Below are positions 1 through 34,739 of a DNA stretch of 34,739 nucleotides, piece by piece. The notes under the pieces are model-generated. The model worked only from the letters and a program-made list of their open reading frames with translations. It was not told the origin of the DNA and did no database searches. The translations under genes and the position numbers were made by a program. Positions within the stretch are counted from its first letter, which is position 1. Each line of letters starts with the position of its first letter. The stretch lies in contig JADIMS010000083.1 of the NCBI GenBank assembly GCA_017694555.1, forward strand, positions 1 through 34,739. The letters are read 5' to 3'. The DNA comes from Candidatus Avitreponema avistercoris (lineage in GTDB: Bacteria; Spirochaetota; Spirochaetia; Treponematales; Treponemataceae).

Positions 1-3
1 TGA

Positions 4-555
4 ATGAATTTCGGTGATATTTTGGAAAAATGGGAAAAAAACGGCGGAACCCCGCAGACCCCGGATAATCTGCCCGGCGGGATGCAGGCGCACGGTTCTG
101 CACCCCGTCCTTCCGGGAATTCCGGGAAAAATAAAAAGGCGGACGGCAAACCGCAGCCTGCCATACATCCGCTGGATTTATGGCTGAACCGCTACGGCGT
201 CCAGGATAAAGATGCGGAACCGGAGCCGGTATCCCGGACGGAATCCATCCGCCGCCGGGCAGAGCAGCGCCGCCGCCTGAAAGCCATGCAGCCGGAAGCA
301 AAGCTGGACTTGCACGGATTGACGCAGGAAGAAGCGGAACATTCGCTGGATTCCTTTTTCCGGGAATGCCGGCAAAAAGGACTGCGGAAAATCCTGATTG
401 TGCACGGAAAGGGACTTCACTCCGAAGGGCAACCTGTGTTATTTTCTGTTGTCAGGTCTTATCTTGAACGGAACCCGTTTGCCGGTGACTTCGGGCAGGC
501 CGCCAAAGAAGACGGCGGCAGCGGTGCGCTGTGGGTAATCCTGAAACAAGACTGA
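4..555 (+). CDS. Smr-domain protein
   Basis: A 183-aa protein with a C-terminal Smr domain. The diagnostic LDLHG motif is at residues 101-105 and HGKG at 134-137. Smr domains of the MutS2/SmrB type are nuclease or RNA-cleaving modules; stand-alone bacterial members have been linked to cleavage of mRNA on collided ribosomes, which is family knowledge and not shown here. The first 75 residues are Pro/Gly-rich and look disordered, followed by a basic Arg-rich helix (about 80-95). The ATG follows a TGA at positions 1-3 that may end an upstream gene. The J-domain gene starts 13 bp downstream, so the two are probably co-transcribed. Confidence 0.88.
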   Translation: MNFGDILEKWEKNGGTPQTPDNLPGGMQAHGSAPRPSGNSGKNKKADGKPQPAIHPLDLWLNRYGVQDKDAEPEPVSRTESIRRRAEQRRRLKAMQPEAKLDLHGLTQEEAEHSLDSFFRECRQKGLRKILIVHGKGLHSEGQPVLFSVVRSYLERNPFAGDFGQAAKEDGGSGALWVILKQD

Positions 556-568
556 CTGAAGGATTGTG

Positions 569-1189
569 ATGACCGGCGACTATTACGAGATCCTCGGTGT
601 GCCGAAAGAGGCCGATGAGGAAACGATAAAGAAGGCATACCGGAAAAAAGCGTTCCAATACCACCCTGACCGGAATCCGGGCAACCGGGAAGCAGAAGAA
701 ATGTTTAAAAAAGTCGGGGAAGCCTATTCCGTGCTCGGGAATCCGGAAAAACGGGCAGCCTACGACCGCGGGGAAAGTATGTACGGGCAGGACGAAGGCT
801 TCGGTACGGAGTACGGCTACGGACCGTGGTCTTACGGCCCGTCGGACTATGACCGCGCCGGGGAAAACGGAAGCGGTTACGGGAATTACGGCTGGTCCTG
901 GTTCGGGCCGTTCGGCTTCGGCTATTACGGTTCCGGAAACCGGCGCACGGATGAAAGCGGCAGGACGCGCCGCACGTACACCTTCAAAGAAGGCCTGCAA
1001 ATGCTGATCCGCAATGTACTGGGGCTTCTCCTGTCGCTGGTGCTGTTCCGCTACGCAATCTTTTTCGGGATTTTCGGGCTTGTGCTCTGCCTGGCGCTTT
1101 TCGGCAGCAGCCTGTCCAATGTGGTTACAGCGGTTGCGGTAATGTGGCGGTCACGCCGGAACAAAGACGGAGGGGACAGCGGCGCGTGA
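569..1189 (+). CDS. J-domain (DnaJ-like) membrane protein
   Basis: A 206-aa protein with an N-terminal J-domain (residues 4-70, HPD at 32-34), which stimulates the ATPase of DnaK-type chaperones. A Gly/Tyr/Trp-rich segment (about 75-125) follows, then a hydrophobic C-terminus (about 145-190) that looks like one or two membrane helices. It lacks the zinc-binding and C-terminal substrate domains of true DnaJ, so it is a type III J-protein, probably recruiting DnaK to the membrane. I chose ATG 569 because AAGGA at 559-563 lies 5 nt upstream; a GTG at 566 is in frame. It follows the Smr gene closely and ends 11 bp from the convergent infA. Confidence 0.85.
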
Positions 1190-1200
1190 CCGGCGCGCGG

Positions 1201-1419
1201 TTACTTTTCCCGGTAAATGATGCGGCCCCGGCTCAGATCATAGGGGGAAAGGGCGACTTTCACGCTGTCGCCGGGGACAATGCGGATATAATGCTTGCGC
1301 ATTTTTCCGGACAAATGAGCCAGAATCAGATGCCCGTTTTTCAGTTCCACCCTGAACATGGTGTTCGGCAGAGATTCTTTCACTGTGCCGGCGACTTCGA
1401 TAGCTTCCTCTTTCGCCAC
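1201..1419 (-). CDS. infA: Translation initiation factor IF-1
   Basis: A 72-aa protein of standard IF-1 length. It matches the S1/OB-fold family throughout: an N-terminal MAKEEAIEV, the central FRVELKNGH and [13 protein letters not shown] segments, and a C-terminal [12 protein letters not shown]-1 binds the 30S A-site during initiation. The start is GTG (1419-1417) with GGAGG four bases upstream. It is transcribed alone, divergent from the dksA-like gene and convergent with the J-domain gene, not in a ribosomal-protein operon. Confidence 0.97.
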
Positions 1420-1451
1420 GGTTCCTCCGAAAAAATAACAGAAAAATTAAA

Positions 1452-1480
1452 TTGCTTTTTCAGAACGATATACGTATAAT
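1452..1480 (+). promoter_or_regulatory. Sigma-70-type promoter of the dksA-like gene
   Basis: TTGCTT (1452-1457), a 17-nt spacer and TATAAT (1475-1480). The predicted start near 1487 gives a leader of about 39 nt to the ATG at 1526. Seen by inspection only. Confidence 0.65.
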
Positions 1481-1525
1481 TCTAGGAACATTCAATATCT
1501 TTGTCAACTGGAGAGGTTTGGCCGT

Positions 1526-1882
1526 ATGGAAAAAGAATTTATGGAAAAAATGAAAGCGTCCTTGATAAAGATGAAAAAAGAAATTGTTGACTCCCTGGCT
1601 GCCAATAACGAGGATTTTCAGGCGATTGTAGAGGGCGTGGATCCCAAGGATTCCGTGGATATCGCCGCTGATGATATAGACCGGAAAATGCTGGAGTCTT
1701 TGGGCGCCAAGGATTTGAAACGGATGCGTCTGATTGATTCTGCGCTCAGCCGGATCGAGACGGGAAAATACGGCGTTTGCCTGAAGTGCGGGAAAAAAAT
1801 CCCGGAGGAACGCCTGGAAGCGATTCCCTATGCGCTGATGTGCGTGGAATGCCAGAGCGCCGACGAACGCCGTAACCGCTGA
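1526..1882 (+). CDS. dksA: DksA/TraR-family zinc-finger regulator
   Basis: A 118-aa protein with an N-terminal helical part and a C4 zinc finger (C85, C88, C106, C109). It carries the DxxDxA tip motif of DksA at residues 42-47 (DSVDIA), the element that enters the RNA polymerase secondary channel. This supports a true DksA role, modulating transcription with ppGpp, over a plain TraR-type finger. It is shorter than the roughly 150-aa enterobacterial DksA, mainly at the N-terminus. The ATG is preceded by GGAGAGG at 1510-1516. It is convergent with the PHP-family gene, with an 11-bp gap. Confidence 0.88.
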   Translation: MEKEFMEKMKASLIKMKKEIVDSLAANNEDFQAIVEGVDPKDSVDIAADDIDRKMLESLGAKDLKRMRLIDSALSRIETGKYGVCLKCGKKIPEERLEAIPYALMCVECQSADERRNR

Positions 1883-1893
1883 TTGCCGCCGCT

Positions 1894-2745
1894 TCAGCGG
1901 AGCGGAAATTCCTTCCAGCCCTGTTCCGTGAGGTGCAGGATCCGGCGGTAGCCGGCATTTCCGGCTGCGGACACGGCTTCGTCAAATGCGGCGGCCACAG
2001 TCCCCGGTTCATGCGCATCGGAACTGATGGTGACCGGCACGCCTTCCCGGTACAGCAGCCGGAGCATTTCTTCCGACGGATATACGCTGTCGGTCGCGCC
2101 GCGCGCAATGCCGCCGGTGTTGATTTCTACGGTTTTCCCGCTGCGCGCGATGGCCTGTACGGTTTTGCGGATTTCCGCCCGGTACCAGCTGTCGCTTTCC
2201 CGGAAGAACGCAAGTTCCCGGTTCCGCTTTTTGATGAGGTCGGCGTGCCCGATGACGTCAAACCGGCAGGTCAGCGCCATTTCCCGCACCGCCCGGAAAT
2301 ACGCCTTTACCGCCCGCCGCGCGTTCCCTTCAAAACATTCCGTAAGCCAGCGCGCCACATTTTCCGTTTTGTCGTCCACGGTGAGCAGGGGCGCGGGCGT
2401 TTTTTTTTCCGCCGGAACGTAATGCACCGATCCGATGAGGAAATCCGGGGCAAAACCGGCCAGCACGCGCCGGTCGGGAAACAGCGTGCCGCGCAGGTAA
2501 TCCGCTTCAAACCCGCAGAAAATTTCCATTTGTCCGGCGTATTGTCTGCGGAGCGCGCGTACTCCGCTTTGATAGGCAGGGATACGGTCCGGGGCGATGT
2601 GCCATCCGGAAGCGAACGGCCATGCAAGGTGCGCGGAGAATCCCAGCGCGGAAAATCCCGCTTTCCGTGCGGCTGCCGCCATCTCCCCGGGGGAAGCCGT
2701 TCCGTCGCAGAATGTGGTGTGCGTATGCAGATTGCGCAGCGTCAT
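1894..2745 (-). CDS. hisJ: PHP-domain phosphatase, histidinol-phosphatase (HisJ)-like
   Basis: A 283-aa PHP-superfamily metallophosphoesterase. The N-terminal HTHTTFCDG contributes metal ligands H7 and H9. Further ligand motifs follow: GFSAH, GFEADY, GSVHY, GHADL and a C-terminal SSDAHEP. Family members of this length and layout hydrolyse histidinol phosphate in histidine biosynthesis. No other his gene is nearby, so the substrate is an inference from the family. I chose the ATG at 2745 over an upstream one because AAGGAG lies just before it and the protein then begins at the PHP domain. The coding strand contains a run of nine A (2408-2400). Confidence 0.85.
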   Translation of the reverse strand: MTLRNLHTHTTFCDGTASPGEMAAAARKAGFSALGFSAHLAWPFASGWHIAPDRIPAYQSGVRALRRQYAGQMEIFCGFEADYLRGTLFPDRRVLAGFAPDFLIGSVHYVPAEKKTPAPLLTVDDKTENVARWLTECFEGNARRAVKAYFRAVREMALTCRFDVIGHADLIKKRNRELAFFRESDSWYRAEIRKTVQAIARSGKTVEINTGGIARGATDSVYPSEEMLRLLYREGVPVTISSDAHEPGTVAAAFDEAVSAAGNAGYRRILHLTEQGWKEFPLR

Positions 2746-2840
2746 GTTTTCTCCTTGCCCGCGGCCGGATTGTATGTTACCTTTTGCCGGTATGATTGGT
2801 TGATTATACACATTCTTTCCTTCAATAACAGGGGGGTTTT

Positions 2841-3389
2841 ATGAAAACTGCGTATGTAATTGCGGCCAACGGTTCGGAAGAAATCGAAACAATTGCGCCT
2901 TTGGATTTTCTGCGCCGCGCCGGAGCGGACGCCCGGTTGATCGGTCTGGATACAAAGGAGCCGGTGCTTTCGCACGGCGTGACGGTGGTATGCGACGGTG
3001 TGTTGGATGAAGTATGCGGTACCCTGCCGGATTTGCTTGTCCTGCCCGGCGGACTGAAAGGCGCGGCAAACATTTCCGCTTCAGATACGCTGCGGGAAAT
3101 GGCGGCCCGCCAGCTGAAGGAAAACCGGCTGCTCGGCGCCATTTGCGCTACGCCTGCCCATGCGCTTGCCAAGTGGGGGCTGACCGCAGGCCGTTCCTGG
3201 ACCTGTTATCCGGGATGCGAAGCCGCCGGGGAATCCGTGCGTCAGGAGCGTGTTGTTGTGGACGGGAATTTGATTACCGCCCGCGGCCCCGGCGTGTCGC
3301 TGGAATTTGCGGCTGCCCTGGTGCGTGCATTGTGCGGTACGGATGCGGCGGAACAGCTGGTTTCCGGTACGCTGACGCTTATCCGCTGA
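2841..3389 (+). CDS. DJ-1/PfpI (ThiJ/YajL) family protein
   Basis: A 182-aa protein of the DJ-1/PfpI glutamine-amidotransferase-like fold. The nucleophile-elbow cysteine is C102 in GAICATPA, and the conserved acidic partner is E16 in the GSEEIET motif, equivalent to C106 and E18 of human DJ-1. Members act in protection against oxidative or carbonyl stress; the exact reaction is debated. A run of six G just before the ATG (2831-2836) acts as the ribosome binding site. It is followed 23 bp later by the DUF4349 lipoprotein gene and is probably co-transcribed with it. Confidence 0.9.
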   Translation: MKTAYVIAANGSEEIETIAPLDFLRRAGADARLIGLDTKEPVLSHGVTVVCDGVLDEVCGTLPDLLVLPGGLKGAANISASDTLREMAARQLKENRLLGAICATPAHALAKWGLTAGRSWTCYPGCEAAGESVRQERVVVDGNLITARGPGVSLEFAAALVRALCGTDAAEQLVSGTLTLIR

Positions 3390-3412
3390 TCCGGAAAAAC
3401 AGGAGGAAAACA

Positions 3413-4375
3413 GTGCGTATGCGGACTGTAATTTGCTTCGGGGCGGCGCTGGCTGCGGCCGCGGTTTTGGCTGTGTCCTGTTCCCGCGGGGCTGCGGGAA
3501 CGGCCGGTTTTGCTGCGGACAGCGTAACGGAAGAATCGGTGGCGTTTGTGCAGTCGGCTCCGGCCGCAAAGCTTGCGGTCCGTTCCGCTGCTGCGCCTGC
3601 GGCTGCGGCGGATGCAGGCCTGTTTGCTGCATCCGGCGACCTGCCTTCCGGACAGGAACGGAAACTGGTTTACACCGGCAGCCTGGAATTCACGGTAAAG
3701 AGCCTGGCGGATTTTTCGGCTGCCGTAGAAGAATGGGTGCAGGCGCACGGAGGGTATATTTCTTCATCCGCGGAAACCACTACCGGGGTTTCGGTAACCG
3801 CGCACGTTCCGCAGGCGCGTTTTCATGAAGCGATGGCGGCAACGGCTTCGCTGGGAACGGCGGAAACAAAAAATATTTCCAGCCGGGACGTCAGCGAACA
3901 GTTTTATGACCTGGAGACGAGGCTGTCCACCCGGCGCACGCTGCTGGAACGGCTGGAAACCTATTTGGCGCGCGCGTCGGATATGGAGGATCTGCTGCGT
4001 ATCGAAAGTGAAATCAACGACGTGACGGCAGAGCTGGAAAGTATGCAGGGACAGATGAACCGGCTCGAGGGACAAATCGAGTACGCCCGTATCGATATTT
4101 TCGGCCGTCTGCCTTCCCATACCACGGAGAGCGGATTCCGTTTTCCCCGCATGAGTGAAAAATTCAGCGGCTTTTTGGCGGGCGCCGTGGAATTCTTTGC
4201 GGATATGTTTATCGTTCTGCTGTACGCCGCGGTGTGCGGTATTCCTGCCGTACTGGTGCTGGCGGGGATTTACTGGCTTGCCTGGGGGCGTGCCGGACTG
4301 TTGCGGCGGCTGCTGAAAAAAGTTTCCCGCCGCCCGGATGAAAACCGGGATTCTGCTTCCTCCAGGCCGGAATAA
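3413..4375 (+). CDS. DUF4349-domain lipoprotein
   Basis: A 320-aa predicted lipoprotein. The signal peptide ends in LAVSC with lipid-acceptor Cys23. After a low-complexity Ala-rich linker, the DUF4349 domain starts near residue 85 with LVYTGSLEF. It continues through a helical coiled segment (about 180-225), and a membrane helix near 270-295 is followed by a basic tail. Function unknown; DUF4349 proteins are envelope-associated. The start is GTG with AGGAGG (3401-3406) 6 nt upstream; an ATG at 3419 is possible but too distant. It ends just before a strong bidirectional terminator. Confidence 0.85.
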   Translation: MRMRTVICFGAALAAAAVLAVSCSRGAAGTAGFAADSVTEESVAFVQSAPAAKLAVRSAAAPAAAADAGLFAASGDLPSGQERKLVYTGSLEFTVKSLADFSAAVEEWVQAHGGYISSSAETTTGVSVTAHVPQARFHEAMAATASLGTAETKNISSRDVSEQFYDLETRLSTRRTLLERLETYLARASDMEDLLRIESEINDVTAELESMQGQMNRLEGQIEYARIDIFGRLPSHTTESGFRFPRMSEKFSGFLAGAVEFFADMFIVLLYAAVCGIPAVLVLAGIYWLAWGRAGLLRRLLKKVSRRPDENRDSASSRPE

Positions 4376-4382
4376 CGGCTGT

Positions 4383-4419
4383 AAAAAAAACACCTGCCGG
4401 AAAGGGCAGGTGTTTTTTT
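4383..4419. terminator. Bidirectional rho-independent terminator
   Basis: A perfect 8-bp stem CACCTGCC (4391-4398) / GGCAGGTG (4405-4412) with a 6-nt loop. It is flanked by eight A on the left (4383-4390) and seven T on the right (4413-4419), so it can stop transcription from both the DUF4349 gene and the convergent ackA. Confidence 0.92.
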
Positions 4420-4476
4420 GCCTGTATCCGTTTTGCCTGTGCGCCGTTTCCGGTTTAGCTGCGGGCAGGCGGACGC

Positions 4477-5814
4477 TTACGGTTTGGCAAGGATGGAAGC
4501 CAGCTTCGGGTTTTTTTCCAAATCCCGCTTCAAGCCTTCCGCCCGCGCCTTGTTCACATAGTCCGGAGACTGGAACGTGTACGTGAAATTGGTGTGGACG
4601 TCGTACGTCCCTTTCATGAGCGCGTAGGCGTCTTCGGTCATCACGAGCTCTTCGTCCGTGGGAATTACGAAAATCTTCACCGGCGAGTCATCCGTGCTGA
4701 TGCAGGTTTCGGCATTGCGGGTGCAGGCCATCCGGTTTTTTTCCGGATCCAGCCGGATACCGAGGTGCTCCAGTCCTTTGGCCACCTCTTCGCGGACCGG
4801 CCAGCTGAATTCGCCCACGCCTGCGGTAAACACCAGCGCGTCCGGCATTTTGCCCATTGCGGCAATGTAGGAGCCGATGTATTTGCGCAGCCGGTACGTT
4901 TCTACGCGGAAAGCAAGGTCTGCGCGGGGATCGCCGGCATCCCGTGCCGCAATGACGTCCCGGCGGTCCGCATATTTGCCGGTGAGACCGAGCAAGCCGG
5001 ATTTTTTGTTGAGGGCTGTATCGATTTCCTGTACGCTCATGCCGGTCTTGCGCATGATGTAAAATGCCAGCGCCGGATCTGCATCGCCGGAACGGGTTCC
5101 CATAACAAGTCCTTCCAGCGGCGTGATGCCCATCGACGTGTCAAAGCAGACGCCGTTTTTCACGCAGCACATGGAAGCGCCGTTGCCGATGTGGGCGATG
5201 ATCACGTCGGTGTCCTGCGGTTTCTTGTGCAGGAGGACGGAAGCGCGTTTTGCCGTATACAGGAAGCTGGTGCCGTGGAAACCGTAACGGCGCGCGCTGT
5301 ATTTTTCGTACCATTCATAGGGAACGGCGTACATAAAACTGGAGTCGGGCATGGTCTGGTGCCAGGCGGTATCCATGACGGCGCAGTGCGGCACATCCGG
5401 CAGGACTTTCTGCGCGGCTTCGATTCCCATGATGTTGGCCGGATTATGCAGCGGGCCGAGATCCTGCACTTCGCGGAACGTTTCCAGTACTTCCGGCGTA
5501 ACAATCACCGATTTGGTGAATTTGTCGCCGCCATGCAGCACGCGGTGGCCGACGGCGCCGATCACCGACATATCCGAAATCACGCCGGCTTCCGGATCGG
5601 TCAGCGTTTTGATGATGAGCTGGACGGCAACCGTATGATCCGGGCACTCCTGTTCCTTTACGTATTCCGGCTTCCCTTTTGCCTTATGGGAAATGCTTCC
5701 GCCGGTTTGCGTGACCCGCTCGACGACGCCGGACGCCAGCACATCTTTGTTTTCCCAGTCGAATACCTGATATTTTGCGGAAGAGCTTCCGCAGTTGAGG
5801 GTAAGAATAACCAT
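4477..5814 (-). CDS. ackA: Acetate kinase
   Basis: A 445-aa acetate kinase (acetate + ATP to acetyl phosphate + ADP, reversible), the ATP-yielding last step of acetate fermentation. Family motifs visible are the N-terminal [36 protein letters not shown] and GTRSGDADP, with a C-terminal TDEELVM. It is about 40 residues longer than the usual ~400, owing to a C-terminal extension after the kinase core. No pta gene is adjacent. A good promoter lies upstream, and transcription ends at the shared bidirectional terminator. Confidence 0.96.
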
Positions 5815-5844
5815 AGCAACCCCGTAAAATGGAAATATATAGAG

Positions 5845-5873
5845 AGTATACGGCGTTTCTGCGGTTTTGTGAA
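5845..5873 (-). promoter_or_regulatory. ackA promoter
   Basis: On the minus strand: TTCACA (5873-5868), a 17-nt spacer and TATACT (5850-5845). The predicted start near 5838 gives a leader of about 24 nt. Confidence 0.6.
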
Positions 5874-6001
5874 GTGAAAAACGCGGGAAGCTGGACTGCG
5901 GGCGCGCCCTGACCGTAAGGCTGGATTCCGCAGACGGAAAAAAAAGCGGAAGCCGCGGGGAAAGGCATTGAAAAGCGCTGCGCCTGCCTGCCGGTGTTCC
6001 C

Positions 6002-6031
6002 TTGACGTGCTTCCGCCTTTTTGACTACAAT
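6002..6031 (+). promoter_or_regulatory. tRNA promoter
   Basis: TTGACG (6002-6007), an 18-nt spacer and TACAAT (6026-6031), close to the sigma-70 consensus. The predicted start is near 6038, 14 nt before the mature tRNA end. Confidence 0.7.
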
Positions 6032-6051
6032 AAACGGACTTTGGAAAAAGC

Positions 6052-6125
6052 GGGCCTATAGCTCAGTTGGTCAGAGCTGCGGACTCATAATCCGTTGGTC
6101 CCAGGTTCAAGTCCTGGTGGGCCCA
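6052..6125 (+). tRNA. tRNA with CAU anticodon, probably tRNA-Ile2
   Basis: A 74-nt cloverleaf: acceptor GGGCCTA (6052-6058) pairs with TGGGCCC (6118-6124), with discriminator A at 6125. The D-arm is GCTC/GAGC, the anticodon stem GCGGA/TCCGT with loop CTCATAA and anticodon CAT at 6086-6088, and the T-arm CCAGG/CCTGG. No CCA is encoded. CAU is read as Met, or as Ile after lysidine modification by TilS. The GGGCCTATAGCTCAG start resembles bacterial isoleucine tRNAs, so I favour tRNA-Ile2; elongator Met remains possible. It is not an initiator, because the first acceptor pair is a standard G-C. Confidence 0.9.
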
Positions 6126-6131
6126 TTGTCC

Positions 6132-6150
6132 GGCAGAAGGCGTTTCTGCC
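6132..6150 (+). other. Stem-loop just after the tRNA
   Basis: A perfect 7-bp stem GGCAGAA/TTCTGCC with a 5-nt loop, starting 7 nt after the tRNA. No T-run follows, so it may be a processing signal or a weak terminator; only the stem itself is supported. Confidence 0.4.
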
Positions 6151-6272
6151 CGCCGGTTCCCCTTACAGGGAAATTCCGGTTCCGCTGTACTTTTATCTTT
6201 CTTCCCTTCATTTAATTACCCCGCACACAGGATACGCCGCTCCGGGCGGAGTCCTGCGCGCGGGCTGTACCG

Positions 6273-6413
6273 TCAGTCCTGGCTGCCGTCCGGTTTCTTT
6301 TTTGCCGTCACTTTTGTCAGGACGATGGTCAGGCAGAGGATAACCGCCATTGTGACGAACATACTCAGCATACCGCGCCACAGGATGTTCAGGCCAATCA
6401 TAATATCCGGCAT
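6273..6413 (-). CDS. Very small OadG-like (gamma-type) Na+-pump decarboxylase subunit
   Basis: A 46-aa protein: a short N-terminus, one membrane helix spanning about residues 15-33 (MLSMFVTMAVILCLTIVL) and a polar Lys-rich tail (KVTAKKK). The GL..L..GM..VF-type opening followed by one helix is the pattern of OadG, the small gamma subunit of Na+-translocating decarboxylases, which anchors the complex. Support comes from AAAGGAG seven nt before the ATG and its place 24 bp downstream of oadB in the same direction. It is shorter than typical OadG proteins and lacks a recognisable His/acidic zinc-binding tail, so annotation pipelines may miss it. Confidence 0.72.
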   Translation of the reverse strand: MPDIMIGLNILWRGMLSMFVTMAVILCLTIVLTKVTAKKKPDGSQD

Positions 6414-6437
6414 AAAAAACTCCTTTATTCCGTTTTG

Positions 6438-7574
6438 TCAGATGTACGGGGCGAGAAGCTGGATCAGGACGCCGCCCGCCACAACCGAAGCTACCTGGCC
6501 GGACACGTTGGCGCCGGCTGCCTGCATCAGGATAAAATTCTGCGGGTCTTCCTTCAGCGCCATTTTCTGCACTACGCGGGAAGACATGGGGAAAGCCGAA
6601 ATTCCTGCGCCGCCTACCATGGGGTTAATCTTGTGCTTCAGGAACAGATTGAGGAATTTGGCGAACAGTACGCCTCCCATCGTATCGATGATGAACGCGC
6701 ACAAACCGAGCAGCATAATCAGCAGGGTTTCCGTGCGGACAAAGGCTTCCGCCTGCATCGTGAAGGAAATCGTGATGCCGAGGAGCAGGGTAATCAGGTT
6801 GGACAGGACGTTCTGCGCGGTGTCGGACAGCGTATGCAGCACGCCGCATTCCCGGATCAGGTTGCCGAACATCAAAAAGCCGACAAGGGCTGCGGCTTCC
6901 GGCGCCGTAAAGCCTGTGACCAGCGTAATGAGAATCGGAAAGAGGATTCTGGCGGTCTGCGAGACTTCCCCGGGCTTGTATTCCATACGGATGGAACGCT
7001 CTTTTTTTGTGGTGACCAGCCGGATTGCCGCAGGCTGGATGATGGGCACCAGCGCCATGTAGGAATACGCCGCGACGGTAATGGCGCCCAGATATTTGGT
7101 TTGCAGAATCTGCGAAAACAGGATAACCGTCGGTCCGTCTGCCGCGCCGATAATGCCGATGGCGGCCGCGTCTTTCAGGGAGAAGCCTGCCAGAATCGAA
7201 ATGCACAGCGTGGCAAAAATCCCCAGATGGGCGGCTGCGCCGAACAGGAAGAGCGTGGGTTTTGCCAGGAGCGGCCCGAAATCAATCATAGCGCCTACGC
7301 CGATGAACAGCAGGATCGGCATGGCTTCGGCTGCGTCAATCCCGACATTGAACATCCACTCGATGACGCCGTTGACTTCGCCCGCGCCTTCGACCACATG
7401 GTTGATGACGCTGCTGTGGGGCATGTTGACCAGAATCGCGCCGAATCCCATCGGTAAAAGCAGCGCCGGTTCGTAGTCTTTCCGGATTGCAAGATAGATC
7501 AGCACGCCGCCGATGAGGAACATGACAGCCTGTTTCCAGGTTATGGCCAAAAAGCCCTCCCAGAGAAATTCCAT
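6438..7574 (-). CDS. oadB: Na+-translocating decarboxylase beta subunit (OadB/GcdB/MmdB family)
   Basis: A 378-aa polytopic membrane protein of the beta-subunit family. These proteins decarboxylate carboxybiotin and export Na+. Key motifs are GAADGPT at 143-149, whose Asp146 corresponds to the Na+/proton-handling Asp of the family, and NPMVGGAGISAFPMSSR at 317-333. The ATG has AAGGAG seven nt upstream. It forms an operon with the small gamma-like gene. No carboxyltransferase (alpha) or biotin-carrier gene is in the window, so oxaloacetate, methylmalonyl-CoA and glutaconyl-CoA cannot be told apart as substrates. The length is at the lower end of the family. Confidence 0.92.
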   Translation of the reverse strand: MEFLWEGFLAITWKQAVMFLIGGVLIYLAIRKDYEPALLLPMGFGAILVNMPHSSVINHVVEGAGEVNGVIEWMFNVGIDAAEAMPILLFIGVGAMIDFGPLLAKPTLFLFGAAAHLGIFATLCISILAGFSLKDAAAIGIIGAADGPTVILFSQILQTKYLGAITVAAYSYMALVPIIQPAAIRLVTTKKERSIRMEYKPGEVSQTARILFPILITLVTGFTAPEAAALVGFLMFGNLIRECGVLHTLSDTAQNVLSNLITLLLGITISFTMQAEAFVRTETLLIMLLGLCAFIIDTMGGVLFAKFLNLFLKHKINPMVGGAGISAFPMSSRVVQKMALKEDPQNFILMQAAGANVSGQVASVVAGGVLIQLLAPYI

Positions 7575-7609
7575 CCAATAACTCCTTCAAATTGATAGTT
7601 GCAGAATGC

Positions 7610-7615
7610 ATTATA
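7610..7615 (-). promoter_or_regulatory. -10 element of the oadB operon
   Basis: Perfect TATAAT on the minus strand (7615-7610), about 36 nt before the oadB start codon. Only a weak -35 candidate (TTTCAA) is seen 16 nt further upstream. Confidence 0.5.
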
Positions 7616-7725
7616 TCCGAACGGCGGCGGATTGAAAAGGGAAAGAAAGAAGGAACCGGCGGAAAAGGGAAATATTGAAAAAAAGGTACAAAAACGGCAA
7701 AATACCGGCAGGGAGATCGTCCGGA

Positions 7726-8529
7726 ATGAAGGTTATTGATTTTCATGCGCATATTTATCCGGAGAAAATTGCCGGAAAGGCTGTGCAGGCTATCGGGAAT
7801 TTTTACCATATTGATATGAGCAGCCGCGGAACGGCCGGCGGACTGGTGGAAAACGGGGAAAAAATCGGTGTGGTGAAGTACATCGTGCATTCCACCGCTA
7901 CAAAACCTTCGCAGGTGGAGTCCATCAATAATTTCATCATTTCGGAGATTTCTGCGGAAAAGCGTTTTGTGGGTTTCGGTACGCTGCATCCGGATTTTCC
8001 CGGAACCGAGGCGGAAGTACGGCGCATCAGGGAAGCCGGCCTGCGGGGCATCAAGCTGCATCCGGATTTCCAGGCGTTCCAGGCGGATGCGCCGGGAATG
8101 GATCCCGTATACGACATTCTGGCGCATTACCGGATGCCTGTCCTTTTTCATGCCGGGGACATCCGCTACGATTATTCCGGGCCGAAGCGGATTGCCCGCG
8201 TGCTGGAAAAGCATCCGGATTTGACGGTGATTGCCGCGCATTTCGGCGGCTACACGCAGTGGGATGAAGCCTATGAATACCTTGCCGGAAAGGACCTGTG
8301 GTTTGACACGTCCAGTACGCTGTGGAAGCTTCCTGTTCCGGATGCCCGCCGGCTGATGGAAAAGCACGGGTACGAACGCTTTCTGTTCGGTTCGGATTTT
8401 CCGATGTGGAATCACGAAAAGGAATTGGCCCGTATCGGGACGCTCGGTTTGCCGGAAGACAAACTGGAAGCGGTGCTGTTCGGCAATGCGGCCGGTTTTC
8501 TGGCTTCGCTCGGCTGCGGGGTTGTGTAA
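7726..8529 (+). CDS. Amidohydrolase-2 family metal-dependent hydrolase
   Basis: A 267-aa TIM-barrel hydrolase of the amidohydrolase-2 (PF04909-type) group, which includes non-oxidative decarboxylases and lactonases. Metal and active-site motifs are DFHAHIY (H7, H9), GIKLHPD, the VLFHAGD strand, AAHFGG and C-terminal FGSDFPMW. The substrate cannot be deduced. I chose the ATG at 7726, with GGGAGA about 9 nt upstream, because the protein then starts at the first beta strand; an upstream TTG would add an unconserved tail. Its last 118 bp are antisense to the end of the endonuclease/exonuclease/phosphatase-fold gene. Confidence 0.85.
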   Translation: MKVIDFHAHIYPEKIAGKAVQAIGNFYHIDMSSRGTAGGLVENGEKIGVVKYIVHSTATKPSQVESINNFIISEISAEKRFVGFGTLHPDFPGTEAEVRRIREAGLRGIKLHPDFQAFQADAPGMDPVYDILAHYRMPVLFHAGDIRYDYSGPKRIARVLEKHPDLTVIAAHFGGYTQWDEAYEYLAGKDLWFDTSSTLWKLPVPDARRLMEKHGYERFLFGSDFPMWNHEKELARIGTLGLPEDKLEAVLFGNAAGFLASLGCGVV

Positions 8530-9605
8530 CGGAAACGGAACACAAGCGGCAGGTGGTCGGAGAATCCCTGCCCGGTGTGAATCCGGAATGCATAGGGCGC
8601 GCCGTCCCTGTCCTGTAAACCGCCGTCTCCGGCAATCCGGAAGCGGTTGGCGCCGCTTTCCAGTCCCGGCGTAAAATGGGCGGAAACGAAAATGTTGTCG
8701 ATTTTTTCCCAGTTCCCCCGCCAGAAATACGTGCCGGCGCCGGCAGGCAGGAAATCCCAGGCGCAGCGGAGGCTGCGCAGCTGCGTGAATTCTTCCGGCT
8801 GCTGGTTAAAGTCCCCGCATACCAGGAACGGGACGTCCGGTTTCATCCGCTGCAAAACGCGGATACGCGCGGCGAGGACTTCTTCCTGTGCAGCCCGTAT
8901 GCCGCGGCTGCCGTTATTCCCGCTTTTGGATTTCCAATGGACGGCAAACAGGACGAGCGGCCCGCTGCCGGTTTCCAGCAGGACTTCCGCCGCAGGGCGC
9001 AGGGAAACGCCGCTTTTGTCCTGTATGCTGTGAATGGTGCATGAAGCGACCGGAAAAACCGACAGAATGCCGGTGGAGAATGCGCTGCCTTTTCCCGCCG
9101 GGACAAACAGGATGTGCGGGTAAAAGTCCGGAACCGGTAAAAAAGCCGTCAGGTCGCGCAGGACTTCTTCGTTTTCGATTTCCTGCAGGACGGCAATGTC
9201 GGGGAGTTTCCGTCCGGCCGCTGCAAAACGGCGCAGGGACTGTAAAAATTCCGTTAACCCGGATGCAGCCGGTTTTTCTTCCGTATCCGGTATAGCCGCG
9301 GCGGCGGAAAGCGTTCCGGCCAGCCGTTCCAGGCGCGTGCGGTACAGGCCTTCGTTCCAGTCTGCCTTCCGGAATTCCCGGAATTCGCTGCCTTCCGTCA
9401 CGGAATCAAAAAAGGTTTGCGCGTTGTAGGTGACCAGCGTGATTTCCGTGTCCCCGCCTGCATCCGGAACCGGGCGGCAGGAAATCAGGGCGGCGGACAG
9501 AAGCACGGACGCGCAGGCCCGGATGTACCGGATAAATGCGCTGCGTGCGGCGGCTGTCCGTGCGGAAGCGCTGCGTACAGAAAAAGGAAAAAGGGCGTGT
9601 TTCAT
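8412..9605 (-). CDS. Secreted endonuclease/exonuclease/phosphatase-fold lipoprotein
   Basis: A 397-aa protein. The N-terminal signal region ends in ALISC with acceptor Cys43, after an unusually long polar, Arg-rich start. The body has the four signature motifs of the DNase I-like EEP fold: YNAQTFF (Asn), LQEIENEE (Glu), CGDFNQQPE (Asp/Asn) and FSDHLPL (Asp/His). Family members cleave DNA, RNA or phosphoester head groups; extracellular nucleic-acid scavenging is plausible but unproven. GGAGG lies four nt before the ATG. The fold ends near residue 360, and a roughly 40-residue Ser/Pro-rich tail lies in the region antisense to the amidohydrolase gene. Confidence 0.85.
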   Translation of the reverse strand: MKHALFPFSVRSASARTAAARSAFIRYIRACASVLLSAALISCRPVPDAGGDTEITLVTYNAQTFFDSVTEGSEFREFRKADWNEGLYRTRLERLAGTLSAAAAIPDTEEKPAASGLTEFLQSLRRFAAAGRKLPDIAVLQEIENEEVLRDLTAFLPVPDFYPHILFVPAGKGSAFSTGILSVFPVASCTIHSIQDKSGVSLRPAAEVLLETGSGPLVLFAVHWKSKSGNNGSRGIRAAQEEVLAARIRVLQRMKPDVPFLVCGDFNQQPEEFTQLRSLRCAWDFLPAGAGTYFWRGNWEKIDNIFVSAHFTPGLESGANRFRIAGDGGLQDRDGAPYAFRIHTGQGFSDHLPLVFRFRYTTPQPSEARKPAALPNSTASSLSSGKPSVPIRANSFS

Positions 9606-9717
9606 ATTTCCTCCGGAATATGCAGGATGGTGCGCGCTATTCTGCGCTGTTCACCTTCTGTCCTTGTATATCCGGGAAAACAGGAAACTTACGCCCTCTT
9701 TTGGGTTGCGCTTCCGT

Positions 9718-10554
9718 TTATTCTCCGGCTGTGTTTTCCGCAGTTTCCGGGCGCTGGTACACACGCACGTAGTCTACTTCCATCACAGCCCGTTTCAGCC
9801 CGCTGTCGATGCCCTGCTGGCCGCCCCATTCCCCGCCGATGGCTACGTTGAGGATTAAATAGAAGGGAATGTTAAACGGCCATGCACCGTTACCCGTACC
9901 CGGATTTTCGGCGCGGAATGTTTCCCTGCCGTCCACCAGCCAGCGGATAAACTGCGGATCCCATTCCAGCGCATAGGTGTGGAAGGCGTTGACGGCGCGG
10001 TCTATCCGGACGCTTGCGGTAATCTGGTTGCCGTTCCGGTGGTTCAGGTCGCGGGAATGCAGACTGTGATGGATGACGTTTTCGTCGAAACCTACGTGCT
10101 CCATGATGTCGATTTCCCCGGAACGCGGCCATCCGCCGTATGTGTCAAGCATCGGCATCATCCAGATGGCGGGCCATGTGCCCCGTCCGGCAGGCAGCTT
10201 GGCGCGGATTTCAAAGTAGCCGTATTTCCAGTCGCCGAGGAACTGGGTTTTCAGGCGGGCGCTGGTCCACTTGCCGTCGTTTTTGCGCGCGGCGATAAAA
10301 AGCCGTCCGTCTTTGATCCAGGAATTATCCCGGCTGTCCGTGTAATTCTGCAGTTCGCCGTTTCCCCAGCCGTTTCCGCCCAGGGAATAATCCCAGCGCG
10401 CAGGATCCGGGGCGCCGTCCGTGCCGAATTCATCCGACCAGACCAGCTCCATGCCGTCCGGCACAGGGTAAACGGGCGCTTCTTCCATGCCGCCCAGTGC
10501 GGAAAGCCGGAATGCGGCGCACATGCACAATACAGCGGGAAATGCTTTTTTCAT
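9718..10554 (-). CDS. Secreted glycoside hydrolase family 16 (beta-glucanase)
   Basis: A 278-aa protein with a Sec signal peptide (about residues 1-20) and a GH16 jelly-roll domain. The catalytic ExDxxE motif is [10 protein letters not shown] with E147 (nucleophile), D149 and E152 (acid/base). The sequence around it, including PAIWMMP and the YALEWDP / [10 protein letters not shown] segments, resembles laminarinase/lichenase-type endo-beta-1,3(4)-glucanases. It would cleave plant, fungal or algal beta-glucans outside the cytoplasm. I chose ATG 10554, with GAGGAGG seven nt upstream, over an upstream in-frame ATG that lies before the signal peptide. It sits between ychF and the EEP-fold gene on the same strand. 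Confidence 0.92.
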
Positions 10555-10622
10555 CGGGATCCTCCTCAGATCAGAATGGGATAGGCGGAGCGGCTGCGGG
10601 AACCGTCCGTCCTGCAAACGGT

Positions 10623-11732
10623 TCAGACGTTGAATTTGAAGAACATGACGTCGCCGTCCTGTACGATATATTCTTTGCCTTCCATGCGGTATTTCCCGGC
10701 GGCTTTGATGGCCGCTTCCGAACCGCAGCTGACAAGATCCTGGAATGCGTACACTTCGGCTTTGATGAATCCGCGTTCAAAATCGCTGTGGATTACGCCG
10801 GCGGCTTTCGGGGCTGTGTCACCGGCATGGATGGTCCAGGCGCGGCATTCGTCTTCGCCGGCCGTGAAAAACGTGCGCAGCCCCATCAGCCGGTAAACTT
10901 CCCGTGCCAGTACGGCCAGACCGCTTTCTTCCAGTCCCAGTTCGCCCAAAAAAGCGGCCCGTTCCGCCGGATCGTCCATTTCGGCCAGATCCGCTTCAAA
11001 TTTACCGCAAATGACCACCGCGCCGGCGTTTTCGGCGGCCGCGGTTTTCTTTACGGTTTCCGAATACGCGTTGCCTTTCGCCGCGCCGGCTTCGTCTACG
11101 TTGCAGACGTACAGCTGCGGTTTTTTGGTAATCAGGTGGCAGTCCGCAACGGCTTCTTCTTCGGCTTCCGTCAGCGCCGCCATCCGCGCCGGGCGGCCGT
11201 CTTCCAGCAGCGGCCGGATTTTTTCCAGCGCAGAAACCAGGGCGGCGGATTTTTTCTGCTCTTCTTTGCCCATCAGGCGTCCGGCGCGCCCGGCTTTTTC
11301 CAGGCGCTTGTTTACGGTTTCCAAATCGGCAAGGGCAAGCTCGATATTGATGGTTTCGATGTCGTCCGCGGGATCAACCTTGTTGTTCACGTGGATGACG
11401 TCCGGATTTTCAAAGCAGCGCACGACATGCGCAATGACATTCACTTCCCGGATATTTGCCAAAAACTGGTTGCCGAGGCCTTCGCCTTTGGATGCGCCTT
11501 TGACCAGACCGGCAATGTCTACGAATTCGACCGTGGCCGGGATTTTCCGTTTGGGGGAAAATTTTTCCGCCAGAAAATCCAGCCGGGAATCCGGCAGATC
11601 CACGATTCCCACGTTGGGATTGATGGTGCAGAACGGATAGTTGGCGGCCTCCGCCGGAGCCGAGGTCAGGGCCGAAAAAATGGTGGACTTGCCCACGTTG
11701 GGAAGCCCGACAATACCACAGTTAATGGACAT
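10623..11732 (-). CDS. ychF: Ribosome-associated ATPase/GTPase YchF (Obg family)
   Basis: A 369-aa Obg-family P-loop protein. The Walker A motif GLPNVGKST is at residues 9-17 and the Obg-type [19 protein letters not shown] follows. NVDE replaces the usual NKxD, which fits YchF's known preference for ATP, and a C-terminal TGS domain carries [22 protein letters not shown] split over its strands. It binds ribosomes and acts in translation and stress responses. The start at 11732 is fixed by the family's N-terminus (MSINCGIVG). No Shine-Dalgarno sequence is present, and a promoter -10 box ends only 6 nt before the ATG, so the mRNA is probably leaderless. Confidence 0.96.
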
Positions 11733-11738
11733 GAAACC

Positions 11739-11767
11739 AGTATATACCGGGCGCGCGTTTTCGGCAA
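11739..11767 (-). promoter_or_regulatory. ychF promoter producing a leaderless mRNA
   Basis: On the minus strand: TTGCCG (11767-11762), a 17-nt spacer and TATACT (11744-11739). The A of the ATG is the seventh base after the -10 box, exactly where transcription should start. Confidence 0.6.
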
Positions 11768-11817
11768 GGGTTGTACCCGCCGGTGTGTTTTGCCGGAAAG
11801 CGGGCTGTTCCGGTTCC

Positions 11818-11846
11818 TTGATTTTTTCCGGGGTACCGGGTATCAT
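11818..11846 (+). promoter_or_regulatory. thiC promoter
   Basis: TTGATT (11818-11823), a 17-nt spacer and TATCAT (11841-11846). The predicted start near 11853 leaves a leader of about 30 nt, too short for a TPP riboswitch. Confidence 0.6.
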
Positions 11847-11882
11847 CGCCCGCATATCCCGCAAAGGAAACGGAGGAACCGC

Positions 11883-13187
11883 ATGGGAAATTACGCGACC
11901 CAGATGGAAGCAGCCCGGAAGGGAATTGTAACGGAGCAATTAAAGACAGTTGCAGAAAAAGAGCGTATGACCGCGGAAGAGCTTTTGCCGCTCGTGGCGG
12001 AAGGAAAGGTGGTGATCTGCGCCAACAGGAATCATACGTGCCTGAATCCCGAAGGCGTCGGCTCGATGCTGCGGACAAAAATCAACGTGAACCTCGGCGT
12101 TTCGCGCGACTGCAAGGATTACGGCGTCGAAATGCAGAAAGTGATGGCTGCCGTTGAATTGGGCGCGCATGCGGTGATGGATCTCTCTTCCCACGGCGAC
12201 ACCGAACCGTTCCGCAAAAAACTGACGGCGGAATGCCCTGCCATGATCGGTACGGTTCCGGTGTACGATTCCGTCATCCATTTCCAGCGGGATTTGGATA
12301 CGCTTTCGGCGCAGGATTTTCTGGATGTTGTCCGGCTGCACGCAGAAAACGGCGTGGATTTTGTGACGCTGCATTGCGGCATTACGCGCAAAACAATTGA
12401 GCAGATCCGGACGCAAAAGCGGAAAATGAATATCGTCTCGCGCGGCGGTTCTCTGGTGTTTGCCTGGATGTGCATGACCGGCAGGGAGAATCCGTTTTAT
12501 GAATATTACGACGAGATTCTGGATATTTGCCGGGAATATGATGTGACCATTTCGCTGGGCGACGCATGCCGTCCGGGTTGTCTGGCCGATGCTTCCGATG
12601 TGTGCCAGATTGAAGAGCTTGTGCGGCTTGGGGAACTGACGGAACGGGCCTGGGCAAAAGATGTGCAGGTGATGGTGGAAGGCCCCGGCCATATGCCGCT
12701 GGATCAAATTGCCGCCAATATGAAAATCCAGCAGACGCTTTGCCGCGGCGCGCCGTTTTATGTGCTCGGGCCGCTGGTAACGGATATTGCGCCCGGCTAC
12801 GATCACATTACGGCGGCGATCGGCGGTGCGGTTGCCGCGATGTCCGGCGCAGCGTTTTTGTGTTATGTGACGCCGGCGGAACACCTGGCGCTGCCGGATG
12901 TGGAGGACGTGAAGCAGGGGATCATTGCCAGTAAAATTGCAGCGCACGCGGCGGATATCGCAAAAGGCGTCCGCGGCGCAAGGGAGCAGGATGACCGGAT
13001 GGCGGAGGCCCGGCGGAAGCTGGACTGGGAAGGGCAGTGGGCATGCGCGCTGGATCCGGAAACCGCAAAAGCCGTCCGCGCCGCCCGCAGTCCGGAACAC
13101 GACGATACCTGTTCCATGTGCGGGAAATTCTGCGCGGTGCGCAGCATGAATAAAGCGCTGGGCGGGGAACATATCGACATTTTGTAG
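11883..13187 (+). CDS. thiC: Phosphomethylpyrimidine synthase ThiC
   Basis: A 434-aa radical-SAM enzyme that converts aminoimidazole ribotide to the HMP-P pyrimidine of thiamine. The C-terminal [4Fe-4S] motif CxxCxxxxC is present as CSMCGKFC. Core motifs such as [26 protein letters not shown] and VEGPGHMP are intact. It is the short bacterial form without the extra N-terminal domain. The ATG follows GGAGGA. It is divergent from ychF. No other thiamine gene is visible, and no THI-box sequence is seen before the gene. The reading frame stays open far upstream, but that stretch is antisense to ychF and not part of the protein. Confidence 0.96.
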
Positions 13188-13210
13188 AGGCATACCGGGT
13201 ATTGGTATAT

Positions 13211-13227
13211 CCGCCGCAGGACGGCGG
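13211..13227 (+). other. Stem-loop after thiC
   Basis: A perfect 6-bp G+C stem CCGCCG/CGGCGG with a 5-nt loop, 23 bp after the thiC stop. It is followed by a G and a run of six A, not a T-run, so it is not a standard intrinsic terminator. Confidence 0.35.
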
Positions 13228-13238
13228 GAAAAAACGGC

Positions 13239-13267
13239 TTGTCTGTACGGGTGAAGCCGGATAGAAT
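13239..13267 (+). promoter_or_regulatory. Promoter of the alpha-2-macroglobulin gene
   Basis: TTGTCT (13239-13244), a 17-nt spacer and TAGAAT (13262-13267). The predicted start near 13274 falls at the GAGGAGGA ribosome binding site (13273-13280), giving a leader of about 13 nt. Confidence 0.55.
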
Positions 13268-13286
13268 AGGGCGAGGAGGATCGCTG

Positions 13287-16200
13287 ATGAAATCCCTGTT
13301 CCGCCTTTTTTCTGCTTTCGGTTTTGCCTGCGCCGTTCTGCTTTTTTCCGCCTGCCCGGCGGCGCAAAAAGACGCGGAGGATACGGATTTGTATATCCTC
13401 GATATGCAGCCTGCGGGCGAACTCCCTTCTGCGGTGAAGTATCCTTCGGTGTTCGTTCAGTTTTCCAAGCCCGTTGTCCCGCTGGCTTCGCTCGGCAAAC
13501 CGTCCGGCGTTTCGGAATACATGAAAATCGAACCGCCTTTGCAGGGCGTTTACCGCTGGTATGGAACCAGCCTGCTGTGTTTTGATTCTTCGGAAGCGGT
13601 AATCCCGCAGCGGGAATACCGGGTGACGGTTTCGCCGGATATTACCGCGTCCGACGGTACGCCGGTTTCCGGACAGCTTTCGTACACATTCCGCACGGAA
13701 GAACTGGCTTTCCTCAATGTGATTCCCGGCTATGAAACGGTGCAGACCGGCGGTTATGTAGATCCGGACGATGTTCCGCCGGAAGACGCGCGTTCGGTTG
13801 CCCTGTTGTTTTCATATCCGGTGGATCCCGGAATCATCCATTCTTCTCTTGAAATTCTGGCTTTCCCGGAATCCGCTGCGAAAGGCGGGGAAACGCTTCC
13901 GCTGAATGCAGGCGGGGAAAATCAGCCGGAAACGGATCCGGGGACGGAGCAGGAAGGAATTCCGCTGGCGTTCAGCATTTCGCGCCCGGACGGAAACCGG
14001 CCGGAACTTTTGCTGGCTGCCCTGAAAAAAGATCCGCCGGAAAATGCGGAAATCCGCATTACGCTTAAATCCGGTGCGCGTGCGGAAAAAGATGCGCTTC
14101 CTACCACGGAAGACCAAAGCCGCTCGTTCCATACGCTCCGTCCGTTTACCCTGATTTCCATGTCGCCGGGCGTATCCGGCGGCGAACAGGAACACCCTGT
14201 GGATTTTCTTTTTTCGCACCGCATTGCCGGAGACACGGATTTGTCCGCGCTTACGGTACGGACGGAACCGCCGATGGAGACCGGGGCGGACAATCTGCTG
14301 GTTTCCGGGAACCGGATCCGCGTACACGGTCTGCCGGTAGACTTCGGGCAGACGTACCGGATTTCTTTGGAAGGGGAAATTACCGATGTTTACGGCCGGG
14401 TGATAGCCGTGTCTACCGGTTTGCGGAGCGTCCGGGTTCCGGAGGCTGCAAGTTACGCAGCATTCAAAAACTATGGCGCCGGTATTCTGGAATCGCAGTT
14501 TGAACCGAAGCTGGTTTTTGAATACCAAAATGTGCTTTCCGGCTCTTTCTTTACGGTCCAGGCAGTGACCGGCCCGCAGGCGTGGAAAGCCGTACAGACG
14601 AGGTTGGATCCGGACAAAATTCCGGAGAATACGCGGATTTTACAGCCGGTGGATTTGCGCCCGTTCCTGACGGAACGGAACGGGAAATTTTCCGGTGCGG
14701 TACAGTTCAACGCGGGAATTTTCTGTACTTCCCGCTGGTCGGATGACGAACCCTATGTGTACCGGAATGAGCAGGTTATCCAGGTTACAGATCTTGCCAT
14801 TACCGCACGCTGTGCCTTTAACCGGGCAGTGGTTCTGGTCAGCAGTCTTTCTTCGGGCGAACCGGTGCCCGGCGCGGTTGTTTCCGTATATGTTTCCGGT
14901 GAAACGCTTACAGATGCCGAAGAGGTTGCGCTGGACAATCCCTGTATGCAGGCTGTTACCGATGCGCAGGGGTTTGCCGTCCTCGATTTTTCTTCCCCTT
15001 CTTCCGGGTTCCAGCAGGCAGTTCTTGCACATCCCGTCTGGGAGTCCGGTGTGTATCTGCGCGCGGAAAAAGACGGCGATACGGTAGTGACGGATCTGAG
15101 CGGCGCGGGCGGAAACCGCGTGTGGGGGACGGGCGCGGCGATCGGTTCCCTGCGGGATGCCGTGCGTGCGGAGCAGGTAACGTTCCTGTTTACCGACCGC
15201 GGCCTGTATAAACCCGGCGAAACGCTGAAAGTCCGCGGCATTGACCGCAATTTGCAGCGCGGTGCGTATACCAATTATTCCGGGCCGTACCACCTTGCGG
15301 TGGAGGAAGACCGTTGGAAAGGCGAAACGCTGTCCACGGTTTCCGGCAGTACTTCTGCGGGCGGCGGTTTTGACGCTTCCTTTGTCCTTCCCCGGGACAT
15401 TGCGCCCGGCGCTTACCGGCTCCGCTATTGGCGGGAAGATCCCGGGGATGCAACGCTGATTACATTCCGGGTGGAGCATTTTGAACGCCTGCGTTTTGCC
15501 AGCGCCTGTTCCGTTGCGGATTTGACATATTTCCGCGGCGACCGGATTTCTGCTTCTGTTTCCGCATCTTATCTGGGCGGCGGAAGCCTGGCCGGCGCTT
15601 CCTGGCGCGGAAACTGGTACAGGGAGCCGACATGGTTCCGGGCGGAAGGAGACCGTTTTGACGGTTTCCTTTTCGGCCCGCAGCAGGGTTATGAAGGCCG
15701 GCGCGCCCTTTCCACCGAAACCGGCGTGCTGGACGGAAGCGGGGAAACTTCCGCATCCCAGCTTTCCGGCGGGGAAAACACGGAAGGCCGCCCGTACCTG
15801 TACCGGCTGGAATCGACGGTAACGGACGCAGGCGGACAGGCTGTCAGCGCGTCGGCTTCTGCCGTTGTGCATCCGGCGCAGTTTTACATCGGGCTTTCCG
15901 CTCCGGAAAATACGGAAGGTTTCCCGCGCAAGGGCGAAGCGTTGTCTTTTTCGTTTGCGCTCGCCACGCCGGAAAGCAATGTTCCGGCAGATTCCGCGTT
16001 TCCTCCGGCACTGGAAAACCGGACAATTCACGCGGAACTTTTGCGCGAAGACTGGAAAAAAGTACAGCAAATGGGGCTGAACGGGAATCTGATTACCCGT
16101 TATGTGCGGGAAATGGTCACGGAAGAAGAAACGGAAATTCCGCTTGCCGCGGAAGGCTCTTTTTCCGTGACTCCGCCAAAAGGCGGCGCATATATTCTCC

Positions 16201-19127
16201 GTCTTTCCGCGCAGGACAGCAAAGGACGGACGGCAGTTACCGAACGGAGTTTTTATGTTTCCGGTTCCGACTGGTCGTACTATTACGGGGATTCTTCCAC
16301 GTCGGTTACGCTGCTTCCCGATAAGACGCTTTATTCTGCCGGAGACACCGCGCACGTAATGCTGCAAAGTCCGCTGCCTTCCGGAACGTATCTGCTGACG
16401 GTGGAACGCGAAGAGATTTTTTCCGAACAGCTTTTGCATCTTACGGAACCTACAACTGTGCTGGAAATTCCGGTGCGCGAAGAATATCTTCCCGCCGTGT
16501 ATGTCACGGTTTCGTCGTACTCTGTGCGTACAAAAGAACCTGACCATGATTTTTCCACGCCGGACATGGATAAGCCGAAAGGGTATTTCGGCGCGGCCGC
16601 ACTGCTCGTGAGTACGGAAACGCGGGAATTCGGGATCCGCATTTCGGCGGACAAGACGCTGTACCGGCCGGGTGAAAAGGCGACGGTTACGCTGACGGCG
16701 ACGGAAAAAGACGGAACGCCGGTAGAAGGCGCGGAAGTGACGCTGATGGCCGTGGACCGCGGCGTGGTGGATCTTATCAATTACCATGTGCCGGATCCGG
16801 TTTCGTTTTTCTATCAGCAACGCCGGTTCCCCAACTGCGTATACGGCGGCGATTCGCGCGAACGTTTGATCGATCCAGTTACGTATGACGTGCGCAATTT
16901 GTACGGCGGGGACGAAGGCGGCGGAAAAATGGACGAACGCAAGAATTTTGATCCCACCGCTGTATTTTTGCCGGCGCTGACCACCGGCGCGGACGGAACG
17001 GCGGTGTGTACGTTCACATTGCCGGATACCCTGACGGAATACCGGGTAACCGCCGTCGGGGCGCGGGATGACTGTTTTGCATGGGAAGAAAGCCAAATGG
17101 TTGTAAATAACCCGCTCAGTGTGCGGGATGTTCTGCCGCGCCGCCTGCGGGTGCATGACGTTTCCGATCTCGGCGTTGTGGTGTCCAATTTGGACGGCAC
17201 GGATCATACGATGACTGTTTCGTTGGAACTCCGCAGCGGAACGGAAAATCCGGCTGAAAAGGCCGGCAGCGCGTCCGTCCGGGGAACGGCGTCGCGCACG
17301 GTTACGGTTCCTGCGGGGCGTACCGTTCCGGTTCTCTTTGACATCGGGGCGGAACAGAGCGGGTTTGTTACAGTTGCTTTCACGGTGGAATCCGATGCGC
17401 TGCAGGAACGCATCATCCGGCCGCTGGAAATTGACCGGCCTTCCGTCTACGAGACAGTGACCACGACGGGCGAAGTTTCCTCCGGCAGCCCGGAAGAAAA
17501 CAGCTGCGCAGCCGTGCAGGAAAGCCTGGTTCTGCCTTCCGGCGTGACGGCGGAAAACGACGCCGCCTTGTCCGTCCGTCTGGACCCCACCCGGTTGGGA
17601 ACGCTTGCAGAAGCCGTTGACTACGTCTTCCGGTATCCGTACGGATGCCTTGAACAGCGCTGCTCCGCAATGATTCCGCTGGTGTACTTTGGTGACTATA
17701 TCGGTGTGTTCGGTCTGGAAAGCGAAGTGGCCGATCCGGAAGAGACCGTGGCTGCCGAAATCCGCGCATGGGCGCCGCTGCAAAAAGCGGACGGCGGTTT
17801 CCCGTACTGGAAGAGCGGTTTGTCTTCCTCCCTTCCGGCTACGCTGCGTTTTGCCGAACTGCTGGCTGCGGCGCGGGAAAAAGGCATTCCGGCAGACGGT
17901 GTGGATACGGAAGCGCTCCTGTCATACATTCTGGATATGCGGAAAGAAGAGCGCTATGCCGGGAATCCGTATTTCCAGGCGTATTCCCTGTTTGTTGCGG
18001 AAAAACTCGGGCACCCTGTTTCCGTTCCGATGATTGACGCTGTGAATCGGATGCCGGGAGCGGGCTTTTCCGAAAAAGCCATGTGCGGTCTGCTGTACCT
18101 TTCGGCAGGCAACCGGGAAAAGGCGGAAGAAATTGCGGCGGAAGTCCGTGCGCATTGCCGGCCGACTACGCGGGGGACGGACATCACCGATCCGTCTTTC
18201 TGTTCGCCGGGATGGGCGTATTTTTATGACGCATCCGAAACCAACGCCCTGCTTTTGCAGTTTTTTACGGCGCTCGATTTTACCGACGGCATGAACGGAC
18301 GCTTCCTGTTCAATTTGCTGGAACTCCAGCGTGCGGGAAACGGCTACTGGAAAAACACGGCGTCCACGGCGCGGGTTTTGGAAGCGGTCGCTGCTTATCT
18401 TACGGCGAACCGGATGGACAGTTTGGACTTTTCTGCGCGTGCCGTTTTGGACGGGGAGGAAATCCTCAGCGCTTCTTTCCGCGGGGCGGGGGAAAAGCCG
18501 CAGGACCGCACGTTCTCCGTATACGGGCTTCTGGAAGACGGAATCCCGGCGGAGGCGGAAGTCCCGCTGGAACTGGAAAAAGACGGACGGGGAACGCTTT
18601 TCTACACTGTGTCGATGCGCTATCCGTTGGCAGCGGAAGACCAGTTTCCGCGGGATGAAGGAATCTGCGTTTTTGTGGATATCACCGATACGGAAACCGG
18701 GGAAACCGTCACGGACGGCATGTTGGAAGCCGGCAGGATTTACCGGGCGCGGGCTACGGTTTCTACGGCACGGGACCGCACGTTTGTCGCCCTGCGCGTT
18801 CCGGTTCCTTCGGGCGCGGAAGTGCTGAATGCGGCGTTTGCCACGACGGAACAGTTTGCCGGAACGGCGCTTGCCCAAATGGAAGCGGAGGAAGGGGAGA
18901 ATCCGTCTGCCGCGGTGCGGAGCTACGGTCTTTCCGCCCGTGAGATTTATGACAATGAAGTGCGTTACTTCTGGAATTCCTTCCGCCGCGGATACCAGCA
19001 GGTCGAATTCCTGTTCCGCACGGTAAGGCAGGGGGAATTCCAGGTGCCTTCCGCCACAGCCGAATGTATGTATGAACCGGAAGTGTTCGGCCGTTCCGGG
19101 GGTTCCGTTTTTGTCATTTCGGAATAA
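13287..19127 (+). CDS. Bacterial alpha-2-macroglobulin lipoprotein
   Basis: A 1946-aa predicted lipoprotein: the signal peptide ends LLFSAC with acceptor Cys23, then tandem macroglobulin-like beta domains. The thioester motif CLEQ lies at C1454-Q1457 within YPYGCLEQRC, inside the alpha-helical thioester domain. Bacterial A2Ms trap proteases covalently and are thought to protect the periplasm or cell surface. The family usually runs to about 1600-1900 aa, so this is a large member. I chose ATG 13287 because GAGGAGGA lies 6 nt upstream and the signal peptide starts there. It overlaps pbpC, the known partner in other bacteria, by up to 56 bp, so the two are probably translated from one mRNA. Confidence 0.95.
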   Translation: MKSLFRLFSAFGFACAVLLFSACPAAQKDAEDTDLYILDMQPAGELPSAVKYPSVFVQFSKPVVPLASLGKPSGVSEYMKIEPPLQGVYRWYGTSLLCFDSSEAVIPQREYRVTVSPDITASDGTPVSGQLSYTFRTEELAFLNVIPGYETVQTGGYVDPDDVPPEDARSVALLFSYPVDPGIIHSSLEILAFPESAAKGGETLPLNAGGENQPETDPGTEQEGIPLAFSISRPDGNRPELLLAALKKDPPENAEIRITLKSGARAEKDALPTTEDQSRSFHTLRPFTLISMSPGVSGGEQEHPVDFLFSHRIAGDTDLSALTVRTEPPMETGADNLLVSGNRIRVHGLPVDFGQTYRISLEGEITDVYGRVIAVSTGLRSVRVPEAASYAAFKNYGAGILESQFEPKLVFEYQNVLSGSFFTVQAVTGPQAWKAVQTRLDPDKIPENTRILQPVDLRPFLTERNGKFSGAVQFNAGIFCTSRWSDDEPYVYRNEQVIQVTDLAITARCAFNRAVVLVSSLSSGEPVPGAVVSVYVSGETLTDAEEVALDNPCMQAVTDAQGFAVLDFSSPSSGFQQAVLAHPVWESGVYLRAEKDGDTVVTDLSGAGGNRVWGTGAAIGSLRDAVRAEQVTFLFTDRGLYKPGETLKVRGIDRNLQRGAYTNYSGPYHLAVEEDRWKGETLSTVSGSTSAGGGFDASFVLPRDIAPGAYRLRYWREDPGDATLITFRVEHFERLRFASACSVADLTYFRGDRISASVSASYLGGGSLAGASWRGNWYREPTWFRAEGDRFDGFLFGPQQGYEGRRALSTETGVLDGSGETSASQLSGGENTEGRPYLYRLESTVTDAGGQAVSASASAVVHPAQFYIGLSAPENTEGFPRKGEALSFSFALATPESNVPADSAFPPALENRTIHAELLREDWKKVQQMGLNGNLITRYVREMVTEEETEIPLAAEGSFSVTPPKGGAYILRLSAQDSKGRTAVTERSFYVSGSDWSYYYGDSSTSVTLLPDKTLYSAGDTAHVMLQSPLPSGTYLLTVEREEIFSEQLLHLTEPTTVLEIPVREEYLPAVYVTVSSYSVRTKEPDHDFSTPDMDKPKGYFGAAALLVSTETREFGIRISADKTLYRPGEKATVTLTATEKDGTPVEGAEVTLMAVDRGVVDLINYHVPDPVSFFYQQRRFPNCVYGGDSRERLIDPVTYDVRNLYGGDEGGGKMDERKNFDPTAVFLPALTTGADGTAVCTFTLPDTLTEYRVTAVGARDDCFAWEESQMVVNNPLSVRDVLPRRLRVHDVSDLGVVVSNLDGTDHTMTVSLELRSGTENPAEKAGSASVRGTASRTVTVPAGRTVPVLFDIGAEQSGFVTVAFTVESDALQERIIRPLEIDRPSVYETVTTTGEVSSGSPEENSCAAVQESLVLPSGVTAENDAALSVRLDPTRLGTLAEAVDYVFRYPYGCLEQRCSAMIPLVYFGDYIGVFGLESEVADPEETVAAEIRAWAPLQKADGGFPYWKSGLSSSLPATLRFAELLAAAREKGIPADGVDTEALLSYILDMRKEERYAGNPYFQAYSLFVAEKLGHPVSVPMIDAVNRMPGAGFSEKAMCGLLYLSAGNREKAEEIAAEVRAHCRPTTRGTDITDPSFCSPGWAYFYDASETNALLLQFFTALDFTDGMNGRFLFNLLELQRAGNGYWKNTASTARVLEAVAAYLTANRMDSLDFSARAVLDGEEILSASFRGAGEKPQDRTFSVYGLLEDGIPAEAEVPLELEKDGRGTLFYTVSMRYPLAAEDQFPRDEGICVFVDITDTETGETVTDGMLEAGRIYRARATVSTARDRTFVALRVPVPSGAEVLNAAFATTEQFAGTALAQMEAEEGENPSAAVRSYGLSAREIYDNEVRYFWNSFRRGYQQVEFLFRTVRQGEFQVPSATAECMYEPEVFGRSGGSVFVISE

Positions 19128-21402
19128 GCGGAGCGGGAAATCCGCAGGCCGCGCGTTCCGCGTCCTTCTGTCCTGTGCCGCCGGGTTTTTCCTGTTGTGG
19201 CTTGCGGGAAGGACCGCGCTGGCGCTGATTCCCTTTCCGCAGCTGGAAGAGTTCCGCCGCCGTCCGTGCAGTACCCGGGTATACGACCGGGAAGGGCGTC
19301 TGGTGCAGGTGCTTGCGCTGGAGGACGGCCTCCGGCGGGAATGGTATGCGCTTTCCGCCCTCCCGCCCCGCATTGCGGAAGTGTTTATTGCGGCGGAAGA
19401 CCGCGGATTTTACCGGCACGGCGGTGTGGATTTCGGCGCGTTGTTCCGCGCGGTGTTCCAGAATGCATCGGCGGGCCGGACGGTAAGCGGGGCTTCCACC
19501 ATTTCCATGCAGCTTGCCCGCATGGTTTTTCCCCGCGCGCCGGATGCGCCCGTAACAGTGGCTGTCAAAGCGGCGGAAGCCTGGCGGGCCCTGCGCATTG
19601 AAGCGAAGCTTTCCAAAGAAGAAATCCTGGAGCTGTATCTGAATTCCGTGCCTTTCGGTATGCAGGCGGAAGGTATCGGTTCCGCTGCACGCACGCTGTT
19701 CGGTCGTACCCCGGCGCAGCTTTCCGACGCGCAGATTCATTTGCTCGCGGTACTCCTCCGCCGTCCGGCTTTGTATAATCCGGAAAAAAATCCAGCCGCT
19801 TCGTACTCCGCTGCTATGGAAATCGGGAAACACACGGGATTCGCGGCAACCCGGGAAGAGTGGGAGTCTGCGGTTTCAGTTCCGGCGCGCTTTTCCTATC
19901 CGATGCGTCTTCCGCATTTTGTGAATCACATCCGGCAGCAGTATGCCGCCGCGCAAAAGCGGATGCCGCCGGAACTCCGTCTTTCTGCGGATGCGGAGCT
20001 GACGGAAACGGCGGAGTCCCTCGTCAATACGCTTTTGGAGCAATACCGGAATGCGCGCCTTTCGCAGGGAGCTGTGCTCGCCATCGATCACGTGAACGGG
20101 GAAATCCTGTGCTGGTCGGGCGGAAATTTTTTCCGCGGCGACGCCGGACAGATTGACGGCGTACTGGTCCGCAACCAGAGCGGCAGCACCATGAAGCCTT
20201 TTCTGTATGCCCTTGCACTGGAACACGGGTTTTTACCGGCCTCCGTGCTTGCCGATATTCCGATGGATTTCGGCTCGTCGCAGGCGTATGTCCCGCTGAA
20301 TTTCAATAACCGTTACAACGGCCCGGTTCTCCTGCGCACGGCGCTTGCCTCCAGCCTGAACATTCCCGCCGTGTATCTGTTGTGGCGGCTGGGCGTGGAC
20401 AATTTTATGCAGACGCTTGCGGAGCTCGGGTTTGCTTCCCTTGCGCAGGAACGGGAGCGGACCGGCCTTTCGCTGGCGCTGGGAAGCGGGGAAGTGACAC
20501 TGCTGGAACTGACGCGTGCGTTCAGCGTGTTTGCGCGTGCCGGTTCCCTGCCGGAGCTTTCGTATACGCTGCTCCCCGGCGGAAGTACGGCGCCTCCGGC
20601 GGTGCAGGTGTTTGAACCGGATACGGCGGCAATTTTGTGCGATATGCTTTCAGACGGACGGGCGCGCGCGCTGGGGTTCGGTTTTGCGGAAGTTTTCCGT
20701 CCGCCGTACCCGGCCATTTTCAAGACGGGGACATCCAACCAGTTCCAGAATATTCTTGCGCTCGGTTCCACGGCGCGTTACACCGCCGGCGTCTGGATGG
20801 GAAACTTTACCGGGGAAACCGTTATCCGGGAAACCGGCAGCTCTATTCCTGCCCGCGTAGTGCGCGCGCTGCTGGACGCGCTCACGGAACGGTATCCGGA
20901 ATCCGCCCGGCCTTTTCCGCAGCCGCATTTATTCCGCAAGGTTCCCGTCTGCGCGCTTTCCGGCATGGCGCCCGGCGCGTATTGTCCTGCTGTGACGGAG
21001 GAATTTGCGCCGGTTGGCTCCGCGTCTTCCCGGCCTTTGTGCAGCTGGCACGTTTTGCAAAACGGAACCGTGCAGGTGCGTTATCCGGCGGAATACCAGC
21101 GCTGGCTCAGCGGAAAAAACGACGCAGGTTCCCTTGCGCCTGCATCTTCCCTGCGGATTCTGTATCCGGCAGACGGCGCGGCGTTTGTGTTCGATCCGTC
21201 CATCCCCCCGGAATCCCAAATGCTCCGGGTAGACGCCGCCGGTCCCGGACGCAGCGCTGTACTGCTGGTAAACGGTACGCCGCTGGAAACCGTTGCGCCT
21301 CCGTTTTTCTGGTATGTTCCCCTTGTGCAGGGGGATATGCATCTGGAGGTCCGGACAGAATATCCGGCCGCCGCCGCATCCGTTACGGTTACGGTACAGT
21401 AA
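19072..21402 (+). CDS. pbpC: Penicillin-binding protein 1C
   Basis: A bifunctional peptidoglycan synthase-like protein of up to 776 aa. One membrane anchor (about 30-52) is followed by a GT51 glycosyltransferase with catalytic Glu109 in AAEDRGFYRHGG and a GASTISMQLARM motif typical of PBP1C. The transpeptidase domain has S372-T-M-K375, S428-L-N430 and K551-T-G, and a C-terminal PBP1C (BiPBP_C-like) domain begins near residue 675. It would polymerise or repair peptidoglycan at the inner membrane. The start is uncertain: ATG 19072 has no good ribosome site, while an in-frame TTG at 19111 has GGGGG 8 nt upstream. It follows the A2M gene, as in E. coli yfhM-pbpC. Confidence 0.93.
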   Translation: MNRKCSAVPGVPFLSFRNKRSGKSAGRAFRVLLSCAAGFFLLWLAGRTALALIPFPQLEEFRRRPCSTRVYDREGRLVQVLALEDGLRREWYALSALPPRIAEVFIAAEDRGFYRHGGVDFGALFRAVFQNASAGRTVSGASTISMQLARMVFPRAPDAPVTVAVKAAEAWRALRIEAKLSKEEILELYLNSVPFGMQAEGIGSAARTLFGRTPAQLSDAQIHLLAVLLRRPALYNPEKNPAASYSAAMEIGKHTGFAATREEWESAVSVPARFSYPMRLPHFVNHIRQQYAAAQKRMPPELRLSADAELTETAESLVNTLLEQYRNARLSQGAVLAIDHVNGEILCWSGGNFFRGDAGQIDGVLVRNQSGSTMKPFLYALALEHGFLPASVLADIPMDFGSSQAYVPLNFNNRYNGPVLLRTALASSLNIPAVYLLWRLGVDNFMQTLAELGFASLAQERERTGLSLALGSGEVTLLELTRAFSVFARAGSLPELSYTLLPGGSTAPPAVQVFEPDTAAILCDMLSDGRARALGFGFAEVFRPPYPAIFKTGTSNQFQNILALGSTARYTAGVWMGNFTGETVIRETGSSIPARVVRALLDALTERYPESARPFPQPHLFRKVPVCALSGMAPGAYCPAVTEEFAPVGSASSRPLCSWHVLQNGTVQVRYPAEYQRWLSGKNDAGSLAPASSLRILYPADGAAFVFDPSIPPESQMLRVDAAGPGRSAVLLVNGTPLETVAPPFFWYVPLVQGDMHLEVRTEYPAAAASVTVTVQ

Positions 21403-21423
21403 TGATGCGCGTATCTGTATTGT

Positions 21424-22293
21424 TTATGCGCAGGCGCAGCCGGTTTTGCCTTCCCGTTTTTTTATCTGTACGGTTCCCGTTCCTTCCGCAATATCCCGGA
21501 TAATTTCCCCTACAGCCGGAACCGTAATACAGCTGCCCGCCAGAGGGTTTTTGATGCTTGCCACCGGCGTGGTGATGTCTGCCTGCACAGTGCTGCGCTC
21601 AAAGGCCAGGTCGCAGCCGGTCATCCCGCAGTTGATGAGTTTCAGTCCCTTACAGTAGCAAAAGGGCTGCGTGCCGGTAATCCTGCAATTTTCAAAGGTG
21701 ACGTTTTCGCAATACCAGGCCAGGTATTCGCCGCTGACTACGCTGTTGCGCACGGTAACGTTTTTTGCGTGCCAGAAAGCGTCTTTTGTATCAAAGGTAC
21801 AGTTTTCAAATACGGAATCTTCAATATATTGGAAGGAGTATTTGCCTTTCATCCGCACATTTGTAAAATGCAGCCCGGCGGCGCGCATCATGAAATATTC
21901 GCTTTCCGCGCCGCAGTCTTCCATCCGGATGTTGCGGGACGACCAGCCGAATTCCGGGGAAATGATGCTGCATCCGTGCATGGTAACATCCGAACATTCC
22001 CGCAGGGCTTTGATGCCGTGGAGTTTTGTATTCCCGACGGCGATATGGTCGGAATACCACAGGGCCGCCCGGCAGAGTTCCGTCATCTCGCAGTCCCGGA
22101 TCGAAAGGCCGTGGTTGTGCCAGAAAGGGTAGCGCAGGTTGAAAAAGCTGTGTTCCACCTGTATATTGCTGCATTCTTTGAACGCGCTTTCGCCGTCGGC
22201 CGGGCCGTCAAAGGCGCAGTCTTTTACCAAAAGACCGCTGCTGCCATAGAGGGCGCGTTCGGCGTCAAAAGTCTGGTTTTGAATGGTTTGCAT
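21424..22293 (-). CDS. DUF3737 right-handed beta-helix protein
   Basis: A 289-aa protein of the DUF3737 family. Short repeating units of about 20 residues (for example NVTVRNSVVSGEYLAWYCENVTFENC split across two turns) with regularly spaced Cys, Asn and aromatic residues predict a right-handed parallel beta-helix. Such folds bind or cleave polysaccharides in other families, but DUF3737 has no known function. No signal peptide is seen, so it is probably cytoplasmic. The ATG has AGGAGA about 6 nt upstream and a promoter 40-70 bp before it. It is convergent with pbpC, with a 21-bp gap. The final residues (GKTGCACA) are Cys-containing. Confidence 0.85.
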   Translation of the reverse strand: MQTIQNQTFDAERALYGSSGLLVKDCAFDGPADGESAFKECSNIQVEHSFFNLRYPFWHNHGLSIRDCEMTELCRAALWYSDHIAVGNTKLHGIKALRECSDVTMHGCSIISPEFGWSSRNIRMEDCGAESEYFMMRAAGLHFTNVRMKGKYSFQYIEDSVFENCTFDTKDAFWHAKNVTVRNSVVSGEYLAWYCENVTFENCRITGTQPFCYCKGLKLINCGMTGCDLAFERSTVQADITTPVASIKNPLAGSCITVPAVGEIIRDIAEGTGTVQIKKREGKTGCACA

Positions 22294-22340
22294 ATCCGTC
22301 TCCTGTCAAGCTCCCTTCCGCAAGCTGTGTTGGCTTTTTG

Positions 22341-22368
22341 TTTATATTTGCCGTGCCTTCCGTATCAA
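22341..22368 (-). promoter_or_regulatory. Promoter of the DUF3737 gene
   Basis: On the minus strand: TTGATA (22368-22363), a 16-nt spacer and TATAAA (22346-22341), with a predicted start near 22334 and a leader of about 40 nt. Confidence 0.5.
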
Positions 22369-22498
22369 TATACTGCGGAAAAAAGAAAAAGCAAATAGTT
22401 GTGCGTGATGGATTTTCATGCCTGTGCGCCTTCCGTGTATTCCCCGGCGCGCTTTCCGGTTGATATGCGTACCGCCGGAAACTGTACCGGTCTGTCTG

Positions 22499-22529
22499 TT
22501 GACAGAAGCAGGTTGGGGGGGGGTAAACT
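22499..22529 (+). promoter_or_regulatory. Promoter with a nine-G tract in the spacer
   Basis: A consensus TTGACA (22499-22504) and TAAACT (22524-22529) are separated by 19 nt, of which the last nine are G (22515-22523). Loss of one or two G would give the preferred 18- or 17-nt spacing, so slippage in the tract could switch the promoter. Predicted start near 22536, before the GGGAGG ribosome site at 22549-22554. Confidence 0.5.
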
Positions 22530-22561
22530 GCCTGTATCTGCCAGTATACGGGAGGCACAGC

Positions 22562-23191
22562 GTGAAACGCTTTTTGATTTGCGGGTTATTGTCGGTCTTT
22601 TTCCTTTCCGGCTTGTGCGCCGGGCCGTTCGGCCTTTCGATGGGCATGAATCTGGACGAAATCCGGGATGCGTGCGGCGGCGTGCGTCCGCAAAAAGCGG
22701 CTGAATTCGATTTTGATTTCGGTGACGACGTGTATGTTATTTCCCCGGAGAAAACACACTCCGCTTTTGATGTTTATTTTGCCCGTGTGAATGAAAACGC
22801 CGGGCTTTACCGGATAATTGCAGGCGCTGACGCAATTCCCGATACCGACTACGGGGAAAATGTCAAAAACAGGTTTTATTCCGTTGCGGAAAGCATTTCC
22901 AAAACCTACGGGAAGCCGGAACTTACCGATGCATACCGGGGCGAACGGGGTCTCTTTGACGGGGCTTCCGATTGGATGACGGCGCTGACACGGGGCGACC
23001 GCGTCCTGGAGGCGCTGTGGCTGGCGGAATCAGGACAAGATCTTCTCCCCGGGGATGTCGCCGGAATTTGGCTCAAAGCAATCGGCATTTATTCTGGAAG
23101 CAGTACATCCGGTTATGCCGGAGCGTTGGTCTTGCGCTATGACTTCGCCAACGGGGCAGCGGTTGCGGAACAGGAAGAGAACGTCTTTTAG
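22562..23191 (+). CDS. Exported protein of unknown function
   Basis: A 209-aa protein not recognised by family. The start is GTG with GGGAGG about 7 nt upstream. A signal peptide (about residues 1-20, VKRFLICGLLSVFFLSGLCA) is clear; it could be cut by signal peptidase I after LCA or lipidated at the Cys. The mature part opens with FGLSMGMNLDEIRDACGG, a start seen in small secreted proteins that begin with a strand and helix. It then alternates acidic and aromatic strands without Cys pairs or catalytic motifs I can name. The last nine codons are repeated 570 bp downstream. Expression may be controlled by the poly-G promoter. Confidence 0.72.
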   Translation: MKRFLICGLLSVFFLSGLCAGPFGLSMGMNLDEIRDACGGVRPQKAAEFDFDFGDDVYVISPEKTHSAFDVYFARVNENAGLYRIIAGADAIPDTDYGENVKNRFYSVAESISKTYGKPELTDAYRGERGLFDGASDWMTALTRGDRVLEALWLAESGQDLLPGDVAGIWLKAIGIYSGSSTSGYAGALVLRYDFANGAAVAEQEENVF

Positions 23192-23215
23192 GCGCAGTGC
23201 AAAAACGGCCGCGGC
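23163..23215 (+). repeat. 53-bp direct repeat, copy 1
   Basis: Starts inside the codons for the last nine or so residues of the exported-protein gene and runs past its TAG stop to the GCGGC at 23215. It matches 23733-23785 at 51 of 53 positions, including 42 identical bases in a row (23174-23215). Confidence 0.95.
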
Positions 23216-23285
23216 ATAAACAGGCATGAGACATAAAACCTGTCGACATATTCCAAGAGAATTCTATGATGAATGGGAGGGAAAA

Positions 23286-23732
23286 ATGAGTATTAAATAT
23301 ATTTATTCGGTATTTTGCTGTATTTTGGTGCTGGCATTTTCCTCTTGTGCGACGTTATCTTCGTCTAACCCAAGAACATTAAATTTAGACGGATTAATAA
23401 TTTCGGAAACGGAAACAGATGAAGGCTTTACATCATGGTGTTGCGTTGATTATTTTGCTGAGCCTCCAATATTTTCAAATATACTCGTTGAAGCAGGATA
23501 TTTTGAAAAAAACGGCGTAAGATACGGATTTATCCTCTATGACGGGGGAGACATTGGCCAGATGGCCTTTTTTTCCAGGGACGGTCTGGACTACAGATGG
23601 GACTGGGGTTCTGACATGGATTATTGTCTTACCATAGCACCGGACGGTACTGCCTTTTATTTCGATTTCTCAACAGTTCCTGATGGAGAACCGGCAAAAG
23701 CCCGGGATATTTTTCAAACCTATAAGCGGTAA
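23286..23732 (+). CDS. A+T-rich small lipoprotein of unknown function
   Basis: A 148-aa predicted lipoprotein: MSIKYIYSVFCCILVLAFSSC with acceptor Cys21, then a Ser/Asn linker and a beta-rich domain with many aromatics and acids (for example YRWDWGSDMDYC). No family is recognised. Base composition is clearly richer in A+T than all neighbours, with codons such as ATA, TTA and AAT that are rare around it, suggesting recent transfer. GGGAGGG lies five nt before the ATG. The stop codon TAA directly abuts the second 53-bp repeat, so the gene occupies a 570-bp unit bounded by the two repeats. No promoter was identified in the 94-bp gap. Confidence 0.75.
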   Translation: MSIKYIYSVFCCILVLAFSSCATLSSSNPRTLNLDGLIISETETDEGFTSWCCVDYFAEPPIFSNILVEAGYFEKNGVRYGFILYDGGDIGQMAFFSRDGLDYRWDWGSDMDYCLTIAPDGTAFYFDFSTVPDGEPAKARDIFQTYKR

Positions 23733-23785
23733 TTGCAGAACAAGAAGAGAACGTCTTTTAGGCGCAGTGCAAAAACGGCCGCGGC
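23733..23785 (+). repeat. 53-bp direct repeat, copy 2
   Basis: Begins right after the lipoprotein stop codon. The two differences from copy 1 are both G to A (opposite 23167 and 23173) and are synonymous in the frame of the upstream exported-protein gene. The copy therefore keeps the coding pattern AEQEENVF-stop without being attached to a gene. Confidence 0.95.
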
Positions 23786-23903
23786 GGCAACTTTCCGCTG
23801 CCGTTGCGTATAAAAATAAATACCCCGTTCCCACCCTCGCAAGGCCAACCGGTATCCGGTATTAACAATTCACGGTATGTATGCGCTTTCGGTTTTTCCG
23901 TGC

Positions 23904-23923
23904 TATACTTTCTGCCGGAGGGG
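23904..23923 (+). promoter_or_regulatory. -10 box and ribosome site of the VOC gene
   Basis: TATACT at 23904-23909 predicts a start near 23916, directly at the GGAGGGG ribosome site (23917-23923), leaving a leader of about 13 nt. No clear -35 box. Confidence 0.4.
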
Positions 23924-23928
23924 ATGTT

Positions 23929-24312
23929 ATGCATATCGATCACGCCGCCATGTACGTCAACGATCTGGAACGGGCGAAGGATTTTTTTGTACGTTATTTT
24001 TCGGCAGAAGCGGGCGCCGGTTACCATAATCCGGTTACCGGCTTCCGGTCCTATTTCCTTACATTCAGCGGTGGATGCCGGCTGGAACTGATGAACCGTC
24101 CCGGAATGGATGATGCGGAAAAAACGTCTGCGCGGACGGGATTCATCCATCTTGCCTTTTCTGCCGGAAGCCGGGAAGCGGTGGATGCGCTGACCGGAAG
24201 ACTGCGCGCGGACGGCTATGAAACGCTCAGCGGCCCCCGCGTAACCGGCGACGGGTATTACGAAAGCAGCGTGCTGGGTATCGAAGGAAACGTGCTGGAA
24301 ATCACGGTATAG
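23929..24312 (+). CDS. Glyoxalase/VOC-family protein
   Basis: A 127-aa protein of the vicinal-oxygen-chelate superfamily with two beta-alpha-beta-beta-beta modules. Metal-ligand positions look intact: H5 in the opening HIDHAAMYV, a Glu in CRLELM, His in FIHLAF and the terminal Glu in GNVLEITV. Members include glyoxalase I, fosfomycin-resistance enzymes and dioxygenases; the substrate cannot be chosen from sequence. I chose the ATG at 23929 for the ribosome site five nt upstream and the canonical N-terminus. It lies alone between the repeat-flanked cassette and the TetR-controlled cluster. Confidence 0.85.
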   Translation: MHIDHAAMYVNDLERAKDFFVRYFSAEAGAGYHNPVTGFRSYFLTFSGGCRLELMNRPGMDDAEKTSARTGFIHLAFSAGSREAVDALTGRLRADGYETLSGPRVTGDGYYESSVLGIEGNVLEITV

Positions 24313-24345
24313 CACGGAAAGTAACACATTTTTTCCTTATTCTTG

Positions 24346-24374
24346 TTGACATTATGTCAGAATACCGTTATATT
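24346..24374 (+). promoter_or_regulatory. Promoter of the flavodoxin-tetR cluster
   Basis: Consensus TTGACA (24346-24351), a 17-nt spacer and TATATT (24369-24374). The predicted start is near 24381, leaving a leader of about 73 nt. One palindromic operator overlaps the -35 box and spacer, and a second covers the start site. Confidence 0.75.
24347..24359 (+). promoter_or_regulatory. Operator 1, probable TetR-family site
   Basis: A perfect 13-bp palindrome TGACAT-T-ATGTCA overlapping the -35 box. It is part of a 21-bp motif (24344-24364) repeated 37 bp downstream with one change. The nearby tetR gene makes its product the obvious binder; this is inferred. Confidence 0.65.
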
Positions 24375-24383
24375 CTGTTTTGT

Positions 24384-24396
24384 TGACATTGTGTCA
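24384..24396 (+). promoter_or_regulatory. Operator 2, probable TetR-family site
   Basis: TGACAT-T-GTGTCA, the same palindrome with one mismatched pair, placed just after the predicted transcription start. Binding at both sites would block polymerase binding and escape. Confidence 0.65.
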
Positions 24397-24453
24397 GAAT
24401 ATTATCCGCAGCGGATAAAACAAAACAGAACGGAATATGCAGGGGAGGAACAG

Positions 24454-24924
24454 ATGGGAAAAACACTGGTTGCCTTTTTTTCAGCAAGCGGCGTAACGGC
24501 GCGCGCGGCCAAAGAAATTGCGGATGCCTGCGGGGCGGATCTGTACGAAATCCGTCCGGAAGTTCCGTATACATCTGCGGATCTGGACTGGACAAACAAA
24601 AAGAGCCGCAGTTCCGTAGAAATGGGGGATCCTGCCTGCCGTCCTGCTATTGCGCAGCCGGTTACAGACATGGCGCAGTACGATACGGTGTTTGTCGGAT
24701 TTCCGGTTTGGTGGTATGTGGAACCGCGCATTGTGGATACTTTTCTGGAAAGCTATGACTTTTCCGGCAAAACACTTGCGCCATTTGCCACGTCCGGCGG
24801 AAGCGGCATCGGAAAAGCCGAAGAGAGTTTGCACAGACATTGTCCGTCTGCTTTCTGGAAAGCCGGAAAGCTGCTGCACGGCGGGGATGCCGCCGCATGG
24901 GTAAAAACCGTTCTTCCGGACTGA
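24454..24924 (+). CDS. Cytoplasmic flavodoxin-family protein
   Basis: A 156-aa flavodoxin-like protein. The FMN phosphate loop is [14 protein letters not shown] near residues 10-23. The [10 protein letters not shown] segment and the [10 protein letters not shown] loop also contact flavin in this family (Flavodoxin_4-like). It resembles the exported flavodoxin at 26327 closely, including the shared ADLYEI/ADVYEI and PYTSADL blocks, so the two are paralogues. GGGGAGGAA lies before the ATG. It is the first gene of the cluster controlled by the two operators. It has no signal peptide. It probably carries electrons or reduces quinone-like compounds, but no partner is proven. Confidence 0.88.
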
Positions 24925-24990
24925 ATCGCCGGAGCAAACGCCGGATGCCGGATGTTCCGGTGGTTTCCGGATGCATAGGGGAAAGCAATT

Positions 24991-25659
24991 ATGCCGAAAG
25001 GTTCGGAAGAGCTGACCAATTCCAGAAAAGAAGAAATCGTCAATGCATGCGCGCAATTGTATGAAACGGTACCGTTTAAGGAGATCACGCTGCGGGAAAT
25101 CGGGTCGAAGACTTCATTCACCCGCACGTCGATCTACAATTACTTTCATACAAAAGAAGAAATTTTCCTTGCACTGTTGCAGAGGGAATATGAAGCCTGG
25201 ATTGCGGATTTAAATGAACTGGCAGGGAAAGGCAGCGTGCGGACTGCCGGAAGGTTTCCGGCTGCGTTCGCGCAGACGCTGGAAAAACGCCGCTGTATGC
25301 TTAAATTGCTTTCTATGAATACTTGGGATCTGGAAGCCGGCAGCCGTTTGGAAAATCTGACTGCATTTAAAACGGCATACCGGGATTCCCTTGCGGCAGT
25401 TTCCCGTTGTCTGGAAAAATTCTTTCCGGAGCTGACAGCAAAAGACCGGCAGGAATTTATTTACGCCCTGTATCCGTTTTTATTCGGCGTGTATCCGTAT
25501 ACCGCATCAACGGAAAAACAAATCGAAGCGATGGAGCGCGCACAGGTTCCCTTCGTGCGGTATTCGGTCAGGGAAATCGTGGGGCTGCTTGTGGAAAAAC
25601 TGCTTGCCGGTTTATGCGGACGGCATGGCAGAAATGGAACGAAGAGGAAAACAAAATGA
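24991..25659 (+). CDS. TetR-family transcriptional regulator
   Basis: A 222-aa protein with an N-terminal TetR helix-turn-helix (about residues 14-62), including the typical ITLREIGSKTSFTRTSIYNYFHTKEEIF pattern (Phe/Tyr before the His-Thr-Lys turn). An all-helical ligand-binding half follows. It most likely represses the cluster through the two palindromic operators upstream of the first flavodoxin gene and is lifted by an unknown ligand. Its stop overlaps the next gene by 4 bp (ATGA), so regulator and reductase are translationally coupled. Start ATG 24991 has a weak GGGGAAAG ribosome site. Confidence 0.9.
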   Translation: MPKGSEELTNSRKEEIVNACAQLYETVPFKEITLREIGSKTSFTRTSIYNYFHTKEEIFLALLQREYEAWIADLNELAGKGSVRTAGRFPAAFAQTLEKRRCMLKLLSMNTWDLEAGSRLENLTAFKTAYRDSLAAVSRCLEKFFPELTAKDRQEFIYALYPFLFGVYPYTASTEKQIEAMERAQVPFVRYSVREIVGLLVEKLLAGLCGRHGRNGTKRKTK

Positions 25660-26189
25660 AAATCGTAGTGGCGGAAGGAAGCCCGAATCGGCACGGTTCT
25701 TCCAATTTGCTGGCGGGGGAGTTTATCCGTGGTGCACAGGAAGCCGGGCACACAGTGGAAGTTCTTGATGCTGCGCACGCAAATCTGCATCCCTGCACCG
25801 GCTGTGTGCGTTGCGGTTATGAAGGGCCGTGCGTGCAGAAAGACGATATGGAACATTTCCGTTCCGTTATTCTTTCTGCGGATATGCTGGTGTTTGTAAC
25901 GCCGCTGTATTATTACGGGATGTCGGCGCAGCTGAAAATACTGGTTGACCGGTTTTGCGCCGTCAACGCAAGTATTACGCGCCGCCACATGAAATCTGCA
26001 CTGATTGCTTCCGCATGGAACGCAGATGACTGGACGTTTGACGCGCTGGAGGCGCATTATCAGACGCTGGTACGGTATCTGCACTTTGAAGACTGCGGAA
26101 GCGTTCTGGGGCGCGGATGCGGTACGCCGGAAATGACAAAGCGCAGCGCCTTTCCCGGGCAGGCGTTCCGTCTGGGAAAAAGTTTGTAG
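25656..26189 (+). CDS. Iron-sulfur flavoprotein-like NAD(P)H-dependent reductase
   Basis: A 177-aa flavodoxin-fold protein of the NADPH-dependent FMN-reductase/Isf group. The flavin loop is SPNRHGSSNLL (9-19). A compact cysteine motif C47-x2-C50-x2-C53-x5-C59 (CTGCVRCGYEGPC) matches the spacing of [4Fe-4S]-binding archaeal iron-sulfur flavoproteins. DDM and TPLYYYGMSAQLK follow as in that family. Family members reduce O2/H2O2 or transfer electrons from ferredoxin; the substrate here is unknown. The start codon overlaps the tetR stop (ATGA), and GAAGAGGAAAA supplies the ribosome site. The C-terminus is shorter than in many Isf proteins. Confidence 0.87.
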   Translation: MKIVVAEGSPNRHGSSNLLAGEFIRGAQEAGHTVEVLDAAHANLHPCTGCVRCGYEGPCVQKDDMEHFRSVILSADMLVFVTPLYYYGMSAQLKILVDRFCAVNASITRRHMKSALIASAWNADDWTFDALEAHYQTLVRYLHFEDCGSVLGRGCGTPEMTKRSAFPGQAFRLGKSL

Positions 26190-26300
26190 GCGCGCGGCGG
26201 GAGTAAGACATGTCCGGCGGCCAACGCGGCGTTGCCTGATATTCGGCTGTAACGGCAATTCTGTGCCAATCAATCGTACAGGGAGTACGGCTGGCATATA

Positions 26301-26306
26301 TATAAT
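26301..26306 (+). promoter_or_regulatory. -10 box before the exported flavodoxin gene
   Basis: A perfect TATAAT 21 nt before the start codon within the 137-bp gap after the reductase gene. No good -35 box at 16-18 nt, so an activator or read-through from the cluster promoter may be needed. Confidence 0.4.
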
Positions 26307-26326
26307 TCATAATAAGGAGTTGGATG

Positions 26327-26863
26327 ATGAGAAAAGCGGGATTGTTTGGATTGTTTGCGGCGGCGGTCTTGGCGGCTGCTCCGGCGGTATTTGCACAGGA
26401 AAATACGGGGAAAGCGCTTGTCGTGTATTTTTCGGCTACGGGAACAACGGAACGCGCAGCGGAACGTATTGCGGAATTGACTGGTGCGGATGTTTATGAA
26501 ATTGTTCCGGCGCAGCCGTATACATCCGCGGATCTGAGTTACCGGAACGACGGTTGCCGTGCCAATGCGGAGCAGCAGGATCCGTCCGCACGCCCTGCGG
26601 TTGCGGGCAGCGGTATAGCGGACATTGACGCGTACGACACGGTGTATGTCGGGTTTCCCGTCTGGTGGGGACGGATGCCGAAAATCATGTTCACGTTCTT
26701 TGAGGCTTACGATTTTTCCGGCAAGACAATCCGTCCGTTCTGCACATCCGGCGGATCCGGTATTGCGGCTTCCGTCAATGAAATCCGCGGATTGGAACCG
26801 CAGGCGGATGTACAGAACGGGCTGCGTGTGCGCAGTTTGGACGATCTGGACGGCTGGCTTTAA
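26327..26863 (+). CDS. Exported flavodoxin-family protein
   Basis: A 178-aa protein with a clear Sec signal peptide (LFGLFAAAVLAAAPAVFA, cleavage after AVFA near residue 23) followed by a complete flavodoxin fold. It has the phosphate loop SATGTTERAAERIA, PYTSADLSYRND, the GFPVWWGRMPK segment and CTSGGSGIAAS. It is a paralogue of the cytoplasmic flavodoxin at 24454. Flavodoxins normally work in the cytoplasm, and FMN would have to reach the exported protein, so this is unusual. ATG 26327 sits seven nt after AAGGAG; ATG 26324 is also possible. It follows the TetR-reductase pair and precedes the ABM gene in the same direction. Confidence 0.88.
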   Translation: MRKAGLFGLFAAAVLAAAPAVFAQENTGKALVVYFSATGTTERAAERIAELTGADVYEIVPAQPYTSADLSYRNDGCRANAEQQDPSARPAVAGSGIADIDAYDTVYVGFPVWWGRMPKIMFTFFEAYDFSGKTIRPFCTSGGSGIAASVNEIRGLEPQADVQNGLRVRSLDDLDGWL

Positions 26864-26981
26864 TCCTTCCGTCTGGTTTCCGGTTGGCGTGTTTCCGGTG
26901 CAGCATAATCTGCCCGGAAGCGCTTTTCCGCGCAAAACGAATTTCCATAAAACAAGGAACAAAACATAACCGAGGATCCAT

Positions 26982-27314
26982 ATGGCCATTACGATGAATC
27001 TGTATTACACGGGGCAAAACGGCAGCGCCCGGAAATTTGCCGCCGAGATGACCGAAAGCGGAGTGGTGCAGGCTGTCCGCGCCGAAAAAGGGAACCTGCG
27101 TTATGCGTATTTCTTCCCGATGGAAGATGCGGAAACTGTGCTTCTGATTGACAGCTGGGAAAACCAGCAGGCGCTCGACGCGCATCATGCTTCCCCGTTG
27201 ATGTCAAAAATCGCCGCCCTGCGCGAGAAGTACGATCTGCATATGCGCGCAGAACGCTATATTCCGGATGATGCCGGCGCGCCTGCGGCAGATGCTGCGT
27301 TCCTGCGTAAATAA
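26982..27314 (+). CDS. ABM-domain monooxygenase-like protein
   Basis: A 110-aa protein of the antibiotic-biosynthesis-monooxygenase (ABM/YgiN) dimeric ferredoxin-like fold. The beta-alpha-beta-beta-alpha-beta order is visible, with the RYAYFFPMEDAETVLLIDSWENQQALDAHHAS block, broken here by family-typical VLLIDSWEN and AHH residues. YgiN-type members oxidise quinols, and ABM genes often sit beside flavodoxin-type reductases in quinone- and redox-stress clusters; the role here is inferred. GAGG lies six nt before the ATG. A strong terminator follows 56 bp after the stop, closing the cluster. Confidence 0.85.
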   Translation: MAITMNLYYTGQNGSARKFAAEMTESGVVQAVRAEKGNLRYAYFFPMEDAETVLLIDSWENQQALDAHHASPLMSKIAALREKYDLHMRAERYIPDDAGAPAADAAFLRK

Positions 27315-27369
27315 AACTTGCCGCCGCGTTTTGTGCGGTATTACTGGCGGAAGATTTTCTTATCTGTAT

Positions 27370-27398
27370 TCCGGCTGCATGTGCGGCCGGATTTTTTT
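27370..27398 (+). terminator. Rho-independent terminator of the redox cluster
   Basis: Stem CCGGCTGC (27371-27378) / GCGGCCGG (27383-27390) with one G-U pair and ATGT loop, closed by an extra T-A pair and followed by seven T (27392-27398). Confidence 0.92.
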
Positions 27399-27447
27399 AT
27401 CCGCGTTCTGTATTTCCGCCGTAAAAATGCCGGATGAATTTTTGGAA

Positions 27448-27477
27448 TTGCCATCAGCGTGTTTTGTGTGCTATAAC
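27448..27477 (+). promoter_or_regulatory. Promoter of the S66 peptidase gene
   Basis: TTGCCA (27448-27453), an 18-nt spacer and TATAAC (27472-27477). Transcription would begin at about 27484-27486, at or within two bases of the ATG at 27486. Confidence 0.5.
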
Positions 27478-27485
27478 GATGCTAT

Positions 27486-28391
27486 ATGTGTACAGATAAA
27501 GAAATTCCTGTGCTTAACGCAGGCGATTGTATCGGCCTGGTCGCCTGTTCTAATGCCGTACTGCCTGAACGGCGCGCCGACATTGAGCGGCTCTGCACCG
27601 TCCTGTGCGGCATGGGACTCGTGCCGGTAGTCAGCCCGTGTCTGTATGCAAAAGATGAATCCGGGTTCGGCGCACCCGCAGAAGAACGGGCAGAATCTTT
27701 CATGCGCTTTTTCATGGATGACAGAATACGCGCCGTGTTCGACGTTTCAGGCGGAGACCTTGCAAACGGTGTGCTTGATTTTCTGGATTTTGACGTAATC
27801 CGCAGAAAACCTAAACCGTTTTTCGGCTACAGCGATGTGACGGCTGTTTTGAATACCGTGTTCTGCAAGACGGGCGTTCCCGCGTACCTGTACCAAATCC
27901 GCAGTCTGTGCGGGGCCTGCGCCGAGATACAGCGCGCGCGTTTTTACAAAACCCTCTTTGCGGGCGGGCAGGAGCTTTTTTCACCGCGCTGGCATTTTGT
28001 GCAGGGGACGTATATGCGCGGTACACTTATCGGCGGTAATATCCGCTGTTTCTTAAAACTCGCAGGTACGCCGTTTATGCCGGACTTTACGGGCCTTGTT
28101 CTGTTTTTGGAAAGTCTGAGCGGCGGCCCTGCGCGGATAGCTTCATATCTTTTTCAGCTGAAACAGCTCGGCGCGTTTGGAAAAATCGCAGGCCTTCTTT
28201 TGGGGACATTTACACAGATGGAAAACGAAGGCGCAGAACCGGACGCCGCGGAACTTGCACTGCGTATTGCAGCGCGGTCTGATCTGCCTGTCGCGAAAAC
28301 AATGGATGTGGGACACGGTGGTGATTCGCGCTGTCTGGTTATCGGGAAAGAAATTGAAGTCTGCGCTGAAGATATACGTACAGATATATAA
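27486..28391 (+). CDS. LD-carboxypeptidase (peptidase S66, LdcA-like)
   Basis: A 301-aa serine peptidase of family S66. It removes the terminal D-Ala from cytoplasmic muropeptide tetrapeptides during peptidoglycan recycling. The catalytic triad is complete: S116 in FFGYSDVT, E209 in LFLES and H277 in GHGGDSRC. The usual FGH-PxxxLP signature around the His is altered to VGHGGDSRCLVIG. Some S66 members are immunity proteins (MccF-like), so that function is a possible alternative. No ribosome site precedes the ATG, and the -10 box ends 8 nt before it. Confidence 0.9.
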   Translation: MCTDKEIPVLNAGDCIGLVACSNAVLPERRADIERLCTVLCGMGLVPVVSPCLYAKDESGFGAPAEERAESFMRFFMDDRIRAVFDVSGGDLANGVLDFLDFDVIRRKPKPFFGYSDVTAVLNTVFCKTGVPAYLYQIRSLCGACAEIQRARFYKTLFAGGQELFSPRWHFVQGTYMRGTLIGGNIRCFLKLAGTPFMPDFTGLVLFLESLSGGPARIASYLFQLKQLGAFGKIAGLLLGTFTQMENEGAEPDAAELALRIAARSDLPVAKTMDVGHGGDSRCLVIGKEIEVCAEDIRTDI

Positions 28392-28445
28392 AACTACATA
28401 GAGTTCAAAAGGAGAAAAAATAGGGTGGAATATTGATTTCCTCCA

Positions 28446-28482
28446 TTTCTTTCCCGGAGACGTATCGCTGCCGGGAAAGAAA
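28446..28482. repeat. Perfect 12-bp inverted repeat
   Basis: TTTCTTTCCCGG (28446-28457) and its exact complement (28471-28482) around a 13-nt loop, between the convergent S66 and ferredoxin-type genes. The flanks carry A on the right, not T, so it is not a standard terminator for the plus strand. Confidence 0.6.
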
Positions 28483-28515
28483 AAATGCCGCTTGCGGTGT
28501 TTCCCCGTAAGCAGC
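28480..28515 (-). terminator. Rho-independent terminator of the ferredoxin-type gene
   Basis: Minus strand: an 11-bp stem (28515-28505 with 28497-28487; one A-C mismatch and one G-U pair) and a 7-nt loop, followed by A and six T (28485-28480). It lies 20 bp after the stop codon of the ferredoxin-type gene. Confidence 0.75.
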
Positions 28516-28534
28516 CCGCAGGAATGCATACTTT

Positions 28535-29269
28535 TCAGTCTTCCGTCCGCTGTGTCAGGATTTTTCCGTCCGTAGAAATCACCTCGATCCGGATGGGGAA
28601 TGCTTTGCCGCTGTTTTGCCGTGCGTTTTTCACTGCTGCTTCCAAGCCTCCGCAGCAGGGAACTTCCATGCGGACGAGGGTTACGCTCCGGATGTCGTTT
28701 ATACGGAAAATCTCCGACAGTTTTTCCGTATAATCCACGGCATCCAATTTGGGGCATCCGACGAGCGTGATGCGCCCCTTAATAAACTGCGTGTGAAAAT
28801 TGCCGTATGCGTAGGCAGTGCAGTCCGCCGCAATCAGAAGATCGGCGCCGTTAAAATACGGGGCGTTTACCGGGAGCAGTTTGATTTGTACCGGCCACTG
28901 GCTGAGACAGCTTTGCGGAATGGAATCAGTGCTGTCTTTCGTCTGACTGGATTGGGATTCCGTGCGCAAAATACTTTTTAAACGGGATCCGGGACAAGCG
29001 CAGAAACCGGTTCCTTCTTTTTTCTGCATGGTTTTTGCCTTTTCACGCATAACCGCCTCTTCATCGTAGGCGGCGGCTTCACGTTCTACAAAGGAAATTG
29101 CTCCGGCGGGGCAGGCCGGAAGACAGTTTCCCAGCCCGTCGCAATAGTCGTCACGCAGCAATTTTGCCTTACCGTTCACCATACCGATGGCTCCTTCCTG
29201 ACAGGCTTCTGCGCAGGCTCCGCAACCATTGCATTTTTCTTCGTCGATTTGAATGATTTTCCGTATCAT
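28535..29269 (-). CDS. 4Fe-4S ferredoxin-type protein
   Basis: A 244-aa protein. The N-terminus has one standard [4Fe-4S] motif (C13, C16, C19, C23) and a second with only three cysteines (C43, C49, C53), as in the YCDGLGxC subtype. The rest is a family-specific domain with CPKLD, AADCTAYAYGNFH and PCCGGLE cysteine sites. Such proteins occur beside Crp/Fnr regulators and Hcp-type genes in anaerobes and are thought to move electrons under redox or nitrosative stress; no hcp gene is present here. The promoter has a palindrome centred at -41.5. AAGGAG lies about 8 nt before the ATG. Confidence 0.85.
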   Translation of the reverse strand: MIRKIIQIDEEKCNGCGACAEACQEGAIGMVNGKAKLLRDDYCDGLGNCLPACPAGAISFVEREAAAYDEEAVMREKAKTMQKKEGTGFCACPGSRLKSILRTESQSSQTKDSTDSIPQSCLSQWPVQIKLLPVNAPYFNGADLLIAADCTAYAYGNFHTQFIKGRITLVGCPKLDAVDYTEKLSEIFRINDIRSVTLVRMEVPCCGGLEAAVKNARQNSGKAFPIRIEVISTDGKILTQRTED

Positions 29270-29300
29270 GACATTTACTCCTTTTCGTCCCTGGCAGAAC

Positions 29301-29330
29301 TTGTGTTTTCTGTAAAAAGTATAGTAGAAT
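29301..29330 (+). promoter_or_regulatory. Promoter of the crp/fnr-family gene
   Basis: TTGTGT (29301-29306), an 18-nt spacer and TAGAAT (29325-29330), with a predicted start near 29337. The palindromic operator at 29343-29362 then lies just downstream of the start, a position that suits self-repression. Confidence 0.45.
29318..29323 (-). promoter_or_regulatory. -10 box of the ferredoxin-type gene
   Basis: TATACT on the minus strand with no recognisable -35 box 17 nt upstream. With a start at 29311, the palindrome is centred at -41.5, the standard class II position for Crp/Fnr activators. Confidence 0.6.
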
Positions 29331-29342
29331 GCTCCCGGTAAG

Positions 29343-29362
29343 TCTGTTGAATATTCAACAGA
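29343..29362. promoter_or_regulatory. Perfect 20-bp palindrome, Crp/Fnr-type operator
   Basis: Half-site TCTGTTGAAT (29343-29352) with its exact complement in 29353-29362. It lies between the divergent ferredoxin-type and crp/fnr-family genes. The TGTTGA-N4-TCAACA core is typical in form of Crp/Fnr sites; binding by the adjacent regulator is inferred. Confidence 0.8.
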
Positions 29363-29380
29363 AAGGAAAAATAAAGGAAA

Positions 29381-30061
29381 ATGAACTACGATTTATCTGT
29401 ACTTTCTTCCTGCACCCTTTTTCAGGGTATCGGGCAGGATAATGTGCAGGCTATGCTTGGATGCCTGGATGCAAAGCGGAAGCATTTTGCCAAAGACGCT
29501 TTCCTTCTCCGCGCCGGATCCCCGATGTCATCCCTTGGACTGGTGCTTTCCGGCAGTGTGTTTGTTGTACAGGAAGACTTTTGGGGCAACCGTAATATTC
29601 TGGCTGTTGTAAAAGCAGGGGAATGCTTTGCAGAGACCGTCGCTTGTGTGCCGCACGCCATATTGCAGGCAGACGTAGTGGCACAGACGCCTGTCAGCGT
29701 CTTGTTTTTGGATGTGCGCCGGATTCTGACGGTTTGTTCTTCTGCCTGTGTATATCATGCGCAGTTGATACGTAATTTGCTGGCGGATGTGGCAGAAAAA
29801 AATTTGCATTTGAATGAAAAACTGACGCAGCTTGGGCAGCGGACTACCCGGGCTAAATTGCTGGCTTTTCTTTCGGCACAGGCACGGAAAATCGGAGACA
29901 GGGAATTTGATTTGGCGTTTTCCCGTCAGCAGCTGGCGGACTGGCTTTCGGTAGAACGCAGCGGGCTTTCCACGGAACTGGGTAAACTGCGTGCGGAAGG
30001 GCTGCTGGAATTCCACAAAAATCATTTCCGTTTAAAAACGGAAGGAGAGGATGTACAGTGA
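29381..30061 (+). CDS. Crp/Fnr-family transcriptional regulator
   Basis: A 226-aa protein with an N-terminal cyclic-nucleotide-binding-like beta-barrel (about 15-120), a dimer helix (about 125-155) and a C-terminal winged helix-turn-helix. The recognition region is near residues 181-202 (SRQQLADWLSVERSGLSTEL). The FNR-type N-terminal cysteine cluster is absent (only C11 and C28 near the start), so it does not sense O2 by the FNR route; a haem, redox or small-ligand signal is possible. A perfect palindrome lies 18 bp before its start. It overlaps the DUF1848 gene by 4 bp, so the two are coupled. AAAGGAAA is the ribosome site. Confidence 0.92.
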   Translation: MNYDLSVLSSCTLFQGIGQDNVQAMLGCLDAKRKHFAKDAFLLRAGSPMSSLGLVLSGSVFVVQEDFWGNRNILAVVKAGECFAETVACVPHAILQADVVAQTPVSVLFLDVRRILTVCSSACVYHAQLIRNLLADVAEKNLHLNEKLTQLGQRTTRAKLLAFLSAQARKIGDREFDLAFSRQQLADWLSVERSGLSTELGKLRAEGLLEFHKNHFRLKTEGEDVQ

Positions 30062-30969
30062 TTGTCAATACCGGCGGACGTACAGATACAGTGCAATATT
30101 ACAGCGAATGGCTTCTTCGGCGTTTTGCAGAGGGATACGTTCTTTCCCGTAATCCCCTGTTCCCGGATAAGGTGTCAAGAATTGAACTTTCCCCGGACAA
30201 GGTGGACTGTGTGGTTTTCTGCTCCAAGAACTATGCGCCGATTTTGCCGCGGCTGCATGAAATTACCAGCCGGTTCCGTACATATTTTTATTACACCATC
30301 ACCGCTTACGGGAAAGACATTGAGCCGGGTGTTCCTTCGATTGCCGAAAGCATGGAAACGTTGATTGCGCTTTCCCGCATGGTAGGAAGAATGCGCGTCG
30401 CATGGCGGTTTGATCCGGTGCTGCTGGCCGCAGACTATCCCGCCGCACGGATTCTGGAAATCTTTGCACAAATGGCGCCGGTACTTGCACCGTATATTGA
30501 CCGCTGTATTTTCAGCTTTGTGGAAGTGTACAAAAAACTGGAAGTCAATATGCCGGAACTGATTCCGCTTTCACTGGAAGACATGGACATGCTGGCGCGC
30601 GGATTGGGTGAAATTGCCGGGGAAAACGGAATCCTGATTCAGACTTGCGGGACAAACGGAGACTATTCCCGCTACGGCATTCATCCTTCCGGCTGCATGA
30701 CACTTGAAATACTCGGCCGTGCGAATGGCGTTGCTTTCCGGAACCGTAAGCACAGGGGAATGCGGCATGGATGCCACTGTATAGAAAGCCGCGATATCGG
30801 CGCATACGACAGCTGTCTGAACGGATGTAAGTATTGCTATGCCAATCAAACCCCGCAAAAGGCACGGGACAATTTCCGTCTGCATGATCCGGATTCCCCT
30901 CTGCTTTTGGGTCATCTGCATCCGGATGATACCGTTATCCAAGCTGTACAGAAAAGTTTTCTTGAATAA
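30058..30969 (+). CDS. DUF1848 protein with C-terminal radical-SAM-like cysteine motif
   Basis: A 303-aa protein of the DUF1848 family. Near the C-terminus (about residue 258) it has CLNGCKYC, the CxxxCxxC spacing of radical-SAM [4Fe-4S] motifs, but placed at the end of the protein, not the start; Pfam notes this similarity for the family. Further Cys residues near the motif (HGCHC) may bind the cluster or a second one. Function unknown. The start is GTG, overlapping the regulator's TGA (GTGA), with GGAGAGGA 6 nt upstream. The coupling suggests the regulator and this protein act in one pathway with the ferredoxin-type protein. Confidence 0.85.
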   Translation: MIVNTGGRTDTVQYYSEWLLRRFAEGYVLSRNPLFPDKVSRIELSPDKVDCVVFCSKNYAPILPRLHEITSRFRTYFYYTITAYGKDIEPGVPSIAESMETLIALSRMVGRMRVAWRFDPVLLAADYPAARILEIFAQMAPVLAPYIDRCIFSFVEVYKKLEVNMPELIPLSLEDMDMLARGLGEIAGENGILIQTCGTNGDYSRYGIHPSGCMTLEILGRANGVAFRNRKHRGMRHGCHCIESRDIGAYDSCLNGCKYCYANQTPQKARDNFRLHDPDSPLLLGHLHPDDTVIQAVQKSFLE

Positions 30970-31000
30970 TTTGAATAAAAGTTGTATCAGGAAATTTATT

Positions 31001-31108
31001 ATGAGGGAAACCAGTCGTAAACTTTTTTGTCATAAAAAGATAAAAAATCCGCACGGAAGCTGGCCGTGTGCTGTACATGAATTGTCCGCCCGAAACGGAT
31101 GGTTTTAA
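31001..31108 (+). CDS. Possible 35-aa small protein
   Basis: A short open frame in the 177-bp gap between the DUF1848 and MATE genes, with AGGA about 8 nt before the ATG. The peptide is basic with two Cys and several aromatics (ending in SARNGWF). No family is recognised. A 5-bp stem CACGG/CCGTG lies inside. It may be chance. Confidence 0.2.
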   Translation: MRETSRKLFCHKKIKNPHGSWPCAVHELSARNGWF

Positions 31109-31146
31109 TTCTGCGATATTCTTCCCGGAGTTATACGGAGTCAGAT

Positions 31147-32520
31147 ATGGTTAAAGATTTTACAGCGGGTCCTCTCGCAAAAGAAATGTTTGTTTTCAGT
31201 CTGCCCTTGATGGCCTCCAATTTATTGCAGGTTTTGTTCAATATGTCCGATTTAGCCGTAGTCGGACGTTTTTCCGGTTTTACCGCATTGGGGGCAGTCG
31301 GTTCCACCAGCATTCTGGTTACACTTTTTACCGGTTTCTTAATCGGCATTTCTTCCGGTGTGAATGTTCTGGCGGCCTTTTATACCGGTGCAAAACGGCA
31401 GCATGATTTGGATTTTACCGTCCATTCTGCCGGAATCCTCTGTCTGTTTGCCGGTGTGATTCTCGGATTCACCGGAATTCTTTTTTCCCGCCCAGTCCTT
31501 CTTTTGCTGGGAACCAAGCCCGAATTGTTGGACGGAGCCCTGCGGTATTTCCGCATTTATATGTTTGGAATGCCTGCGTTGGGTATTTATAATTTTTGTA
31601 ACGGAGCGCTGAGTGCGGAAGGAGATACCCGCCGGCCTTTGTTTTTTATGATGTTTGCGGGAATCTTGAATGTTGCTCTGAATCTTTTTTTTGTCCTTGC
31701 GGTAGGTCTTGCAGAATCCGGTGTAGCCATCGCCAGCGTACTTTCACAATATACCGCTGCGGGAATGGCGCTCATTTTCCTTTTCCGGAAAAAAGAAGGT
31801 GTCCGGCTGGGACAAAAAAATATCCGTTTCGATATATATAAAACGGCGCGGATGCTGAAGATTGGAATTCCTGCAGGAATCCAATACGGGATTTTTGGCT
31901 TTGCCAATCTGTTTATACAAGCCGGGGTAAATTCTTTTGATGCATCGGTGGTTTCCGGAAATGCTGCGGCGGCAAATGCCGATCCTTTGGTATATGACGT
32001 CATGGCAGCTTTTTATACTGCGGGAGCCTGTTTTATCGGACAAAATCATGGAGCCGGGAAAAAAGACCGGATACGCAGAAGTCTTTTCCTCAGTATGGGG
32101 TATGCGTTCTGTACCGCGTTGTTGTTCGGCTTTTTTCTGTTTTTTGAAGGCGGTTTGTTTTTGTCGCTGTTTACCAAAGAAGCAGCTGTAAAAAGTGCCG
32201 GCTTGGAACGCCTGCAAATCATGGCTTTTTCCTATTGTATTTCCGCCTTTATGGATTCCCTGATCGCCGCTTCACGAGGATTGGGAAAAACGGTTATGCC
32301 TACCATATTTGTTATTTTCGGGTCTTGTATATTCCGGATTGTTTGGGTTTATACAGTATTTGCCCGGTTCAGGACCCTGACAGCGCTTTACCTTTTGTAT
32401 CCGATTTCCTGGACTTTGACAGCCATTGCGGAGGCTGTTTATTTTATCCGGATTTTCCGTCAGGAATTCCCCTCCGGTCCTGCCGGAAAATCCCGCATTC
32501 CGGATATCCGCCGGGACTGA
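31147..32520 (+). CDS. MATE-family multidrug/Na+ (or H+) antiporter
   Basis: A 457-aa polytopic membrane protein with about 12 predicted helices in two similar halves. The first half opens with LPLMASNLLQVLFNMSDLAVVG and continues with IGISSGVNVLAAFYTGA; the second has GIPAGIQYGIFGFANLFIQ and CFIGQNHGAGKKDR. This matches the NorM/DinF-type MATE exporters, which export cationic drugs or metabolites in exchange for Na+ or H+. I chose ATG 31147, with CGGAG 6-7 nt upstream. Base composition is slightly more A+T-rich than the first half of the window. Substrate unknown. Confidence 0.92.
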   Translation: MVKDFTAGPLAKEMFVFSLPLMASNLLQVLFNMSDLAVVGRFSGFTALGAVGSTSILVTLFTGFLIGISSGVNVLAAFYTGAKRQHDLDFTVHSAGILCLFAGVILGFTGILFSRPVLLLLGTKPELLDGALRYFRIYMFGMPALGIYNFCNGALSAEGDTRRPLFFMMFAGILNVALNLFFVLAVGLAESGVAIASVLSQYTAAGMALIFLFRKKEGVRLGQKNIRFDIYKTARMLKIGIPAGIQYGIFGFANLFIQAGVNSFDASVVSGNAAAANADPLVYDVMAAFYTAGACFIGQNHGAGKKDRIRRSLFLSMGYAFCTALLFGFFLFFEGGLFLSLFTKEAAVKSAGLERLQIMAFSYCISAFMDSLIAASRGLGKTVMPTIFVIFGSCIFRIVWVYTVFARFRTLTALYLLYPISWTLTAIAEAVYFIRIFRQEFPSGPAGKSRIPDIRRD

Positions 32521-32524
32521 AATA

Positions 32525-32548
32525 CCGTCCGCCCGTTTAAAACGGGAC
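32525..32548. other. Stem-loop after the MATE gene
   Basis: A stem around CCCGTT/AACGGG with a further outer CCGTC-type pairing, 5-30 bp after the MATE stop. No T-run follows, so termination is not supported by the usual rules. Confidence 0.3.
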
Positions 32549-32568
32549 GGAAGGACGGACACCGTGCC

Positions 32569-32814
32569 TCAGTTTTCTTTATAAGTGAGCGTTATGGGGT
32601 GTTTAACGTGTTTCAGCGTACAGCCCATATCCGGGTTCCCGGTCATACTAACGGCAGCTTCCATCGTATTCTTTTCCTCGTCTGTGAAGCGGTATTTTAT
32701 TGTAGCGGAAATACTATCAAGCGCAGCAGAAACTGCAAACCATCCGTCTTTCTCCGTGCGGTTTGGAAGGCTTATTCCAAAATATGTTCCGCGTAATCCG
32801 GAATGTATTTGCAA
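32569..32814 (-). CDS. Possible small protein or gene remnant
   Basis: An 81-aa open frame that must start with TTG (32814-32812). The sequence looks protein-like (GWFAVSAALDSISATIKYRF, then DEEKNTMEAAVSM and a Cys/Lys-rich end) but no family is recognised. Another minus-strand frame directly upstream ends with IPDYAEHILE, which may be the other half of one gene broken by a frameshift. It lies in the largest gap of the window (32521-32910), which otherwise holds only the stem-loop after the MATE gene and the ribosome site of the cardiolipin-synthase gene. Confidence 0.3.
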   Translation of the reverse strand: MQIHSGLRGTYFGISLPNRTEKDGWFAVSAALDSISATIKYRFTDEEKNTMEAAVSMTGNPDMGCTLKHVKHPITLTYKEN

Positions 32815-32910
32815 ATTCCGGGAAAGGTGTTAGCATGAATAAATGACGCTATGACTTTGCCGGAACTGTTTTCCGCATCACGCCGGCTGGGAAAGAAAGG
32901 AGACCGTACC

Positions 32911-34500
32911 ATGGAAAACGGAAAGAGAGACGGGGAAGAAGGGCTCCGTTTACTGAAAAATAGGGGTAATGGGTTTTTCCGTCTGATTTTCAGCCGGCTG
33001 GGACTGTTTCTCTTTCTGGTGGCTTTGCAGCTGTTCGCCCTATTCAGCATTTTCCGGTGGTTTGCGGGCGTTCTGCCGTACATTTTAGGCGGGACAACGC
33101 TTTATACGGTAGTCATGGTGCTGTACTTGCTGAATACGCGCCTGGATCCGACGGCTAAAATTACATGGCTGGTCATTGTTATCCTCTTTCCGGTATTCGG
33201 TGCGGTTTTGTATTGGTTCACCACACTGGAGATCGGACACCGGGCGCTCAAGATCCGGATTGCCCGGATTAACGGGAAGACGAAAGACCGTATCCCGCAG
33301 GATCCCGCCGTACAAAGCCGTCTGGAAGAAAAAGATCCCGGCGCGGCATCATTGGCCCTGTACCTCCGGCGGAATGCCTGCCATCCGGTGTATGAAAATA
33401 ACGACGTTACTTTTTTCCCTTTGGGCGAGTACAAGTGGATGGAAATGCTCCGCCAGCTGGAACAGGCACGCAGTTTCATTTTTTTGGAATACTTTATCGT
33501 GGACGAAGGACTGATGTGGGGAAAGGTTCTGGAGATTTTGGCGCGGAAAGCAAAGGAGGGTGTGGACGTCCGGGTGATGTACGACGGAACCTGTGCGTTT
33601 TCCACGCTGCCTTATAATTATCCGGAACGTTTGGAAAAACTGGGTATCCGGAGCAAGATGTTTGCGCCTTTGGTGCCGATGTTGTCCACCCATTACAATT
33701 TCCGGGATCACCGGAAGATTCTGGTAATTGACGGACACACCGCTTTTACCGGCGGCGTCAATCTTGCGGATGAATACATCAATCATATTGTGAAGCACGG
33801 TCACTGGAAGGATACGGCTGTCATGCTGAAAGGGGATGCGGTGCGCAGTTTTACCCTGATGTTCCTGCAAATGTGGATTGTGGATGAAAAACTGCCGGAT
33901 CCGGATTTTGCGCGCTTCCTGTCTGTTCCCGCTCCGTCTGCGGAACAGTCCGCCGGATTCGTTCTTCCCTACGGGGACAGTCCGCTGGATGACGACAGGA
34001 TCGGGGAGCGCGTTTATATGGATATTTTGAACCGGGCCCGGCGCTATGTGCATATTATGTCACCTTACCTGATTCTGGACGGGGAGATGGAAACTGCGCT
34101 GAAGTTTGCCGCAGAACGCGGCGTGGATGTCCGCCTGATTCTGCCGGGTATCCCGGACAAGACCGCCCCTTATTCACTGGCAAAAAGCCATTATGCTTCC
34201 CTGTTGGATTCCGGCGTGCGGATTTACGAATATACTCCCGGATTCGTGCACGCCAAAATGTTCGTCAGCGACGGCAGGGAAGGTGTTGTCGGTACCATCA
34301 ATTTGGATTACCGCAGTTTGTACCACCATTTTGAATGCGCGGTCTGGATGTACGGTACACCCTGTCTGGCAGACATGGAAAACGATTTCCGGTCCACCCT
34401 CCTGCAATGCCGGGAGGTAACCCGTGCTACGGTTAAAAAAGAAAAACGGACGCTGAAACTGATGGGAGCCGTTCTGAAAGCCGTCGCCCCGCTTATGTAA
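32911..34500 (+). CDS. cls: Cardiolipin synthase (phospholipase D superfamily)
   Basis: A 529-aa membrane enzyme that joins two phosphatidylglycerol molecules into cardiolipin. Two N-terminal membrane helices (about 26-50 and 60-100) precede two PLD domains with complete HKD motifs: H267-x-K269-x4-D274 in DHRKILVIDG and H447-x-K449-x4-D454 in HAKMFVSDG. The length fits family members with N-terminal anchors. I chose ATG 32911 because AAAGGAG lies 8 nt upstream; an in-frame ATG at 32851 would add 20 residues without a ribosome site. The upstream gap holds only a doubtful minus-strand frame. Confidence 0.93.
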   Translation: MENGKRDGEEGLRLLKNRGNGFFRLIFSRLGLFLFLVALQLFALFSIFRWFAGVLPYILGGTTLYTVVMVLYLLNTRLDPTAKITWLVIVILFPVFGAVLYWFTTLEIGHRALKIRIARINGKTKDRIPQDPAVQSRLEEKDPGAASLALYLRRNACHPVYENNDVTFFPLGEYKWMEMLRQLEQARSFIFLEYFIVDEGLMWGKVLEILARKAKEGVDVRVMYDGTCAFSTLPYNYPERLEKLGIRSKMFAPLVPMLSTHYNFRDHRKILVIDGHTAFTGGVNLADEYINHIVKHGHWKDTAVMLKGDAVRSFTLMFLQMWIVDEKLPDPDFARFLSVPAPSAEQSAGFVLPYGDSPLDDDRIGERVYMDILNRARRYVHIMSPYLILDGEMETALKFAAERGVDVRLILPGIPDKTAPYSLAKSHYASLLDSGVRIYEYTPGFVHAKMFVSDGREGVVGTINLDYRSLYHHFECAVWMYGTPCLADMENDFRSTLLQCREVTRATVKKEKRTLKLMGAVLKAVAPLM

Positions 34501-34600
34501 AACAGAATTGCGTACAGACCGAACGAAAGCGGTGTGCGCGCCTGCATCAGATCGGGAAGGAATCCGGCAAGCTGATCCGGATCGTCCCGGTTTTGTCCAT

Positions 34601-34739
34601 TTACTCAGCCGGAAATACGCGGAGTACGGCCGCCGCCGCTTCGGAAACGGCGCGGTCGTCGGGAAGGGCGGCGGCTTCTTCTTTTCGGGTGAAGACGGCG
34701 GCGTAAAGCGGTTTGCGTCCCGGCCGGCGCAAGACGGCA
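34601..34739 (-). CDS. C-terminal end of an unidentified protein (partial)
   Basis: The last 45 codons of a minus-strand gene that runs off the window; the stop is TAA at 34603-34601. The visible end, with RKPLYAAVFTRKEEA and an Ala-rich helix to VLRVFPAE, looks like real coding sequence by its G/C-ending codons. It is too short to assign. The 100 bp between it and cls holds nothing I can support. Confidence 0.5.
   Translation of the reverse strand, partial: AVLRRPGRKPLYAAVFTRKEEAAALPDDRAVSEAAAAVLRVFPAE

Follow-up and report, generated by a model that had tools for sequence, protein, structure and literature searches.

The question raised by this locus is how a single lipoprotein gene came to stand between two copies of the 3' end of a neighbouring gene that is itself still intact. 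The window, by which we mean the whole stretch of 34,739 nucleotides analysed here, comes from Candidatus Avitreponema avistercoris, whose genome is a fragmented metagenome bin (1.87 Mb, 169 contigs, 80% complete).

A lipoprotein gene between two copies of a gene end

The locus comprises the following features, in which G001 denotes a related Treponema genome described below:

22471-23935, + strand: gene 1 block (gene 1 and its downstream region), 94-96% DNA identity to G001 once the 570-bp unit is subtracted
22562-23191, + strand: gene 1, coding for a 209-aa exported protein (signal peptide recognised by eye), 3' end duplicated, still intact; no Pfam, NCBIfam or PHROG match
23163-23215, + strand: repeat copy 1, the end of gene 1 (8 codons, part of a ninth and the stop) followed by 24 bp of downstream sequence; same as the single copy of G001
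23216-23732, + strand: inserted unique DNA, 517 bp, G+C 0.40, missing from G001
23243-23270, + strand: promoter-like site TCGACA-16-TATGAT, in the insert and upstream of the lipoprotein gene, recognised purely by its fit to the consensus (10 of 12 positions)
23286-23732, + strand: lipoprotein gene, 148 aa, lipobox ending in Cys21
23733-23785, + strand: repeat copy 2, with two synonymous-type G-to-A differences in its first 11 bases; native downstream sequence, as in G001, follows
23786-23935, + strand: native sequence downstream of gene 1, which at the G001 empty site adjoins the 53 bp without a break

The original prediction, made from the sequence alone, had reported a 53-bp repeat with a spacing of 570 bp and 51 of 53 positions identical, and comparison of the window with itself recovers this pair (23163-23215 against 23733-23785; BLAST E 4e-18, well outside chance expectation) as the only direct repeat of its kind. 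Within the 169 contigs of its own genome, the 53-bp repeat is present twice only. As had also been noted, the second copy begins right behind the lipoprotein stop codon (TAA, 23730-23732), which directly abuts it, and the two differences (23737 and 23743, which are positions 5 and 11 of the repeat) are synonymous G-to-A changes in the frame of gene 1 (GCG to GCA and CAG to CAA). Repeat positions 12-53, a tract of 42 bases, are the same in both copies.

The repeats enclose 517 bp of foreign-looking DNA (40% G+C, against a mean of 55% for the window genes) with the lipoprotein gene as the only ORF. The odd base composition that had been claimed for this gene holds up against the 27 other genes of the window: its G+C is 0.405 against 0.553 (sd 0.039) and its GC3 0.362 against 0.622 (sd 0.069), z being about -3.8 in both cases, and the second-lowest gene of the window stands at a G+C of 0.464. 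The insert contains no recombinase, integrase or transposase, and no inverted repeat pairing its ends was found, so that we do not class it as a transposon or an insertion sequence.

The lipoprotein family is sporadic, being found in 7 of the 145 family genomes, its own included. Searches with the lipoprotein gave no match in Pfam, NCBIfam or PADLOC, and the two PHROGs recovered, both of unknown function, stayed below threshold; there was no match in phages, plasmids or viral contigs, and none was found by peptide patterns in genome contigs. An Rfam search gave no credible match. A single-sequence AlphaFold model of the protein is beta-rich, with a mean pLDDT of 44, and is too poor for use.

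An empty site in a related genome

The genome of a congener, an uncultured Treponema (G001, CASGBA010000020.1), has the gene 1 site with one 53-bp copy and without the lipoprotein gene. The sequences to the left and to the right of the window's pair of copies are joined directly in G001, whose single copy is identical to copy 1. The window and G001 are an exact pair of filled and empty sites and, since the G001 site has one copy and joined flanks, these two related genomes differ in the presence or absence of the 570-bp unit.

An exact search of ~85,000 species genomes with the 31-bp core of the repeat found one other genome only, the same CASGBA010000020.1, at the empty site, and the core was not found in viral contigs. 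The arrangement is therefore not fixed in all relatives, as G001 has zero units, while the repeat was not found beside different genes, which the original prediction had also thought worth looking for. G002 is without the gene 1 block altogether and no outgroup carries it. Insertion and a precise loss between the repeats could each have produced this pair of one filled and one empty genome; the foreign composition of the insert favours a gain of the unit.

The surrounding block and its history

Homologues of gene 1 occur in 30 of the 145 family genomes. Compared with G001, the gene 1 block differs at only a few positions per 50 bp, except in a divergent patch of 200 bp (22671-22870). The adjacent core genes, which from inspection of their sequences we take to be those of alpha-2-macroglobulin and penicillin-binding protein 1C, have only ~70% DNA identity to G001 and are located elsewhere in G001 and G002; the neighbours of the block in G001, identified by eye, are presumably a DUF1275-like gene and an IS3-type element. 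Since the block reaches 94-96% whereas the core genes stay at ~70% and lie elsewhere, the block has probably moved recently between these lineages. On this sequence comparison, which includes the divergent patch, the history of the gene 1 block is probably one of recent horizontal transfer and mosaic recombination, and the lipoprotein unit is probably nested within mobile accessory DNA. Because the block appears both recently shared and mosaic, we regard recombination as active at this locus.

Several other features of gene 1 and its surroundings were observed. A run of nine G (22515-22523), ~40 bp upstream of gene 1 and kept in G001, could make expression of gene 1 phase-variable. The gene 1 homologue of G119 presents a mirror image of the window case: 56 bp of its 5' end, encoding the signal peptide, are duplicated 398 bp away (L015 2009-2064 and 2407-2462), and an unrelated small lipoprotein gene now begins with the other copy. 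Downstream in the window, two near-identical 22-bp repeats, TTGTTGACATTRTGTCAGAATA (24343-24364 and 24380-24401), each with an internal TGACATTRTGTCA dyad, lie upstream of a flavodoxin and a TetR-type gene and are possibly a TetR operator, and a perfect 14-bp inverted repeat, TTTCCGTGCTATAC (23895-23908 and 24307-24320), brackets a glyoxalase-family gene.

A second locus at the aconitase 3' end

In another Treponema, G051, a relative of the lipoprotein gene (carrying an in-frame stop), a DUF gene and VapBC lie between two copies of the aconitase gene end that are identical at 45 of 45 positions. In G035, the aconitase end runs straight into the sequence found behind copy 2 of G051 (182 bp, 90%, across the right junction), and the left flank is continuous up to the aconitase stop codon. 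As the G035 junction matches the G051 flanks, the aconitase locus again offers a filled and an empty site. The same unit as in G051 is present in G077, on a contig of 2.73 Mb that is close to complete, with most of vapC lost, apparently at a CATT microhomology. G077 has, in addition, a second unit, which is delimited by a 158-bp copy of the aconitase end with 96% identity and encodes a C5 methyltransferase, an IceA/REase_II-type nuclease and an HTH regulator. The duplications thus differ in length, with 53 bp in the window, 45 bp in G051 and 158 bp in G077. The recurrence in G051 and G077 of the lipoprotein-DUF pair also seen in an integron cassette of G115 suggests a functional, possibly defence, module.

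The region behind the aconitase gene is a hotspot, where as many as three copies of the 3' end of the gene surround toxin-antitoxin and restriction-modification units:

L048 8377-13299: aconitase hotspot of G077
L047 8504-10966: aconitase hotspot of G051

Orphan gene-end duplications were rare in a survey of ~700 kb (mainly the window, 20 contigs of its own genome and 400 kb of G077), in which the window and the G077 aconitase locus were the clear cases, a figure that is not an unbiased rate since the G077 stretch was picked because it held a lipoprotein relative. The stretches read around the lipoprotein relatives of G066, G093 and G096 contained no flanking gene-end duplication. The parallel between the two loci, which rests on one lipoprotein family and was found by searching with that family, is suggestive.

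Proposed course of the probable insertion

Insertion with long target duplication is, we think, the probable way in which the 570-bp unit, made of 517 bp of foreign A+T-rich DNA and one 53-bp copy, reached the 3' end of gene 1. The original prediction had put forward the gain of a cassette through recombination between the 3' ends of genes, and this is supported by the empty site of G001 and by the independent aconitase case with its own empty-site relative.

In the donor, which would be either a circle or a piece of some related locus, the lipoprotein gene would already have been linked to a gene 1-type 3' end. A single crossover in the 42 identical bases would then insert the donor and duplicate the shared stretch; gene 1 would stay intact on the left, and the variant 3' end of the donor (GCA, CAA) would become copy 2. 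The variant bases of copy 2 lie only on the insert side, which fits a crossover within this tract, with the donor giving the left part of copy 2. That copy 2 came from a related full gene, as had been suggested, is possible given that both differences fall within repeat positions 1-11, but neither an allele of gene 1 carrying the GCA and CAA codons nor a donor molecule was found. The lipoprotein gene probably has its source in a low-G+C cassette gene pool of Treponema, in which its relatives adjoin TIR/SLATT or NERD genes in integron cassettes, and it looks like an accessory, possibly defence-associated, passenger.

Both RecA-type recombination and a trans-acting enzyme are candidates for the agent. 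General homologous recombination is the most likely, and the event may perhaps have been a homology-facilitated illegitimate recombination of taken-up DNA. Direct repeats of such a size would also allow the unit to be lost by recombination. The placement at gene 3' ends at both loci would be explained by selection for an intact upstream gene, and a site-specific integrase or recombinase would also yield it.

Insertion with long target duplication was described for restriction-modification genes of Helicobacter pylori (Nobusato et al. 2000, as cited in PMC1643837, PMC3874152 and PMC3031569). It has in common with our loci the filled and empty sites in related genomes, the long direct target duplication that is single at the empty site, the variable length of this duplication (in the range of tens to a hundred bp) and the absence of a transposase, and the aconitase locus of G077 bears a restriction-modification unit, which is the classical cargo. 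The window departs from it in its host, a Treponema, in its target, the 3' end of a horizontally shared gene, and in its cargo, a lone lipoprotein gene without restriction-modification genes, whose association with such insertions is typical and not strictly defining. The window locus is probably a fresh example of this pattern described in Helicobacter, and a relative of its lipoprotein gene appears to have been inserted likewise elsewhere in Treponema.

Alternative explanations

Integrative elements (tyrosine-recombinase IMEs, prophages) insert in the 3' ends of genes and restore them, and the window insert is likewise flanked by a duplicated 3' end of its target gene, with the gene intact. 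In a site-specific integration, the 53 bp of the window and the 45 bp at aconitase would be att sites through which an integrase supplied in trans integrates a very small, non-autonomous element; this would account for the duplication of 3' ends at two unrelated targets, for the keeping of the upstream gene and for the sharp ends of the insert. However, the unit measures only 570 bp and has no recombinase gene, the 53-bp and 45-bp repeats have no obvious motif in common, the duplications vary in length between cases, and the 53-bp core was found at no other locus in the ~85,000 genomes. We consider this reading unlikely, if worth keeping in view. A previously unrecognised trans-acting system of Treponema, which would put very small recombinase-free units at the 3' ends of unrelated genes with duplications of 45-160 bp, drawing on the integron gene pool and with the lipoprotein family as a recurrent cargo, seems to us quite unlikely.

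The original prediction had also proposed the remains of a tandem surface-protein array, in which gene 1 and the lipoprotein gene were followed by a further gene 1 paralogue that was later deleted save for its last codons. Differences in copy 2 that are synonymous in the frame of gene 1 are expected of the end of a former working gene, and the divergent patch in the gene 1 block indicates that other alleles exist. But the deletion would have had to stop exactly at the lipoprotein stop codon, and neither further copies, nor pieces of a paralogue, nor a multi-unit array of the repeat were found; besides, at the parallel aconitase locus the copies are identical and a relative has the site empty, and whole aconitase genes standing in an array would be hard to justify. 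The array proposal is not borne out by these data and we judge it improbable.

The source contig belongs to a fragmented metagenome bin, and binning or the assembler might have joined different strains at the 53-bp repeat. Since the two copies differ at two positions, both flanks agree with an independent assembly and a like structure is present in the nearly complete contig of G077, such an artefact is very improbable.

In other treponemes, both genes have relatives in integron cassettes: those of the lipoprotein gene lie in G115, together with ThsB-type TIR and SLATT genes, and in G096, next to a NERD gene, and a gene 1 homologue lies in G016, next to a NERD-like gene. The window unit is like the chromosomal integron gene cassettes of Treponema (PMC3607928) in having these relatives there and in consisting of one short gene with a short repeat, and unlike them in that its repeat has no attC fold and no integron integrase was detected in its own genome. 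In a folding comparison, the 53-mer gave z -0.8 to +0.5 against z -5 to -13 for the Treponema attC controls of G077 and G115 (one G016 site gave z -7), and it was rejected as an attC; the 45-mer aconitase repeat showed no fold in the same comparison, and a scan for the motif RYYYAAC...GTTRRRY missed its own positive controls and was discarded. A search for the integron integrase found no TIGR02249 match over the curated cut-off in the window's own genome (G000, 80% complete), G001 and G002. Typical integron cassettes are promoterless, whereas the window unit has its own promoter-like site. That the locus is an integron gene-cassette array, with the 53-bp repeats as attC sites behind each cassette gene, is thus scarcely credible despite the relatives in cassettes and the array-like gene-repeat-gene-repeat layout, since the 53-mer has no stem-loop, overlaps coding sequence, is unlike every Treponema attC sampled, and belongs to a genus without IntI above that cut-off.

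In the G115 cassette (L049 7290-10158), 66-bp attC-type repeats enclose a ThsB-type TIR gene, a SLATT gene, the lipoprotein relative and a DUF gene.

Significance of the probable insertion

The window and G001 form a clean pair of filled and empty sites for a gene that was probably gained with neither a transposon nor an integron, and a relative of this gene provides a parallel case at a different target. Together they suggest that insertion with long target duplication extends beyond restriction-modification genes and beyond Helicobacter. The length of the repeats, the identical tract available for the crossover and the aconitase hotspot place constraints on any recombination or integrase model, so that the mechanism is testable. 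The lipoprotein family, common to such insertions and to integron cassettes near defence-type genes, is a candidate for functional work.
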